The position numbers were made by a program, and so were the translations under genes. 64,000 nucleotides of DNA, taken from the NCBI RefSeq assembly GCF_900411375.1, contig NZ_LS422988.1:1-64000 (forward strand). The letters are read 5' to 3'. Source of the DNA: Lentilactobacillus raoultii. GTDB taxonomy: Bacteria; Bacillota; Bacilli; Lactobacillales; Lactobacillaceae. The notes below the pieces were generated by a model. That model did no database searches, was not told where the DNA came from, and was given only the letters and a program-made list of their open reading frames with translations. Shown piece by piece: positions 1-64,000 of the stretch. Every line of letters starts with the position of its first letter. Position 1 is the stretch's first letter.

Positions 1-176
1 GCCATTTTCTCACGCATCTACCGGCCGTTTTGACCAGGGAATTAGTGTCAGCTTGAATTTCCATTTTCTGACGGATTATTCCAGGACGACTAAGGTGTTC
101 GGTTAATTTTTAGCTTTCAAGTTTCAGATTATTAACTTTTGCAGGATTCATTTTTTATATCATTAAGGGTGGTAAC
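1..176. other. Leading region, possibly the damaged 5' end of the permease gene
   Basis: No complete gene is visible here. The permease frame is open from 114, after a TAG at 111-113, and encodes hydrophobic sequence (LLTFAGFIFYIIKGGN) that looks like the first half of a membrane segment, but it has no ATG, GTG or TTG before 177. A 13-base motif, CCATTTTCT(C/G)ACG, occurs at 2-14 and 61-73. The normal start of the permease may lie beyond a frameshift or an old rearrangement here. This is inference. Confidence 0.35.
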
Positions 177-1388
177 TTGATGATCGGCTTCTTCGTGATG
201 GCCATCATCTGGTCGATAGTCGGCATGGTGCCGGCTGATCAAGTGATTCAAAAAGTTTTTGCTGAACCAGCGCTTAATTACGCCCCGACAATTCTTTACA
301 TTGTCTTTGGATCGTGGTTTGGTCGTGTACTGGTCGATAGCGGGATTGCCCCGGCCATTTCCGAACAAACTAATAAAGTTGGTAAAAAGCACCCCTTTGT
401 GGCAGCCGTGTTAGTATTGCTGGTAACTGCGCTAATTTTTGTGAGTGCCTACGGGGTGGGCTCCGTTATCGCAATTGGCGTGATCTTACTGCCAATTATG
501 CTATCTGTCGGTATTCCAAGAGATTTAGCATTATCGACCTTTACCATGGCAATTGGCGCACCGATGTATCTCAACGTGGTTTTGTATAATCAAATTAAGG
601 CATTCTTTCCGCACGCTGTGTACGGTGGCAGGTATTTGGCCTTTGGTTGGCTTGCAATGATTATTCAACTGGTGGCCGTGATTATCTTTCTATTTTTCAA
701 TCGAAAACGGTTTGACCCGGCTAAAGCTCAAGAAAATCTTGAAATAATTGGCGAACCTGAAAAAACTGATCAAATTGCCCAAGTACCAAAGATCGCTTAT
801 GTAGTACCCGTTATTCCGGTTTTGATGAACATGCTGTTTAGCTGGGATGCAATTCCGGCCTTGATTTTAGCCACTTTGATTGCGATGCTTTTAACTGGTA
901 AATTCAAAGGCTATCAAAAATTTGTCGACTTCTTGAACAGTACGATTCAACAAGCAATTTCCGATATTGCCGGTTTGATCATGTTCTTAATGGCACTAAT
1001 TATGTTTAGTGGTGCGGCTCAAATGGATGCGGGGCGCTTTAAACCGATTTTGGCGGCAATTCTACCGCATAACCATTTGATTTTGGTGATTGCGATCGGT
1101 GTCTTGGCTCCTTTAGCACTTTTCCGAGGGCCACTGCATGTTTGGGGAGCTGGTGCGGCGACCGCAGCGGTGCTATCTGGAACCGGGCTATTTAATGACG
1201 CCTTTCTGTTACCATTATTGTATATCCCGTCAATCATGGCGGTTTCAACTGATTTAACGCAATCTTGGAACGTTTGGGGTTTGAAGTATATGAAAGTTTC
1301 CTCAACCGCCTTCTTGAAAAATGGGGTTGTTTTGATGTGGATTGTCTCGATTATTAATGAAGTGTTGGTTTATTACTTTTGTGGTTAA
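177..1388 (+). CDS. GntP/citrate-type organic acid permease, N-terminus probably incomplete
   Basis: A polytopic membrane protein of about 400 residues made of long hydrophobic segments with short charged loops (for example GKKHPF near residue 65). The overall look, including the SWFGRVLVDSGIAPAI stretch, fits the gluconate:H+ symporter (GntP) / citrate transporter group. The substrate cannot be read from the sequence. The first usable starts are TTG 177 and ATG 180, with AAGGGTGG at 165-172 as a plausible Shine-Dalgarno. However, the open frame reaches back to 114 with hydrophobic codons, so the first membrane segment is probably cut short or frameshifted. It is followed closely by the kinase, synthase and isomerase genes, so it probably imports the substrate of that pathway. 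Family call moderately sure; activity uncertain. Confidence 0.7.
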   Translation: MMIGFFVMAIIWSIVGMVPADQVIQKVFAEPALNYAPTILYIVFGSWFGRVLVDSGIAPAISEQTNKVGKKHPFVAAVLVLLVTALIFVSAYGVGSVIAIGVILLPIMLSVGIPRDLALSTFTMAIGAPMYLNVVLYNQIKAFFPHAVYGGRYLAFGWLAMIIQLVAVIIFLFFNRKRFDPAKAQENLEIIGEPEKTDQIAQVPKIAYVVPVIPVLMNMLFSWDAIPALILATLIAMLLTGKFKGYQKFVDFLNSTIQQAISDIAGLIMFLMALIMFSGAAQMDAGRFKPILAAILPHNHLILVIAIGVLAPLALFRGPLHVWGAGAATAAVLSGTGLFNDAFLLPLLYIPSIMAVSTDLTQSWNVWGLKYMKVSSTAFLKNGVVLMWIVSIINEVLVYYFCG

Positions 1389-1422
1389 ATTAAACCAGAA
1401 CAAACGAAAAGTGAGGAATTTA

Positions 1423-2385
1423 ATGATGAGTGAATTAATTACAATTGGCGAACCAGTGGTCACTTTTGCATCAAAGCAGCCGGACGTCTCTCTGATTGAT
1501 GCGACCGAATTTACCAAAATTATGGGTGGTGCTGAATTAAACGTTGCAATTGGGGCGACTCGTCTGGGTCATTCGACCGATTATATTTCAAGGGTCGGCA
1601 GTGATCCGTTTGGGGATTACGTGATCAAAACGATTTTGAGTCACGGGGTGGGAACCCGTTACATTTCACGAGATCCTCAATATTGGACCGGGCATCAGCT
1701 AAAACAGTTGGTGACCAAGGGCGATCCACAAACGTATAATTATCGTAAGGGGTCGGCAGCGGCGCATTTATCAAAAGAGGTCATTGAAGCTGTTGATTTG
1801 TCAGATGTCAAAATGGCCCACATGTCTGGGATCTTTCCGGCAATTTCTGAAATGGCCGAAGAAACCTTTACCACATTGTTGAACCGGTTGATTGAGCACA
1901 AGATTCCCATGACCTTTGATCCCAATCTGCGACCGACACTTTGGTCGAGCCAGGATAAGATGGTTCAAACGATTAATAAACTAGCCGGATCAGCAGACAT
2001 TGTCTTACCAGGCGTCGAAGAAGGGAAAGTTCTATTAGGTACTGATGACCCGCAAAGAATTGCCGATTACTATCTAAAGGGTGAACGAACCAAAGTCGTC
2101 ATCGTTAAAGTTGGTGCTGAAGGCGCCTTTGTCAAAACCAGCGCGGGTGATCAATATGAGGTGCCCGGGTTTAAGGTTGACCAAGTCATTGACACGGTTG
2201 GTGCCGGGGATGGCTTTGCCCTTGGCGTGATTACAGCACTGTTGGAAGGTAAACCATTAAAATCGGCGGTTATCCGGGGCAATGCAGTTGGGGCTTTACA
2301 GGTCCAAACGTATGGCGATAATGATGGTTATCCGGATCCGGCTCAATTAAAAACATTCTATGAAAAAGAAGGAGTCAATGAATAA
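1423..2385 (+). CDS. kdgK: PfkB-family sugar kinase, 2-keto-3-deoxygluconate kinase-like
   Basis: A ribokinase/PfkB-fold kinase of 320 residues. The N-terminal signature GGAELNVAIGATRLG (about residue 30) and the C-terminal signature DTVGAGDGFALGV are both present; the latter carries the catalytic Asp and anion hole. ATG 1423 (or 1426) is chosen because GTGAGG at 1411-1416 is a good ribosome site; the frame runs further upstream into the permease without one. The usual annotation for this subgroup is KDG kinase, but with hexulose-phosphate enzymes directly downstream the true substrate could be another ketose or keto-sugar acid. The stop overlaps the start of the next gene by one base, indicating translational coupling. 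Family certain, substrate inferred. Confidence 0.8.
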   Translation: MMSELITIGEPVVTFASKQPDVSLIDATEFTKIMGGAELNVAIGATRLGHSTDYISRVGSDPFGDYVIKTILSHGVGTRYISRDPQYWTGHQLKQLVTKGDPQTYNYRKGSAAAHLSKEVIEAVDLSDVKMAHMSGIFPAISEMAEETFTTLLNRLIEHKIPMTFDPNLRPTLWSSQDKMVQTINKLAGSADIVLPGVEEGKVLLGTDDPQRIADYYLKGERTKVVIVKVGAEGAFVKTSAGDQYEVPGFKVDQVIDTVGAGDGFALGVITALLEGKPLKSAVIRGNAVGALQVQTYGDNDGYPDPAQLKTFYEKEGVNE

Positions 2386-3008
2386 TGAAATTACAGGTTG
2401 CAATTGATCGGGTAACGCTTGGCTATGCCTTTAACTTGGCGCGTCAATTAGACGACGTTGTCGATATTATTGAATTTGGGACGTCATTGGTGAAAGACTA
2501 TGGGCTGGTGGAAATCGGTAAACGGCGTCCCGAGTTGACACACGCCCAATTACTACTGGATTTAAAAACTTTTGATGAAGGCCCCTATGAATTTGAAAAG
2601 GGCTTTGATGCCAAGGGCGATATTTTAACTGTCATGGGTGCCGCTTCATCTGATACGCTACAAGGTGTTTACGATGTCACACGTCACCGACAAGGCGAGA
2701 TGTTTATTGACTTAATGGAAACTACTGATCAAAAAGTCAACCAAATTGCGGGCTTTGAAAATGTGATTTATGGAATTCATCATTCCCACGATGCCACAGC
2801 CGGCTTTAACGCTGTCTCAACGGTCGAAGATTTTCACAAAAAATTCCCCAAAATTAAGCGGATTTCGGTCGCCGGCGGCATTGACTTGGCCACTGCTAAA
2901 CGACTGGCTGATCAAGGAATTGCCGAATCGGTGATTGTTGGGAGCAAAATTATTAAAACTGAGGATCCGGTTGCCAGTGCAAAACAATTTATGGAGGTCT
3001 TAAAATGA
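2385..3008 (+). CDS. hxlA: 3-hexulose-6-phosphate synthase (orotidine-decarboxylase superfamily)
   Basis: A 207-residue TIM-barrel protein of the HPS/3-keto-L-gulonate-6-phosphate decarboxylase family. Visible motifs are the early Asp in LQVAIDRV, Glu in IIEFGTS, the metal/phosphate motif LLLDLKTFDEG, and VAGGIDLAT with VIVGSKI near the C-terminus for phosphate binding. HPS condenses formaldehyde with ribulose-5-phosphate to hexulose-6-phosphate, or runs in reverse. The related KGPDC (UlaD) decarboxylates a sugar-acid phosphate, and the HHSHD motif here does not clearly separate the two. The hexuloisomerase gene directly downstream (4-base overlap) favours HPS. The start ATG overlaps the kinase stop. 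Confidence 0.8.
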   Translation: MKLQVAIDRVTLGYAFNLARQLDDVVDIIEFGTSLVKDYGLVEIGKRRPELTHAQLLLDLKTFDEGPYEFEKGFDAKGDILTVMGAASSDTLQGVYDVTRHRQGEMFIDLMETTDQKVNQIAGFENVIYGIHHSHDATAGFNAVSTVEDFHKKFPKIKRISVAGGIDLATAKRLADQGIAESVIVGSKIIKTEDPVASAKQFMEVLK

Positions 3009-3547
3009 GTTTAGTTAAACAGGTGATGGATGAAGTCAATCAAGTGATGGGGTTAATTGACGAAAGCCAGTTGGCCTCGGCTGAACAATTAATTCAAAAA
3101 GACAAGCGGATTTTTGTGCTCGGCGCTGGTCGGTCCGGTTTAATGGCTAAGGGCTTTGCCATGCGATTGATGCATATCGGCTACACTGTTTATGCCGTTG
3201 GTGAAACGATTACACCTTCGATTCAAGCCGGTGATGTGTTGGTTGCCGTTTCCGGCTCCGGCAAGACTGGCAGCATTTTGGAAGTGGTCGAAAAAGCCAA
3301 GGCTGATGGGGTCAAAGTTGTTGCAGTGACTAGCAACGCTGAATCCCCTCTGGGTAAGCTCGGTGATACCACAGTGGTTGTTCCAGGTGCGACGAAGGCT
3401 GGTGATGGGGTTAAATCAATTCAATTATTAAGTACCCTGTTTGATCAAAGTGTTCATATTACATTGGATATCTTGTGCCTGATGCTGAGTCGTCGCGACC
3501 ACGTGTCAAATGATACGGCTAAGGCCACTCACTCTAATTTGGAATAA
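3005..3547 (+). CDS. hxlB: 6-phospho-3-hexuloisomerase (SIS domain)
   Basis: A 180-residue single SIS-domain protein. The sugar-phosphate-binding core is visible as VLGAGRSGLMAKGFAMRL (about residues 38-55) and VAVSGSGKTGSI (about 79-90), typical of PHI, which interconverts hexulose-6-phosphate and fructose-6-phosphate. The ATG overlaps the end of hxlA (ATGA), so the two are translationally coupled as in other HPS-PHI pairs. It closes the operon; an intrinsic terminator follows about 100 bases later. Together with hxlA it would link pentose phosphates to fructose-6-phosphate, or detoxify formaldehyde. Confidence 0.85.
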   Translation: MSLVKQVMDEVNQVMGLIDESQLASAEQLIQKDKRIFVLGAGRSGLMAKGFAMRLMHIGYTVYAVGETITPSIQAGDVLVAVSGSGKTGSILEVVEKAKADGVKVVAVTSNAESPLGKLGDTTVVVPGATKAGDGVKSIQLLSTLFDQSVHITLDILCLMLSRRDHVSNDTAKATHSNLE

Positions 3548-3651
3548 GATTGACACTGGTTAGGAGATACGAAAAAGTAGTTTAGATCTGGTCAGCTATG
3601 AAAATGACCTTAAGAATTAAAACGAGTTGTTAAACTGACACATCCGGTATC

Positions 3652-3704
3652 AGGGATTGTTTGGTCATCTCCGGCCATTGGGAGAGCAAGCAATCCCTGA
3701 TCTT
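3652..3704 (+). terminator. Intrinsic terminator after the hexulose operon
   Basis: ATCAGGGATTG pairs with CAATCCCTGAT across a loop of about 28 bases and is followed by CTTTT. It separates the operon from the LacI gene. Confidence 0.7.
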
Positions 3705-3786
3705 TTAGCTATTGATGATTTAGGGCTGAACACTGTGCTAAAATAATGATTAATAGGTTGATAATTAATTGAGAAATGGTGATTTA

Positions 3787-4773
3787 ATGTCAAACAAGGG
3801 GAAGAAATCGGCAAATATTAAGGATGTCGCCGCGCTGGCCGGCGTTTCTGTGGCAACCGTTTCACGTTATTTAAATGGTGAATTGGGGCGAATGTCATCT
3901 AAAACGGCCAAAACCGTTCAAGAAGCGATTGAAAAGCTGAATTACGTGCCCAATTCAGTAGCTCGCCAAATGAAAACCCGCTCCAGTAAAATGATTGCGG
4001 TCGTTGTGTCCAATGTTGATGATTACTTTTCAACCGAGCTGTTTAAAGGGATCAGTGCCATTTTAGAAAGCCGGGGATACATCGGGGTGCTCTTTGATGT
4101 GGACTCTGATGAGCAACGTGAAAGGAAATTGTTGCGGACCATTGGTAGTCAGATGTTTGATGGGCTGATCATGCAGCCGGCTAATGGTCCGCAGACAATT
4201 ATTGAAGCGCTTCGGCGGCCGTTACCAATCGTGACGGTTGACCGGGAAGTTGATCACAGTTCCTGGCCACAAGTGATTGTTAACAACTATGAGATTGCAC
4301 GCTCGGTCAGTCGACACTTTAGACAGCTAGGGTACACTCACGCCATTGTCTTAACTTCCGAAATCAAAAAGGCCCGTACACGTCAAGAACGGTATCGTGG
4401 AATTACCGCTGAATTTAACCATGTGGACGCCATTGAAATTTCTGAGTTGGCTCACAATCATCAGGCAACGTACCGCCGACTGGTGCAATTAATTCAGGCA
4501 ACGGCGGAAAAAACACTGATTTTTTGCTTAAAGGAACGCTGGCTGTTAGAATTTGTGCCACAATTGGTCTTTGATCAGCTGATTGACAATCAAAAGGTGA
4601 CAGCCACTGGGTTTGCGGATACCGATTATGCTCACCAATTAGAGCCCCGTTTGAAGTTGATTTCGCAAAATCCTTATTTGATGGGGGGAAGTGCAGCAGA
4701 ATTGATGCTAAATCAATTGCAGGATCATCCTCAACCAGCCGATCGGATTGTCATTCCGGCCAAATTCAAATAA
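3787..4773 (+). CDS. LacI-family transcriptional regulator
   Basis: A 328-residue LacI/GalR repressor. The N-terminal helix-turn-helix is plain: IKDVAALAGVSVATVSRYLN, followed by the hinge helix region NYVPNSVARQMKTRSS. A periplasmic-binding-protein-like effector domain follows (MIAVVVSNVDDYFSTELFKGI onward). ATG 3787 is chosen with GGTGA just upstream; an in-frame TTG at 3769 lacks a ribosome site. Its position directly behind the permease/kinase/hxlAB operon on the same strand suggests it controls that operon. No operator could be identified because the operon's upstream region is outside or damaged in this window. Confidence 0.9.
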   Translation: MSNKGKKSANIKDVAALAGVSVATVSRYLNGELGRMSSKTAKTVQEAIEKLNYVPNSVARQMKTRSSKMIAVVVSNVDDYFSTELFKGISAILESRGYIGVLFDVDSDEQRERKLLRTIGSQMFDGLIMQPANGPQTIIEALRRPLPIVTVDREVDHSSWPQVIVNNYEIARSVSRHFRQLGYTHAIVLTSEIKKARTRQERYRGITAEFNHVDAIEISELAHNHQATYRRLVQLIQATAEKTLIFCLKERWLLEFVPQLVFDQLIDNQKVTATGFADTDYAHQLEPRLKLISQNPYLMGGSAAELMLNQLQDHPQPADRIVIPAKFK

Positions 4774-4787
4774 CCATCAGTTAAACT

Positions 4788-4838
4788 AAAAAAAGCGGCC
4801 CAAGAGTCGATCGATAATCGATTTTGAGCGGCTTTTTA
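4788..4838 (+). terminator. Intrinsic terminator after the LacI gene
   Basis: A long imperfect stem in which AAAAAGCGGC pairs with GAGCGGCTTTTT around an AT-rich inner stem and loop (TCGATCGATAATCGA), with A and T tracts on both sides. It can serve both strands. Confidence 0.65.
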
Positions 4839-4877
4839 AAATTAAAGCGATAGCATTAGTTAAGTGGCGTTGCTTAA

Positions 4878-5192
4878 TCACTTTGGGTAGAAACCGGAAA
4901 AAATTAGGTGATTAATCCCGAAATAATTCAACCCATAAAGGAAAACAACGACGGCGTTGATTGCCAGCGACATGACGATAATCCCATAACGGAAAGTTGC
5001 CGTGTACCACCCGTAAGTCCATGGATTAGCATAGTGGGGGCCCTTAAAAGAGATGGTCATGATAAGTAAACCGATGGTGATGATTGCCTGGAGAAATAAC
5101 CCCAGTAGGTAAATCGTAGGGCCACCATTAATTAGTTGAAAAAAATAGCCGCCTAATGCGATGGCATCCAAAAAGATTGCAAATAAGGTCAA
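4878..5192 (-). CDS. Small membrane protein of unknown function
   Basis: About 104 residues with three or four predicted membrane segments (FAIFLDAIALGGYFF, YLLGLFLQAIITIGLLIM, YGIIVMSLAINAVVVFLYGL) and no recognised family motif. The frame is open to an ATG at 5231, but reading that start gives a charged, Gly-rich N-terminus (SNLDGGKN) that is simply the translated Shine-Dalgarno (GATGGAGGGAAAAAT). A TTG at 5192 sits six bases after GGAGGG and begins directly at the first hydrophobic segment, so it is preferred. It is divergent from the carbonic anhydrase gene. Confidence 0.6.
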   Translation of the reverse strand: MTLFAIFLDAIALGGYFFQLINGGPTIYLLGLFLQAIITIGLLIMTISFKGPHYANPWTYGWYTATFRYGIIVMSLAINAVVVFLYGLNYFGINHLIFSGFYPK

Positions 5193-5307
5193 ATTTTTCC
5201 CTCCATCCAAATTGGATTTGATTTGTGCCAATGACCGTTTTCAATCCAAATATATGATATGCTTTTAATAATACCATTTTGCGAGATTTTGGAAAGGACG
5301 GTTACTT

Positions 5308-5940
5308 ATGCTTGATTATACAACACAATCAGAGTGGGCTAATGGATTTGGTTCACAGCAATCACCAATTGACTTAAGGTCAAAAGACGCCGATCAGCGA
5401 GAAATGGGGTTAGGGTTTGAACGCCGCGATTCCTATCAGCTAACCAGTGAAATTGACGATCAAACGACTATTCGAGTTTTAGGTGATGGCGCTGCCAGTA
5501 TTTTTGGCCGCCCATTTCAGTTTGTTCAACTTCACTTTCATGCCCCAGCTGAGCATTTAGTTGATGGCCAGGCGCAACCATTTGAAATTCACCTGGTTCA
5601 TCAAAATCGGATCGGTCAATTGGTGGTGGTTGCATTACTGGTTAAGCAAGGGGAGGCAGATGCCACGCTCCAACAAATCATCGATCAGTTTGAAGCGGGA
5701 CAAACCAAGCCGGTTGCCATTCAGCTGGGGGATTGGCTGCCTGAACGGCCAAGTGGCTTTCATTATTTAGGCTCGTTGACAACCCCGCCATTAACTGAAG
5801 GCGTTGAATGGCTGGTAGTTACTAAACCAAATGTGACAATTAGTGAGCAGCAATTAGCGTGGTTTAAAACTCATTTTCAACCAAATAATCGAACTATTCA
5901 ATCCTTAAATGGGCGGACAGTCGAATACTATTCAAAATAA
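5308..5940 (+). CDS. cah: Alpha-class carbonic anhydrase
   Basis: A 210-residue alpha-carbonic anhydrase (CO2 + H2O to bicarbonate). Family signatures are SQQSPIDL near the N-terminus, the zinc-ligand strand QLHFHAPAEH (two His), HLVHQN (third His) and the conserved LTTPPLTEGVEW region with the substrate-pocket Thr. There is no signal peptide, so it should be cytoplasmic. That is unusual for many bacterial alpha-CAs but common in lactobacilli. In heterofermenters it would supply bicarbonate for carboxylation reactions. Shine-Dalgarno GGAAAGGA lies upstream. Confidence 0.92.
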   Translation: MLDYTTQSEWANGFGSQQSPIDLRSKDADQREMGLGFERRDSYQLTSEIDDQTTIRVLGDGAASIFGRPFQFVQLHFHAPAEHLVDGQAQPFEIHLVHQNRIGQLVVVALLVKQGEADATLQQIIDQFEAGQTKPVAIQLGDWLPERPSGFHYLGSLTTPPLTEGVEWLVVTKPNVTISEQQLAWFKTHFQPNNRTIQSLNGRTVEYYSK

Positions 5941-5961
5941 TCGTGGGAGTGATGAATCGGG

Positions 5962-6420
5962 ATGATCAGTCTTTCAAAATTGGCCAGTTGGTTTATTGTT
6001 GTCAATGCCCAGTCATCGTCAACCGAAAAGCTGACCCAGATGAAATTGATGTTTCTCCTATACTATGTTCAAGGTACTTATTTAGCACTCTATGATCAAA
6101 AAGCTTTTTCCAACGATATCCTTGCTTGGCGTTATGGCCCCGCAATTGCTCAAATCCACCAGCACTTTCGTGGCAAGCGGGTGGTAACATCAAACGTCAC
6201 GACCCAAGACGAGGCCAACTATCGAGCCATTAATCGGGATGATCGATTATTAAAAATTGTTTTTGAAGTTCAGGAAACCTTTGGCCATCAAACGGCCGCT
6301 GCGTTGAGCCAACAAACAATGCGGGAACGGCCATGGCAAAGCACGCTCCAAAGTCAGGTTATCGATCCGGCAATTATTAAGGACTATTTTCAAAAACACG
6401 TTGTCGAAATTGAAAAGTAG
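5962..6420 (+). CDS. Panacea (DUF4065/SocA-like) domain protein, orphan antitoxin candidate
   Basis: 152 residues. The segment LTQMKLMFLLYYVQGTYLAL followed by ILAWRYGPAIAQIHQHF matches the Panacea/SocA pattern (KLQKLLYY-Q, then W-YGPV). Panacea proteins act as antitoxins for many unrelated toxins, and SocA is a ClpXP adaptor for the toxin SocB. No toxin is evident beside it: the upstream gene is carbonic anhydrase and the downstream gene is convergent. It may be an orphan, may act in trans, or may have been adopted for another role. The C-terminal helical part is ordinary in length for the family. Confidence 0.7.
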   Translation: MISLSKLASWFIVVNAQSSSTEKLTQMKLMFLLYYVQGTYLALYDQKAFSNDILAWRYGPAIAQIHQHFRGKRVVTSNVTTQDEANYRAINRDDRLLKIVFEVQETFGHQTAAALSQQTMRERPWQSTLQSQVIDPAIIKDYFQKHVVEIEK

Positions 6421-6427
6421 AAAGTTA

Positions 6428-6466
6428 AAGCGGCCGATATGGAAGTTAGGTTCCATACCGGCCGCT
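6428..6466. terminator. Bidirectional terminator between convergent genes
   Basis: AGCGGCCG-ATATGGAA pairs with TTCCATAC-CGGCCGCT around a short loop. AT-rich sequence flanks both sides, and it sits between the Panacea gene (+) and the small secreted protein (-). Confidence 0.75.
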
Positions 6467-6479
6467 AATTTAATAATGA

Positions 6480-6725
6480 TTATTTTTCCCAACCGCACAG
6501 CCGATAATGGTGTGCCTTTGCCCAATGTAGAGTAACATGGACCTTTTTGCCGGCATTACTTAACCCACGACAATTTCGGGTGTAATGGTATTTCTTGCCG
6601 TGATGCGGTGCAATCCAGACATAGGTCGTTCTTGCGGCGGCGTGCATAGGTGGCTGAACCACGGCAATCCCGCCAAACATAAACGAGACGGCAGTGATCA
6701 CAGTTGCCATTTTAAGTTTAGTCAT
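6480..6725 (-). CDS. Small secreted protein with an Ada/endonuclease-tail-like two-Cys motif
   Basis: 81 residues: a signal peptide (KLKMATVITAVSFMFGGIAV, cleavage near HAA-AR), then a compact domain GKKYHYTRNCRGLSNAGKKV ... AKAHHYRLCGWEK. The spacing resembles the small domain found at the C-terminus of secreted thermonuclease-like proteins (KYHR..C..L ... A...GY.PC..C), but only two of the cysteines are kept. Function unknown; a small extracellular metal- or cell-wall-associated protein is an inference. Confidence 0.6.
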   Translation of the reverse strand: MTKLKMATVITAVSFMFGGIAVVQPPMHAAARTTYVWIAPHHGKKYHYTRNCRGLSNAGKKVHVTLHWAKAHHYRLCGWEK

Positions 6726-6872
6726 TTGATGATTCTCCCCTCAGAAAATATCATGTGATCTCGATCACAATATCATCTTATCATAAGCCTCCTAATATTA
6801 ATAGGCGTTATTTAAGAATATTAGTTGTCAGGGAGGAGACCAATCAAAAAAGGATGGCCGCTGGCATGGAAT

Positions 6873-7244
6873 CTAATCTGACTTGTGCCAGGCGCCTTTT
6901 GAGTAGCGATACATGGTGATCTGGTTATCGTTTTTACCATGATGCCAAATCCAAGGATGTCTGGTTGGCACAATTTTAGTTCCGTATTTGAAAATCACTT
7001 TTGAGTTTTGAGTTGGTCGATACTTGGAGAGAATCAAGTGTTGCTTGATATTATACTCGGTGTTGTAACGAACGTAGTTTTTTGCTTCAATGCGGTATCC
7101 ATGGAATTTTTTAGTCTGATATCTGCCGGCAAACAACCCGCTGGTCGTGAGTTGGACGCTGTCGGCATTAGCATTAACGGTCAGGCCGGCAACGCCCAAA
7201 CAAAGGGTTGCAAGACCTAGATAAACGTAGTGACTTAATTTCAA
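6873..7244 (-). CDS. Secreted hypothetical protein
   Basis: 123 residues with a clear signal peptide (YVYLGLATLCLGVAGLTVNANA, cut before DSV) and a basic, aromatic mature part (YRIEAKNYVRYN, HPWIWHHGKNDN). This resembles the many short secreted lactobacillus proteins of unknown function. It has its own upstream region of about 240 bases, divergent from tspO. No domain recognised. Confidence 0.6.
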   Translation of the reverse strand: MKLSHYVYLGLATLCLGVAGLTVNANADSVQLTTSGLFAGRYQTKKFHGYRIEAKNYVRYNTEYNIKQHLILSKYRPTQNSKVIFKYGTKIVPTRHPWIWHHGKNDNQITMYRYSKGAWHKSD

Positions 7245-7485
7245 CGATTGGTGCTCCTTAGTAGTCTTTAGTTATTTCTGAAAGTCAGTTAGTCATTAAT
7301 TTTCAAAATGGTTATCTTTATCTAAATTATCATGTTTAATCAGCTTAGACAATAACTGTTACAGAAGTGTCACCAGAATTTAAGTTTGGCAAACTAACGG
7401 TAACTAACAGGCATTAAATTAGTCGACAGCCCGCGACCTTTGATAAGCTATTGTTAATTCATCAACTTATTGAGGAGGAACGATT

Positions 7486-7971
7486 ATGATACAGGTTAAA
7501 CAGAGGCAGAATTACTGGCTATTGGCTGGTTTGATTATCGGGATTGAATTATTGGGCATGCTATCATCGATTTTGTCGGGTGATGTGCGTGGAATCTATG
7601 AAAGTTTAACACTGCCACCATTATCACCACCCGGACAACTATTTGGCATTGTCTGGCCCGCGCTATATTTATTAGTGGCGATTTCAGGCTATCTGATTTC
7701 AATGGCGGTTCAACCCAAATCAGTTAAACGACCGCAACTGATTTGGTATGGGTTGCAGCTGGTTGTGAACTTTGGCTGGTCAATCATCTTCTTTGGTGCT
7801 CAGATGTATTGGTTGGGCTTTTTGATGACCATTGTCATGGATCTATTGGTAATCGGGTGTCTCATTCGTTTCTACCCAACCAGCAGGGCCGCTGCCTGGT
7901 TATTAGTTCCATATCTAGCTTGGCTGTTGTTTGCGACTTATTTGGCTGGTGGAGTGGCATTGCTAAATTAA
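7486..7971 (+). CDS. tspO: TspO/MBR family membrane protein
   Basis: 161 residues, five membrane segments. Family hallmarks are LTLPPLSPPGQLFGIVWPAL (the conserved P-x-x-P...WPxLY motif between TM1 and TM2) and the QLVVNFGWSIIFFG segment. TspO proteins bind porphyrins and affect stress responses in bacteria. GGAGGA sits just upstream of ATG 7486. Single-gene unit. Confidence 0.88.
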   Translation: MIQVKQRQNYWLLAGLIIGIELLGMLSSILSGDVRGIYESLTLPPLSPPGQLFGIVWPALYLLVAISGYLISMAVQPKSVKRPQLIWYGLQLVVNFGWSIIFFGAQMYWLGFLMTIVMDLLVIGCLIRFYPTSRAAAWLLVPYLAWLLFATYLAGGVALLN

Positions 7972-8168
7972 GACACTTAATTTAAAAGCAATTCAGGTTG
8001 CCAAACGACAAAAAATTTTCTGACTTTATTTTTCAAAAAAATAGTGATGCTGGATGGTTTACGCAACAGGGAGTTTGAAAATTTTGCTAAAACGTGACCC
8101 CATTTTCCCATTGCTTTTCCAAATTTCCACCAATATAATAAGAATTTGGCGGAAGGGGGAATTTTCGA

Positions 8169-8399
8169 ATGGATAAAACAGCGGCGGCTGTCATGGATGT
8201 TGCGTTAGATGCAATGCAGCAGGGACAAATGGTTCGACTGGAAGTAGGCAACCAGCAGGAACAATCATCAGAAATCAACGCTAAGGTTGGCTACATAACG
8301 GGGATCAAAGGTAGCCGGTTAACTTTTACCAATATGTTGAATCAAAGCAAATTCGTAAAGTTATCGACAATTAGACGAGTTGAACTGGTGATGAAGTGA
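8169..8399 (+). CDS. Small hypothetical protein, possible YolD-like fold
   Basis: 76 residues with GGAAGGGGG upstream of ATG 8169. The C-terminal half (KVGYITGIKGSRLTFTN ... VKLSTIRRVELV) has the beta-strand rhythm of small SH3-like/YolD-type proteins, but the match is weak and no residues are diagnostic. Reported as a real gene because of the strong ribosome site and the terminator structures behind it. Function unknown. Confidence 0.5.
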   Translation: MDKTAAAVMDVALDAMQQGQMVRLEVGNQQEQSSEINAKVGYITGIKGSRLTFTNMLNQSKFVKLSTIRRVELVMK

Positions 8400-8420
8400 A
8401 GTGAGCGGATCCAAACGGTT

Positions 8421-8499
8421 AGACTCCGGAGTGTAAGGCGTTAGATGGGGAAATCCTGGGTCTGGATTTTTTCATCTAATCTCTTACATGCAGGAGTCT
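8421..8499. repeat. 79-base imperfect palindrome with an inner terminator-like hairpin
   Basis: The arm at 8421-8447 pairs with 8473-8499 (AGACTCC...TTAGATG against CATCTAA...GGAGTCT) with a few mismatches. Inside it, AAATCC-TGGGTCT-GGATTTTTT (8451-8472) is a small intrinsic-terminator-like hairpin for the + strand. It could be a structured transcript end or a miniature mobile-element remnant. Confidence 0.5.
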
Positions 8500-8569
8500 G
8501 CTTGGAGAAGCTGTCCTGGTAACGATGAGCGGATTATCTCAGTGTCAATTAGCTCCTTTAACATATATT

Positions 8570-8616
8570 CAAGCGGCCATCAATCGGAGTTTTACCGATA
8601 CGATGGCCGCTTTTAA
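8570..8616. terminator. Bidirectional terminator
   Basis: AGCGGCCATCaATCGG pairs with CCGATaCGATGGCCGCT, with a TTTT run after it. It lies between the small + gene and the convergent minus-strand membrane-anchored protein. Confidence 0.75.
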
Positions 8617-8618
8617 AT

Positions 8619-9113
8619 TTAGTTGCGATGATTGCCCTGGTAATTTACTAAGTTAATTTTCTTTGATGGTGCAAAGGTATACCAAATGCGATAGTTTGAG
8701 TAATTGATAATCGAAGCGGGGTGCACATCACTAACTGAATGGGCTCCCTGATGGCCGAATAAAGGGACTGCTTGACCTAATCCAACCACTCCGAATTTGA
8801 ATTGGTGAAAGTTTTTGAACATGTAACCTGAATCCGGTTTATGCTGTTCGGTTTTTAAGTTACAAATGATTCGTTGACCAGTGGTGAATTGAATGCCGTT
8901 TCTTTTTTGATATTGGGCAACCAAGAAAACGGGTTCACGCTTTGAGTTGAAAGCTGTCAAACCCAGAATAACGCGATCACCCTTTTTATTGAGATTAATC
9001 GTTGTAATGGTTTTTGGATTTAAAGTTTCGTCTCGCAACTTGTAAGGCATTCCTTGAAATGAGGATTTGGCCAGTTTGGTTGTATAAACCGTGAGCGCTA
9101 CTACAAATAGCAA
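8619..9113 (-). CDS. Membrane-anchored or secreted hypothetical protein
   Basis: About 164 residues from TTG 9113. The N-terminus begins inside a hydrophobic segment (LLFVVALTVYTTKLAK), so the true start is probably farther upstream: the frame stays open to about 9164 and would add KKTPKIVSLLISLG, a textbook signal anchor. That extension has no ATG, GTG or TTG, only ATT codons at 9161 and 9158 behind GGAAGG (9176-9171). The extracellular part (Val/Thr rich, ending YNGN-type) matches no family I know. Function unknown. Confidence 0.5.
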   Translation of the reverse strand: MLFVVALTVYTTKLAKSSFQGMPYKLRDETLNPKTITTINLNKKGDRVILGLTAFNSKREPVFLVAQYQKRNGIQFTTGQRIICNLKTEQHKPDSGYMFKNFHQFKFGVVGLGQAVPLFGHQGAHSVSDVHPASIINYSNYRIWYTFAPSKKINLVNYQGNHRN

Positions 9114-9170
9114 CCCTAAGCTTATCAGTAAAGATACAATCTTTGGTGTTTTTTTAATAATTAACGCCTA

Positions 9171-9480
9171 CCTTCCACAATAAAATTAAAAGTCTTGATT
9201 ATCCAAGATTCAATATACCAATGATATGTGAAAATTTTATGACTAGCATTACTTCAATTGCTTCCATTAGAAAATACTCTAAAAATATTGATCATCTCAC
9301 GCTAAAGTTAAAAGAATTGAGCAGCATTAAGGGCTTTGCAATTGGTTAAGTCGACTAAACGGTTGCCACCGTCATTACTATTCACATATAGTTTCTATAA
9401 AAAAATCAAACAATGGTCACATTAAATTCACTTTTATCGGTTATTCTTATGATGATCATAAGAATAATGGAGGAATTAAA
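9171..9480. promoter_or_regulatory. Intergenic region with a 13-1-13 perfect palindrome before the first S-layer gene
   Basis: No gene seen. At 9441-9467, TTATTCTTATGAT and ATCATAAGAATAA form a perfect inverted repeat around one G, ending two bases before the GGAGG of the next gene. The core TTATGAT-G-ATCATAA has the 7-1-7 layout of Fur-family boxes (PerR: TTATAATNATTATAA). TATGAT inside it (9448-9453) could be a -10 hexamer. It is either an operator or an mRNA hairpin masking the ribosome site. Confidence 0.5.
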
Positions 9481-11214
9481 ATGAAGCAATCAATAAAACG
9501 TGGCTTATTGCTAGCCAGTGCATGGACGACAATAGTTGGCGGCGCACTTATTTTATCGGATCGGTCCGTTGAAGCGGCTAAAACTAAAATTACCCACCAC
9601 AAGGCCCTCAAAACAAAAGTCAATCGACGAAACGTTGAACCGACTGGTAAAGCCGGGTTATATACCAAGCCAAGTGCTTTAACTGGTGAAAAACAGGTAT
9701 TATCCAAGAAAACGATGAAGAAAATGGATCGTTCGGAAAATCCGGACCATTATTTCCGAGCTTATCGGGTGGCCAAAACCAATCGCCAACAGGTTTATTA
9801 CAAGGTAGTCAGCTTTGATGGCAAGTATCGGGGCTGGGTATACGGTGGTAAAAAGATTAATCAGTTCTCTGGGGGCGTTTCTCGAGCAGAAACGTACCAT
9901 GAAGTTGGCTTAACGGCCGAACAACGGCAAAAAACGTATCGGTTTGCCAATCCAGGAACCCATCATGTGACTTGGCGGGTACCGGAAACCACCACTTATA
10001 AACCGACCAAAGTGATTAACTCAACAACACCATACGCTGGTGATTCATTGTCAATCAAGAGTGCGGTTGAGCAGGAGAAGGGGGATCTGGTTTACTATTA
10101 CGTTGCCAGCAAGCAACACCCTCAAATTAACGGCTGGATTAATAGTAAGGCGCTAACGTTAAAAACAGCCGGTCAATCAACTGTTCCGGATAACGCAGGT
10201 TCATCAACGCCGGCACCGGTGCCAACTCCCAGCGAACAGCCGCCAACCACTAATCCCGGCAGTTCCAATGGTGGTTCCCTTAATTACAGTGGCTCATTTA
10301 AGTATACTGACGCTAAAGTAATGAAAAACGCTTTTTCACAGGAAACGGATCAGGCGATGATTGATAAGGTGCAAAAGAGTTATAAAGAAGCCATCATTAA
10401 GAATCTTCCCGAGCCGTTTAAGTACGACCAATCAATGTCACTGGTTGAAGTCGCCAACAAGTTGGGTCACGGCAAACGATTCACGGCTGAGGGGGGTCGC
10501 AACTATATGGTGGTTGTTAACCCGACAGTACAGTCACTGGTAACGCTGGTGCCATATTCACAAATCAAGTGGATTAATCCAAAGGCCGAAGTTTCCGGAT
10601 TGAATACTGGGTTCATCGGGATGTTCTTGAATGATGAGTTGAAATCTCAAATTCAAACCGCAGTTAACCTCCTCTACAAGGTTAATTATCTGGGCTCGCT
10701 GGTAATTATGTCACCGATGTCGGATAACACGGTTAAGAATCTCTTGGGAGATGGCAAACAATTAACCATCAATGTCGAAACCTTCTTTGAAGAATTGCCG
10801 ATTAAGTTGAAATTCGATATTTCAGTTAAAATTGATCGAGATGATAATGGCATTTCAGGAGTCAATGTTGACTTGAAGCTGGATCCGGCTTCACTAATCG
10901 TTCCAGATCCGGCCAATCCAGCTAATTGCCAAATGGATGTTGATTCAAAAGCACTTGGCTTGAGTGGGTTTAAAGATACGCTTTTCAAAGCAGCCGTTAA
11001 AGTTTTCTACTCGATTAGGTATCCCTACTACAACAAGATCGATCAGAGTATGAATCCAGAAAAGGTGAAACGAGTTTTGGGTCATGGTAAAACCATCGCC
11101 ATTGACCAAGCTGGTGTTAAGGCTAATTTGACCATGCAAGTTGATGTTGAACAAGCCGGTGGATCGGTTAAAAACGTATCAGTTAAGACTATTGCAACTA
11201 AACCAACTGAATAA
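9481..11214 (+). CDS. S-layer-like surface protein, paralogue 1
   Basis: 577 residues. A signal peptide (LLLASAWTTIVGGALIL) is followed by the N-terminal domain shared with the other seven paralogues in this window: RRNVEPTGKAGLYTK, YFRAYRVAKTNRQQVYYKVV, YRGWVYGGK, then a second SH3-like unit ending INGWINSKALTL (about residue 220). This is the L. brevis SlpA-type cell-wall-binding N-terminus. A Pro/Ser/Thr linker (about 230-265) leads to a unique C-terminal half with two internal repeats (SMSLVEVANKLGHGKRF and SMNPEKVKRVLGHGKTI). The most diverged member, it sits apart from the rest and has its own palindromic control site upstream. Confidence 0.75.
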   Translation: MKQSIKRGLLLASAWTTIVGGALILSDRSVEAAKTKITHHKALKTKVNRRNVEPTGKAGLYTKPSALTGEKQVLSKKTMKKMDRSENPDHYFRAYRVAKTNRQQVYYKVVSFDGKYRGWVYGGKKINQFSGGVSRAETYHEVGLTAEQRQKTYRFANPGTHHVTWRVPETTTYKPTKVINSTTPYAGDSLSIKSAVEQEKGDLVYYYVASKQHPQINGWINSKALTLKTAGQSTVPDNAGSSTPAPVPTPSEQPPTTNPGSSNGGSLNYSGSFKYTDAKVMKNAFSQETDQAMIDKVQKSYKEAIIKNLPEPFKYDQSMSLVEVANKLGHGKRFTAEGGRNYMVVVNPTVQSLVTLVPYSQIKWINPKAEVSGLNTGFIGMFLNDELKSQIQTAVNLLYKVNYLGSLVIMSPMSDNTVKNLLGDGKQLTINVETFFEELPIKLKFDISVKIDRDDNGISGVNVDLKLDPASLIVPDPANPANCQMDVDSKALGLSGFKDTLFKAAVKVFYSIRYPYYNKIDQSMNPEKVKRVLGHGKTIAIDQAGVKANLTMQVDVEQAGGSVKNVSVKTIATKPTE

Positions 11215-11222
11215 ACGATCAT

Positions 11223-11264
11223 TAAAAAGTCGCTTGCTTCTGTGATAGAAACGAACGGCTTTTT
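11223..11264 (+). terminator. Intrinsic terminator
   Basis: AAAAAGTCGCTTGCTTC pairs imperfectly with GAAACGAACGGCTTTTTT, ending in a T run, directly after S-layer paralogue 1. Confidence 0.6.
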
Positions 11265-11472
11265 TGCGTTGTTCACTGGGAAAAGGGTGACCATTGATTT
11301 TAGGATGAGTCAATTGTTTTTCACTTCAGAAGCGACTATAATTGAACGAACAGTTTTAAATGTCTTGGGCAAAATTCGCCTACTTGACAATCAAATGACT
11401 TTTATCAGAATCATCAACCCCGTTAATGCCATGATTGACTGTACAATTGAACGGGGGTTAAGGAGAGATTAA

Positions 11473-12351
11473 ATGTCTCAATCATTTTCTAACGACCACT
11501 TTACAAACTTACCGGATAATATTGCTGACCTTGCGACTGGGTTGGCGATCCGACTGACTGAATTTCAAAAACGCTTGGCGCCGCCTCAAGGAAAACAAGT
11601 TCGCTCACAAGAAGAGTCCGCGTTACCCGGAAACGTGCTTTTTTATGTGCCGGAGCTTCATATGGATGATGCCCAGTATCAGGGACACGGTTTTTTACCA
11701 CATTTAGTCAAAAAAAGTTTTTTGGACATTGACGTTGGCTTTGTGCCGGTTAGACAGGAATTGACTGTCCGACATGCCAAAATGGCCGGTCATTTTACCT
11801 ATGAAGATGTGCATATTGATTTATTTAATCGGGTTCATCATCCTGATTACATTATTGGCGGCTATGAGATTAATGGTCACCGGCTTCGGGGGGTGATCAT
11901 TCCAATCCCCGAGATAAAAACCAGCAGTGTGTTTGTCAGAATAGATGAACACTGGCACATTGCGAATGAGACCAATTCTTACGCGGTAGCAACTTTCCAT
12001 CGATATTTTTTGGTAACAGGTGTTACAACAGGGCCCGACTCATTTCCATTAGTGGCAATTGTTAATCGGGATTTATCAATGATGGGGCCGGCTTGGACGC
12101 GACTGCTTCAAAAAGCAAGCACGCTTGGTTATCGGACTCAGTCAGGAAAGGCTCTGTTGGCTAATCCACAGTATTATGAACATTTGGGGATGTTTACTAA
12201 TTATCAGGGAGCCCTTCAATTTGGTGTTGGGTTGGAGTCGCAGAAGGAAAAGCACCAGCGATCGGCGTTGCAAAAGTACAATTTGAACGTTTTGGGAAAT
12301 CAGGGAAATTGGCAACAGGCGCCGCTTTTAAAACTTGAAAAGTTAGTTTAA
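11473..12351 (+). CDS. Hypothetical cytoplasmic protein
   Basis: 292 residues, no signal peptide, no membrane segment, no family I recognise. It is rich in His and aromatic residues (VPELHMDD, NRVHHPDYIIGGYEINGHRL, IDEHWHIANETN) with hydrophobic strands such as LRGVIIPIPEI. AAGGAGAG upstream gives a strong start at ATG 11473, and a terminator follows. It lies between two S-layer paralogues but has no sequence link to them. Function unknown. Confidence 0.6.
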   Translation: MSQSFSNDHFTNLPDNIADLATGLAIRLTEFQKRLAPPQGKQVRSQEESALPGNVLFYVPELHMDDAQYQGHGFLPHLVKKSFLDIDVGFVPVRQELTVRHAKMAGHFTYEDVHIDLFNRVHHPDYIIGGYEINGHRLRGVIIPIPEIKTSSVFVRIDEHWHIANETNSYAVATFHRYFLVTGVTTGPDSFPLVAIVNRDLSMMGPAWTRLLQKASTLGYRTQSGKALLANPQYYEHLGMFTNYQGALQFGVGLESQKEKHQRSALQKYNLNVLGNQGNWQQAPLLKLEKLV

Positions 12352-12365
12352 TAACCATTTTGTTA

Positions 12366-12408
12366 ACGTTCGATTCTTTTGATTATTAAAGGAATCGAAT
12401 GCTTTTTT
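12366..12408 (+). terminator. Intrinsic terminator
   Basis: CGTTCGATTC pairs with GAATCGAATG across an AT loop, followed by CTTTTTT. Confidence 0.7.
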
Positions 12409-12529
12409 ATGATTAAATATGGAAAGAAAGCGCTTCTCATTTTGAAGCATAATGATGGCACCTGTATGTCGAGTGATTTATAATGAAAGTGTTGAAAGGA
12501 AAAGATATGTTTTAGGGGAGGTTTTAGAT

Positions 12530-14338
12530 ATGACGTTTGATCTTAAAAAGTCATTGCTTGTTTCAATGGCTGCGTTAGGACTGTTTGCGGCAACCGCAAC
12601 CGTTAATGCTAATCAGGCCAACGCCAAGAGTTACGCACGAGTAACCTCAAATCAAAAGATGACGTCTGATCCGGCAACTCGAAACATTTCCTTTACCGGC
12701 AGTAATGCACTTTATACTAAAGCCGGCACACTTCGAGGTGCCAGAGTAGTTGCGACAAAGACGACGACGTCATTGTTGGCAAACTCAAGCTTGTCATCAG
12801 ATAACTTCCGGGCATACCGAGTAGCAACGACCAACCGGGGATCGGTCTACTACAAAGTTGTCTCGTTTGATCGGCAATACCGTGGCTGGGTTTACGGTGG
12901 CAAGAGCACCGCAAGCTTTGGTGGCGGCACACAGGCTTACACCACGTTTACCAACACAAGTTTAAGTACGGCTCAGCAAAACAGCCTGTACAAGATTTCT
13001 AATCCTGGGGTTGCTAACGACGGCAAGACAGTTACCTATAAGCAACCGGCATGGACACAATACAAAGTTGGCCGTCAAATTATGGATTCAACGCCTTACG
13101 CAAACGCAACCTTTAAGATTACGCAAGTTGGGACACGAACCCGTGAAGGTGACCAATGGGTTAAAATCCAAGCTACCGATAATCAATACAGTCAAGCTAA
13201 CGGCTGGATTTCATATAGTGGTTTGACTTTAACTCAAACACCGGTTGCTGACAACGCAGTCCGAGTCAACTTGGTTGATGCCAATAACAACAATAATGTA
13301 ATTAAGACATTTGATTACGCCAAGAACGGTGCTCAAAAGGGCAGTCGACTCGGTACTCAAAATGGTTCCAACTGGACGTTGGCTTCAAATGATCAGACCG
13401 CTTTACAAAACCAAATCAATACGGCTTTGAATGGCACTGGTTATTACGTTGGGATCTTAAGTCAGAGCCAGATTAACGCTTTGGCTCAAGGTACTTTCGG
13501 CAGCTCGGTCAATGTTCCGGTTACTAAACAATCCAATATCGCTGATAACGCTGTTCGAATCAATTTGGTAACCCCAAACGGCACGTTATTGAAGTCGGTT
13601 GATTACCAGAAGAACGGTGCTTCAAGAGATAACACAGTTGGCTACTGGAACGGTTCGACTTGGACACTCTACAGTGGTGATAATACTGCGATTACCAATT
13701 TAATCACCAGCGCTTTGAGTGGTACCGGTTATTACCTGACGAACAATCAGTTAACCAGTGCTCAACAACAAGCAATTGCCGCTGGCCGATTTGGTGGTAG
13801 TGTGACGGTTAATGTGACAAATACACCTCAAACACAGTTTAGCCAAATCACGCCACGTTCAATCGGTTGGGGTGGACCATGGCTTGGTTCGACGGCTATG
13901 ACTGCTACCAATTCTCCATATGATACGAAGACAGTTACTATCAATGGCCATTCGTATAGTGCTAATACCATCCAAAACATGGGGACTAGTGGAGAATCTT
14001 GGAACAACTTGGTAAAAGACATTAAGGCAGATAGTAGCGGCCTTGATAAAATTAATGCCAATTTTAAGAACTCTGCAATGAATCAATATATTGCACAAAA
14101 CAATATGGCATTTGGCCCCGGATCAGGAAACTTTAATTCAAGTCAGGTAATGGCATATATTAATGCTAATGGGAATCTGAAGACGCTTCATTCACCGCAA
14201 TATCCAGTATTTAGTCCAACAGGTTCAGGAGACAGTAGTAGTTACAATGTTTCCTATGCTTCGATCACTTATACTGCTTACAGCTCTGTTGATGGAACGT
14301 ATGGTAATCCAATTGTGGTTTACTACAATTATCAATAA
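12530..14338 (+). CDS. S-layer-like surface protein, paralogue 2
   Basis: 602 residues. ATG 12530 follows AGGGGAGG; longer in-frame starts have no ribosome site. Signal peptide KSLLVSMAALGLFAATATV, cut near ANA-KSY. The shared SlpA-like N-terminal domain spans about residues 30-230 ([53 protein letters not shown]). Two tandem repeats of about 95 residues follow (NAVRVNLVDAN ... FGSSVNV and NAVRINLVTPN ... FGGSVTV), then a unique Ser/Asn/Tyr-rich C-terminus. It is the last gene before the CRISPR region. A TATAAT at 12479-12484 is the likely -10. Confidence 0.78.
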   Translation: MTFDLKKSLLVSMAALGLFAATATVNANQANAKSYARVTSNQKMTSDPATRNISFTGSNALYTKAGTLRGARVVATKTTTSLLANSSLSSDNFRAYRVATTNRGSVYYKVVSFDRQYRGWVYGGKSTASFGGGTQAYTTFTNTSLSTAQQNSLYKISNPGVANDGKTVTYKQPAWTQYKVGRQIMDSTPYANATFKITQVGTRTREGDQWVKIQATDNQYSQANGWISYSGLTLTQTPVADNAVRVNLVDANNNNNVIKTFDYAKNGAQKGSRLGTQNGSNWTLASNDQTALQNQINTALNGTGYYVGILSQSQINALAQGTFGSSVNVPVTKQSNIADNAVRINLVTPNGTLLKSVDYQKNGASRDNTVGYWNGSTWTLYSGDNTAITNLITSALSGTGYYLTNNQLTSAQQQAIAAGRFGGSVTVNVTNTPQTQFSQITPRSIGWGGPWLGSTAMTATNSPYDTKTVTINGHSYSANTIQNMGTSGESWNNLVKDIKADSSGLDKINANFKNSAMNQYIAQNNMAFGPGSGNFNSSQVMAYINANGNLKTLHSPQYPVFSPTGSGDSSSYNVSYASITYTAYSSVDGTYGNPIVVYYNYQ

Positions 14339-14445
14339 TGATTAGGTTTCCCAATTAGATTTAATTGGGTCCTTCGAGTGAAATGTTAAAAGCGAATGGT
14401 TTATAAAAATAGACCGTAAGTGGGGAACAAAACCCGCTTCTAAAT

Positions 14446-14497
14446 AAATAACGACGTTTATTTTTGCGAGAGTGGGAATAAACGTCGTTATTTTTAT
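14446..14497. terminator. Strong 17-bp inverted-repeat terminator
   Basis: AAATAACGACGTTTATT (14446-14462) pairs perfectly with AATAAACGTCGTTATTT (14477-14493), followed by TTTT. It isolates the S-layer gene from the CRISPR region. Confidence 0.8.
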
Positions 14498-14626
14498 GAC
14501 TTGTCATAATGTTTTTGGATGTTCGTTATTTTTTCATACTGCTTATGTATTTGAAATATAGGTTTGAACCCTGCTTAGGCCATAGTTGTTATTGAACTGA
14601 CGAGTGAATTTCAACTGCAACTACGA

Positions 14627-14632
14627 TATACT
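14627..14632 (+). promoter_or_regulatory. Putative -10 box of the mini-CRISPR
   Basis: TATACT at 14627-14632 lies about 12 bases before the first mini-CRISPR repeat, so a transcript would begin only a few bases upstream of the repeat. No good -35 is visible (GTGAAT at the right spacing). Weak manual call. Confidence 0.3.
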
Positions 14633-14643
14633 GGATGTTAAGA

Positions 14644-14720
14644 GTATTCCCCACATATGTGGGGGTGATCCTAGTATATGTGTGTTAAGAGAGTATTCCC
14701 CACGTATGTGGGGGTGAAAT
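14644..14720 (+). CRISPR. Two-repeat mini-CRISPR with a short spacer, CreR/CreA-like guide candidate
   Basis: Repeat 1 (14644-14671) and a repeat 2 with degenerate 3' end (14693-14720) match the type I-E repeat of the main array except for one stem base. Repeat 1 holds the perfect palindrome CCCCACATATGTGGGG. The stretch between repeats is only 21 bases; in the main array it is 33. Counting spacer position 1 at 14673, 16 of 20 bases match 15353-15372 in the cas3 promoter, with AAC as PAM, the seed intact, and mismatches at 6, 12, 17 and 20. This fits a guide that represses the cas operon rather than one aimed at foreign DNA. The repeats are seen; the function is inferred. Confidence 0.7.
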
Positions 14721-15340
14721 ATCGAGTGTAACTTTGAAGATGATATGTTATCAGTTTATATTGGATTGCGTTATATGTCAGCTTTTATCTAATTATTATT
14801 TCACTGTTTAACTTAGATAATTTAGAAAAGTTAAAGAACGGCCGGCAACTCGATTAAATTGGTGATTCGGGCAGTAGATTAATCCGGGCCTAAAAATTTA
14901 TGATTGAAGCTCACTTAAATTAATTAATCAGCTAGGGGCCGTTTAACGATTGGCGAAAATACTAGCAGCAGCACATTAATGGGTAAGTTACTTCCTGCTG
15001 TAAGAGTGTTCTAAATTGACAACTTTAGCTGGCATAAGGCGAGTTAACCAAGCCCTGATTAGTTTGGCCGCTACTAAGCTAGCACAAACGATAATGTTGA
15101 ACTTGACTCGTAAGCCTATTTTTCAGTCATCAGGAAGCAGGTTACAACATATTTCAACATCTAAGGCATTTGCTCGTTGTATTCCGGTCTTCAATAGTTA
15201 AATCGGTGATTTCTTAAAAATCAAAATGTGATTGTTGATGATCAATCAGTAAAGTTAAAGAAGGATCTAAAAATTAAGAATAGCTTCTAAAAGTATTAAA
15301 AATAACTCAAACGCTAAAAGAGAGGGAAGTTGAACAAAAT
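14721..15340. other. Gene-free stretch between mini-CRISPR and the cas3 promoter
   Basis: About 600 bases with no credible gene. A 61-codon open frame at 15016-15201 has no ribosome site and no recognisable protein character. There are scattered short inverted repeats but no T-run terminator. It could be decayed sequence, or could hold a small RNA partner of the mini-CRISPR; I see no positive evidence for either. Confidence 0.4.
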
Positions 15341-15349
15341 ATTTTATAT

Positions 15350-15382
15350 AACAGTATTTGTGTTTTAAAAGTATGCTATACT
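15350..15382 (+). promoter_or_regulatory. cas3 promoter containing the mini-CRISPR protospacer match
   Basis: An extended -10, TGcTATACT, has its hexamer at 15377-15382. The -35 region at the normal spacing (about 15354-15359) lies inside the 20-base match to the mini-CRISPR spacer (15353-15372, PAM AAC at 15350-15352). Cascade bound here would cover the -35 and the spacer of the promoter. The transcript would start near 15389, about 45 bases before cas3. Confidence 0.6.
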
Positions 15383-15434
15383 GTATTTGTTGATATCAAT
15401 GAAGTTAATAAGAAATTATGAAAGGAAACCAAAG

Positions 15435-18260
15435 ATGAATTTTTCAAAAAACGTAAGCGGTTTCTGGGGCAAAAAACGAAGAGATAAAAATGGCCAACAA
15501 CTATGGCTACCACTTATCGTTCATTTAATTGACACCTCAAATACAATGAACTGGCTGTACAAAAATTGGTTGAGCGGCGGACAGAAACAGATCCTAAAAG
15601 CGAAAACGCTAAGTCAGGACGCATTTTCCGATGAAGATATCCAAAAGCTGATTGTGTTCTTGGGATTTATGCATGACATCGGCAAGGCAACCCCTGCATT
15701 TCAGACGAAACCATCTCGTATTTGCGATGTTGAAATGGATCGAAACTTTATCAATCGATTACGGGATCATGGCTTCTCTGACCTTAAACTTCCTAACCCC
15801 AATTTAGTTGAAAAATCTCCTCATGCAACTGCTGGGGAGGCGTTGATCGAGTTTGGAGAAGATTTTAATGTGAATGAGTCAGTTGGTGCCATTATCGGTG
15901 CCCATCATGGCGTTCCGTTGGGAAAAGCACCAAGCAGAAACATTAAAGATTTTCGGTCCAATTATTACCAGGTTGATAAGTCAGGCCCTATTCAAGATGT
16001 CTGGAAATGTGCTCAAAAAGAATTGTTTGATTATGGATTACACTTAGCCGGTTATCAGTCGGGCTCTGAAATCCCATGGGTAGGCCAGCCCCAAGCTGTT
16101 ATTTTAACTGGTTTACTGACTATGGCCGATTGGTTAGCATCTAGTGAGTACTTTACAAACAAACAGAGTGATAAAGTTGAACTTTTTCCTTTGATTCCAT
16201 TCGATCAAATAGCTAGTGATGTTGATACGTCAGTGCGATTTGAGAAAGCGATTAGAGCTTGGAATTTAAACGGAAGGTGGGTTCCCCACGCTATTGAAAT
16301 GAATTCGGATCCTTACCAAAAACTTTGGGGCTTTCGTGCGCGACCTGTCCAAAAGGCGGTTATCGAAGCGGTTAATCACACCAAGGAACCTGGGATGGTT
16401 ATTATCGAGGCCAGCACTGGTTCCGGGAAAACCGAAGCAGCCCTTGTCGTAGCTGAACAACTGGCTCGTTTTGACCACGAAGATGGGATTTTCTTTGGCT
16501 TACCCACCCAAGCGACAACCAATTCAATGTTTGATCGAGTCGATGATTGGTTAAGTAAAATTGCAAAATCTCAGAAAAAGAATTTGTCCATTCGATTAAT
16601 GCACAGTAAAGCTCAATTTAATCGCCATTTTCAACGGATTCCGCATGCTAACAATATTGATGATGCAGATGATAAGTATGCCGATGGTGCGGTGACGATC
16701 AACGACTGGTTTTCTGGTAAGAAGTCAATCTTAACCAAATTTACCGTGGGGACAATCGATAATTTGTTACAAATGAGTTTGAAGCAGAAGCATCTTTTCC
16801 TAAAGCACCTTGGATTGAGTGGCAAAGTCGTCATCATTGATGAGGTTCATGCGATAGATGTCTTTATGAACCAGTATCTCGAGCAAACAATCATGTGGTT
16901 AGGCGCTTACCATGTTCCCATCATTGTTTTATCGGCAACGTTGCCAAAAGATAAACGATCAAGATTAATTAAAAGTTACTTAACTGGAAAGTATGGTTCC
17001 CTGAGTCCCAAAAAGTTTATCAAACCGGAAATTGCGCCAAAAGATTGGGAAACTACTGAATCATATCCGTTGGTTAGCATTTTGGATGGCAAGAAGTTAA
17101 CCCAAATCACAAAATTTCCGGGCCGAAATGATCAGTCACCATTTCAGATTCAAGTTAACCGAATTAATCCGAGTGATGATGAGCTAATCAATCGAGTGGT
17201 TAGCCAGTTAAAAGGCGGCGGTGTAGCCGGAATTATCGTTAATACAGTTATTCGAGCACAAAAATTGACTAAATTGGTTCCAAAAGAAATCAAATTGATG
17301 CTATTGCACGGCTCTTTTTTGGAAACGACACGGGAAAGACTGACACAACAACTTCAGGATGATATTGGCAAAGACGGTCATCGGCCTAATCGAATGATTA
17401 TTATTGGCACCCAAGTTTTAGAGCAGTCTCTCGATATCGACTTTGACGTTTTGTACACGGATATCGCACCAATTGATTTGCTTTTACAGAGAGCTGGCCG
17501 GCTCCATCGTCATCAGATTCAGCGGCCTAAGAATTTGCAAGTACCACAATTGTTTATCACCGGGATTGCTGGAGCTGGCAAATATGGTAAGGGGAATGAA
17601 ATGATCTATTCAAAATATTTGTTGATGAAAACTGACTACTTTTTACCTGATACGATCAGCATTCCAGCAATGGTTTCCAAGTTGGTACAGGCGGTGTATA
17701 GCAGTGAAACAGATGGAGAAGTAGCAGAAAAAATTCCGGGTTTGCTTAAAGCAAAAGACGCACAAGGAAAGTTTATTGATCATGAAGAATGTAAGGCGAA
17801 ATCTTTTCGAATTAAGCGGCCTCAACAGTTTGGCTACTCCACTATTCATAGTTGGCTTGAGCATAGGAATTTCGATGTTGACCGGGACCCATACATTTCG
17901 AATGCAACTGTGCGGGACATTAAGCCAACTTTAGAGGTGATTCTGCTTCAGCATACAGATGATGGTGATTTCTTAATTGACGAAGGAACTACTCGCGGTG
18001 AGAAAGTGACCATTGATGATGCTAAGTTGATTGCTCAGCAGCTGATCAAACTTCCGGTAGCTGTGACGGAAAGAAATATGAATGGTGTATTAGAGGTGCT
18101 GCAAGATCTTACTAAGAAATATTACCCGGATTGGGCAGAAAATTCTTGGTTAAAGAAATCATTAGCGTTGCCACTAGATGAGCATTTTCAGATTTCCTTA
18201 AGCGGATGGAAATTAACGTATTCAACCAAGTTTGGTCTAAGTTATGCAAAGGAGGATTAG
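15435..18260 (+). CDS. cas3: Type I-E CRISPR helicase-nuclease Cas3
   Basis: 941 residues. The N-terminal HD nuclease is shown by FMHDIGKATPAFQTK and IIGAHHGVPLG. The SF2 helicase follows: Walker A ASTGSGKTEAA, DEVH box IIDEVHAID, motif III VLSATLP, motif VI LLQRAGRLHRH. All key residues are present, so it should be able to degrade targets marked by Cascade. ATG 15435 is chosen (AAAGGAA upstream); an in-frame start at 15387 would fall at or before the predicted transcription start. It leads the cas operon; cas8e starts one base after its stop. Confidence 0.95.
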   Translation: MNFSKNVSGFWGKKRRDKNGQQLWLPLIVHLIDTSNTMNWLYKNWLSGGQKQILKAKTLSQDAFSDEDIQKLIVFLGFMHDIGKATPAFQTKPSRICDVEMDRNFINRLRDHGFSDLKLPNPNLVEKSPHATAGEALIEFGEDFNVNESVGAIIGAHHGVPLGKAPSRNIKDFRSNYYQVDKSGPIQDVWKCAQKELFDYGLHLAGYQSGSEIPWVGQPQAVILTGLLTMADWLASSEYFTNKQSDKVELFPLIPFDQIASDVDTSVRFEKAIRAWNLNGRWVPHAIEMNSDPYQKLWGFRARPVQKAVIEAVNHTKEPGMVIIEASTGSGKTEAALVVAEQLARFDHEDGIFFGLPTQATTNSMFDRVDDWLSKIAKSQKKNLSIRLMHSKAQFNRHFQRIPHANNIDDADDKYADGAVTINDWFSGKKSILTKFTVGTIDNLLQMSLKQKHLFLKHLGLSGKVVIIDEVHAIDVFMNQYLEQTIMWLGAYHVPIIVLSATLPKDKRSRLIKSYLTGKYGSLSPKKFIKPEIAPKDWETTESYPLVSILDGKKLTQITKFPGRNDQSPFQIQVNRINPSDDELINRVVSQLKGGGVAGIIVNTVIRAQKLTKLVPKEIKLMLLHGSFLETTRERLTQQLQDDIGKDGHRPNRMIIIGTQVLEQSLDIDFDVLYTDIAPIDLLLQRAGRLHRHQIQRPKNLQVPQLFITGIAGAGKYGKGNEMIYSKYLLMKTDYFLPDTISIPAMVSKLVQAVYSSETDGEVAEKIPGLLKAKDAQGKFIDHEECKAKSFRIKRPQQFGYSTIHSWLEHRNFDVDRDPYISNATVRDIKPTLEVILLQHTDDGDFLIDEGTTRGEKVTIDDAKLIAQQLIKLPVAVTERNMNGVLEVLQDLTKKYYPDWAENSWLKKSLALPLDEHFQISLSGWKLTYSTKFGLSYAKED

Positions 18261-18261
18261 T

Positions 18262-20058
18262 ATGAGCGCACGAAGTTTCAACTTGATAACTGAGCCGTGG
18301 ATCAAGGTGATTGATCGAGGGACCAACCGGGAGGAAACGGTATCGCTAACTAATCTTTTTGAGAATGCCCAAAATTACCGCCAATTTGCGGGGGAATTAC
18401 GAGCGCAGGACTTAGCGATTTTACGTTTTTTGTTGGCCATTCTAACAACGGTTTATTCGCGTTTCGATGCAGCTGGGAAACCGTACCCATGGTTGAAGGT
18501 GGATCCTGAGACACTAGAGGATATTGGTGAGGAAGATATTAGCGCATATGAAGTGGTTGGCAAAAGAGGTCCGCAGCGTTATGTTGCCGACTTATTAGAA
18601 ACATGGCGCCAATTAAATTCCCAGGGACATTTTTCAACAATCGTGGTGACATACTTACAGCACCATTCCAAGCAATTTGACCTATTTGGTGATCAGCCGT
18701 TCTATCAGGTAACTGAGGAGCAGTACAACCAATTAGTTTTGGACAAAGACCGAATATCTTTAAAAAAGCCTAAGGGAATGGTGGCAATTCGCCAGATCAA
18801 TCGGCAAATTTCTGAAAGCGGTAATAAAGTTGCCCTCTTTTCACCAAAGTCGGAATCCTATAAGGATCAAATGCCATTAGATGAACTGGTACGTTGGTTG
18901 ATTTCATATGAAAACTACAGTAGCGTCACTGACAAATCAAAGGTTAAAACAGATGAGAAAATGAGTGTTCCAGCTGGTTGGCTATATAAATTAAATCCAG
19001 TCTTTATCCAAGGGAAATCAGTTTTTGAGACCCTAATGTTGAACATGGTGCTGGTTAATCATGATGATAATAACGACCAAGGATATGTTTCTCAGAAACC
19101 GGTCTGGGAATACAACAGTGTTTTTGAGTATATTGATAAACGGAAAGGAACAAGTCGTCCCGATAATATTGCTGAACTCTACACAACGTGGTCGCGGCTT
19201 CTGTACATTGATTGGGAAACCGGGAAACCAGTGATTTTTAGCGCCGGCATCCCTATGTTTAATAATTTCGAAGCGTATATTGAACCGATGACAACTTGGC
19301 GGAAAACGAAAACGCAAAACGACGGCACACATTGGCTTCCACCACAGAAGAGGCTGAGTAATGTAAACGTTGCAATGTGGCGCAACTTTGGTCAGTATGT
19401 CAGCGTAAATCAAAATGATGATGAGATTAGTGTTGATTCTGAGCCTGGAATCGTTAAATGGCTACATCTGTTGGAAGAAAGAGGATTGATTGAGAATCAA
19501 GCAACAATCTCATTAGCGTCGGCGACCCTGATAAGGGACGATAATTCGTCATCACAGATGCCTGTGGCTGAGGTGTTTGATGATATGCGGATTAAGGCCA
19601 ATGTACTGTTTGACCCAGACCCTGACAGGTCTCAGTATTGGCCTGGAAGAATTGAAAATATGATTGACTTAACCAAAGAGAGTGATAAGAAATCCGTCGG
19701 GACCATCTATCGCACTTTCATCACAAATATTTCAAGAATCCGTAACGCGGGAACTGCCAATCAAGGTTTTGTTAATGCAGCTATGGCGTCATACTACGAT
19801 GGCTTAAATGGGCCTTTTAAAGAATGGCTCGAAGGTTTAAGTAATGATGATGATCGAGACGATAAAAGTGAAGAATGGATGAATTATCTGCGTCATTATG
19901 TATTTCAACTTGCGGATAATATTACACGGCAATTATCTCCCAGAGATATTGCCGGTTATACGGACCGTAATCGTCGTAAACATAATATCTTCATGGCAAT
20001 GAATCGATTTAAACACGATATTGCGAGTCGATTGAGAAAGGGAGAAGTGACTAAATGA
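18262..20058 (+). CDS. cas8e: Cascade large subunit Cas8e (Cse1/CasA)
   Basis: 598 residues, normal for the family. The N-terminus FNLITEPWIKVID is the Cse1 hallmark, followed by the L1-type PAM-reading region and a C-terminal helical bundle (NAAMASYYDGLNGPFKEWL region). Cse1 recognises the PAM and recruits Cas3. AAAGGAGG precedes ATG 18262, one base after the cas3 stop. Its stop overlaps the next start (ATGA). Confidence 0.93.
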   Translation: MSARSFNLITEPWIKVIDRGTNREETVSLTNLFENAQNYRQFAGELRAQDLAILRFLLAILTTVYSRFDAAGKPYPWLKVDPETLEDIGEEDISAYEVVGKRGPQRYVADLLETWRQLNSQGHFSTIVVTYLQHHSKQFDLFGDQPFYQVTEEQYNQLVLDKDRISLKKPKGMVAIRQINRQISESGNKVALFSPKSESYKDQMPLDELVRWLISYENYSSVTDKSKVKTDEKMSVPAGWLYKLNPVFIQGKSVFETLMLNMVLVNHDDNNDQGYVSQKPVWEYNSVFEYIDKRKGTSRPDNIAELYTTWSRLLYIDWETGKPVIFSAGIPMFNNFEAYIEPMTTWRKTKTQNDGTHWLPPQKRLSNVNVAMWRNFGQYVSVNQNDDEISVDSEPGIVKWLHLLEERGLIENQATISLASATLIRDDNSSSQMPVAEVFDDMRIKANVLFDPDPDRSQYWPGRIENMIDLTKESDKKSVGTIYRTFITNISRIRNAGTANQGFVNAAMASYYDGLNGPFKEWLEGLSNDDDRDDKSEEWMNYLRHYVFQLADNITRQLSPRDIAGYTDRNRRKHNIFMAMNRFKHDIASRLRKGEVTK

Positions 20059-20672
20059 CGAGTGCAAAAATACAAGATGAGATTGCTACTGGAATTGAAA
20101 CTAGCGCTGTTCGAATTATGAGCGAATTATACAATCATGGCAATTTAAATCGGGCCGCCCTAGCCGGGGCTCGAGGAGCAGCAACCATCAGCAGTCCCCG
20201 AGCACAGAAAGTCTGGCCATTAATTATGAGTCAGTTAGAAAAGTTGGATACAACTATTCGCCAAGAAGCTCCAAAAGCTAAAATTCTGAGCATTTCTGGA
20301 ACGCCCACTAATGTCGAAACGGCTTTGTATACCGCAATTCACTTTTATGCGATTCATCAGCAAGGAAGCGACCGGGTGGAATTTGGTAATTCGCGTAGAG
20401 GCAACGGGGCCACATTTTTTACCGCGTTGGCGCAATTACGGAATGTTCAGGGGATGCGAGATTCTTTGGACCGGCGGATCGACGCACTACTTGGCATGAC
20501 TAATATTCATGGAGTTATTAATGCGTTGGCCCATTTGGTTGGTATTCTCAAAGCTAAGTACACGGGCCCTCAAATTGATTATCCTCGATTAGCAAAGGAC
20601 TTGTTTGTTTTTCAGGAAGGTTATATTAGTGCTAACGCGACACGTCTTCAATGGGGACAAGAATATTATTAA
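20055..20672 (+). CDS. cas11: Cascade small subunit Cas11 (Cse2/CasB)
   Basis: 205 residues, mainly helical and basic, in the fixed position between cas8e and cas7. Visible Cse2 features are RAALAGARGAATISSPRAQKVW near residue 35 and a C-terminal helical bundle. Two copies line the Cascade belly and stabilise the R-loop. Starts within the cas8e stop. Confidence 0.9.
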   Translation: MTSAKIQDEIATGIETSAVRIMSELYNHGNLNRAALAGARGAATISSPRAQKVWPLIMSQLEKLDTTIRQEAPKAKILSISGTPTNVETALYTAIHFYAIHQQGSDRVEFGNSRRGNGATFFTALAQLRNVQGMRDSLDRRIDALLGMTNIHGVINALAHLVGILKAKYTGPQIDYPRLAKDLFVFQEGYISANATRLQWGQEYY

Positions 20673-20713
20673 TTAATCAGACAACTAACGACTGATAAGG
20701 GAGTAAGAAAATA

Positions 20714-21826
20714 ATGACTCAAAATTTATATATTGACATTAATGTTCTTCAAACGGTTCCGTCTTCGAATATTAATCGTGATGATAATGGCGCACCGAAA
20801 ACCGCTCTATATGGTGGTGTTACTCGCTCGCGAGTGTCATCTCAAAGCTGGAAGTATGCAATGCGAAAGGGGTTTGAAACGGACAACATTGAGAATGGTA
20901 TTCGAACAAAGAAAGTGGTTGAAGAGTTATCTAAAGATTTAGCAGCCGTTGACGAGTCTCTTGATGACAAATCAGCAACTCAAAAAGCCGTTGCCGTTTT
21001 GAAAAAATTCGGTATTAAATTTGAGACCGAGAAGGGGAATAAAAATAAATCAAGTGCGCTGTTAATGGTAAGTCATGGTCAAATCAAAAAATTTGCTAAA
21101 TATGTAACTGCGCATGACATTTTAAAGCAGAAAAATATTACTAGCAAAACAAAGAAGGAAATTGAAAAAGTATTATCTGGGGATCGAACCTTAGATTTGG
21201 CACTCTTTGGCCGAATGGTTGCCGATGATGCCGAATTGAATGTTGAAGGGGCTGCTCAAGTGGCACATGCGATTTCTACTCATGAAGTCGTTCCGGAGTT
21301 TGACTACTTTACGGCAACTGATGATTTATCAAAAAAGAGTGAAAGTGGCGCCGCGATGTTGGGAACTATTGAATATAATTCAGCAACCCTTTATCGATAC
21401 GCTAATTTGAATGTCAAAGAGTTAAGCGAGAATCTGGGAACCACTAATACAGTGGAAGCAGCAAAGGATTTTATAAAAGTATTTATATCCACTATGCCAA
21501 CTGGCAAGCAACATACATTTGCTAATAAAACCGTTCCGAATTATGTAATGATCAACGTTCGTACGGACACGCCCGTTAATTTAATAACGGCTTTTGAAAC
21601 ACCAGTTAGTGCAGATAATGGTTATGTTGCCAAGTCAATTGAGGCTTTGGAAACGGAATACGATGAAACACAACAATTTGTTGACGCCCCACTTTTAACG
21701 GTTGTTTTGGCAGAACGCAAGTATAATTCAATAATCGAAAATCGGGTGGATAAGTTATCTGAATTGCTGAGCCAAGTTACTGATGTGGTATCAAAGGCGG
21801 TGCAAGATGAAGACCATAACGATTAG
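20714..21826 (+). CDS. cas7: Cascade backbone subunit Cas7e (Cse4/CasC)
   Basis: 370 residues with the typical Cas7e N-terminus (LYIDINVLQTVPSSNINRDD, then YGGVTRSRVSSQSWKYAMR), which is the conserved RAMP crRNA-binding core. Six copies normally coat the crRNA spacer; a shorter guide such as the mini-CRISPR's would carry fewer. GGGAG upstream. Separated from cas11 by 41 bases and overlapping cas5 by about 20. Confidence 0.94.
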   Translation: MTQNLYIDINVLQTVPSSNINRDDNGAPKTALYGGVTRSRVSSQSWKYAMRKGFETDNIENGIRTKKVVEELSKDLAAVDESLDDKSATQKAVAVLKKFGIKFETEKGNKNKSSALLMVSHGQIKKFAKYVTAHDILKQKNITSKTKKEIEKVLSGDRTLDLALFGRMVADDAELNVEGAAQVAHAISTHEVVPEFDYFTATDDLSKKSESGAAMLGTIEYNSATLYRYANLNVKELSENLGTTNTVEAAKDFIKVFISTMPTGKQHTFANKTVPNYVMINVRTDTPVNLITAFETPVSADNGYVAKSIEALETEYDETQQFVDAPLLTVVLAERKYNSIIENRVDKLSELLSQVTDVVSKAVQDEDHND

Positions 21827-22532
21827 GCTTGCTGGCCTCTTGCAGTCATATGGAAACGAAGCCCCGTTTAATATTCGAACGACCAGTAATTATCCATCCA
21901 AGAGTGCAGTTATCGGGATGATTTCGGCGGCATTTGGGTATCAACGAGATTGTTCAAAAATTCAGATATTCAACCGGTTAGAATTCGCAGTAAGAATTGA
22001 TCAGCCGGGAAAACTATTAACTGATTTTCAGACCGTTCACACTGCTAAGTCTTCCTATACAACTCATCGTGATTATTTGCAGGACGCAGTCTTTGTTGTC
22101 GCAATTGGAAGCGACGATGAGCAATTGATTGATGATATTGATGAGGCGTTACACCATCCCAAGTATCAATTATTTCTAGGGAGAAGGGCAAATGTCCCAG
22201 CAGGGATCTTAAAGACGAAAGTATTCAAGAATACCAATCCGTTGACAGCTCTAAAGCAGTTATCTTGTCAAGCTGATGAATGGTATCAATATCAGCATTA
22301 TCAGGGGCGTGATTCTATTCAGTTGAAAGTGTTGGGTGATGCTAATCTAGTACCGGATGCTGAAAGTTTCTTGGTTAAAGATACCGTTAAGTCGTTTGAT
22401 CAAAGCCACCGTCAGCATGGCTTTAGAGCTGTAGTAGAAAGTAATGTGATTACGAAGATAATTTGGAGAGATGGAAATCGAATGAATGATAGTGGGCCAG
22501 ACACGCACCATAATCCGATGCGGTTTCTTTAG
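21807..22532 (+). CDS. cas5: Cascade subunit Cas5e (CasD)
   Basis: 241 residues. TIRLAGLLQSYGNEAPFNIR then YPSKSAVIGMISAAFGY is the Cas5e signature (RAMP fold, glycine-rich loop); it caps the 5' handle of the crRNA. ATG 21807 lies inside the end of cas7, indicating coupling; the longer in-frame start at 21783 adds non-family residues. Confidence 0.93.
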   Translation: MKTITIRLAGLLQSYGNEAPFNIRTTSNYPSKSAVIGMISAAFGYQRDCSKIQIFNRLEFAVRIDQPGKLLTDFQTVHTAKSSYTTHRDYLQDAVFVVAIGSDDEQLIDDIDEALHHPKYQLFLGRRANVPAGILKTKVFKNTNPLTALKQLSCQADEWYQYQHYQGRDSIQLKVLGDANLVPDAESFLVKDTVKSFDQSHRQHGFRAVVESNVITKIIWRDGNRMNDSGPDTHHNPMRFL

Positions 22533-22544
22533 GAGGGAATATAT

Positions 22545-23213
22545 ATGTATTTATCACGTGTTGAAATTGATGTCGGCAATCGGCAGAAAATTAAGGGTCT
22601 CACGCATCTTGGCGCTTACCATAATTGGGTGGAACAATGTTTTCCGAGTGAAATTAAAGCTGGAAAACGTGGTCGCCACCTTTGGCGAATTGATCCATTG
22701 GATGGTAAGAAGTATTTATTACTGGTAAGCGAAGAAGTTCCGGACTTGCAACAAATGGAATCTAATGGAGTTCCGGGGACCGCTGTCACTAAATTGTATG
22801 ATCAGTTTTTAGATCGTTTGAGAAAAAATCAAATCATGCAGTTTCGTTTAACGGCCAATCCAACTTATGCAATCAAAAGACCGGGAAGTAAACAACCGCG
22901 AATTGTGCCGCACATCACCATCGATAATCAACGCAACTGGTTGATAAAGCGAGCTGAGAAGTTGGGGTTCCATTTGGTACAACAGGTTCATAGCGATCTC
23001 CTTAAATCGAAAGACACATGGGCGTTTAATATTGTGAATCGAGACTACCAAATTCTTCGAAAGGGCCACCGAACGATTCGTTTGAGCCGGGTGACATTTG
23101 AAGGACTGCTTCAGATCGGTGATTTGGAGCGATTTAAGAAAACTCTGGTAAATGGAATCGGTCGTGAGAAAGCTTTTGGTATGGGCTTGATGACGGTGGT
23201 ACCATTAAGCTAA
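22545..23213 (+). CDS. cas6e: CRISPR repeat endoribonuclease Cas6e (CasE)
   Basis: 222 residues: the N-terminus MYLSRVEIDVGNRQKIKGL, a central FRLTANPTYAIK strand, and the C-terminal glycine-rich loop NGIGREKAFGMGLMTVVPL are typical of Cas6e. It cuts CRISPR repeats and stays on the 3' hairpin. AGGAGGGAA precedes ATG 22545. Last cas gene; the array leader follows at once, and no cas1 or cas2 is found. Confidence 0.94.
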   Translation: MYLSRVEIDVGNRQKIKGLTHLGAYHNWVEQCFPSEIKAGKRGRHLWRIDPLDGKKYLLLVSEEVPDLQQMESNGVPGTAVTKLYDQFLDRLRKNQIMQFRLTANPTYAIKRPGSKQPRIVPHITIDNQRNWLIKRAEKLGFHLVQQVHSDLLKSKDTWAFNIVNRDYQILRKGHRTIRLSRVTFEGLLQIGDLERFKKTLVNGIGREKAFGMGLMTVVPLS

Positions 23214-23364
23214 ATAAGGATTAGCTAGTATTGACGCAGAAAAGTCTAAAATTTTAGAATCTGACGGTAGCTGATACAAAAGCCACCTTGATTCTGATAT
23301 TGAAACTAATGAAAAATGATGATTCTTATATTTTAAAGCACTATTATATCAACGTTTGCTTAGT
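23214..23364 (+). promoter_or_regulatory. CRISPR leader
   Basis: An AT-rich stretch of about 150 bases between cas6e and the first repeat, with no gene. The intact repeats are at this end and the decayed repeat at the far end, which places the leader here. TATTAT near 23343 may be part of the array promoter. Confidence 0.55.
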
Positions 23365-23697
23365 GTATTCCCCACGTATGTAGGGGTGATCCCAAGTTCT
23401 AATAGAACGTTAAAGAACAGGCCCAGTATTCCCCACGTATGTAGGGGTGATCCTGTCTGGTGGAAAAAATCCAACAGGCGTATGGAGTATTCCCCACGTA
23501 TGTAGGGGTGATCCTTACATAATGGAATTATTAAAAGACCTGGAATTGTATTCCCCACGTATGTAGGGGTGATCCCGAATTTAAGGATGCCAATATCAAC
23601 ACCGTTTAGTATTCCCCACGTATGTAGGGGTGATTCTTATCAGTTGGTTGCCGACGTATCTAGCTTTCTGTATTTCTCACGAATGTAAGGGGTGATT
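23365..23697 (+). CRISPR. Type I-E CRISPR array, six repeats and five spacers
   Basis: Repeats of 28 bases start at 23365, 23426, 23487, 23548, 23609 and 23670, an exact 61-base period (33-base gaps). The first four are identical; the fifth has a change near its 3' end and the sixth is clearly degenerate (GTATTTCTCACGAATG...), marking the distal end. The base after each repeat is C, T, T, C, T, always a pyrimidine. This is what a PAM-derived base would give and agrees with the AAC next to the cas3-promoter match. The stem GTAGGGG differs from the mini-CRISPR GTGGGGG by one base. Confidence 0.96.
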
Positions 23698-23791
23698 TTC
23701 ACTTATGCTGCACTTTTAGCTTTGTTGATGAAATCGATGGTAGCCTAGTTGTGGATTATTACGTTTTAATGATATTATTTTTCCAAAATAT

Positions 23792-23836
23792 TAAAAAGCA
23801 GTTCTTGTGATTTCGAAAAGCGTAAGAACTGCTTTA
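23792..23836 (+). terminator. Terminator behind the CRISPR array
   Basis: AAAGCAGTTCTT pairs with AAGAACTGCTTT, followed by ATTTT. Confidence 0.7.
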
Positions 23837-23945
23837 TTTTGCATATTTGCAATCAAATGCTAATCATTATGATATAGTAATGAAAAGAAATTTGCAGTAA
23901 AATAAAAATCGTAGTATCAAATAATAAGTATTGGGGATAATCTAT

Positions 23946-25559
23946 ATGAAGCTAAACCTTAAGCGGTCGCTGTTTATTTCAGCAGCCACACTAAGCTTTT
24001 TTGCGGCTGCTGGCTTTGGGAACCAGCAGGCCAGCGCCAAAAGTTACGCGAAAGTCACATCAAATCGAACGTTGTCGATGAATCCATATGATCGAAACGT
24101 TACGTTTACTGGCAGCAATGCGCTTTATACTAAAGCAGGAACTTTAAAAGGAGCAAAATTGGTCGCTTCATCCAGTGAACTACAAAGCCTTGCCAATTCA
24201 TCGAGTTCTCAGAACAATGTCCGGGCTTACCGCATTGCACGAACGAATCGTGGTTCCATTTATTATAAGGTTGTTACGTTTGACGGCCAGTATCGTGGCT
24301 GGATTTATGGTGGCAAGAGTGATTCGGATTTCTATGGTGGGGTTTCTCAATATAGCACAACGAAATATACGGCGATGTCCAATGATCAGCAAACGGGGAC
24401 ATTTAAAATTACTAATCCGGGAACTGCCAATGATGGCAAAACCGTAACCTATAAACAGCCAGCTTGGACTCAGTATAAAGTTGGCCGGCAAATTACAGAT
24501 TCCAGTCCGTATGCCAATAAGACGTTTAAGATTGATCAGGCAGCTACCAGAACTCGTGAAGGTGATTTATGGGTTCACATTAGCGCAACTGATTCCGCCA
24601 ATTCAGCTGCCAACGGTTGGATCCTTTATTCAGGCTTAACCAAGGTTAGCGGCAGTTCAACCAATTCTAATTCCAATAGCTCAACACCAACCACCAATAA
24701 TGCGGTGCGGATTGTGTTGACTGACCCGAATGGTAATACCATTAAAGTACTTAACTATGGTAATGGCACAAAAGGCCAAACTTTGGGAACGCTAAATGGC
24801 TCAACTTGGTCATTGTCCGCCAATGACAATTCTCAAATCACAAGTCAAATTAATACGGCCTTGGCTGGAACCGGTTACTCACTTTCAAGTAGCAGTACAA
24901 ATGGTACCTTAAGTCAGGATCAGATTAGTGCGCTAGCTCAGGCTAAGTATGGCTCGTCAGTCACAATTAAGACACTTGCATTGGGGCAGGCAACCCTTTC
25001 AGTTGTGCCAAATGGTTTGACTGCTGAAGATGGACCTGTGATTAGTGATTCTGCTGCACCTAGTTTTAAAAATACTGGATGGTCATCTTTCACTATTCTG
25101 CCATTTAAATTACCTGCAATGACACCAGGGACCTTTACCGCTTCCCAATTGTATAAGATGCAATCTAGTAATAACTCTGATTATCAAAAATTGATGTTTG
25201 CAATGAATCCACCAATTATCTCAACTGCTAACGATGTCAGCGCAATTAACGCCGCATATCTAGCAGAAGCTAAGAAGGAATACCTCAAATCATCCGTACC
25301 AACGCTCCACGGTGTCAACGGATCAAAACTTTCAGCCAGTGACATTGCCAGCCGGGTAACGGGCGTTAAGTCACCGATGTATCCACAGTTTGTTAAGGAA
25401 GGCGGCTTCCTTGGAATTGGCCAACAGTACGTATTGCGTTGGTATCACCTGAACTATACCGCAACCTCAGCTGCTTCGGATGGCACGCTTGGTAGCAGCA
25501 CACCAGTTAGTGTTAATCTTACTGCTAGTGTTCCATCCAATAGTAGCTATGATAAATAA
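23946..25559 (+). CDS. S-layer-like surface protein, paralogue 3
   Basis: 537 residues from ATG 23946 (GGGGA upstream; a TTG at 23931 would include the ribosome site). Signal peptide KRSLFISAATLSFFAAAGF, cut near ASA-KSY. Shared N-terminal domain to about residue 235 ([55 protein letters not shown]). Ser/Asn/Thr linker, then one repeat of the type found twice in paralogue 2 (NAVRIVLTDPNG ... YGSSVTI), then a unique C-terminus. First S-layer gene after the CRISPR locus and a close relative of paralogue 2 on the other side. Confidence 0.78.
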   Translation: MKLNLKRSLFISAATLSFFAAAGFGNQQASAKSYAKVTSNRTLSMNPYDRNVTFTGSNALYTKAGTLKGAKLVASSSELQSLANSSSSQNNVRAYRIARTNRGSIYYKVVTFDGQYRGWIYGGKSDSDFYGGVSQYSTTKYTAMSNDQQTGTFKITNPGTANDGKTVTYKQPAWTQYKVGRQITDSSPYANKTFKIDQAATRTREGDLWVHISATDSANSAANGWILYSGLTKVSGSSTNSNSNSSTPTTNNAVRIVLTDPNGNTIKVLNYGNGTKGQTLGTLNGSTWSLSANDNSQITSQINTALAGTGYSLSSSSTNGTLSQDQISALAQAKYGSSVTIKTLALGQATLSVVPNGLTAEDGPVISDSAAPSFKNTGWSSFTILPFKLPAMTPGTFTASQLYKMQSSNNSDYQKLMFAMNPPIISTANDVSAINAAYLAEAKKEYLKSSVPTLHGVNGSKLSASDIASRVTGVKSPMYPQFVKEGGFLGIGQQYVLRWYHLNYTATSAASDGTLGSSTPVSVNLTASVPSNSSYDK

Positions 25560-25576
25560 TCAATCATTATATTCTT

Positions 25577-25612
25577 TGAAAGAACTAAGCTGGATGATGG
25601 CTTGGTTCTTTT
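25577..25612 (+). terminator. Intrinsic terminator
   Basis: AAAGAACTAAGC pairs with GGCTTGGTTCTTT, followed by a T run. Confidence 0.7.
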
Positions 25613-25614
25613 TG

Positions 25615-26073
25615 TTTTTAAAAATATTGTAATGGTGATAAGGCTATCTGATAAATTATGTAACATTGGTGAAATATTTTAGGCTAAAAAATATTTTTCT
25701 CTATTTTTTCTTCGTTTTACGTATAAACGAATGAGATTAATTAGCACAATTACTTATTATTAATATTCATAATTTCTTCATATTTTGTACACAATTTAAA
25801 AAGTGAAATGGTTACCGTCACAGACAGGATTTGAAGAGATTGCTATCTTTATAAGCTCATTAAAGTATGAAGATTTGAATTTTTTGTGAATTTTCAGAAA
25901 TTTTTTGAAAGCTTAATTTTTACTTTCTACTTTTGTTACAATGTTGTTTCAACGTAACCTTTTTGTAATATTAACTAAAAAACGAAAACTTTTCGTAATT
26001 TCACTAAAAGCTCGATAGCGTATACTTTTAATTATTCTTTGTGGATACACAAGAAAAATTGGAGGAATATATT
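25615..26073 (+). promoter_or_regulatory. Long AT-rich upstream region of S-layer paralogue 4
   Basis: About 450 bases without a gene. TATACT at 26021-26026, with TTTCAC 16 bases earlier, is the likely proximal promoter. The transcript leader ATTCTTTGTGGATACACA is shared with paralogue 5 (ATTCTTTGTGGAAACACA), as is an upstream GTGAATTTTCAGA, so the promoter regions were duplicated together with the genes. Confidence 0.5.
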
Positions 26074-27747
26074 TTGACAAATAACTTGAAAAAGTCATTA
26101 TTTGTTGGATTGGCTGCCTTAGGGTTTGTCGCAGTTGCAGGTTCTGCAACGACTCAAGCAAGTGCTAAGACTTATGCTAAGATTACATCTAACAAAGCAT
26201 TGACTTCTGAAGCTACATCTCGCAACGTAAATTGGACCGGTTCAGCTGCTTTATACACTAAAGCAGGTACTTTAAAGGGTGCCCGCGTCGTTGCCGGCAA
26301 GTCAACTTTAAACAATGCCGCTTCTTCAAAGGATAGCAAGAGCAACGTTCGCGCATACCGGGTTGCCACTACTAACCGTGGTTCCGTATACTACAAGGTT
26401 GTTTCATTTGACGGCCAGTACCGTGGCTGGATCTATGGTGGTAAATCAGCATCTAAATTTGGTGGTGGCTTAACATCATACGCAACCACTAAAGATGCAA
26501 CATTAGACAGTTCAGCTGCTAATGCTACTTATACATTTGCACAACCAGGCTCAGATGCCGCAAACTTAGCATATGAAGCGCCGGCATGGACTCAATATAA
26601 GGTTGGCCGTGCCAAAGTTAATGGTAAAACCTTAACGACTACTGCACCATATTCAGGTGCTCAATTCAAAGTTACCAAAGCAGTTACTAATGCTCGCGAC
26701 GGTCAGACTTGGTATCAAATTTCAGCTGCACCTGCCAGCTCAGCAAGTGCTTCAAGTGCTACAGCAAGTGCCGCTTCATCAGCAAGCACTTCCAGCGCCA
26801 GCTCATCAGCTTCATCATCCGCAAGTTCATCAGCTTCAGCAACTGCTGATCAGTTGAACGGCAAGTGGGTTGAAGCTTCTGCTGTTAAGGCTACATCAGC
26901 TTCATCATCTGCTTCTTCAGCATCATTTGATGCCAACAAGAGCGTTAAGGTTCAATACCGTGATGTGAAGACTGGTAAGACGTTGGACAAGACAAACACT
27001 TGGACAACTGCTTCATCCAACACTAAGAAGGATCAAAACCTTTACAATAGTGGTGCCAGCTTCAAGGACAACTCAGGCCGTGACTTAGGTGCCTACATTG
27101 TTAATGAAGGAGCTCCTTCGGGCTATGCTTTCACTACAAATGATAATAAAGATCCTGAAAGCAACGGTACCAGCACTAATTTGACAATCAGCCCAGCCTT
27201 GTCAAGTGCAACCTTTGGTGCAACTGTGACAGTTGATGTTCAACCAACTGCAGCAGCAACCAAGGTTTCATTTAACTATGTAAATGGTAACAATGGTTTG
27301 ACCACTTTGAAGTCATCCGACTTTGCACTTGGGTTCCCAGGCTTAACTGACAATCAGCAAAAAGCCGCTTTACCAAATGGTGGCGCTACTGATGGTTCAT
27401 TTAAGGTAAATGATTTCTTTGGTGACAATGGTAAGTTTGAAAAAGCTTTGAATGATTCAAATACCAAAGTGACCCTTGATTCCAAGAACTTATACACTGA
27501 TACTTCTTCGAACAAGCAAGTTAGCGGTATGGGTTCAACAACCGGTTTCTTCGGTACCAGCGTTCCTGGATCAGATAACTGGCGTTACTTCTACGCATAC
27601 GATGCTCAAGGAACTGATAGCAACAACGCTGCCAGCTTAAGCAACGGTTCAACTGTGAAGGTTGTTCTGCACCGTTACGTAACTCAAATTTCAGTTAACA
27701 GCAAAGACACATCAGTTAATGCAAACGCAAATTACGTTGCTAAGTAA
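26074..27747 (+). CDS. S-layer protein, paralogue 4, with Ser/Ala-rich linker and SASSAS motif
   Basis: 557 residues. The start is TTG 26074, seven bases after GGAGGA, and corresponds to the ATG of its near-duplicate at 28411. Signal peptide [20 protein letters not shown], cut near ASA-KTY. N-terminal wall-binding domain as in the other paralogues ([48 protein letters not shown]). A long Ser/Ala linker (about 220-290) includes SASSAS, the O-glycosylation motif known from L. buchneri/kefiri S-layers. The C-terminus (about 290-557) ends [15 protein letters not shown]. Codon use is strongly biased, suggesting high expression. It may be a main S-layer subunit. Confidence 0.82.
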
Positions 27748-27805
27748 TTAGGGCTTGCCATGTTTAACGATGACTCGTTGAAACTGTAACTTCTTCACTT
27801 TTAAA

Positions 27806-27846
27806 TAATAGGGGGCTCGGGGAATCTTTCTCCGGACCCTCTTGTA
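27806..27846 (+). terminator. Imperfect terminator hairpin after paralogue 4
   Basis: A G-rich arm (AGGGGGCTCGGGGA) pairs imperfectly with TCTCCGGACCCT, followed by CTTG. A better-paired counterpart lies behind paralogue 5. Confidence 0.5.
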
Positions 27847-27931
27847 CATAAGGCATCTTGACGAAGATGACCTTATTAATCATTGATAATCAATATATTG
27901 ACTATCTTGATTCTCCAAAATTGATTTGGAT

Positions 27932-28067
27932 GACCGGATGCTCTGATTCAAGCTCTTAGTATCCGTCACTTAACTGTTAGGGATGATTCAAGCTCATTCT
28001 TAATAGCTCACTAGGTAAAATAAAGCGAAACTATCGGCTCACTCCAAGGTCGATGGTTTCGCTTTTT
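27932..28067 (+). ncRNA. Putative small RNA, copy A of a duplicated family
   Basis: Two stem-loops each expose TTCAAGC. The first stem (27932-27939 with 27961-27967) holds it in a 21-base loop. The second (27977-27986 with 27994-28003) is a 10-bp stem whose 7-base loop is exactly TTCAAGC. A single-stranded TCACTAGGTAAA follows (28008-28019), then a strong terminator (AAAGCGAAAC...GTTTCGCTTTTTT, to 28067). The same order recurs at 30213-30331 with different stem sequences, which argues for a conserved RNA rather than chance. Promoter not located. Family and target unknown. Confidence 0.5.
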
Positions 28068-28410
28068 TAAATTACTTGAAGAGGCATCTATTAAGTGATT
28101 TTGCTTACCACTCAATTATCTTCACACTTTCTTCACAATTAAGAATCCTCAAAATCTTCTTATCTGACAAGTATTTTCGCTGCTAAGCCAACACTTTATC
28201 CTTGATTATTTCGCTAAAATATGAAAAAAGTGTGAATTTTCAGATTTTTTAGAAGTTCCTTTCCCAGATTGTTAGAATGTTATCATTTGGAAAGATAGTT
28301 GTAAAAGTAGACCATTTTTGTGGTCAATTAGTAATGCCATAAACTAGTTTTTGAGGCTATACTATCTGTATTCTTTGTGGAAACACAATAGAAAATGGAG
28401 GAATGCTTTT

Positions 28411-30042
28411 ATGACAACTAATTTTAAGAAGTCTTTGTTTGTCGGCTTGGCAGCTTTGAGCTTTGTTGCCGCTGCAGGTGCAGCCAACACTCAGGCAAGT
28501 GCAAAATCTTATGCCAAAGTCACTTCGAATAAGACTCTAACTTCAGACGCGACAACGCGTAATGTGACATTTAATGGTTCCAACGCACTTTATACCAAAG
28601 CTGGTACTTTAAAGGGCGCCAAGGTCGTTGCAACTACGACGACTTTAAAGAATTTGGCCTCATCCGATAGTTCCGAACAGAACGTTCGGGCTTACCGGGT
28701 TGCGACAACTAATCGTGGTTCGGTTTACTACAAAGTTGTTACCTTTGATGGGAAGTATCGTGGTTGGATTTACGGTGGTAAGTCGACTTCTTCATTCGGT
28801 GGCGGGATCGATTCATACGCTACGACTAAAGATGCAACATTAAGCAGTTCTGCTTCAAGCGCAACTTACACTTTTGCCAACCCAGGTTCCAGTTCAGCAG
28901 ATTTAGCTTATAATGCCCCTGCATGGACCCAATACAAAGTCGGTCGAGCAACGGTTAATGGTAGTGTTGTGACAACGACGGCGCCATACTCTGGTGCTAA
29001 ATTCACCATTACCAAAGCAGTTACCCGTTCTCGTGAAGGCGATACTTGGTATCAAATCTCGGCTGCGCCAGCTAGCTCAGCAAGTACTTCCAGCTCAACT
29101 TCAAGCGCATCATCTTCGGCTAGTGCTTCATCAGTTGCTCAATCCACTGCAGCTCAGTTAAATGGTAAGTGGGTTCAGGCTTCTGCATTGAAAGCTACTT
29201 CTGCCTCTTCATCTGCTTCATTTGATGCTGACACCAGTGTTAAGGTTCAATATCGGAATGCTTCAACCGGAAATACTTTAAGTACCACTAGGACCTGGAC
29301 CACTTCTTCATCCAACTCATCAAAAGGTGAAAATGTCTACAATAGTGGATCAAGCTTTAAGGACAGTACCGGTCGTGACTTAGGTGCTTACATTGTCAAC
29401 GCTGGCGCACCTTCGGGTTATGCCTTTAAGACAACAGATGATAAGAGTGCTTCCAGCGATGGGACCACCACTAACTTGAGCATCAGTCCAACGTTGTCAA
29501 ACGCAACCTTTGGGGCAACTGTAACCGTTGATGTTGTGCCGGTTGCTTCCACCACGAAAGTTTCCTATAACTATGTCAATAGCAATGGGGGCTTGACAAC
29601 CTTATCATCCAGTGACTTTGCGCTTGGGTACCCGGGATTGACTGATACACAACAATCAAACGATTTGCCTTCAGGTGGGTCAACTGACGGGTCCTTTAAA
29701 GTGAGCGATTATTTTGCTTCCAATGGTAAATTTGAAACTGCTCTTGATAATTCCAATACTAAAGTGACGCTTGATAACAAGAACTTGTACACTGATACCT
29801 CTTCAGGCAACAAAGTTTCACTGCTTGGCCAGTCAACCGGCTTCTTCGGCAGCAATGTCCCCGGATCTGACAATTGGCGCTATTTCTATGTCTACGATGC
29901 TTCTGGTACCGCAGATAACAACGCTTCTTCATTGACAAACGGCTCAACAGTTAAAGTAGTGCTTCACCGTTACGTTACCCAAATTTCTGTTAACAGTAAG
30001 GATACCTCTATCAACGCTAATACAGATTACGTTGCTAAATAA
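28411..30042 (+). CDS. S-layer protein, paralogue 5 (near-duplicate of paralogue 4)
   Basis: 543 residues, ATG 28411 after GGAGGAA. It aligns along its whole length with paralogue 4: signal peptide [20 protein letters not shown], wall-binding N-terminus, shorter Ser/Ala linker ([16 protein letters not shown]), and the same C-terminus down to [20 protein letters not shown]. The two arose by tandem duplication with their promoters (TATACT here at 28358-28363). The linker lacks an exact SASSAS. Codon bias is somewhat weaker than in paralogue 4. Confidence 0.82.
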
Positions 30043-30082
30043 CGACGAAAATTAAGATTAGGAGTCGTGAAGGCCACTGATC

Positions 30083-30120
30083 TTAGGGGGGATCGAAAGT
30101 CAGTTTCGGCTCTCCCCTAC
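30083..30120 (+). terminator. Intrinsic terminator
   Basis: TAGGGGGGATCGAAA pairs with TTTCGGCTCTCCCCTA around GTCAG, directly after paralogue 5. Confidence 0.65.
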
Positions 30121-30212
30121 ATACATAAAGCATGTCTTACCTGCATGCTTTATTAAAAAATAGATATACATTCCTTCAATTAATATATCTACTTTCATAT
30201 AAATTGACTTGT

Positions 30213-30331
30213 CCGCGGAAAGTTGTTCAAGCCGGCTGTCCGCGTGCTGACCAGGGTTCCTTCAAGCTTGCCCGGGTTTGGTTCACCAGGTAAATGGAAC
30301 GTCTCGAGATTAACTCGGGACGTTTTTTTAA
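30213..30331 (+). ncRNA. Putative small RNA, copy B of the duplicated family
   Basis: Same plan as 27932-28067. Stem CGCGGA/TCCGCG (30214-30219 with 30239-30244) encloses a loop with TTCAAGC. A second, weaker hairpin (ACCA...TGGT, 30250-30282) holds another TTCAAGC at 30261-30267. Then come TCACCAGGTAAA (30283-30294) and a near-perfect terminator AACGTCTCGAG/CTCGGGACGTT with TTTTT. The first stem differs in sequence from copy A but pairs equally well, i.e. it covaries. It sits behind paralogue 5 as copy A sits behind paralogue 4, so it probably duplicated with the genes. Confidence 0.5.
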
Positions 30332-30418
30332 TATGAGTAAAAATGACTACCAATCACATGGTAAACTATTATATAATTACTACGTGATTATCAATGATTC
30401 TATGAGGAGGAAACGGGT

Positions 30419-31462
30419 ATGAACAAGAGGTTACATAAATCGCTATTTATTGGTGTGGCAGCTTTGGGGCTATTTGTGGCTGCCGGTTTTTCAAATGTGC
30501 AGACTGTTAGTGCTAAAAGCAAAGCAGCAAAGGTGACACGAGACTACGCCGCAAGTGCAAAGGGATCGGATCGAAATGTTGTCCCAACCGGGCAGTACGC
30601 AATTTATACTAAGCCTGGAACGGTGAAAGGTGCCCGCTTAGTAGCCAGCAAGACAACTTTGAGTGATTTGGCCAATTCTGAGAACTCGAAGGATTATTTC
30701 CGGGCCTATCGAATTGCGAAAACCAACCGTGGTTCTTATTATGCAAAAGTTGTTTCATTTGACTATCAGCACCGTGGCTGGATCTATGTTGGTAAAAGTA
30801 ATCCTGACAGCGATTGGGCATCAGTGGGCTATGGTTTGAAACATGCTGAAACGACAAAGCAAACACCATTGCCGGACACTAGGACGGTTCAGTTGACCAA
30901 TCCGGGTGTTGTTAACGGCCTTTGGAATGCACCTTACCGCTCACAGTATCGGGCTAAGAAGTTGATTGAAGATACGACACCATATGGCGGTCAAAACTTT
31001 ACAGTGACTGGCTCCGTTGAGATGACGCGTGAAGGGACACCATACTACTATATTGTGAATGACAATGATCCACAGGTTAAGGGCTGGATTTATGCTGGTG
31101 CTGTGATTGAACAGGTACCGACACCGACTGTAGACAATGATAAAGTTGTTTATGCCAAGATTATTGACGCTGACTCTGGACTGGTAGTGGCTGACCAAAA
31201 ATTAACCAATACCCGAACGGACTTAACCAGCGCACCAGCTTTTGTCGCAACTGAGCTTGGAAATGGATCGAGTGATGAAGCAAAACTGGGCGCTTATGCA
31301 CCGGGCTATATTTACGATACCTTAAGCGCTGCTGACAAGAGTGCCAATTACAGTGCGATTGCAGGTGCAACTTACGGTTCAACAGTAACGGTTAAAGCGC
31401 GTTTGGCTTCAAACAGTGTACCTTTTGATACGCTAAAAGATGCCAACTTGACGACTAACTAA
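30419..31462 (+). CDS. S-layer-like surface protein, paralogue 6 (short)
   Basis: 347 residues, ATG 30419 after AGGAGGAAA; TATAAT at 30372-30377 is the likely -10. Signal peptide HKSLFIGVAALGLFVAAGF. Shared N-terminal domain (RNVVPTGQYAIYTKPG, YFRAYRIAKTNRGSYYAKVV, GWIYAGAVIEQ) to about residue 230. Only about 110 further residues follow, forming a single repeat module (VVYAKIIDADSGLVVADQKL ... TYGSTVTV). The smallest member; probably a wall-associated accessory protein rather than a lattice subunit. Confidence 0.76.
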   Translation: MNKRLHKSLFIGVAALGLFVAAGFSNVQTVSAKSKAAKVTRDYAASAKGSDRNVVPTGQYAIYTKPGTVKGARLVASKTTLSDLANSENSKDYFRAYRIAKTNRGSYYAKVVSFDYQHRGWIYVGKSNPDSDWASVGYGLKHAETTKQTPLPDTRTVQLTNPGVVNGLWNAPYRSQYRAKKLIEDTTPYGGQNFTVTGSVEMTREGTPYYYIVNDNDPQVKGWIYAGAVIEQVPTPTVDNDKVVYAKIIDADSGLVVADQKLTNTRTDLTSAPAFVATELGNGSSDEAKLGAYAPGYIYDTLSAADKSANYSAIAGATYGSTVTVKARLASNSVPFDTLKDANLTTN

Positions 31463-31492
31463 TTTTTTAACTGATTTCTGACTTTTTAAAGT

Positions 31493-31528
31493 TAAAGTGC
31501 TCCGATCATTGATTGGGGTGCTTTTTTA
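31493..31528 (+). terminator. Intrinsic terminator
   Basis: AAAGTGCTCCGATC pairs with GATTGGGGTGCTTT, followed by TTT. Confidence 0.75.
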
Positions 31529-31808
31529 TGACTTCTTTTTAGTAATTCGTGGCAAAACTACTCGGCTAGCTTAAGTACTATTCAACAGCTCGGTGAATTG
31601 CCTGTCAGTGAATAAAATCACTCACGATCAATGATCGATTTGTTTGAATGACTTGAAATTGTGAAGAATCTGTGAAATTATAATGAATGTGATATGCTAT
31701 GAATTAATTTTGACTAAATTGTGAATATAAATTGACTTTTTCCTTAAAAAACAATTAAATTCGTAAAACTTAAGTCAACAAAATTTGTTACTTTTGACTG
31801 ATTGGAAA

Positions 31809-31866
31809 GCTTGCTGTTAGCAAGCAATCAAGCCGGTTTGATAGCCTTTAGGGCTTAATTTTTTTG
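31809..31866 (+). ncRNA. Three consecutive small hairpins ending in a T run, possible small RNA
   Basis: GCTTGCT-gtt-AGCAAGC, then ATCAA-gccgg-TTGAT, then AGCC-tttag-GGCT followed by TAATTTTTTT. TTGACT near 31732 is a possible -35 for it. It lies in a gene-free stretch of about 570 bases before paralogue 7. It may be an independent short transcript or an attenuator-like leader. Weak. Confidence 0.35.
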
Positions 31867-32030
31867 ATTGGTATGGCCGACTTTGAACACTAAAAGTCTG
31901 ATTAGGATTGTGAATTAGCAGTTCTTTTTGTTTACAACTTATAGCCATGATGTTATTATAATGTCTGAAGGGGCGAGAGTTTACATATCGCGTCTAATAT
32001 CTTTATCACTAGAGAGGGGAAATTCGAATT

Positions 32031-33329
32031 ATGAAAACTAATATCAAGCGATCATTATTCGTCGGCTTGGCTGCATTAAGCTTTGTAGCTGTTGCTGGTG
32101 CATCATCTAATGCATCTGCTGCTAAGAAGAGTTACAAGATCGACTTCAACCAAGCTGCAAGTAGCTCAACTGCTACTAGCCGTAATTACGTTCCTACTGG
32201 AACAAATGCATTATATACTAAAGCTGGCGTATTAAAGAGTGCTCGTCAGGTTGCTTCAACTGCAACTTTACAATCACTTGCCAACTCAAAGAAGGGTAAT
32301 GACTACTTACGTGGTTACCGTGTTGCTAAGTTAAGCAACGGTTCATACTACATGAAGGTTGTTACTTTTGATAAAGCTTACCGTGGTTGGATCTATGTTG
32401 GTAAGACTGATCCTCGTAGCAATTACCAAAGTGTTGCCGGTGGCTTGAAGTACACTGATACAACGACCGATGTAACTTCACAATTGACTGACGCACAAAA
32501 GAAAGCTACTTATCAATTGAGCAATCCAGGAACTGCCTTTGAATCACAAACATTTAAGGAACCTGCTTATACTCAATATAAGATTGGCCGTAACACAACT
32601 GACACTACCAACTACAAGAACGATACCTTTACAGTTACAAAGGCTGTAAAGCGTAACCGTGAAGGTGATGTTTGGTATTACGTAAATGATGCTAAGAACC
32701 CATCAATCAATGGTTATGTTCTTTCAACATCACTTAAGCAAGCTGCTGGTTCAAGCTCATCATCATCTGCAACTTCAACGGCTTCACAAGGCTACAGTCA
32801 AACAACTGTTGACAGTACCTACAATGTTGAAGGCTACAGCATGGCAACTGGTGGTAAGCAGACATCATCAGTTCGTTGGACAATTCCTTTGATGAATGCC
32901 AACGTTAACTGGAACAATGCCGTTAACAACTTTAACCGTGATGCCAGCGTTAAGGGTAACAAGAACGATGTCATCCCTTCAGCTACTTTGAAAGCAGCTT
33001 TGAAGAAGAACGGATTTGACACTGTTTACATGAAGATTACACCAACTATTTTGCCTCGTATTTCCGGTGGGATTCTTGACAACTTGGATTCATTTACTGG
33101 ACTTTACATGAAGTTCAATTTGGATCAAGATGCATTGCCACAAAATCCACACTACGGTGATACGTTACGATTGGCTTACACGGTTGATGATTCAGCTCTT
33201 TATCGTAAGGGCATTACCAACAGCAAGTACGAATCAAACCTTAACTCAGATGGTTATGTCGGCATGACGATTTACCGTCAATGGATTAAGACGATTCTTG
33301 ACTTGATCGTTGTCAACCCATTACTCTAA
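32031..33329 (+). CDS. S-layer-like surface protein, paralogue 7
   Basis: 432 residues, ATG 32031 after GAGGGG. Signal peptide [20 protein letters not shown], cut near ASA-AKK. N-terminal domain as in the family ([58 protein letters not shown]). Short Ser-rich linker, then a unique C-terminal domain of about 190 residues. Codon use is strikingly uniform (GCT, ACT, CGT, AAG dominate), as in very highly expressed genes, so this may be an abundant surface protein. A TATAAT at 31957-31962 lies in its long leader region. Confidence 0.8.
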   Translation: MKTNIKRSLFVGLAALSFVAVAGASSNASAAKKSYKIDFNQAASSSTATSRNYVPTGTNALYTKAGVLKSARQVASTATLQSLANSKKGNDYLRGYRVAKLSNGSYYMKVVTFDKAYRGWIYVGKTDPRSNYQSVAGGLKYTDTTTDVTSQLTDAQKKATYQLSNPGTAFESQTFKEPAYTQYKIGRNTTDTTNYKNDTFTVTKAVKRNREGDVWYYVNDAKNPSINGYVLSTSLKQAAGSSSSSSATSTASQGYSQTTVDSTYNVEGYSMATGGKQTSSVRWTIPLMNANVNWNNAVNNFNRDASVKGNKNDVIPSATLKAALKKNGFDTVYMKITPTILPRISGGILDNLDSFTGLYMKFNLDQDALPQNPHYGDTLRLAYTVDDSALYRKGITNSKYESNLNSDGYVGMTIYRQWIKTILDLIVVNPLL

Positions 33330-33349
33330 TTTAACGATTAGATAAAAAT

Positions 33350-33379
33350 AAAAAGTACACCGTTTTGGTGTGCTTTTTT
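33350..33379 (+). terminator. Intrinsic terminator
   Basis: AAAGTACACC-gtttt-GGTGTGCTTT followed by a run of T. Confidence 0.8.
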
Positions 33380-33567
33380 TATGCAAAAAATTGTCAATGA
33401 AATTCACTAATAACTTAATTGTTACGCAATTTATACAAAAAATGATACATAATCTTAACCTTTACTGTGTGAAATTAATTGGTTAATGGGTTATAATGAT
33501 TGTGTAGTTAACGAAATAAAGAAATGATTTGTTAGCTGGCTGATATATCAATACTGGAGGGGATTTT

Positions 33568-35466
33568 ATGAAAAATAAGCTGGTTAAGGCGACGATGCTT
33601 AGCATAGCCGCTTTGGGACTGGGTGTGACTGCTTTTGCAACGACACCTTCAAATGCGTCTGCTAAAAGCTACGCAAAAGTAAAGTCCAATAAGGCTTTTA
33701 CAACTAATTATACTGAACGCAATTATTTACCAACCGGTTCAGCAGCACTTTATTCAAAGGCGGGAACACTTAGAGGCGCTCGAAAAGTGGCCAGTGTCAC
33801 AACGCTTCAATCAATGGCCAATCGAGCCGATAAAGGCCAAAGCTACTTTAGAGCCTATCGCATTGCCAGAACTAACCGTGGTTCTTACTACTTAAAGGTT
33901 GTTTCGTTTGATAAGAGTTACCGAGGTTGGATTTATGCCGGTAAGTCAAATCCAGCCAATCGAACATCGGTTGGCGGTATGAAGAAGGTTTCAACGTTCA
34001 ACCAGGGCAACTTGACGACTGATATTTCTAATACCACTTACTACTTTGGTGGCTCGACGACAACATACAAACAACCCGATTGGACCCAGTACAAGATTGG
34101 TCGAAACATGAATTCACTTTCTGGTGATTACTCGAAAGATCCATTGCGAGTAACTGGTGTGGGGACCAAGACCAATGGGCGTGATAATAATGCTACTTAT
34201 TATTTCGTTGAAGACAGTGCTCATCCAACGGTTAATGGTTGGATTAAAGCATCTGATCTGAAATCAGGAACCGGGGCTGGTTCATCATCATCAAATCAGA
34301 TTGGTAACAATCAAGTGCTGGTAAACTACGTTGATTCTTCAACTGGAAAGACGGTTTCCAGCAAGTTGCTGACCAATAATAATGCTTCCACTCAATCGGC
34401 TGCTAATTACTTAGGAACCAATTTATCTGGTCAAGCTTACTCAAACATTCCAAGTGGTTATTCGGCTCCAGGTGATAGTACCCAATATGGAACGGCTAAT
34501 ACGAGTGCATTAGCAGCGGCTTCATATGGGAACTCGGTAAATTACTACGTGGTCGCAACTTCGACAGATAACTTGTTCAGTACGGCACCTAAATACACTA
34601 GCAAGGCCAATAACCGAACATACAGTGGCCTTCCAGGTGATCCAGTCGGCAAGAATGCCTTCACTTCACCAAAGGGTGTGCAATTCAGTTCACTGCTTTC
34701 TAGTTTAGCTAAGAGTAGCTATACCAGTGGCAACAATGGCCAGAAGTCAGTATTTACGTCAAATGACGTTTACAATGCGCTTCAAAGTGCCGGGATGGAT
34801 AAAATTTACTATCTTGCATATTGTGATCCGATGAGTAACCTCTTTGATGGTAATAAGCAAGCTATTTTGACTGCCTCCAGTACCGGAACCCCGAGTGTTA
34901 GTGGGTTGTTTGGGACTAGTTCGAGCTCAAGTTCAAGTGATACAACGAATCAGATTTCTGCAATTCTTCAGGCTTCGGGTGCTGATCCACTTGGGTCACT
35001 TTTAAGCGGGCTTGGTAACATCGTCTCAAGTGGTCTTGATGGCATTGCCAACACGTTGTTTGGTGGTCGAATCTGCTACCGAATCGTTGAATTGAAGACT
35101 GATCAGTCAGCTATCCAATCAGCTAATGGTGATAGCATCAAGATGGGAACTCAAGTCACAATTCCTTACACTGCAACTGCTTCTAAGGTTGTAACACAAG
35201 ATACAGTTAAGGGTTATCATAATGATTTGCAGGCAGGTTTTGGGGATGCTAAGGCTGATCCTGATCAAAGTTACGCCTTCAATGACAAGACCTTCTCAAG
35301 CAGTACCAGTGCTTTAAGTGGTTTACTGACACAAAACACCAGCAGTAATGCTAATAGTAATACTAATACAAGTTCCAGCGCTCTATCAGAAACCTCTACT
35401 GGTACCTCGTCAAGTGACAATGGGATCTCAAACTTAAGTGACCTTATTGGAGCACTGTTTGGTTAA
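33568..35466 (+). CDS. S-layer-like surface protein, paralogue 8
   Basis: 632 residues, the longest member; ATG 33568 after GGAGGGG. Signal peptide KATMLSIAALGLGVTAFAT, cut near ASA-KSY. Family N-terminus (RNYLPTGSAALYSKAG, YFRAYRIARTNRGSYYLKVV, GWIYAGKSNPAN, VNGWIKASDLK). Then a repeat module (VLVNYVDSSTGKTVSSKLL ... YGNSVNY) related to that of paralogue 6, and a large unique C-terminus with two Ser/Thr tracts (SSSSSSSDTTN; SSNANSNTNTSSS). Last of the cluster; a strong terminator separates it from the convergent helicase operon. Confidence 0.78.
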   Translation: MKNKLVKATMLSIAALGLGVTAFATTPSNASAKSYAKVKSNKAFTTNYTERNYLPTGSAALYSKAGTLRGARKVASVTTLQSMANRADKGQSYFRAYRIARTNRGSYYLKVVSFDKSYRGWIYAGKSNPANRTSVGGMKKVSTFNQGNLTTDISNTTYYFGGSTTTYKQPDWTQYKIGRNMNSLSGDYSKDPLRVTGVGTKTNGRDNNATYYFVEDSAHPTVNGWIKASDLKSGTGAGSSSSNQIGNNQVLVNYVDSSTGKTVSSKLLTNNNASTQSAANYLGTNLSGQAYSNIPSGYSAPGDSTQYGTANTSALAAASYGNSVNYYVVATSTDNLFSTAPKYTSKANNRTYSGLPGDPVGKNAFTSPKGVQFSSLLSSLAKSSYTSGNNGQKSVFTSNDVYNALQSAGMDKIYYLAYCDPMSNLFDGNKQAILTASSTGTPSVSGLFGTSSSSSSSDTTNQISAILQASGADPLGSLLSGLGNIVSSGLDGIANTLFGGRICYRIVELKTDQSAIQSANGDSIKMGTQVTIPYTATASKVVTQDTVKGYHNDLQAGFGDAKADPDQSYAFNDKTFSSSTSALSGLLTQNTSSNANSNTNTSSSALSETSTGTSSSDNGISNLSDLIGALFG

Positions 35467-35516
35467 TCGATAGGTATTGGTTGCTTAAAACTTAAGACCA
35501 AGAATCAGTAAATAAG

Positions 35517-35566
35517 AAAAAGTGTCATTGGAAAATTATTTTGGTTTTCCAATGACACTTTTTTTG
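35517..35566. terminator. Bidirectional terminator between the S-layer cluster and the helicase operon
   Basis: AAAAAGTGTCATTGGAAAA pairs almost perfectly with TTTTCCAATGACACTTTTT around about 9 bases. A/T tracts on both sides serve both convergent units. Confidence 0.85.
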
Positions 35567-35570
35567 GCTA

Positions 35571-37826
35571 TCATTTTAATTTATGCAAGTGGCCTTGCTC
35601 ATAATTACGAGTCATCTGTTCCACTAGCTTTTTCATTCCGGCAATGTCTAAGATACTATCCGCAAATTCCTTACGAACCAGTTCATCCGGTAAGTATTCA
35701 TCATACTTATCAAAGGTTGGCACTTCATTTGGAAATAACAAGTCAAGCGGAGAAAAATCCTTACCAGCTTCTTCCAGAATAATCTGAAAGAATTCAGCTT
35801 CATTACAATCCATCGCAAATTCCATAAAATATGGTCGTGATGAATTAAATCCACGTAAATTAAGCCGATCAGCACACTTGATTCGCAACAGTCGTTCTAA
35901 TGCTAAAAATTGATAGCTACCGGTCCACGGGAAGAATGCCCACAGCTTACCGCCAAGATTAATTAACTGATTGTGAGGAAGTCCGGCCATATTAGCCGCG
36001 TCTCTCATTTGGGTCACCCGGGCGCGAGCATTCCCTTGTAGGTAGCTATACATTTGGGTCTCACTAAGGACTTTTCTCATTCGTTGGAGAATTTTGGGAT
36101 GAATATCGCCGGCAACATCCCCGAAATAGGCCGGAATATGTCCCTTTACCTCATGACAGTAAACCTGATGTCTTTGCCGGTCCACGTCTTCGACGACCCA
36201 GACTCGGCCGGCAATGGCTATTTTATCACCAACCGGGGGCGGCATTACAATTGTCCCCAATTCTTCTGATTTGGAATGGACACTAAATTCTTCATTATCT
36301 TGAAAGACAGCATAGAACTTATAGTTGTTAACAACCCGTTCTCCGGCGATGCCAACAATCAGGCCCCCAGCTGGAGTTCGTTCAATTTGGTTTGTCTTCA
36401 AAAGATGTCGCAACAAGGTTCGGTAATCATCTTGACTGATATTATGAAAATAGGCCAATTGTAACACTCGTGATGCTAACTCTGCCGGGGTCATTTCACC
36501 ACTTGAGGCGAGAGTGCTCATGGTTTGATGATATAACAAACTGTACGGCAATCGATTGGTCCGGGGCGGCTCAACCCATCTTTCTTCGAGATATAATTGG
36601 ACCAACGCGATACCTTGTAGTAGGGGCCACGGAATTAGATCGGGAAGCATTGCCCGAGATTCGGGGTGTTCTTCGCGCATCACAAAGTGCATTTCCGGCG
36701 GGTTTCCCCGTCGTCCGGTTCGACCCATTCGTTGCAAGAATCCCGAAACGGTGAAGGGGGCATCAAGCTGAAAGGCACTTTCCAACTTACCAATATCAAT
36801 TCCTAATTCAAGGGTCGCCGTCGCACAAGTTGTCATGTTCGCGTCTTCATCCTTCATGGCATCTTCCGCCGTTTGCCGCAAAGCTGGTGACAGGTTTCCA
36901 TGATGAATTAAAAACCGATCGGGCTCATGATTATATTCCGCGTATGAACGTAATTCCTGACAAACCGCTTCACATTCCTCACGACTATTAGTGAAAACAA
37001 GGCATTTTTTGCCGCGGGTGTGTTCAAAAATATATCCAATTCCCGGGTCAGCCAATTCGGGTGCTTGATCCGTCTTTTGGCCGACTAATTGAGCTGGATC
37101 AAAGTTGTCAGCCGAGGCTTGAGGATCAGTTTTATAAAAATGCTCCATCGAAAGACGCCAGATTTGGCCGGTGCTGTTTACCTTTGGTGCTGCTGTTTGG
37201 TACTCACTGCCCGCACCCAAAAACTTACTGGCCGACTGGACGTTGCCGATGGTTGCTGACAGCCCAATTCTTCGTGGTTTAACATTAGCCAGTTTTGAAA
37301 GCCGTTCAATTAAACAAAATGTTTGGCCCCCTCGATCACTCCTTAAAAAAGAATGGAGCTCGTCAATGACAATGTAACGCAAACCATGAAAGAGACGTGG
37401 AACATCCATGTGCTTGTTGATCATGAACGATTCCAATGATTCCGGGGTGATCTGTAAGACCCCAGACGGGTGTTTTAACAACCGCCGTTTACTTGATTGG
37501 GAAACATCACCATGCCAACGCCAAACGTTAATGCCGGTATCCTGGCAAAGATCAGTAAGCCGGTCGTACTGATCATTAATCAATGCCTTTAATGGGGCAA
37601 TATACAAACACTGGATTGAATCTGAAGGTCGCTCACTCAAATCAGTTAGAATTGGGAAAAAGGCCGCTTCGGTTTTTCCCGAAGCAGTGGATGCCGATAG
37701 GAGAACATTGTGATCGGTATTAAAGATTTCCTCGGCGGCTGCCACCTGAATGGCGCGTAAATTTTGCCAACCGCGGTTGTAAATATAATCTTGGATAAAC
37801 GGTGCATATCTTGAAAATACATCCAT
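35571..37826 (-). CDS. DEAD/DEAH helicase, BrxHI/Lhr-like
   Basis: 751 residues, superfamily 2. N-terminal helicase lobe: Q-motif region RAIQVAAAEEIF, Walker A SASTASGKTEAA, DELH box VIDELHSF, motif III LSATIG. Second lobe: VFTNSREECEAVC, TATLELGIDIGKLE, motif VI RMGRTGRRG. A C-terminal part of about 300 residues follows, typical of large Lhr/BrxHI-type enzymes. Third gene of the operon, 15 bases after the BrxD-like ATPase, a pair found together in BREX type systems. GGAGG precedes the start. Nucleic-acid translocase activity is expected; the defence role is inferred from neighbours. Confidence 0.85.
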   Translation of the reverse strand: MDVFSRYAPFIQDYIYNRGWQNLRAIQVAAAEEIFNTDHNVLLSASTASGKTEAAFFPILTDLSERPSDSIQCLYIAPLKALINDQYDRLTDLCQDTGINVWRWHGDVSQSSKRRLLKHPSGVLQITPESLESFMINKHMDVPRLFHGLRYIVIDELHSFLRSDRGGQTFCLIERLSKLANVKPRRIGLSATIGNVQSASKFLGAGSEYQTAAPKVNSTGQIWRLSMEHFYKTDPQASADNFDPAQLVGQKTDQAPELADPGIGYIFEHTRGKKCLVFTNSREECEAVCQELRSYAEYNHEPDRFLIHHGNLSPALRQTAEDAMKDEDANMTTCATATLELGIDIGKLESAFQLDAPFTVSGFLQRMGRTGRRGNPPEMHFVMREEHPESRAMLPDLIPWPLLQGIALVQLYLEERWVEPPRTNRLPYSLLYHQTMSTLASSGEMTPAELASRVLQLAYFHNISQDDYRTLLRHLLKTNQIERTPAGGLIVGIAGERVVNNYKFYAVFQDNEEFSVHSKSEELGTIVMPPPVGDKIAIAGRVWVVEDVDRQRHQVYCHEVKGHIPAYFGDVAGDIHPKILQRMRKVLSETQMYSYLQGNARARVTQMRDAANMAGLPHNQLINLGGKLWAFFPWTGSYQFLALERLLRIKCADRLNLRGFNSSRPYFMEFAMDCNEAEFFQIILEEAGKDFSPLDLLFPNEVPTFDKYDEYLPDELVRKEFADSILDIAGMKKLVEQMTRNYEQGHLHKLK

Positions 37827-37841
37827 AGCGCACCTCCTTAA

Positions 37842-39176
37842 CTAAATGGTGAACTCCGTGTAGTCTTGATCCTTTTTATCAGAAACCGCCTCAGACTTGT
37901 GATAGTCGAAATCACTTGAGGATAATAATTTTTCGACCGTGGTATCGGGATTTTGCCAAACAATGTCTAGAAGCTCAATGAAATCTCGAATGACTTCTCG
38001 GGGCGTGATGTTTGTGTCGGCACCAATTCGGGCGTATTCAATTTTGATGAATTTAACTAAATCCGCCTCAGTAATGGTGCGTTGGTAACCGTACAGTCCA
38101 GCATGCATATTGGCCAATTTTTCGACTAGAACCAGCATTTCTTCAGCGGTCAACGGCTCAAGCTTAATAACCGGTGCGTACATGTCACGGGCACCAGCCG
38201 TCGCAAACTTTCCCTGGGTTAATCGTGAATGGAGAGCCTCATAGCTATAGACACCCCGGCGACGGTCTTCAACGGCTTGTGGAGTCCCGCCCATAAGAAT
38301 CCCCAGATACTTTGCTTTGCCTTGAAGTGTGTCATTGTACATTGTTAAAATTTTTTCGTAATTATACTGACGGCTGATGCTGTTCGGGATCTTGTAAATA
38401 TTCACCAACTCGTCAATCATAATGATAAGGCCGGCATACCCAGCCTGCCTAAAGAATGAGGCAAATAACTTTAGATATTCATACCAGTCATCATCAGAAA
38501 TGATGACGCTAACACCCAGCTCCTGCTTGGCTTCGGTTTTATGTGTGTATTCGCCCCGGAACCACTTAATGACCTTTGCCTTTGTGGCGTCATTGCCATC
38601 AAGATAAGCGTGATAGTACATATTTAACAGCTTAGCGAAATCAAAACCGTGAACCAGTTCGCTCAACGATGAAATGACTGCGTAAATTTTCTTATCGACG
38701 GCCTCAGCAAACTGAGGATCATCGACTGCCAAGCCACTGTCACTGGCAACATTGCTCTGGACGGAGCTAATCCAGCGGTCGAGCACTAAGGTAAGTGCAC
38801 CGCCTTCTGGTCGGGTCTTGGTTGCCAGATTTTGAATGAGTTCCCGGTAGAGGGCAAGCCCCTGACCTTTGGTTCCTTGAAGTCGCCGTTCTGGTGATAA
38901 ATCTCCGTCAACGACGACAAAGTTTTTGTCCATGACGTAGTTGCGCATGGTTTGCAGCAGGAAACTTTTTCCTGAACCGTACCGGCCCACAATAAAGTGA
39001 AAGGAAGCCCCGCCTTCAGCAACAACGTCGACATCGTGAAGCAGTGCTTCAATCTCTGCCTTACGACCAACCGTCACGTACGGTAAGCCAATTCTTGGGA
39101 CTACCCCACCCTTGAGGGAATTTAAGACTGTTTGCGCAATCCGCTTTGGGACGCGTCTCTTCTTTATATCTGTCAT
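37842..39176 (-). CDS. BrxD-like P-loop ATPase (DUF2791)
   Basis: 444 residues. Walker A FIVGRYGSGKSFLLQTMRNY (about residues 62-81) and Walker B LIIMIDELVNIYK place it with the DUF2791 / BREX ATP-binding proteins (BrxD). The N-terminus KKRRVPKRIAQTVLNSLKGG and the sensor region LGILMGGTPQAVEDRRRG also fit the family. It probably works with the adjacent helicase. No brxA, B, C, pglX or pglZ gene is present in this window, so it is not a complete BREX locus. Second gene of the operon. Confidence 0.82.
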   Translation of the reverse strand: MTDIKKRRVPKRIAQTVLNSLKGGVVPRIGLPYVTVGRKAEIEALLHDVDVVAEGGASFHFIVGRYGSGKSFLLQTMRNYVMDKNFVVVDGDLSPERRLQGTKGQGLALYRELIQNLATKTRPEGGALTLVLDRWISSVQSNVASDSGLAVDDPQFAEAVDKKIYAVISSLSELVHGFDFAKLLNMYYHAYLDGNDATKAKVIKWFRGEYTHKTEAKQELGVSVIISDDDWYEYLKLFASFFRQAGYAGLIIMIDELVNIYKIPNSISRQYNYEKILTMYNDTLQGKAKYLGILMGGTPQAVEDRRRGVYSYEALHSRLTQGKFATAGARDMYAPVIKLEPLTAEEMLVLVEKLANMHAGLYGYQRTITEADLVKFIKIEYARIGADTNITPREVIRDFIELLDIVWQNPDTTVEKLLSSSDFDYHKSEAVSDKKDQDYTEFTI

Positions 39177-39191
39177 CAGATAGCCACTCCT

Positions 39192-41018
39192 TTACGATAA
39201 AAATAGTTGTTCCAAATCCTGACGATAATCTTCGACGACAACTGGCTGATTATCAGCATTGAATTCAATGACTGTATCGCCAATTTCATCCAACAGCTTT
39301 TCATTAATTTGATCGACTAAAATAGAAACCATTAAGTGATGATCCTTTAGGTATTGCTGCCAGGGGCGATTTTTCAATAACGCAACAATCAGCATGGTTT
39401 CATCAGTATTTAATAAAGACTGGTTGTCGGGAGTTGCCGGCTCCTGAGAAGGTTGTGGAACCGTTTTTTTCTTTGGTTCAGCCGGTGCTTCTTTTTCTTC
39501 TTCGGTTAACAAGCTTTCTCGGGTCAGTGACGCATCCGTTCGAATTTTGTCAAGACTATCCAGATTAAGCGTTACCCGCGGGCGTCGTTTTTCCTCTTGA
39601 ATTTGTTGATACGCCATAATCCCATCCATAATTGCTTGTTGCAAAAGTGAACTCAATTGCCGGGGCTTAAGTGGGTGGCCAAAGTGAAATGCCTTTCTTG
39701 CCAAGCGATCTACCTCATGTAGCAGCGTGTTGAGCTTTTTGCCCTGGTGATCGACTGGATAATAAACTTTAGAACTGCATGTCCGCTCGCCTAAATGATA
39801 AATGTGGTCAGCGTCAATTTGATACGTTTTGAGCCGTGGTGGCTTTTGAAAATAAAATACGGCACTTCTAAAATACGTATGGGATGTCGATACCAACGTG
39901 GCAATGGCTTGGCTGAAGTAATCAAATTGATTTGTTTGCCGTAAATTGAGAATTTGTTGCCAAACGACTTTCAACAGCTCGGCGAATTGCTTCGGTGACT
40001 TTTTGAACAATAGGCAGGACTTAAGGTAGGTTGAATGGCTTTTAAAGACGGCTAATAGTTGCTCGGACGAATAATCGGCTGGATGCAATAAAATATGATA
40101 ATCTTGGTCGGCAGCCAGCGTTTTTGCGAAAATAGTCCGGGCCTTTTGCCGATCAAGCCCATAATACAACACATAATCATATAGCCATAGATCAAGTAGT
40201 TCGCGCATTCGTGAATGATAACTGGGAGCGCACTGATCACGAAATTTGATGAGTTTTGCGTAGCCTTCCTCAGGTGAGGCCACCCCAATATTATTTAAGA
40301 GCTCGTAAATGTAAAGGTAGGCGTATGAGGTGCTGGTAACCTGGAAATGTTCCTGTCGTAACCGAGTTCGCCAAGTAAAATATGTGCGTAACTGATGAAT
40401 CGTCAGTTCATGATAGACAGGAAAGTACCGTTTCAACTCATAGATGGCATCGTAATGGTCTTCGTAATCTGCCATCATTTGACCCTGATGGTAAAAATTA
40501 TAAGCAACAATCTCAGATGACGGGACTGTATAATCATATGATTGAATCATCTTTTGGATCGCTGCTGGGACATCGCTTTTTTCTTGTTTTTGAGCAGGCT
40601 GAGGGCGAACTGGTAATTGAATCTGTTGGGCACGGTACTGCGGATTGGCCTTCTCATCAGGAGGTAAGTAAACTGCCTGTTCCTGAGATGTGTGGTTTGA
40701 ATTTTTTGGAAAATGTTTAAGTGAATAGTTCAATACTTTTTGTAACATGATTTCATTAATCGACTTCACGGAGACGCCAATCCACTTTCGGTTCCTTATG
40801 AATTTAGGAACTGAAAATTGAGGCAAGTGCTGAACGATGACTCCCAGGTTGCCGCAATAGACATCGATGTTTGTCGGATCATCCTGACTTGCAATCACAA
40901 AAGGACGGTTTGAAACTGGATGGATAAGGACTTTAATATGTTGAGGTGATTCAGCAGCTAAAACAAACTTTAATCCATAATAGTTAGTGACCAAATCATT
41001 AATTTCTTGCCAGTTCAA
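39192..41018 (-). CDS. TerB_N/TerB_C-domain protein
   Basis: 608 residues. The central segment (about 190-290), with HELTIHQLRTYFTWRTRLRQ and SYAYLYIYELLNNIGV, is the TerB_N signature. The C-terminal third has a charged linker (EEEKEAPAEPKKKTVPQPS) and a TerB_C-like tail (LKNRPWQQYLKDHHLM ...). The first 110 residues form a separate alpha/beta domain I cannot name. TerB-type proteins occur with tellurite-resistance and defence modules. First gene of the operon, 15 bases before the BrxD-like ATPase; the three genes probably act as one complex. Confidence 0.78.
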   Translation of the reverse strand: MNWQEINDLVTNYYGLKFVLAAESPQHIKVLIHPVSNRPFVIASQDDPTNIDVYCGNLGVIVQHLPQFSVPKFIRNRKWIGVSVKSINEIMLQKVLNYSLKHFPKNSNHTSQEQAVYLPPDEKANPQYRAQQIQLPVRPQPAQKQEKSDVPAAIQKMIQSYDYTVPSSEIVAYNFYHQGQMMADYEDHYDAIYELKRYFPVYHELTIHQLRTYFTWRTRLRQEHFQVTSTSYAYLYIYELLNNIGVASPEEGYAKLIKFRDQCAPSYHSRMRELLDLWLYDYVLYYGLDRQKARTIFAKTLAADQDYHILLHPADYSSEQLLAVFKSHSTYLKSCLLFKKSPKQFAELLKVVWQQILNLRQTNQFDYFSQAIATLVSTSHTYFRSAVFYFQKPPRLKTYQIDADHIYHLGERTCSSKVYYPVDHQGKKLNTLLHEVDRLARKAFHFGHPLKPRQLSSLLQQAIMDGIMAYQQIQEEKRRPRVTLNLDSLDKIRTDASLTRESLLTEEEKEAPAEPKKKTVPQPSQEPATPDNQSLLNTDETMLIVALLKNRPWQQYLKDHHLMVSILVDQINEKLLDEIGDTVIEFNADNQPVVVEDYRQDLEQLFLS

Positions 41019-41333
41019 CTCTGTACCCCCATTTCATTGCAAACATCTTCACGTCTAAATTCTATCCTATAACGTAATCCAATAGTTAAGAAAAAACAAA
41101 TTTCCATTAAAATTTATGAACTGGTTATACTTGTTACAGACTCAAGATCATTGATTTATATGGCACATAACGCTTTTGCAACCTAAAATTATTGTAAACT
41201 TTTACTATCCATCCGATCATCACTTTAATCGTTTGAAATAGGCTCCTATCTCGAGAAGTTTAACGGAGACAGGGGCCTATTTAAATATGTCGTTATATAT
41301 TAACTGCTTATTTATTAATTAGTTTGGATAATT
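41019..41333. promoter_or_regulatory. Intergenic region: helicase operon promoter and SGNH-gene terminator
   Basis: About 315 bases without a gene. 41236-41283 holds AAATAGGCTCC...GGGGCCTATTT, the terminator of the minus-strand SGNH gene above. The rest is AT-rich and should hold the promoter of the TerB operon; no clear hexamers picked out. Confidence 0.55.
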
Positions 41334-42548
41334 TTATTTAACAGTTGTGTGGGTGGTTGATGCCTTTTTAGTAGAACTGGCAGTAGCTGTTGTCTTTTTA
41401 GTTGCCGTCTGACTCGTCTTTTTAGTGGTCTTAATTCGATCTTTAGGATAGTTATTAATCATGAATTGAGCGATTTCACGGCCCATTAACTGATAGGTCT
41501 TAGCCGATGGATGAAGTCGTTCATCGAACAAGCGATACGTGTGATTACTGTCAGTGATTAACTGCTTGGTATCTTTTCGCCAATCAAGATAGGGGATGTC
41601 GAACTGTTGATAAACCTCAGCTTCTGCATCTCTTAATTCATTCATAGTGAAGTTGCCTTTACCGATGACATCATCGGAGTTGGTATTACCATCATATCGG
41701 GTAATTGGTAAAATTCCGTAAATAATCAACTTTTTATTCTCAGATTTCATCTTTTGAATATTTTGTTTTAAAGTATCTTGGATATCGGCAAGTGAGTTGG
41801 AAACATGACCGTAATCATTTGTACCATAGGCGATGGTGGCGACATCATAGTTTTTAAAATTATGTGCATTGACCGTTGGCGTCAGATCACCATCGGTTTC
41901 CTGTTCACCACCGTCACATAGAAACGCACCGTTATAGCCGGCGTTCAGCACAGAGGTGTTTAAGTATCGGCTGAGCCACGTTGGGTAACCCATGTTGTCC
42001 AACGTTTCGTAACCATCATAACCCTTGGTGATCGAATCACCCATACTAATGATTTTTTGGCCCTTAAAGTAATCACTATTCTTCATGGCAATATTAAAAG
42101 TCCCTTCTGAAATTGGTTCAAGATTTCCCTGCCAAATCCAGCCGGTTTGGGCACCTGAACCACTCTTTACATAGTACCAAACCGAATTGCCGCCACCCTG
42201 TGCAGAACGGTCAATGACTGCCTTTTTCTCTGTATACCAGGTGACTTTTGAAAAATCTTTAGCGGAACCGGCTTGTTTATTTAACTTGGAAGAGGTATAA
42301 ACATAACCTTTCTCAATATGATAAGGTAGTTCCTCGTCAACGGTTGTACTGCTGACGATGGAAGCCGCTGGGATCGTCTTCTTGATAGAAGAACTGGATG
42401 CTTTAGTACTGGATGATGATTGTCTGCTTGTTGCAGTTGTCGTAGTCTTTGAAGGAACCGTTGCTTTGCTGGCCGCCCGTGTTGTAATAGTCATGGACAT
42501 CCCCAGTAATACCGCCATTGCAACGGTCATGTATTTTGTTTTTATCAT
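41334..42548 (-). CDS. Secreted SGNH/GDSL hydrolase with an SH3-like wall domain
   Basis: 404 residues. Signal peptide (YMTVAMAVLLGMSMTITTRA), a Ser/Thr-rich stretch, an SH3/SLAP-like unit (KGYVYTSSKLNKQAG ... GWIWQGNLEP, about 78-148), then an SGNH esterase: GDSITKGYDG (nucleophile Ser, about residue 170), YGTNDYG (block III Asn) and DERLHPS (catalytic Asp and His). A Lys/Thr-rich tail (KKTTATASSTKKAS) ends the protein and probably contacts the wall. Likely an extracellular deacylase acting on polysaccharide or teichoic-acid esters; substrate unknown. Confidence 0.83.
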   Translation of the reverse strand: MIKTKYMTVAMAVLLGMSMTITTRAASKATVPSKTTTTATSRQSSSSTKASSSSIKKTIPAASIVSSTTVDEELPYHIEKGYVYTSSKLNKQAGSAKDFSKVTWYTEKKAVIDRSAQGGGNSVWYYVKSGSGAQTGWIWQGNLEPISEGTFNIAMKNSDYFKGQKIISMGDSITKGYDGYETLDNMGYPTWLSRYLNTSVLNAGYNGAFLCDGGEQETDGDLTPTVNAHNFKNYDVATIAYGTNDYGHVSNSLADIQDTLKQNIQKMKSENKKLIIYGILPITRYDGNTNSDDVIGKGNFTMNELRDAEAEVYQQFDIPYLDWRKDTKQLITDSNHTYRLFDERLHPSAKTYQLMGREIAQFMINNYPKDRIKTTKKTSQTATKKTTATASSTKKASTTHTTVK

Positions 42549-42673
42549 TTCGATAATCTCCTCAAAATATTGTTAACGCCCCTTAGAATACCACGATAAT
42601 GTTACGAAGACTTTACGGGTGGGTGAAAACCTTATTAACTGGGCATTGGTCCTTAATGCAACAATATAACAAC

Positions 42674-42702
42674 TTGAAAAAAGATCACAAATAATTTATT
42701 AT
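42674..42702 (+). promoter_or_regulatory. Sigma-A type promoter of the Ser-rich surface protein
   Basis: TTGAAA (42674-42679), 17-base spacer, TATTAT (42697-42702). The transcript would start about 40 bases before the coding start. Confidence 0.6.
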
Positions 42703-42747
42703 GGAACATGTATAGTGCGACTCTTTTAAGGTCGGGGGGGATTTAAC

Positions 42748-43833
42748 ATGAACAAAAAGTTCAAATTCAGGTGGTCGATAGCGGCATCATCGATAATGCT
42801 GGCTTTGTTCAGTTTTGGTGTTGGGGGCGACGTTAAAGCTGATAATACCACTGTACCTGCCAAAACGCAGGTAACTGCTGTCAACCCTTCTTCTACGAAT
42901 AACAGCGAGCAGAGTTCATTACATAACGGGGACAATAGTCAATGGGCACTGCAAAGTTCGTCACAATCCGCTGGGAGTTTAGGAAAAGACAGTTCGACAG
43001 AGAATTCATCTACTACATCGGCATCGGCTTCTTCAGATACCGCCAGTTCAAGTAGTTCGACTAGTAACGGGGACACGACGACTACTTATGGCAATGCAGA
43101 TGATAATAATCTTGATGGTGCCAATAGTAGTTCGGCGTCGTCAGCTTCAAGCAGTTCTTCATCTTCCGAACCCATGATGGGACTGGGTGATAAGGGTTCA
43201 GCAGCGGCGGGGACCGGTGCTGATAAAGTCATTAAAAAAATTATTGATAAGGTTGTCCCTGGTGGTGGTTTGGATAACACCAAGCCAGATGTCCCACCAG
43301 TGGATAGTTCTACGGGTAACGATCAGCAGTCAGCCAATCAAACAACTAATCAAGCCACTGGTTCTGGAAAAGCAGCAGCGACTGGCAATTCAAATCAAGT
43401 CAGTCAACAGACTCCTCAAATCGAATCAGGAGTTGATGCAGGTGGCTCAAGTGCGGTTGCTCAATCAACTCGGCGAACAGCCATTGAAAAGTCAAATGCA
43501 GCGAATGCTTTGACCCATAATTCTTTCGCTAATCGGGTTTCAAAAAGTGATCATGTGGGCACCCAAAAAAGCAATGCCAAGTTGGTCAGCTTCGATACCT
43601 TTAGTAATCTTTTCTACAAGCAGGCGCTCAATCAAAAGAAAAATCCGGGCAAGTTTACAACGTCAAAAGGTAAAAAGGTCACCATCACAACACCGGTTTC
43701 AAATGTTAAATACACGAATCACGATGTTAATGGGGTGATTGAAACGTTGCCGGTAATCATTACATTATCGATTATTGGCATTGTTGCCGTTTCGTTTATT
43801 GTTTTTGATCCGTTGAGATTTATTTTTAAATGA
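42748..43833 (+). CDS. Ser/Thr-rich surface protein with C-terminal membrane anchor
   Basis: 361 residues, ATG 42748 after GGGGGGGA. Signal peptide SIAASSIMLALFSFGVGG, cut near VKA-DNT. Long low-complexity Ser/Thr/Asn/Gln region (about 35-240: [28 protein letters not shown]), a basic segment (TSKGKKVTI), then one membrane helix near the C-terminus (VIITLSIIGIVAVSFIVF) and a short tail. No LPxTG motif, so it is anchored by the helix, not by sortase. Probably a glycosylated stalk-like protein; function unknown. Confidence 0.65.
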   Translation: MNKKFKFRWSIAASSIMLALFSFGVGGDVKADNTTVPAKTQVTAVNPSSTNNSEQSSLHNGDNSQWALQSSSQSAGSLGKDSSTENSSTTSASASSDTASSSSSTSNGDTTTTYGNADDNNLDGANSSSASSASSSSSSSEPMMGLGDKGSAAAGTGADKVIKKIIDKVVPGGGLDNTKPDVPPVDSSTGNDQQSANQTTNQATGSGKAAATGNSNQVSQQTPQIESGVDAGGSSAVAQSTRRTAIEKSNAANALTHNSFANRVSKSDHVGTQKSNAKLVSFDTFSNLFYKQALNQKKNPGKFTTSKGKKVTITTPVSNVKYTNHDVNGVIETLPVIITLSIIGIVAVSFIVFDPLRFIFK

Positions 43834-43845
43834 GCCTTATAATAC

Positions 43846-43893
43846 AGACTTCAGGAAATACCCTTAAAACGGGGATACTTGAGGTCTGTTTTT
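43846..43893 (+). terminator. Intrinsic terminator
   Basis: ACAGACTTCAGGAAATACCC pairs with GGGGATACTTGAGGTCTGT, followed by TTTTT. Confidence 0.85.
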
Positions 43894-44016
43894 TGTTTCA
43901 AAGAAAATGGGTTGGCGATGGTACTCAGGTTATGGCAGTTAGGCATGCTAAAGAAGGCTGGTGCGTCGCGGCTCAATGAGTTTCAAAAAATAATTCAAAA
44001 AGTTGAGACGCAACCC

Positions 44017-44044
44017 TTGCAAACGCTTCCAGATATGTTATTAT
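44017..44044 (+). promoter_or_regulatory. Promoter of the putative large ncRNA
   Basis: TTGCAA (44017-44022), 16-base spacer, TATTAT (44039-44044), oriented into the long gene-free region. Confidence 0.5.
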
Positions 44045-44049
44045 ATAGT

Positions 44050-44713
44050 CAAGGAAGGGAAGAGAAGTTCGAAGCACCAAGGGTTGAAGACCTACTTTGA
44101 ATGTTCTTCCACCAACAGTAAAACGTTGGCAGTATGATGGTTCAAATATTTGTAATTTGAAGTAATGGTAATGAATCCAAGCAAGTATCTGTTTTGATGT
44201 TGTGATTAAGATAGTTATGAACAAGGATGACAAATTAATTTCAGGTGATTAAGTGTTTGAATATAAAATGATCCAATCACATCGAATGGATTTAGAGACC
44301 TACTATTAATACTCATTGGAGTTATCGAATAGGTTGATGTACAGGGGTCGCTTGTAGTAGATCGATGAATCCGATAAGTAATCAAATTGATGGGATATCA
44401 AGTTGATGGATAGGTGACAGATTCACAGATCAGATAATCAAGAATTAGATCTTTACAGCAGTAAGACTTTAGTACCAGAGATTTAAGTTCCAAAGTTTCA
44501 CGTAACATTAAATTGATCGTGCGGCAAATTTATCAAAAGTTAAATTAAATGAGTTGATTAAAGTTTGCGACAGTCAGATCAATTAGATGAGTTTAATTGA
44601 GGCGATAAGACATTAGATTTAAACAAAAGTGGGTATTAACCCTTAATGATCAGATCCCTTCCGAAAAATAGGCACTCAGGTTGAAACGCATAGCAAACCT
44701 GAGGCCTATTTTT
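44050..44713 (+). ncRNA. Putative large non-coding RNA of about 0.66 kb
   Basis: About 660 bases between a promoter-like TTGCAA-16-TATTAT and a strong terminator (AAAATAGGC-CTCAGGTT ... AACCTGAGGCCTATTTTT, 44664-44713), with no credible reading frame. The composition is unlike the flanking genes: rich in short GATTAAG/TGATGGAT-like blocks and small hairpins (CCAAC-GTTGG near 44111, ATCCA-TGGAT near 44271, GACTTT-AAAGTT near 44466). No RNase P, tmRNA, SRP or 6S signatures were seen. Size and setting resemble the ROOL/GOLLD class of ornate large RNAs known in Lactobacillales, but I cannot confirm membership. Confidence 0.45.
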
Positions 44714-44774
44714 GTGTCTAAAATTAGTGGTTGGTAAGTGGTAAAAAAATCCTACGGGAATCGACTTTACAAAG

Positions 44775-44803
44775 TTGTGTTATTAAACCGTTTTTGCTAT
44801 AAT
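44775..44803 (+). promoter_or_regulatory. Promoter of the nucleoside operon with a 130-base leader
   Basis: TTGTGT (44775-44780), 17-base spacer, extended -10 TGcTATAAT (hexamer 44798-44803). The leader to 44942 contains AAAGGTC...GACCTTT (7-bp stem, from about 44826), possibly regulatory. It does not match the purine riboswitch. Confidence 0.65.
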
Positions 44804-44941
44804 GTAAGCGCCAACAAGATAGTAAAAGGTCTTACTAAAAAACAAATGACTCATTTAATTTACAGACCTTTGGATATTCGGTATTCTAGTCAATGGAATT
44901 ACTTTTATCCGTTAATTTTGTGCAAAAAAGGAGAAGCCGTC

Positions 44942-45778
44942 ATGGATTTTCAAAGAGTGATCATTATTGATATCGCGTCGCTTGGCATTGGCGAGGCCAG
45001 TGACGCTAATCGATATCATTCAGTGGGTGCCGATACGTTGGGACACATTGCCCAACGGACAAGTGGTCTAACTTTACCCACACTGACAAAGTTAGGATTG
45101 GGTAATAGTCGCTCTGACAATCCAATTGAAGGACTTCCTGCCGTTAAACAACCATTGGGGAACTACGGCAAGATTCATCTTGAAGGCTTGGGGAACCAGC
45201 CTCAGAGTGGGATTCGTGAAATGCTCGATTATCAGGATGGAATTCGGGTGACCAGTGTGATTGATCCGGTTGTCAAATATAGTGATGATTATGCACGGTC
45301 AGTGATGATTACTAATTATCAAAGTTACATCTCTAATCAGAGCTTGGCCGATATTGTTGCCGTGAATAAGGATTCGCTTGCGTTTCAAACATTGCATCAC
45401 GAAATCGTCTCACCCGTTAATGGTTTAGTTTATATGATTGTTCAAGGGTTACCGCGAGCAGCGGAAAACGGTGACTTAAAGAAGTATCTTGAAATTCTGA
45501 AAGAAACGGATCAACACATTGCTCAAGTGATCAATGAATTGCATCGAACGGATCTGTTGATCATTACTTCAAGCTTTGCCAATGATATGACAGTTGCGGT
45601 GTCGCCGACCCGTGAATATTTACCCTTGATCGTCTATTCACCAGATTACGAGTCGGGCCACTCAATCGGTATTCGTCATTCATTAGCTGATATCGGTGCG
45701 ACAATTGCTGAGGCCTTTTCATTAAACTATTCTAAGGAATCCGTTGGCCACAGCTTCTTAAGCGAGGTATCACTTTAA
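44942..45778 (+). CDS. Phosphopentomutase-like protein, shortened and missing metal ligands
   Basis: 278 residues; DeoB is about 390. ATG 44942 follows AAGGAG. The N-terminus (VIIIDIASLGIGEASDANRY, GADTLGHIA, LTLPTLTKLGLGN) and the end (TREYLPLIVYSP, LADIGATIAEAF, VGHSFL) are clearly DeoB-like (alkaline phosphatase superfamily). But the metal-binding stretch normally read as TADHGNDPT...TDHTREY is TSSFANDMT...VSPTREY here, so the Asp/His ligands are gone. The central cap with the phosphorylated Thr is largely absent. Probably not a mutase; a regulatory or binding role in the nucleoside operon is inferred. Confidence 0.75.
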   Translation: MDFQRVIIIDIASLGIGEASDANRYHSVGADTLGHIAQRTSGLTLPTLTKLGLGNSRSDNPIEGLPAVKQPLGNYGKIHLEGLGNQPQSGIREMLDYQDGIRVTSVIDPVVKYSDDYARSVMITNYQSYISNQSLADIVAVNKDSLAFQTLHHEIVSPVNGLVYMIVQGLPRAAENGDLKKYLEILKETDQHIAQVINELHRTDLLIITSSFANDMTVAVSPTREYLPLIVYSPDYESGHSIGIRHSLADIGATIAEAFSLNYSKESVGHSFLSEVSL

Positions 45779-45907
45779 AACGGGGTTTAACTATTAAAAC
45801 CAAATCTAATAATAAGGGGGATCGTCACGTCAAGGTAGTTTCTTGAGAGTGTTTTTTGCAATTATGCTTGTTTCGGTATCTAAAAACAGAAAAGAGGATT
45901 TCCGCAT

Positions 45908-47179
45908 ATGTATTTATTAATCAATATACTCGGGGTCATTGTTTACCTTGGGATTGCGCTCTTATTTTCCAAAAATCGCAAAGCCATCAACTGGCGTTCG
46001 GTGATTGTCGTCCTGGTGCTCAACCTGTTAATTGCCTTTATTTTGACTGAATTCAAATGGGGCCGGGATGCTGTTAAAGCTGCGGCTGACGGTTTTAACT
46101 GGTTAGTCCAGGTTGCCTATCAGGGGATTAATTTTGCTCTGCCTAACTGGGTTACCCCGCAATTTGGCGGAACAGCCAAATCGATGAACTTTGTGACCAG
46201 TGCACTGTTGCCAATTCTGATGATTGTGCCATTGTTCGATACGTTAACTTATATTGGTGTTTTACCTTGGATTATTAAGTGGGTTGGCCGCGGCCTGTCA
46301 TTTATTACCGGGGCACCGAAGTTTGAATCATTCTTTGCCGTTGAAATGATGTTTCTTGGTAACACTGAAGCACTGGCTGTTTCATCGTTGCAGTTAAAAC
46401 AAATGTCAGCTAAACGGAACCTGACTTTGGCCTTGATGTCAATGTCCTGTGTAACGGCGTCAATTATTGGTGCTTATACCCAAATGGTTCCAGGGCAATA
46501 CGTCTTGACCGCAATTCCGCTAAACGTGCTGAATGCGTTGGTTATTACCAGCATTTTAAATCCGGTCACTGTGACACCGGAAGAAGATACGATTGCCAAA
46601 ATGGGTGGCAGCGGGGCTGACAGTGCGGTTGCCATTGAAGAAGGTGAAGTTGGTGAAAATGGTAAGAAAGAACCCTACTTCTCATTTCTTGGTGATTCCA
46701 TCCTAGGTGCCGGCCGCTTGATTTTAATCATTGCCGCTAACGTTATCGCCTTTGTTGCCTTAGCTGCATTGATTGACAAAATTTTGGCACTGTTTAACCC
46801 GTGGTTGTCTTTGGAACACATTCTCGGTATTATTATGTTCCCATTTGCTTGGCTGATGGGGCTGGATGTTAGTCATGCCTTCCAATTTGCCCAATTTATG
46901 GGTATGAAGTTGGTAACCAACGAATTCGTTGTGATGGGTAAGATTGCCGGAACAATTCATAATCTGTCGATCTTCCCGGCCCACTATCAGGCCCAACTCA
47001 CCGTCTTCATTACGTCATTTGCCAACTTCTCGACAACTGGGATGATCATCGGTGCCTTCAAAGGATTGGTTGATAAAAAGAAAAATGATTTGATTAGTAA
47101 AAATGTTGGCATTATGTTACTATCCGGTATTTTAGTATCACTAATGTCTGCCGGAATTGTTGGTCTTTTTGTATGGTAA
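45908..47179 (+). CDS. nupC: NupC/CNT-family nucleoside transporter
   Basis: 423 residues. Concentrative nucleoside transporter features: ALLFSKNRKAINWRSV after TM1, the FVTSALLPILMIVPLFDTL and FFAVEMMFLGNTEAL segments (substrate-binding hairpin region), and the C-terminal FANFSTTGMIIGAF helix. H+- or Na+-coupled nucleoside uptake feeds the hydrolase downstream. AGAGGA precedes ATG 45908. Confidence 0.92.
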   Translation: MYLLINILGVIVYLGIALLFSKNRKAINWRSVIVVLVLNLLIAFILTEFKWGRDAVKAAADGFNWLVQVAYQGINFALPNWVTPQFGGTAKSMNFVTSALLPILMIVPLFDTLTYIGVLPWIIKWVGRGLSFITGAPKFESFFAVEMMFLGNTEALAVSSLQLKQMSAKRNLTLALMSMSCVTASIIGAYTQMVPGQYVLTAIPLNVLNALVITSILNPVTVTPEEDTIAKMGGSGADSAVAIEEGEVGENGKKEPYFSFLGDSILGAGRLILIIAANVIAFVALAALIDKILALFNPWLSLEHILGIIMFPFAWLMGLDVSHAFQFAQFMGMKLVTNEFVVMGKIAGTIHNLSIFPAHYQAQLTVFITSFANFSTTGMIIGAFKGLVDKKKNDLISKNVGIMLLSGILVSLMSAGIVGLFVW

Positions 47180-47209
47180 AATTACAAATTCGAAAGTTAG
47201 GTTTTATTT

Positions 47210-48523
47210 TTGGATAAGTTACAAAGAGAAGAGGCCGTAGCTAATAAACTGCGGCTCAGTGAAGCGTTTCGGGATAAACAGCTCATTAAGCGTGAAATTA
47301 TTGCCGGAATTACCGGATTCTTTGCAATTTCATATATCATTATTGTAAATCCAATGATTTTAAAAGATGCGGGGATTCCGACCGGCCTGAGTGTCTTCGC
47401 AACCATCATCGCCTCATTAATTGGTTGCTTAATCATGGGCTTCTGGGCGAATGCACCGGTCATTTTAACACCTGGAATGGGGGTTAATGCTTTCTTCACG
47501 TATACCGTTGTTGTGGCAATGGGGTTGTCATGGCAGGAGGCCTTAGCCATCTCCATAGTTGCCAGCGCAATTTACGTGGTGATTGCCTTTACCCGGTTAA
47601 GCCAAATTCTGGCTGACGGGATTCCGGATGCCTTAAAAGCAGGGATTACTGCCGGAATCGGCTTGTTTTTGGTCGAGATTGGTCTGGAAAAAGCTCAGTT
47701 GATTCAGGCCGGCAAGAGCTCAATTTTAGCTCTTGGTGACTTAACACAACCGGCTACGCTATTAGCGATGTTTGGATTGCTGCTGACACTGTTTCTCTAC
47801 GTTCGAAATGTAACTGGTGGTTTCTTTATCGGGATTTTTGTCACATCCCTATTGGGGATCTTGTTTGGCATTAAAGATCAAACGTCGCCATCGGTTAGTC
47901 TTGGTGATATTGGCCATTATTCAAAGATTTTATTCAAGGGTAATTTCAATCACCTCGTGAGCATCACGTTTGTGTTAGCCGTCTTTTCGATGACCATGAT
48001 CCTGGTGTTTGAATCGATGGGGCTATTGGAAGGCATCATGCCCAATCCCAAAAAGTTCAAACGGGCCTTTCAAGCAAGTTCAGTTACCAGCCTGCTGTCA
48101 GGTGCTTTAGGAACCAGTCCGACAGTTGCGGCCGCAGAAAGTGCTTCGGCAATTGAAAGCGGTGGCCGAACGGGGATTACCGCAATTGTTGCCGGCCTGA
48201 TGTTTGGCCTCTCCATGTTTTTTATCCCATTGCTGTCGTTTGTTCCACAAGCCGCAATTGCCCCCGTGATTATTATTACAGGGGCGCTGATGATGAATCA
48301 GCTGAGTCGAATTAATATGTTTGATTTTTCAGATTGGTTTCCGGCCTTTTTGATTGTGGTGCTAATCCCATTTACTACCAGCATTTCAACCGGATTGGCG
48401 TTTGGATTCGTTGCTTATCCAATTTTAAAGATTGCGGCGGGCCGAGCGCGGGAGCTCACCACCGCGACGTATATTTTAGGTGGCTTGTTCCTATGCGACT
48501 TGATTCTTTCAGCATTACTGTAG
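47210..48523 (+). CDS. AzgA/PbuG-type hypoxanthine/guanine permease (NCS2)
   Basis: 437 residues from TTG 47210 (weak TTAGG site). EIIAGITGFFAISYIIIVNP and TPGMGVNAFFTYTVV are the AzgA-type NCS2 signatures; GTSPTVAAAESASAIESGGR near residue 300 is the conserved substrate loop. Purine base uptake. Lies 30 bases after nupC, same operon. Confidence 0.9.
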   Translation: MDKLQREEAVANKLRLSEAFRDKQLIKREIIAGITGFFAISYIIIVNPMILKDAGIPTGLSVFATIIASLIGCLIMGFWANAPVILTPGMGVNAFFTYTVVVAMGLSWQEALAISIVASAIYVVIAFTRLSQILADGIPDALKAGITAGIGLFLVEIGLEKAQLIQAGKSSILALGDLTQPATLLAMFGLLLTLFLYVRNVTGGFFIGIFVTSLLGILFGIKDQTSPSVSLGDIGHYSKILFKGNFNHLVSITFVLAVFSMTMILVFESMGLLEGIMPNPKKFKRAFQASSVTSLLSGALGTSPTVAAAESASAIESGGRTGITAIVAGLMFGLSMFFIPLLSFVPQAAIAPVIIITGALMMNQLSRINMFDFSDWFPAFLIVVLIPFTTSISTGLAFGFVAYPILKIAAGRARELTTATYILGGLFLCDLILSALL

Positions 48524-48537
48524 GTGATAACTAGTTG

Positions 48538-48585
48538 ATCCGGCAGTTCTTCCAACCAAATAGCCAAACTGGTTGGCAATGCCGG
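48538..48585 (+). promoter_or_regulatory. Nested hairpin between the permease and nucleoside hydrolase genes
   Basis: Outer arms CCGGCA/TGCCGG and inner arms CCAACCA/TGGTTGG form one long stem ending about 15 bases before the GGAG ribosome site. There is no T run, so it is more likely an mRNA processing or translation-control element than a terminator. Confidence 0.4.
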
Positions 48586-48611
48586 GTGGCATCTAAAGGA
48601 GAAACTTAAAA

Positions 48612-49529
48612 ATGACAATTAAGATTGTAATGGATACTGATCCGGGAATCGATGATGCAGCGGCGTTAACTATGGCATTAAATGATCCCCAAATTGAGGT
48701 TAAATTGATTACCAGTGTTGCTGGCAACGTTACGGTTGATAAGACGACCCGAAATGCACAAAAAATCGTGCGGTTCTTTAATAAAGATGTGCCGGTTGCC
48801 GCTGGTGCCAAACAACCATTAATTAAAGAATTTGAAGATGCAGCTCGAATCCATGGTGAATCGGGAATGCCAGGATATGATTTCCCTGAGGATCTGTCAA
48901 AACCACTGGATAAAAGTGCGGTCGAAGCGTTACGTGACACGATTATGAGTAGTGACGAGAAAATCACATTGGTGCCAACCGGATCGTATACCAATATTGC
49001 CCTATTGTTTAGTGAATATCCGGAAGTTAAGGCGCATATCAAAAGAATTGTTGCCATGGGTGGTTCGCTTGGAATGGGGAACATGACCAGTGCGGCGGAA
49101 TTTAATGTCTTTACTGATCCGGATGCTGCCAAGATTATGTATCATGCCGGGATTCCGATTACGATGGTTGGCCTTGATATTACGATGAAAGCCCTATTGA
49201 CACCAACTTCACTTCAAAAGCTTGAAACTATGAACAAAACTGGTAAGATGCTGCATGATATCATGATTCATGATGGTGATAATAGTGCACAGGGCATCGC
49301 GATGCACGATGTTAACACAATCTTTTATCTGTTGCATCCTGAAGCGATCAAAACTCAGCCAATATGGATTGATATCGTGACAGATGGCCCGGCAATTGGT
49401 GAAACGGTTGGCGACATTCGTGGAGCCTACCATCATGGTCAAACTAACGCGGATGTCTGTGTCGATATTGATGCGGAAGCCTTTAATCAGTGGTTCTTAA
49501 AGGAAGTTGCCGCAATTAAGGAACCTTAA
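48612..49529 (+). CDS. Inosine/uridine-preferring nucleoside hydrolase
   Basis: 305 residues. N-terminal Asp cluster VMDTDPGIDDAAAL (Ca2+ and ribose binding) and the central GGSLGMGNMTSAAEFNVFTD motif, with a C-terminal Asp-containing strand, define the IunH/Rih family. It splits imported ribonucleosides into base and ribose. AAGGAG precedes ATG 48612. Confidence 0.93.
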   Translation: MTIKIVMDTDPGIDDAAALTMALNDPQIEVKLITSVAGNVTVDKTTRNAQKIVRFFNKDVPVAAGAKQPLIKEFEDAARIHGESGMPGYDFPEDLSKPLDKSAVEALRDTIMSSDEKITLVPTGSYTNIALLFSEYPEVKAHIKRIVAMGGSLGMGNMTSAAEFNVFTDPDAAKIMYHAGIPITMVGLDITMKALLTPTSLQKLETMNKTGKMLHDIMIHDGDNSAQGIAMHDVNTIFYLLHPEAIKTQPIWIDIVTDGPAIGETVGDIRGAYHHGQTNADVCVDIDAEAFNQWFLKEVAAIKEP

Positions 49530-49546
49530 TTTAGTATGATTTGCCA

Positions 49547-49588
49547 TAAAACGTCCCCTGATCTGCTTCAAGATCGGTGGGCGTTTAT
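49547..49588 (+). terminator. Terminator of the nucleoside operon
   Basis: AAACGTCCCCTGATC pairs with GATCGGTGGGCGTTT, followed by ATTTTTTG. Confidence 0.8.
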
Positions 49589-49674
49589 TTTTTGAGGCTG
49601 CGAGGGCTTGCTTGCCAGGCCATTGTCACCTATTATTAAAAGCAGATGGTCAATTATCAAAGTGGGTGAGTGAG

Positions 49675-50958
49675 TTGAATGACTTTGATCAAGAATTAAT
49701 TGAATCGTTATTTATTAAATATGCCAAAATCAATACCCGATCGAACCCGGCCAGCCCGACCGTGCCAACGACACCTGGGCAAGTTGAATTGGCTCAGGCA
49801 ATTGTTGAAGATTTAAAAAATTTAGGCATCAAAAAGGTGACCTATGATACTGACAGTGGTTATGCACTGGCAGAATTACCGGGTAATTCCGATAAAGCTT
49901 TGACGCCAATTGGGTTCATTGCCCATTTGGATACGGCGGATTTTAATGCCGAAAATATTTCACCGCAAATTCATGCCAATTATTCGGGTGATGACATTGT
50001 CTTGAACCGTAAAAAGGGCTTGGCTTTGAGTCCTAAACAATTTCCTAATTTGAAAAAAGTTGTTGGCCAACGATTAATTACAACGGATGGCAACACACTG
50101 TTGGGAGCAGATGATAAAGCAGGCATTGCAGAAATTATTGGTGCGTTGGCTTATTTATTAAAGCATCCTGAAATCGAACACGGCCCAGTTGAGGTGGCTT
50201 TTGGACCCGATGAAGAAATTGGCCGGGGTGCCAAGCGGTTTCCGGCAAAAGCTTTTGCGGCGCGCTTTGCTTATACAATGGACAATGGTCATTTGGGTCA
50301 GATTGAACCGGAAACGTTTAATGCTTCCCAAGCTGAGATTCGAATTAAAGGAACTGCCGTTCATCCGGGAGACGCCTTTGGACTAATGGTTAATGCAATT
50401 AGCTTGGCAAATGAAATTGTTTCATCCTTACCTAAAAATGAGGTGCCGGAAAAGAGTCGGGGTCATCAAGGTTTCTTCTTAGTGAGCGATTTTAAGGCAA
50501 CTATTTCACAGGCCCATCTGATGATTATGATTCGTGATTTTGATACGGATCAGTTTCATCAAAAGGAGCGGTTACTTGAAACCATCGTGAATAATATTAA
50601 CGCTCGATACCAGGAACCAAGAATCGCTTTGAAGATTGACGAACAGTATCAAAATATTGGCGATACCATTCGACAACATCCTTACGTGATGAACTTGGTT
50701 TTGGATACTTATCGCCGATTGGGAATCAAGCCCGATATCACACCATTTCGAGGTGGTACGGATGGCAATGCCATCACAGCTAAGGGCATTCCAACGCCGA
50801 ACTTGTTTAACGGGGGCGATAATTTTCACGGCCCCTATGAATATGTCACTACTGAAGCAATGGTCACGGTGGCCAAAGTAATTGTCGAAATTTTAAAGGA
50901 ACATGTTCGTCAATTTGGTCATGAGGATCGACGGCCGGTTTCTTTTGATAATAGATAA
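49675..50958 (+). CDS. pepT: Peptidase T (tripeptide aminopeptidase, M20)
   Basis: 427 residues from TTG 49675. An earlier frame start at 49612 lies right behind the terminator and adds a non-family tail. M20 metal ligands: IAHLDTAD (His, Asp), LLGADDKAG (Asp), FGPDEEIGRG (Glu pair), TMDNGHLG, and HGPYEY near the C-terminus (His). FIKYAKINTRSN is the usual PepT start. Cleaves the N-terminal residue of tripeptides. Confidence 0.92.
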   Translation: MNDFDQELIESLFIKYAKINTRSNPASPTVPTTPGQVELAQAIVEDLKNLGIKKVTYDTDSGYALAELPGNSDKALTPIGFIAHLDTADFNAENISPQIHANYSGDDIVLNRKKGLALSPKQFPNLKKVVGQRLITTDGNTLLGADDKAGIAEIIGALAYLLKHPEIEHGPVEVAFGPDEEIGRGAKRFPAKAFAARFAYTMDNGHLGQIEPETFNASQAEIRIKGTAVHPGDAFGLMVNAISLANEIVSSLPKNEVPEKSRGHQGFFLVSDFKATISQAHLMIMIRDFDTDQFHQKERLLETIVNNINARYQEPRIALKIDEQYQNIGDTIRQHPYVMNLVLDTYRRLGIKPDITPFRGGTDGNAITAKGIPTPNLFNGGDNFHGPYEYVTTEAMVTVAKVIVEILKEHVRQFGHEDRRPVSFDNR

Positions 50959-50968
50959 CTTAAGCATT

Positions 50969-50996
50969 AAGTTCGGGTGAGGATCCGGACTTTTTC
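50969..50996 (+). terminator. Intrinsic terminator after pepT
   Basis: AAGTTCGG-gtgaggat-CCGGACTT followed by TTTC. Confidence 0.65.
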
Positions 50997-51119
50997 TTAT
51001 TGCTCGAAAAGTGGTCGATAACCGATTATAATTTTAAATATGGGAAATGACGGATTTTTGAAAAGTTATTCCAGACTAGTCCTTGTCATGTCAACGATTT
51101 TAAGGTAAAGTAGAATAAG

Positions 51120-51142
51120 ACGTGAAACAGAATTGTTTCACA
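51120..51142 (+). promoter_or_regulatory. GTGAAACA/TGTTTCAC inverted repeat before rsmG
   Basis: CGTGAAACA (51121-51129) and TGTTTCACA (51134-51142) are perfect inverted arms around GAAT. Each arm equals a parS half-site (TGTTTCAC/GTGAAACA), but in inside-out order. They lie next to the parAB genes. Either a hairpin in the rsmG leader or a variant ParB contact site. Confidence 0.4.
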
Positions 51143-51161
51143 TTCCAGGAGAAGTTAATTC

Positions 51162-51896
51162 ATGACGATAGAACAATTTATTAAGGCGCTTTTGGCGCAT
51201 AACATTCAAGTAACCGAAGATCAATTAGACCAGTTTGAGGCCTATTTCAAGCTATTAGTTGCAACAAATGAGCATGTTAACCTGACGACAATTACAGAAA
51301 AGTCAGAGGTTTATTTAAAACATTTCTATGATTCGATTACGCCGGCTCTTTTTGTTTCACAGATTCGTGAGGCACCAATTTCACTTTGCGATGTTGGTGC
51401 AGGGGCTGGTTTCCCATCAATTCCACTTAAAATTCTTTTTCCACAGTTAAAAATTACCATTGTCGATTCACTCAATAAGCGTATTCGCTTTTTGACCGAA
51501 CTGGTAGATCAACTGCGGCTGAATGATGTTAGATTGGTTCATTCCCGCGCGGAAGAATTCGGTAACCGAAAGTCTCCGGATCGCCAATCCTTTGACATCG
51601 TCACGGCCAGAGCGGTTGCCAGGTTAACCGTTTTAAGTGAACTTTGTCTGCCATTGGTTAAAGTCGGTGGCCAAATGATTGCGATGAAAGCAGCCAAGGC
51701 GGAGGATGAGTTGAAAGCTGCTGAGAAGGCCATCATGATTCTGGGTGGCCAGTTTCAGGCTGATCATGCGTTTACACTGCCAATTTCAGATGAGCAGCGT
51801 CACTTGATTGTGATTAAAAAAATTAAAGGAACACCAAAAAAATATCCACGAAAGCCGGGAACTCCAAATCGAGAACCCTTAGGTGAAAGTCATTAA
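51162..51896 (+). CDS. rsmG: 16S rRNA (guanine-527-N7)-methyltransferase RsmG
   Basis: 244 residues. [20 protein letters not shown], then the SAM-binding motif [17 protein letters not shown], and [20 protein letters not shown] are the RsmG/GidB signatures. The basic tail ([19 protein letters not shown]) is standard. Classical neighbour of parAB near the chromosome origin. AGGAGAAG precedes ATG 51162. Confidence 0.95.
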
Positions 51897-51921
51897 GAAT
51901 AGGAAAGGAGGCAGACCTGCC

Positions 51922-52689
51922 ATGTCATACGTGATTGCACTTGCCAATCAGAAGGGTGGCGTCGGTAAAACGACCACGGCAGTTAACCTGGGGGCCGGAA
52001 TGGCCTCATTGGGTAAAAAAGTCTTGCTGGTTGATGCGGATGCCCAAGGAAATGCGACCAGTGGTGTCGGCATTGCCAAATCAGAAATCAATAAAGAAAT
52101 TTACGACGTTTTGGTTAATGAAGAACCCATGCAGGAAGCAATTGTTCACACGGCACATAAAGGGTTGGACATTGTTCCGGCAACCATTCAGCTATCAGGT
52201 GCAGAAATTGAATTAACCCCCCAGATGGCTCGTGAAACCCGGTTGAAAGCGGCACTGGATGTTGTCAAGGATCAATATGATTATGTATTAATTGATTGTC
52301 CGCCGTCATTAGGGTTAATTACCATTAATGCTTTTACAGCGAGCGATTCGATTCTCATTCCGGTTCAAAGCGAGTATTATGCTTTGGAAGGGTTGAGTCA
52401 ATTACTTAATACCGTGCAGTTGGTTCGAAAACATTTTAATCCGGATCTGAAAATTGAAGGGGTCCTTTTAACGATGTTTGATGCGCGAACCAACCTGGGG
52501 GTTCAGGTTAACCAGGAAGTTCGAAAGTATTTTAAAAATGATGTTTATAAAACAGTGATTCCAAGAAATGTCCGCCTATCGGAAGCCCCGAGTTATGGAC
52601 TGCCGATTATGGATTATGACCCTAAGTCAAAGGGTGCAGAAAAGTATATGAAACTGGCGAAGGAGGTGCTGGCGAACCATGGTGAATAA
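51922..52689 (+). CDS. parA: ParA/Soj chromosome-partitioning ATPase
   Basis: 255 residues. Deviant Walker A KGGVGKTTTAVNLG, VDADAQGNATSG, and the later LIDCPPSLGLIT motif. ATG 51922 follows AAAGGAGG; the in-frame ATG at 51883 overlaps rsmG and has no ribosome site. Acts with ParB in origin segregation and DnaA control. Confidence 0.95.
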   Translation: MSYVIALANQKGGVGKTTTAVNLGAGMASLGKKVLLVDADAQGNATSGVGIAKSEINKEIYDVLVNEEPMQEAIVHTAHKGLDIVPATIQLSGAEIELTPQMARETRLKAALDVVKDQYDYVLIDCPPSLGLITINAFTASDSILIPVQSEYYALEGLSQLLNTVQLVRKHFNPDLKIEGVLLTMFDARTNLGVQVNQEVRKYFKNDVYKTVIPRNVRLSEAPSYGLPIMDYDPKSKGAEKYMKLAKEVLANHGE

Positions 52690-53563
52690 GAAAAAGCCAA
52701 CTGGGCTGGGAAAGGGAATTGAAGCCCTTTTTCAAGACAATACGGTTGATACGAGTAAGGAAACGGTTATCGATATTAAGGTCAGCGAAGTAAAGCCTAA
52801 TCCATATCAGCCACGCCACCGATTTGATCAAAAGGCACTGGAGGATTTGGCACTTTCTATTAAAAATTCCGGTGTTTTTCAACCGATTATTGTTCGCCAA
52901 CCGGATCCGGCCGTCGAGTCTTACCAACTGCTAACGGGAGAACGCCGGTTGCGAGCTTCCAAAATTGCCCAACAGAAAACGATTCCGGCAATTGTTCGGG
53001 ATGTCAATGAAGAACAAATGATGGAAATCGCGGTTTTGGAAAACTTGCAGCGCGAAGATCTGACCACATTGGAAGAGGCTGAAGCTTATAATATGCTGAT
53101 GACCAGATTGGATCTGACCCAAGCACAGGTCGCCCAAAAGCTGGGTAAGAGTCGGCCGTACATTGCTAATTATTTGCGGATCTTGGGGTTGCCGACCGAA
53201 GTCAAACAAATGCTTGAAGATCATAAATTATCGATGGGTCAGGCCAGAACGTTGTTATCTGTTAATAATAAGCAGGAATTGATTAAGCTGGCTCGAAAAT
53301 CGGTTGCTGAATCAATGACCGTTCGCCAGTTGGAACGGGCAGCTGCTAAAATTAATGGTAAAAATGGCACCAAAAAGAAGCGGGCCCAGCGCAAATCACC
53401 ATTTGTCCGAGCTTCGGAAGGTCAACTCCAGGAAAAATTTGGCACGCCGGTTTCAATCGTGAATTCTTCTCGAAAAAAGGGGAAGGGGAAAATTGAAATC
53501 GAGTATCTGTCTACTGAGGATTTGAATCGAATACTAGCCTTACTAGATGTTAATTTGGATTAG
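52679..53563 (+). CDS. parB: ParB/Spo0J chromosome-partitioning protein
   Basis: 294 residues. N-terminal GLGKGIEALFQ, ParB-N motifs PNPYQPR and LLTGERRLRASKIA (CTP/arginine patch), the HTH LTQAQVAQKLGKSRPYIANY, and a basic linker to the dimer domain. Overlaps the parA stop by 11 bases. Binds parS and spreads as a CTP-dependent clamp. Confidence 0.95.
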   Translation: MVNKKKPTGLGKGIEALFQDNTVDTSKETVIDIKVSEVKPNPYQPRHRFDQKALEDLALSIKNSGVFQPIIVRQPDPAVESYQLLTGERRLRASKIAQQKTIPAIVRDVNEEQMMEIAVLENLQREDLTTLEEAEAYNMLMTRLDLTQAQVAQKLGKSRPYIANYLRILGLPTEVKQMLEDHKLSMGQARTLLSVNNKQELIKLARKSVAESMTVRQLERAAAKINGKNGTKKKRAQRKSPFVRASEGQLQEKFGTPVSIVNSSRKKGKGKIEIEYLSTEDLNRILALLDVNLD

Positions 53564-53608
53564 TCAGTCGAAAGCAAAATTTGTCACCTTTAGAAAGGAT
53601 GGTCAAAT

Positions 53609-53803
53609 ATGTATGGTCTCCATGATTTAGTTGAAATGAAGAAGCCACATCCATGTGGTACCAATCGTTGGGAAATCATCCGAATGGGCGCTGATATCAA
53701 AATTCAATGCACCGGGTGTGGACACATTGTAATGATGCCAAGAAGAGAATTTAACCGAAAAATGAAAAAGTTGCTGCAAAAAGCTGAAAGTTCAGAAAAC
53801 TAG
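53609..53803 (+). CDS. DUF951 family protein
   Basis: 64 residues with the family pattern VEMKKPHPCG ... RMGADIKIQCTGCGHIVMMPR: four Cys/His positions (CG and CTGCGH) that suggest a small metal-binding protein. Conserved between parB and ychF in Firmicutes; function unknown. AAAGGA upstream. Confidence 0.9.
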   Translation: MYGLHDLVEMKKPHPCGTNRWEIIRMGADIKIQCTGCGHIVMMPRREFNRKMKKLLQKAESSEN

Positions 53804-53828
53804 GATTAGAAAGAAGAGTTGTTAAGTT

Positions 53829-54929
53829 ATGTCACTCACTGCAGGAATCGTTGGCTTACCAAACGTTGGTAAATCAACGCTGTTTAACGCAATCACCAAG
53901 GCCGGTGCCGAAATGGCCAACTACCCATTTGCGACCATCAAACCAAACGTCGGAATGGTTGAAGTGCCGGATAAACGCCTGGACAGAATTCAAGAATTGG
54001 TTCCGGCCAAAAAAGTTGTTCCAACAACCTTTGAATTCACAGATATTGCCGGCATTGTCAAAGGCGCCAGTAAAGGTGAGGGACTTGGAAACAAGTTCTT
54101 GGAGAATATTCGACAGGTTGACGCCATCGTCCACGTTGTACGGGCTTTTGATGACGATAATATCACCCACGTTTCAGGAAAAGTCGATCCCATTGATGAT
54201 ATTGAGACGATCAATTTGGAGTTAGGGATTGCCGATTTGGATGCAGTCAATAAGCGACTGGGTAAAGTTCAGCGGGCTGCCAAAGGAAATGATAAGGAAG
54301 CCAAGGCTGAGTTGGCGGTTCTTGAAAAGATCAAGCCGGTTTTGGAGGCCGGCGGGTCCGTTCGCTCAATTAGTTTTGATGAGGACGAAGAAAAAATTGT
54401 TAAAGGGCTGTTCTTGCTGACGAGTAAGCCGGTTCTGTATGTTGCCAACATTGCCGAAGAAGATATGGCAGATCCCGAGCATTCCAAATATTTCCCTCAA
54501 ATTGCTGAGTATGCTGCCAAAGAAGGCGCTCAGGCGATTGGAGTAGCTGCAGCTCCTGAAGAGGAGATCGCTCAGTTAAACGATGATGAGAAAGCGGAAT
54601 TTTTGGAAGCTGAAGGCGTTAAAGAGCCTGGCTTGAATCGGCTTATTCGGGCCTCTTACAAGTTATTGGGGCTTGAAACCTTCTTCACTGCCGGTGGCAA
54701 AGAAACTCGTGCATGGACCTTTAAAAAGGGTACTAAGGCCCCTCAGGCTGCCGGCATCATCCACTCGGACTTCGAACGCGGCTTTATTCGAGCAGAAGTT
54801 ATGGCGTTTGATGATCTTGATAAATATGAAAGCCCAGCTGCCGTTAAGGAAGCCGGCAAACTTCGCTTGGAAGGCAAAGATTATGTGATGCAGGATGGCG
54901 ACATTGTCGAGTTTAGGTTTAATGTTTAA
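53829..54929 (+). CDS. ychF: Redox-regulated ATPase YchF (Obg family)
   Basis: 366 residues. Walker A GLPNVGKSTLFNAI, switch motifs, TDIAGIVKGASKGEGLGNKF, then a TGS domain at the C-terminus. The G4 region is not the GTP-type NKxD, consistent with ATP preference. Universally conserved ribosome-associated ATPase; links to oxidative stress. Confidence 0.95.
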   Translation: MSLTAGIVGLPNVGKSTLFNAITKAGAEMANYPFATIKPNVGMVEVPDKRLDRIQELVPAKKVVPTTFEFTDIAGIVKGASKGEGLGNKFLENIRQVDAIVHVVRAFDDDNITHVSGKVDPIDDIETINLELGIADLDAVNKRLGKVQRAAKGNDKEAKAELAVLEKIKPVLEAGGSVRSISFDEDEEKIVKGLFLLTSKPVLYVANIAEEDMADPEHSKYFPQIAEYAAKEGAQAIGVAAAPEEEIAQLNDDEKAEFLEAEGVKEPGLNRLIRASYKLLGLETFFTAGGKETRAWTFKKGTKAPQAAGIIHSDFERGFIRAEVMAFDDLDKYESPAAVKEAGKLRLEGKDYVMQDGDIVEFRFNV

Positions 54930-54980
54930 TTTTATAAGTGATAAGACCACAGTTTTAATAGAATTTAGGAAGTGATGTGC

Positions 54981-55712
54981 GTGAGTAGTAGCGAAGAGTC
55001 AAAACAAGAAAGCAAGGCCCGTAAAAGAAATGCCAATGTTCGTCAGGATCGGGATCGAGCTAAGAAAATAGTGCATTCTCAATTTGATAATATTGGGTTA
55101 ACAAAACGGAATGCTGAATACATGTATAGATTCAATCAGGAAATTGCCAAAACCAAATTAACCCCTCAGCAACAAGCAGAAACAGTTCGACAAATGGTTG
55201 AAGCACTTCTAACCGGTCAAAAAACCGGTAAGACAGCTCGAAATATGTGGGGGACTGTCGATCAAAAGGTTCAAAGTGTTTTAAATCCGCCAAAACGTAA
55301 GCCGGATATTAAACGGGATTATTGGCCAAATGCGCTTTATAATGCCTTACTGTTTTTTGTGATCTTTACGCTTATGTACGGACTGGTATCGCTCTTTTCC
55401 AAGAGTGGTGTTCACGGCACAATGGGCATTACCGGGATCATTGTGACGGCGATTGTAGCCGGTTTGGGCATTCCGGCAATGACGATTTTGATTCAACCCG
55501 GGGTTAAACATAAATATCCACTGTGGCTTAGAATTATCTTTATGATTTTGTTCTTCGTTGTTTGGATGTTTATCTTCTTCCTGGCCAATCTTATTCCACC
55601 AATTATTAATCCAATCCTCAATCCATATATTTACATTGTATTGGGTGGCCTTGGCGTTGTGGGGGCTTTCTTTGTCAAAAGAAACTTCCAGATTACTGGT
55701 GGCTTGTTCTAA
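54981..55712 (+). CDS. DUF1129 family membrane protein
   Basis: 243 residues from GTG 54981 (AGGAAG upstream at good distance; the earlier GTG/ATG overlap that site). A charged N-terminal half (helical, KQQAETVRQMVEAL, LLTGQKTGKTARNMWG) is followed by four membrane segments, including a Pro-rich hairpin NLIPPIINPILNPY. Typical of DUF1129 proteins found downstream of ychF in lactobacilli. Function unknown. Confidence 0.85.
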   Translation: MSSSEESKQESKARKRNANVRQDRDRAKKIVHSQFDNIGLTKRNAEYMYRFNQEIAKTKLTPQQQAETVRQMVEALLTGQKTGKTARNMWGTVDQKVQSVLNPPKRKPDIKRDYWPNALYNALLFFVIFTLMYGLVSLFSKSGVHGTMGITGIIVTAIVAGLGIPAMTILIQPGVKHKYPLWLRIIFMILFFVVWMFIFFLANLIPPIINPILNPYIYIVLGGLGVVGAFFVKRNFQITGGLF

Positions 55713-55778
55713 ACCCAGTGCTGTTTGATTAGATCCTTCAAAAAATAAGGATCACTTTATCTGCGTATTTCGCAGTCA

Positions 55779-55824
55779 TAAAAAAGCCGATTACGAACAA
55801 TTGTTTTTGTGATGGGCTTTTTTA
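55779..55824 (+). terminator. Intrinsic terminator
   Basis: AAAAAAGCC ... GGGCTTTTTT around an AT-rich loop. Confidence 0.7.
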
Positions 55825-55942
55825 TTTTAACATCGCTACGTAAAACACGAACATTATCAATCACTTATTCGAAGGACTTTAAGATTGTCCGTAAAAAAAT
55901 CGTGATTTCCCTTTTAATTTTCAAAAAGTTCGTGTATAATGA

Positions 55943-56079
55943 ATACAATTTTTAACACTTACTGCCTGAAAACCATGCTGTGAGATTAAATCATCATTAG
56001 AAAGCTTTCAGAATCGTTGATTTTATACGAACGGCATGATAAGTTATTAGGCAATCAAATTTTAAAAGGAGCGAGATAG
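55943..56079 (+). promoter_or_regulatory. Structured leader of guaB
   Basis: TATAAT at 55935-55940 is the likely -10. The leader forms nested stems: TGCCTGA/TTAGGCA (55963-55969 with 56047-56053) enclosing CATGCTG/CGGCATG (55974-55980 with 56032-56038), with smaller hairpins (AAAGCTTT, TCGT/ACGA) inside. This multi-branched shape suggests a regulatory RNA before a purine gene. It does not match the guanine riboswitch, and I cannot assign a class. Confidence 0.45.
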
Positions 56080-57231
<1,152 letters not shown>

Positions 57232-57266
57232 ATTTTAAAACCAATTAACCTAATTATATTGAAAAC

Positions 57267-57296
57267 GGATCAGCATTAAGTGGCTGATCCTTTTTT
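57267..57296 (+). terminator. Intrinsic terminator after guaB
   Basis: GGATCAGC-attaagt-GGCTGATCC followed by TTTTTT. Confidence 0.85.
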
Positions 57297-57416
57297 AACG
57301 GCTTTAAAATATTCTGCGAAATCAGTTGTTTTTTATTACGGTTAATGATATCATATTGATATCAAAATTAATGCATTGGAGTTTAAACCAGTCAGGTTAA
57401 CGAAAGCGGTTATGTG

Positions 57417-57755
57417 ATGGGGGATAAAGGAACTGAAAAGCGCTTCTTACTGCGGCTCAGTAATCAGCTTTATGACCAATTGGCAGCAGAAGCGACTGAA
57501 AAAGATAAAAGTGTCAATGCGTATATTGTCAGCTTGTTGGAAGCGGCTGAAAATCAGACTAACTTTGAACATCGTCAGTTTATCGGTCAAGCAATTCCCG
57601 GTAAGGATATCTTTATCGAAAGTGGCTTAGTGCTGGTTTCAGGAATCTACTACCGGTATTTGATTGATGATAATGGTCGAGTTGATAAGCATGCCCGCTA
57701 CACAGTTATCGAAGCAAACGGCAATATATTGACTTTGCGAAAAATTAAGGAGTGA
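57417..57755 (+). CDS. Ribbon-helix-helix protein, Arc/HicB-like
   Basis: 112-113 residues. KRFLLRLSNQLYDQLAAEA then KDKSVNAYIVSLLEAAE is a ribbon-helix-helix DNA-binding unit of the Arc/HicB-antitoxin type. The C-terminal half (FIESGLVLVSGIYYRYLID ... YTVIEANGNILTLRKI) looks like a small beta domain. ATG 57417 or GTG 57414; the ribosome site is weak. No HicA-like toxin beside it; it precedes the SPFH gene by six bases, so it may regulate that pair. Confidence 0.65.
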   Translation: MGDKGTEKRFLLRLSNQLYDQLAAEATEKDKSVNAYIVSLLEAAENQTNFEHRQFIGQAIPGKDIFIESGLVLVSGIYYRYLIDDNGRVDKHARYTVIEANGNILTLRKIKE

Positions 57756-57761
57756 TGAGCA

Positions 57762-58583
57762 ATGCCCTTAGGAGTTAAGATTGTCCCGCAAAATAATCAG
57801 GGACTTGTTGAAACGTTTGGTAAATATCGCCGAAGTGTCACCTCGGGATTTCATTTTTATATTCCGTTGATTCAAAAGATTCGAAATGTTAGTTTGGCGA
57901 TGGAACCCAAGGCATTACCAAATTATTCAATTATTACTAAAGATAACGCGGATGTTTCCGCCAGTTTAACGCTCAATTATCATGTCACGGATGCAGTTAA
58001 GTTTCAATATGAAAATACCGATTCAGTTGAATCCATGGCGCAATTGGTGCGTGGTCATCTCCGTGATATTATTGGCCGAATGGATTTGAATGAAGCACTT
58101 GGATCAACTGCCAAGATCAACCAGGAATTGGCGATTGCGATTGGGGATTTGACCAATACTTACGGCATCAACGTTGATCGAATTAATATTGATGAATTAA
58201 CGCCCTCAACGGCCATTCAGGAAGCAATGGATAAGCAGCTAACGGCTGATCGGGAACGAGTCGCTGCCATTGCCAAGGCCGAAGGAGAAGCTAAGTCAAT
58301 TGAGTTAACAACTAAGGCCAAAAACGATGCGCTTAAAGCAACTGCTAAAGCAGAGGCGGAGGCCACGCGAACCCGGGCAGACGCTGAACGTTACCGGATT
58401 GATACCGTTCAAGCCGGGCTTTCGTCCGCGGATGAGAAGTATTTTCAAAACCAGTCGATTAATGCCTTTTCTAATTTGGCAAACTCACCTACGAATCTGG
58501 TGGTTGTGCCGACTGATAAAGTCAGTGATCTGGGGCAACTCCCAGTCGCAGGCAAACTATTAAAAAAAGGTGCCGATTTGTAA
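57762..58583 (+). CDS. SPFH/band 7 domain protein without membrane anchor
   Basis: 273 residues. The SPFH domain starts almost at residue 1 (VPQNNQGLVETFGKYRRSV, FHFYIPLIQKIRNVSLAMEP) and runs to about 170, followed by an Ala/Glu-rich coiled coil (ADRERVAAIAKAEGEAKS ... KAEAEATRTRADAERYR). Stomatin-like, but the usual N-terminal membrane helix is missing, so it may be cytoplasmic or a peripheral scaffold. Cotranscribed with the RHH gene. Confidence 0.85.
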   Translation: MPLGVKIVPQNNQGLVETFGKYRRSVTSGFHFYIPLIQKIRNVSLAMEPKALPNYSIITKDNADVSASLTLNYHVTDAVKFQYENTDSVESMAQLVRGHLRDIIGRMDLNEALGSTAKINQELAIAIGDLTNTYGINVDRINIDELTPSTAIQEAMDKQLTADRERVAAIAKAEGEAKSIELTTKAKNDALKATAKAEAEATRTRADAERYRIDTVQAGLSSADEKYFQNQSINAFSNLANSPTNLVVVPTDKVSDLGQLPVAGKLLKKGADL

Positions 58584-58591
58584 GCGTAAAT

Positions 58592-58633
58592 AAAAAAAGC
58601 GGGTCTCCGACTAATGACGGAAACTCGTTTTCT
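58592..58633. terminator. Terminator between convergent genes
   Basis: AAGCGGGTCTCCG pairs with CGGAAACTCGTTTT, with A and T tracts either side. Confidence 0.75.
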
Positions 58634-58639
58634 TATGGC

Positions 58640-59281
58640 TTAAGTTAATGATTGATCCCACTGAATTTTGTGGTAAAGCGTTGTTGGATCAAGTGGATCG
58701 TGAAAAGAAACGTCTTGAGATGTCGATGGAGTCGTCTCAAGTGGCGAAGCGTACAAATCCCGAACACCGGCAACGTCAACCGGCTGAATACCATAGTAAC
58801 GATTAGCAGCGTACATCACGCTTTGCTTATCAGGATTGTGATATAAACCGATTGCATGGCCTAGTTCGTGTTCCGCAACGTTAGTTTCCTGGGATGGCAA
58901 GTACCCGGCATTGGCTAAGACCTTGGTATTGAGTGTGCTGGTCGCTTGAAGAATGATTCCTTGATTGCTGATTGTTAACTGCGTTATTCCTGAATCTCTA
59001 TTCGGGAGATTTGTTTCCGAGTTTGCAATTACTTGAGCGTTTGGATCCTTAGACAACGAGAAGTTGAAAGCGCCCGTATTATTCCAAGCCCGAATCGCGT
59101 TCATCCAAATTGTCTTGTATGAATTACGGTTGTTGCTAATGTTAATAGTGGCATTTGGTGTCTCAAAGCGTGCAGTGCCATGTGGGGTAACCGGTGCCGC
59201 AAGCGCTCCGACTGAGAAAACGGTCAAAAGAATCGAAAGTAACAATAAAGACAACGAAAATAGAAGGGTTTTTCTACGCAT
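58640..59281 (-). CDS. Secreted matrixin-like metalloprotease (M10)
   Basis: 213 residues from ATG 59281 (AAAGGAAG upstream; a GTG nine bases earlier overlaps the spacing). Signal peptide KTLLFSLSLLLLSILLTVFS, cut near ALA-APV. Zinc motif HELGHAIGLYHN (HExxHxxGxxH) with the downstream Met-turn VMYAANRYYG. Compact catalytic domain only; no propeptide cysteine switch or wall anchor is seen. Probably an extracellular protease; the substrate is unknown, and the abundant S-layer proteins are candidates only by inference. Confidence 0.88.
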   Translation of the reverse strand: MRRKTLLFSLSLLLLSILLTVFSVGALAAPVTPHGTARFETPNATINISNNRNSYKTIWMNAIRAWNNTGAFNFSLSKDPNAQVIANSETNLPNRDSGITQLTISNQGIILQATSTLNTKVLANAGYLPSQETNVAEHELGHAIGLYHNPDKQSVMYAANRYYGIQPVDVAGVRDLYASPLETTPSTSQDVSFHDPLDPTTLYHKIQWDQSLT

Positions 59282-59537
59282 CGGTCCCACTTCCTTTAAC
59301 TAGCAAACATGGCCAACAATTAAGCAAGTTGCTTTTAAGGATAGGTGATTGATTAACAGCATGATGGATCTTTAGTACAAGCTAATTTTAAGGGTGAAGG
59401 GAAGTAATCACAACTAAATGCACGTCAATTAACGGCAGTTTGATCAATTTTGTAGTTTCCTACAACGCTAAAAAAGTTTATGATGAACTTGTCGTAGAAA
59501 AACGTTTTAATCAAAAAGTGGAAGGGAGGGCTTGCGT

Positions 59538-60308
59538 ATGGATTCAGCTAATATTTTGGAGCAACCATACATTAACATTACCAACATTATTTGGAGCTTT
59601 GACAAAATCACTAATCAGGTCAATATTTTATTTGTCAAGCGAAACAATGACCCCTATAACGGCTATTGGGCATTACCCGAAACGTTTATGCGAACCAATG
59701 AAAGTGCAGATGACGCAGCGCTCAGGCTGGTAAAGGAAAAAATTGGGATGGCTTTATCTAACAGCCACACAGAACAACTGGCAACCTTTACCAATCGTTT
59801 ACGAACCCCCGATCAACGGACGTTATCGTTAGCCTACATGACTTTTTTGCCGGATAAGCCGACGTTAAAACCGGGTTATGGGGCTTCGGATGCCCGCTGG
59901 TTTGGCATGGATTATACTGAGACAACGTATCGTTTTTCTGACGGGCAACTAACATTTTCGACGGCCACCAGTCAAACAGAGTCACAGTACTACGCCGAGT
60001 TGGCAGCGGCTGGTGATCGTAAAAGGCACTTGGCATATGATCACGAGTGGATTTTAAAGGTGGCCTGTGAACGAATTAAAAATAAATTGGATTATCAACC
60101 TAATATCCTGTTGGTACTCGGTCCAACGTTTACTTTAAAGGATGCTCGGCTGGTTTACGCCCCATTTTTAAAAGTTTCGTTTGATCAAATTGATAATTCA
60201 AACTTTAAAAAGAGCCACCGTCATTTATTCACGGATGTTGGCACTTCCACTTCCAAACATCCTGGACGACCGGCCAGAATTTATAAATTATCCCACTTAA
60301 TTTCTTGA
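59538..60308 (+). CDS. nrtR: NrtR, Nudix-related regulator of NAD metabolism
   Basis: 256 residues, ATG 59538 after GGGAGG. N-terminal Nudix-like domain (NILFVKRNNDPYNGYWALPE) whose catalytic box is degraded (ALRLVKEKIGM instead of REXXEEXG), as expected of the ADP-ribose-sensing NrtR. C-terminal winged-helix DNA-binding part (DHEWILKVACERIKNKL ... LGPTFTLKDARLVYAPFL ... PGRPARIYKL). Placed directly before pncB, its expected target. Confidence 0.87.
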   Translation: MDSANILEQPYINITNIIWSFDKITNQVNILFVKRNNDPYNGYWALPETFMRTNESADDAALRLVKEKIGMALSNSHTEQLATFTNRLRTPDQRTLSLAYMTFLPDKPTLKPGYGASDARWFGMDYTETTYRFSDGQLTFSTATSQTESQYYAELAAAGDRKRHLAYDHEWILKVACERIKNKLDYQPNILLVLGPTFTLKDARLVYAPFLKVSFDQIDNSNFKKSHRHLFTDVGTSTSKHPGRPARIYKLSHLIS

Positions 60309-60324
60309 TATTTTTGGAAATGAG

Positions 60325-60400
60325 CGTTAACGTAGAATAAAAGTTAGAGCGACTTTTATTTCTAGTTACATAAAAGTAACGATCACCTTTATTATGTTGA
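60325..60400 (+). promoter_or_regulatory. nrtR-pncB intergenic inverted repeats, operator candidates
   Basis: AATAAAAGT-tagagcg-ACTTTTATT is a 9-bp perfect inverted repeat, followed by GTTAC-ataaaa-GTAAC. One of these is probably the NrtR operator controlling pncB. Confidence 0.45.
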
Positions 60401-60421
60401 GTATTCGAAAGGAATTTAGAT

Positions 60422-61849
60422 ATGGATAATTTATCAATGCTAACGGATTTGTATGAATTTTCAATGGCTAATGGTTATCGGCAAACGGTCAAGGATGAAG
60501 AGGGTGTTTTTGACATCTTTTTCCGGAAAGTACCAGATAATGGTAGCTTTGTCATTTGCGCCGGTCTGCAGCAAGTGGTTGATGAACTGAAAAATTTCCA
60601 TTTTTCAAAAACTGACGTAGATTATTTGAGAACGTTAAAGCTGTTTAAAGAAAACTTTTTGGATTATTTAAGTAATTTTCGTTTTAGTTGTCGAGTTTCA
60701 GCAATTCCCGAAGGAACGCCGGTTTTTCCCAGAGAACCATTATTAACGATTCAGGGACCACTTCTTCAAACACAATTGTTCGAAACCCTGCTGTTAAACA
60801 TTATGAATCATCAATCATTAATTGCGACTAAGGCTCGTCGGATCACCTTTGCGGCTGGCAATAAGCCGATTATGGAATTTGGGGCACGGCGGGCTCAAGG
60901 GCCAAGCAGTGCCACTTTTGGTGCCCGAGCAGCTGTTATTGGCGGGTGCACCAGTACCTCGAATGTGTTAGCGGCTGAGAAGTTTGGCATTCCGGCAGCT
61001 GGGACGATGGCTCACGCTTGGGTTGAAGCTTTTCCAGATGAATTAACAGCCTTTAAGAAGTGGGCTGAAGTTTATCCGGATAATGCATCACTGCTGGTTG
61101 ATACGTACGATGTTTTAAAATCAGGTGTGCCAAATGCCATTAAGGTCTTTACCGAATTAAAGAAAAACGGTCATCAACCGGTGGGCATTCGAATTGATTC
61201 AGGTGATATTACCCAATTGGCAAAGGGCGCTCGGCGAATGTTGGACGAGGCCGGCTTCCCGAATGCTAAAATTACGGCCTCTAATGCGCTTGATGAACAC
61301 GTTATCCAATCCCTGTTGAACGAGGGCGCACCATTGGATAACTTTGGGGTTGGTGAAAAGTTAATTACCAGTTCGACTTCACCGGTTTTAAGTGGGGTTT
61401 ACAAGCTGGCAGCAATTAGTCAAAATGGCCAATTGATTCCCAAAATCAAGGTGAGTGCCAGTCGTGAAAAATTGACTTTACCAGGATTAAAGCAGGTTTA
61501 TCGGTTATATCGGCCAGGGACCAGTCAGGCATTTGCCGATATCATTGCCTTAAGTGATGAAGCCTTAGATCGACCGATGGACGTTGTGAAGGCTAATCCA
61601 TTGGCAACTGAACGTCACCAATCAATTGAAAATTATGAAGCTAAACCACTTCAGGAGAGTGTCATGGATGGCGAAACGGTTAAAGTTGAATTGCCGGATG
61701 TATTTGCTATTCAAAAACACGCTAAACAGATGCTAAAAGAAATTCCGGCTGCTACACAGCGTTTGGTCAATCCGGATGAGTATCCGGTTTATATGACACC
61801 TAAATTAGCTCAATTACAGGAAAAATTAGTCACTGAAGAAAAGAAATAA
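60422..61849 (+). CDS. pncB: Nicotinate phosphoribosyltransferase
   Basis: 475 residues. LTDLYEFSMANGYRQ at the N-terminus, the EFGARRAQGPSSATFGARAA region (phosphoribosyl site), HAWVEAF, and IRIDSGDITQLAKGAR near the middle are all characteristic. Converts nicotinate to nicotinate mononucleotide in NAD salvage. AAAGGAA precedes ATG 60422. Confidence 0.95.
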   Translation: MDNLSMLTDLYEFSMANGYRQTVKDEEGVFDIFFRKVPDNGSFVICAGLQQVVDELKNFHFSKTDVDYLRTLKLFKENFLDYLSNFRFSCRVSAIPEGTPVFPREPLLTIQGPLLQTQLFETLLLNIMNHQSLIATKARRITFAAGNKPIMEFGARRAQGPSSATFGARAAVIGGCTSTSNVLAAEKFGIPAAGTMAHAWVEAFPDELTAFKKWAEVYPDNASLLVDTYDVLKSGVPNAIKVFTELKKNGHQPVGIRIDSGDITQLAKGARRMLDEAGFPNAKITASNALDEHVIQSLLNEGAPLDNFGVGEKLITSSTSPVLSGVYKLAAISQNGQLIPKIKVSASREKLTLPGLKQVYRLYRPGTSQAFADIIALSDEALDRPMDVVKANPLATERHQSIENYEAKPLQESVMDGETVKVELPDVFAIQKHAKQMLKEIPAATQRLVNPDEYPVYMTPKLAQLQEKLVTEEKK

Positions 61850-61917
61850 ATTAACGAGAATTTGATCTAACCGTTAAGGGTCAAATTTGTGACGGTAATT
61901 TAATTAAGAAATGTTAA

Positions 61918-61975
61918 AGCGTCCCAAAAGTTGGCATATTCAGATACACCAACTTTTAGGACGCCTTTTTTTAAT
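61918..61975. terminator. Bidirectional terminator between pncB and the GNAT gene
   Basis: GCGTCCCAAAAGTTGG pairs with CCAACTTTTAGGACGC, followed by CTTTTTT. Confidence 0.85.
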
Positions 61976-61980
61976 CAATC

Positions 61981-62478
61981 TTACCGGTATCGGCGACCGA
62001 GAATGTCGAGGTCCCTTCTTTGACCATCCAATTCGGCGACTTCAGGTAAGTGGCCCCAGACTTCAAACCCATTTTTCTTAAATAATCCCAAGCTGGGCAA
62101 ATTATGACCAAAGATAAATGAAACGATGGTGTCAATATCCAAGCGCACCAGCTGAGTCGCGATAAAATTCAACGCTTGTTGCCCAAAGCCGTGGTGGCGA
62201 AACTGTTGATCAATGTAAAGGCTGATTTCAGCTGTGTGGCAATAAGCAGCTCGGCCGTAAAAGTCTTCTAAACTAATCCAACCAACGATTTGGTTATTGA
62301 AAATGATTTTCCAAATAGGACGACGATTCGGCGTGAACGCATTGAACCAGTCACGTCGATCGGCAACCGTGACCGGTTCCAAATCGGCAGTGACCATGCG
62401 ACTAGCAATGGTTTGATTATAAATCTCAACGATGCGGGGCAAGTCGATGAATTTTGCGTATGTAAAGGTGGCAGTCAT
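61981..62478 (-). CDS. GNAT N-acetyltransferase, phosphinothricin/methionine-sulfoximine type
   Basis: 165 residues. DLPRIVEIYNQTIASRMVTAD at the start and VTVADRRDWFN are typical of the PAT/MddA subgroup. The acetyl-CoA loop QFRHHGFGQQAL and LGLFKKNGFEVWGHLPEVAE complete the GNAT fold. Probably acetylates amino-acid analogues; exact substrate unknown. GGAGGAT lies upstream. Confidence 0.88.
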   Translation of the reverse strand: MTATFTYAKFIDLPRIVEIYNQTIASRMVTADLEPVTVADRRDWFNAFTPNRRPIWKIIFNNQIVGWISLEDFYGRAAYCHTAEISLYIDQQFRHHGFGQQALNFIATQLVRLDIDTIVSFIFGHNLPSLGLFKKNGFEVWGHLPEVAELDGQRRDLDILGRRYR

Positions 62479-62705
62479 TTTAGATATCCTCCGTAGAAAT
62501 TTTGTTTAATCTGTATTATAGTATAGTTTCAAACCGCGCGTACAGGCCGATGGCAAAAAATGGATCGATTAATTATCTTTAAAGTTCTGATTGGGATGAG
62601 TTGTCGTTTTGGCCAAATAGTGTAGAATCAATATTGAAACTGTGAATTTTAAAAGAACTTACAAATATCATAAATTCGAATTAATAGTAATGAGGTAATT
62701 AAATT

Positions 62706-63395
62706 ATGAAAATTTTAGTTGTTGACGATGATAAAGAAATTGCTCAGCTGCTTGAGATTTATATCAGAAATGAAGGATACGAACCAGTTTCGGCTTACAG
62801 TGGCAGTGAGGCTCTAACAAAATTGCGGACTGAGAGTGATATTGGCTTAATGATTCTTGATATTATGATGCCGGGGATGAATGGGATTGAAGTCATTAAA
62901 GAGGTTCGTAAGGATTCTCAAATTCCAATCATCATTTTATCAGCTAAGACAGAGGATATGGATAAAATTCAAGGGTTGATCAGTGGTGCGGATGACTACG
63001 TGACCAAGCCGTTTAATCCGTTGGAAGTGATGGCCAGAGTTAAATCACTGCTTAGACGAACGGAGGAACATGTTACGAACGATACGCCTGATGTATTGGA
63101 CATCGGGCCGTTAACGATTAATAAGGATTCCCATGAAGTCAAAACCATTACCGGCACAACCATTCAGTTGACGGCACTTGAGTTTGGAATTCTTTATTTA
63201 TTGGCCAGTCATCCCAACCGGGTCTTTTCTGCTGACGAAATTTTTGAGCGGGTTTGGCGTCAGGAAAGTATTGTTTCGGCCAAAACGGTCATGGTCCACG
63301 TCAGCCATCTTCGAGATAAGATTGAAGAAGCAACTAATGGTGAAAAGGTCATTCAAACCGTTTGGGGTGTGGGCTATAAGATTGAAGCACATTAG
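62706..63395 (+). CDS. OmpR/PhoB-family response regulator
   Basis: 229 residues. Receiver domain with the acidic pair VVDDDKE, phospho-acceptor Asp in LMILDIMMPGMNG, Thr/Ser in IILSAKTED and Lys in DDYVTKPFNP. Winged-helix output domain (QLTALEFGILYLLASHPNRV ... VHVSHLRDKIE ... VWGVGYKIE). VanR-like. It lies 35 bases before its kinase. Confidence 0.95.
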   Translation: MKILVVDDDKEIAQLLEIYIRNEGYEPVSAYSGSEALTKLRTESDIGLMILDIMMPGMNGIEVIKEVRKDSQIPIIILSAKTEDMDKIQGLISGADDYVTKPFNPLEVMARVKSLLRRTEEHVTNDTPDVLDIGPLTINKDSHEVKTITGTTIQLTALEFGILYLLASHPNRVFSADEIFERVWRQESIVSAKTVMVHVSHLRDKIEEATNGEKVIQTVWGVGYKIEAH

Positions 63396-63430
63396 ACATT
63401 GAATTTGTTTAGATAGGGATGGCTTAAAAC

Positions 63431-64000
63431 GTGAAATTAACGGGTCGCGAAAAAACCGAATTATTTCTAGAGGGGATTGTCACAGTCATCTTACTGCTGA
63501 TGCTCAACCTTTCAATCATTGTCTTAATCAATCAGTCGATCCATACGAATCCCGGCTTGCGAGACGGCATTTTCATCATCAAAAAATCTGTGTTAATTGG
63601 TCCAAATCATTATCATCTGTGGAGTTGGGAAAATACCTTCATCACACTGATGCTGATTTTTGACGCTGCCGTGGTATACTGGCGACTGATTCGACGTTAT
63701 CATCAAATGCAACTGAGACACATTATCAGTGAGTTGCATTATATTGCCAATGGTCATTTGGACCATCGAATTGGGTTTAAACTCAAAGGAAACACCCAAT
63801 CGGTTGTCGAAAGCATTAACGCGTTAGTTGATAGTGTGATCAAGTCGATGAATGAGGAACGGGCAATTGAAAGCTCTAAGGACGAACTGATTACGAATGT
63901 CAGTCATGACTTGAGGACACCCTTGACTTCAATTCTCGGGTATTTAGGCCTGATTCAGGATAAGCAGTATAAGAGTCAGGAAGATTTACTGAAATACACC
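63431..64000 (+). CDS. Sensor histidine kinase, 3' end outside the window
   Basis: 190 residues present, starting at GTG 63431. TM1 (GIVTVILLLMLNLSIIVLI), an extracellular loop of about 45 residues, TM2 (FITLMLIFDAAVVYWRL), a HAMP-like linker (ELHYIANGHLDHRIGFKL), then the H-box SHDLRTPLTSILGYLGLI with the phospho-accepting His. The catalytic ATPase domain lies beyond 64000. VanS-like partner of the regulator upstream. Confidence 0.9.
   Translation, partial: MKLTGREKTELFLEGIVTVILLLMLNLSIIVLINQSIHTNPGLRDGIFIIKKSVLIGPNHYHLWSWENTFITLMLIFDAAVVYWRLIRRYHQMQLRHIISELHYIANGHLDHRIGFKLKGNTQSVVESINALVDSVIKSMNEERAIESSKDELITNVSHDLRTPLTSILGYLGLIQDKQYKSQEDLLKYT

Follow-up and report, generated by a model that had tools for sequence, protein, structure and literature searches.

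Our analysis makes it very likely that the two-repeat mini-array upstream of cas3 in the 64-kb window (the whole stretch of 64,000 nucleotides of Lentilactobacillus raoultii DNA analysed here) is a CreR-type guide, which would repress its own Cascade operon via the cas3 promoter. Observed directly are the anatomy of the mini-array, its PAM, its match, the uniqueness of this match, covariation among relatives and a six-base signature in the mismatches. The kind of guide is already known (CreR), and the window guide is, judged by comparison with relatives, a further and well-supported case of it; what seems to be added here is direct covariation, the six-base footprint and the occurrence of two guides in one genome.

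The mini-array and its target before cas3

The features that the argument draws on are these, all on the + strand:

14624..14632, +, CGATATACT, the likely -10 region of a mini-array promoter (-10 hexamer at 14627-14632)
14644..14671, +, mini-array repeat 1, which would supply the crRNA 5' handle and ends in GGTGATCC like the main array
14672..14692, +, 21-nt spacer (21 = 33 minus 12), base 1 PAM-derived and the rest the 20-nt guide
14693..14720, +, mini-array repeat 2, hairpin (3' end of the guide) intact, tail GTGAAAT degenerate
15350..15352, +, PAM AAC (AAC or AAT at 14 of the 19 sites recorded in our family survey without PAM filter)
15353..15372, +, guide target in the putative cas3 promoter (-35 region and spacer)
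15374..15382, +, extended -10 TGCTATACT of the putative cas3 promoter, conserved in L. rapi
15435..18260, +, cas3 (reading frame open from 15387, ATG at 15435)
18244..20058, +, cse1/cas8e
20055..20672, +, cse2/cas11
20714..21826, +, cas7e
21783..22532, +, cas5e
22545..23213, +, cas6e
23365..23697, +, main array of five repeats (23365-23636) plus a degenerate one at 23670 (the sixth, by eye)

The mini-array lies near the cas operon and its repeats resemble those of the cognate array; their motif occurs seven times in the window as against none in 100 shuffles. As the original prediction had it, base for base, repeats at 14644-14671 and 14693-14720 enclose a gap of 21 nt (14672-14692) in place of the usual 33. 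Among full-length spacers from four regions of the source genome, 89 of 99 measure 33 nt (the other 10 measure 34) and 98 start with T or C, which fits a normal length of 33 and a PAM ending in a pyrimidine, in keeping with the AAC found next to the match. When four Lentilactobacillus loci (window, L. rapi, G015 and G014) were aligned, CGATATACT proved identical immediately 5' of repeat 1 in the first three and absent at the corresponding place in G014; our consensus promoter scan made no call at this putative mini-array promoter. All four loci conserve the repeat 1 ending GGGTGATCC and retain its GTGATCC end, the crRNA handle. Their hairpins are intact, and the L. rapi repeat 1 carries changes in both arms of its stem (CCTTAC/GTAAGG for CCCCAC/GTGGGG) with pairing retained. 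The tail of repeat 2, the part a guide does not need, is degenerate in L. rapi, G015 and G014 too. A predicted fold in which the two mini-array repeats pair with each other counts against the guide reading.

Recomputed base by base, spacer bases 14673-14692 agree with 15353-15372 at 16 of 20 positions, mismatches fall at 6, 12, 17 and 20, and AAC stands in front, all as claimed beforehand; guide positions 1-5 and 7-11 are perfectly matched. This is the best non-self site for the guide on both strands of the window (the runner-up reaches 14/20). In 3000 shuffles of the 865 bp 3' of the mini-array (14721-15585, including the first 151 bp of cas3), a match of at least 16/20 arose three times and one of at least 14/15 (positions 1-17 without 6 and 12) once. 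Across the 3.07-Mb genome, AAY followed by AGTATNTGTGTNTTAA has a single exact site (15350-15368), and two mismatches admit four further sites, the mini-array itself among them, as against two for a reversed control pattern. Given the shuffle results and the rank of the site within the window, we reject a chance match. The prediction had laid this match over the -35 region and spacer of a promoter: the extended -10 TGCTATACT is indeed there at 15374-15382, but the consensus scan did not call a cas3 promoter, and we assign it - by inference - from the extended -10, its conservation in L. rapi and its place before cas3. So placed, the promoter would be partly complementary to the spacer, with PAM and seed, from about 80 bp before the cas3 ATG.

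All six type I-E cas genes expected of such an operon (cas3, cse1, cse2, cas7, cas5, cas6) are present; cas3 scores under the cut-off of a full-length model and over that of a core model, and cse1 stays below its NCBIfam cut-off (46.7 vs 70.05 bits) and far above that of Pfam (287.4 vs 24.7). Inspection by eye of the ORFs between 10 and 30 kb of the window turned up none resembling cas1 or cas2. The source genome holds further CRISPR arrays besides the main one and a second I-E locus (G000:C5, L010), whose cas3 is 56% identical and which has two ORFs at the usual place of cas1-cas2. As an aside, related and probably secreted proteins flank the cas operon on both sides (12452-14338, 23931-25559, 26041-27747, 28351-30042); repeats are common to three of them, the fourth was grouped by eye, and neither 12452-14338 nor 23931-25559 has a Pfam match.

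Covariation of guide and promoter in the genus and the family

A comparison of mini-spacers and cas promoters in related genomes had been proposed as a check, with independent change as the refuting outcome; run between species, it did not refute the prediction, as both change together. Three genus-mates (L. rapi, G015, G014) carry the same 21-nt mini-array upstream of cas3 with spacers that differ, each fitting its own cas3 promoter next to an AAC or AAT PAM. L. rapi, with the order repeat, 21 nt, repeat and then its own cas3 promoter, is the best-fitting case: its guide is unlike that of the window, its first 16 bases match its own promoter exactly beside AAC, and it is paired at 6 and 12 too. 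G015 and G014 follow the same pattern with other sequences and with mismatches again at 6 and 12, and the G014 target begins 37 bp past the end of the spacer. At the second I-E locus of the source genome, the guide is a 34-nt spacer (L010 4956) after a degenerate repeat, and its target with PAM AAC (L010 7333-7355) lies on the opposite strand in the upstream region of that locus's own cas3. A 21-nt spacer at L010 4858 was tried as guide of this locus and discarded at a best promoter match of 13/21 (L010 7001-7500). Two ORFs that by eye resemble transposases now separate guide and target there.

Over positions 1-16 without 6 and 12, guides fit their own targets at 14/14 (window, L. rapi, G014), 13/14 (G015) and 12/14 (second I-E locus), and in a guide-by-target matrix the diagonal is highest in all five loci, the off-diagonal maximum being 12/14 (G015 guide on the L. 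rapi target). Guide and promoter are thus kept matched at five of the nine cas3 loci of the genus (24 genomes searched, eight with a cas3 match). No guide was found at the other four loci, G003 (cas3 with one stop), G005 (cas3 in pieces), G008 (only 145 bp upstream) and G013; the guide is not universal in the genus.

Our family survey took in 74 loci, and as many upstream regions, from the 73 of 397 genomes with this cas3 at E<=1e-100. Repeat-like elements were defined as GGGGTGATCC with at most two mismatches and CC upstream, a pattern that misses more decayed repeats; 44 of the 74 regions have any candidate element, and the regions of L037, L081, L096, L131 and L132 are cut by contig ends. 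After removal of repeated spacers and of those near region ends, 317 spacers gave 312 distinct ones, a set that merges the identical guides of G241 and G092. Strict hits (PAM AAY, positions 1-5 and 7-11 perfect, own region) came from 15 of the 312 spacers and seven genus labels, and most of the 74 loci are without one. Pairing spacers with the wrong regions yielded 6 strict hits in 22776 pairs (one of them G241/G092, which share one guide), that is 0.08 expected as against 15 observed, and 60 rounds of dinucleotide shuffles gave a mean of 0.03 and a maximum of 1. The 15 hit loci share descent to some degree, and the counts are to be taken as non-independent events. Without the PAM filter 19 spacers hit where mismatched pairs predict 1.1, and the recorded sites lacking AAC or AAT were mainly duplicated array units. 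Self-matches between duplicated array spacers or repeats (G153, G323, G380, G392), which ranked near the top, none with an AAY PAM and none in the 15, were excluded by eye. At a looser level of 12/16, 20 of the 312 spacers hit. Drawing up to 3000 mismatched pairs at random gave 22 hits, which puts the number expected by chance at about two, and four hits appear to be of this sort: G240, G323, one of G201 and one of the second G000 locus.

For 14 of the 15 strict hits, the distance from the target to the conserved N-terminal motif of Cas3 downstream is 57-311 bp. The one outside this range, G309, has its target 929 bp before the motif with a 180-aa ORF between, and may be aimed at the upstream region of a gene other than cas3 (this case is found in L123 at 133-312 and 479); G224 has a 43-aa ORF between target and cas3. 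Targets on the opposite strand occur at the second locus of G000 and in G241. Spacer lengths are 21 nt (four), 22 (three), 33 (five) and 34 (two), with one not called, so about half of these putative guides are shortened and about half are of normal length with a match at the seed end only, both being forms of partial pairing. Phage records gave no match, and a loose mini-array pattern found at least 120 stretches in viral contigs, where 1 of 80 matches was repeat-like on both sides, with a different repeat. For plasmids there were 12 records, with cas3 as the annotated feature in every one.

Other guides were seen in relatives. In G299 (L066 1469-1537, L139 2962-3716) the guide of a 21-nt mini-array matches the bases immediately preceding it, with PAM AAT and a mismatch at 6. 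This mini-array precedes a gene whose product has a PemK/MazF-like domain (covering half of the Pfam model at E 4e-9), cas3 being downstream; by analogy with CreTA/CrePA, the gene is possibly a Cascade-repressed toxin. Under the genus label g15 (L058, L059, L060, L062, around 1441-1532), mini-arrays sit 12-15 kb upstream of cas3, and in each genome the guide matches the opposite strand immediately before its own repeat 1, with PAM AAC; self-repression of the guide and control of a neighbouring gene are candidate readings. In L050 and L072 (G241, G092; 1447-1532) the mini-array is directly before cas3 and its guide fits the opposite strand upstream of the mini-array with a 10-base seed, and this guide may derive from the very transcript it would control.

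The six-base footprint and rival explanations

The original prediction had argued, from one locus and from the geometry of type I-E Cascade, that mismatches at positions 6 and 12 carry no penalty. This has now become a statistical signature of the family, in the pairing pattern proper to a I-E effector with every sixth base free. With 10 seed bases, skipping 6 and 12 gave 15 hits and each of the five other 6-nt phases 2; with nine seed bases the figures were 17 vs 4-5, and with eight 20 vs 4-6. To avoid circularity we also selected sites without weighting (PAM plus a total of at least 13/16), which left 14 spacers with mismatches at positions 1-16 of 0,0,0,0,0,9,0,0,0,1,0,9,0,1,5,4. Positions 1-14 of these 14 best guides hold 20 mismatches, and 18 of them sit at 6 or 12; set against an even distribution this gives P about 9e-14, a value that is only indicative as the loci are related. 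Mismatched pairs show no peaks there (22 hits, up to 3000 draws, 12/16). Since L. rapi pairs at both positions and 4 of the 15 strict hits match at 6, a mismatch appears to be free rather than required. The flipping of every sixth crRNA base out of the Cascade duplex is described in PMC5904413, where position 6 is found less important than 1-5 for binding in vivo, yet matches there remain above chance. Drift at 6 and 12 between constrained neighbours, with constraint lost after about position 14, should be the mark that selection on Cascade binding leaves, and it suggests that selection for repression without cutting preserves a stretch of some 14 bases, of which 12 pair.

This bears on a first rival explanation, in which the mini-array is a two-repeat relic and looks like the promoter through chance or local duplication. 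The stretch before repeat 2 does resemble that before repeat 1 in an AT-rich region - the caveat the prediction itself had raised - and the 12/14 fit of the G015 guide on the related L. rapi promoter indicates that promoter ancestry adds some similarity. Chance, however, stands at about 1 in 1000 at the window locus and at 0.08 expected for the 15 seen in the family, and a duplication would not focus mismatches on 6 and 12, preserve an AAC/AAT PAM or give targets on the other strand. Local duplication as the origin of the spacer leaves the species-specific fit, the PAM and the opposite-strand targets unexplained. So to our minds a relic is highly unlikely, and we reject duplication without function on the same grounds.

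Hardly any likelihood attaches to an alternative in which the mini-array is a CreA-like antitoxin guide for a toxin gene lying between it and cas3, with control of cas3 secondary. Some 630 bp separate mini-array and target, with no ORF longer than 61 aa; CreT toxins can be very small, and the guide of G299 fits a site that precedes its PemK/MazF-like gene. Against this, the window target lies directly upstream of cas3 (at the ~80 bp given above) rather than at a toxin promoter, an unsupported 61-aa ORF is all that the interval offers among ORFs of at least 30 aa, and the 37 bp between spacer end and target in G014 leave no room for a toxin. For the window locus we therefore reject toxin guarding, there being no credible toxin ORF of at least 30 aa in the interval. 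Most improbable as well is that the main role of the guide is to make less Cascade available or to supply adaptation, as a decoy or by priming, with repression a by-product: in E. coli, targets with a partial match are able to prime adaptation (PMC5904413), but by eye the 10-30 kb ORFs include none like cas1 or cas2, and a decoy needs no match, yet 14 of the 15 survey targets are within about 310 bp of the cas3 start.

Mode of repression and known systems

Returning to the CreR-type guide, we infer transcription, processing, loading, repression and the absence of cutting as follows. A short transcript would start just 5' of repeat 1 and be cut by Cas6e to one crRNA-like guide made of the repeat 1 5' handle, the 21-nt spacer and the repeat 2 hairpin. 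Cascade accommodates six bases per Cas7 unit, and loading of this guide into Cas8e-Cas11-Cas7-Cas5e-Cas6e would give a complex two Cas7 units shorter than normal (33-12=21). The short Cascade would bind the cas3 promoter beside AAC via positions 1-5, 7-11 and 13-16 and block RNA polymerase over the -35 region and spacer. Ample free Cascade would keep the operon repressed, and its consumption by crRNAs or anti-CRISPRs would lift the repression; pairing would be too short to license Cas3, leaving the chromosome uncut.

As regards this last step, shortened spacers can reportedly support interference in E. coli (Kuznedelov 2016), so the argument that pairing is too short for cutting would lean on both the length and the incomplete match. 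According to PMC5904413, E. coli Cascade binds with a PAM and short seeds, binding reaches its maximum with a PAM-proximal match of up to 18 bp, and in E. coli a protospacer with mismatches at 19-32 is still bound, with neither interference nor priming. For a type I-B archaeon, PMC10989794 reports that spacers of 21-24 nt lower target mRNA to about 9-13% with interference lost, and mentions that earlier work had seen very weak priming from a spacer of 24 nt; silencing of genes by promoter-targeted Cascade is reported in PMC12235044. With 21 nt and 16/20 the window guide falls within this range of silencing without interference, so the most likely outcome would be that the complex represses by occupying the -35 region and does not lead to cutting.

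A wider scenario can be put forward tentatively, and we regard it as possible rather than probable: promoter guides may be widespread and continually re-matched in I-E loci of the Lactobacillaceae, this genome may run two of them at once, one per I-E locus for its own cas3, the two Cascades here may share guides and balance each other, and related mini-arrays may have moved to other promoters, including that of the PemK/MazF-like gene. Sharing would follow from the near-identical repeats, which would let either Cascade load either guide, so that each system would gauge and counterbalance the other's free Cascade. Be that as it may, guide and promoter covary except at two bases that Cascade ignores, which makes RNA-guided self-control of Cascade recognisable and testable from sequence alone, and natural guide-promoter pairs become available for studying how CRISPR levels are set and respond to anti-CRISPRs.

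As to known systems, cas-regulating RNAs (CreR) are said to have been described by Liu et al. (2023, Cell Host Microbe), and Shmakov et al. (2023, NAR) reportedly found CRISPR-derived regulatory mini-arrays, standalone repeats with spacers partly complementary to cas promoters; the two-repeat window mini-array, whose spacer is partly complementary to a putative cas promoter, is of that build. A literature search by title and abstract found no earlier paper describing the window guide. Comparison with relatives, by covariation, survey and six-base footprint, strongly supports the prediction that a CreA/CreR-like guide would have Cascade repress its own cas3. The prediction knew of no such guide for this locus; by way of correction, guides of this kind are already on record for type I-E, CreRs being reported to repress types I-B, I-E and V-A via partial promoter complementarity (PMC13131331). 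CreR is a mini-CRISPR RNA (PMC12948488), and PMC12737573 describes it as widespread in types I and V-A and responsive to crRNA abundance and anti-CRISPRs. The window locus resembles these in being a mini-CRISPR with partial complementarity to a cas promoter that would serve autorepression; it differs in its 21-nt spacer (33-12), in the covariation and six-base footprint found across the family and, for the source genome, in the second guide with a 34-nt spacer and an opposite-strand target. In S. pyogenes, Cas9 self-repression runs through a long-form tracrRNA. That system is of type II, is without a mini-array and has unrelated parts; the logic, an effector repressing its own expression (PMC13131331), is the same. 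CreA of the type I-B CreTA system in Haloarcula is a crRNA-like guide which represses without interference through an 11-bp seed match (PMC10989794); its target is a toxin promoter, whereas that of the window guide would be the cas3 promoter.
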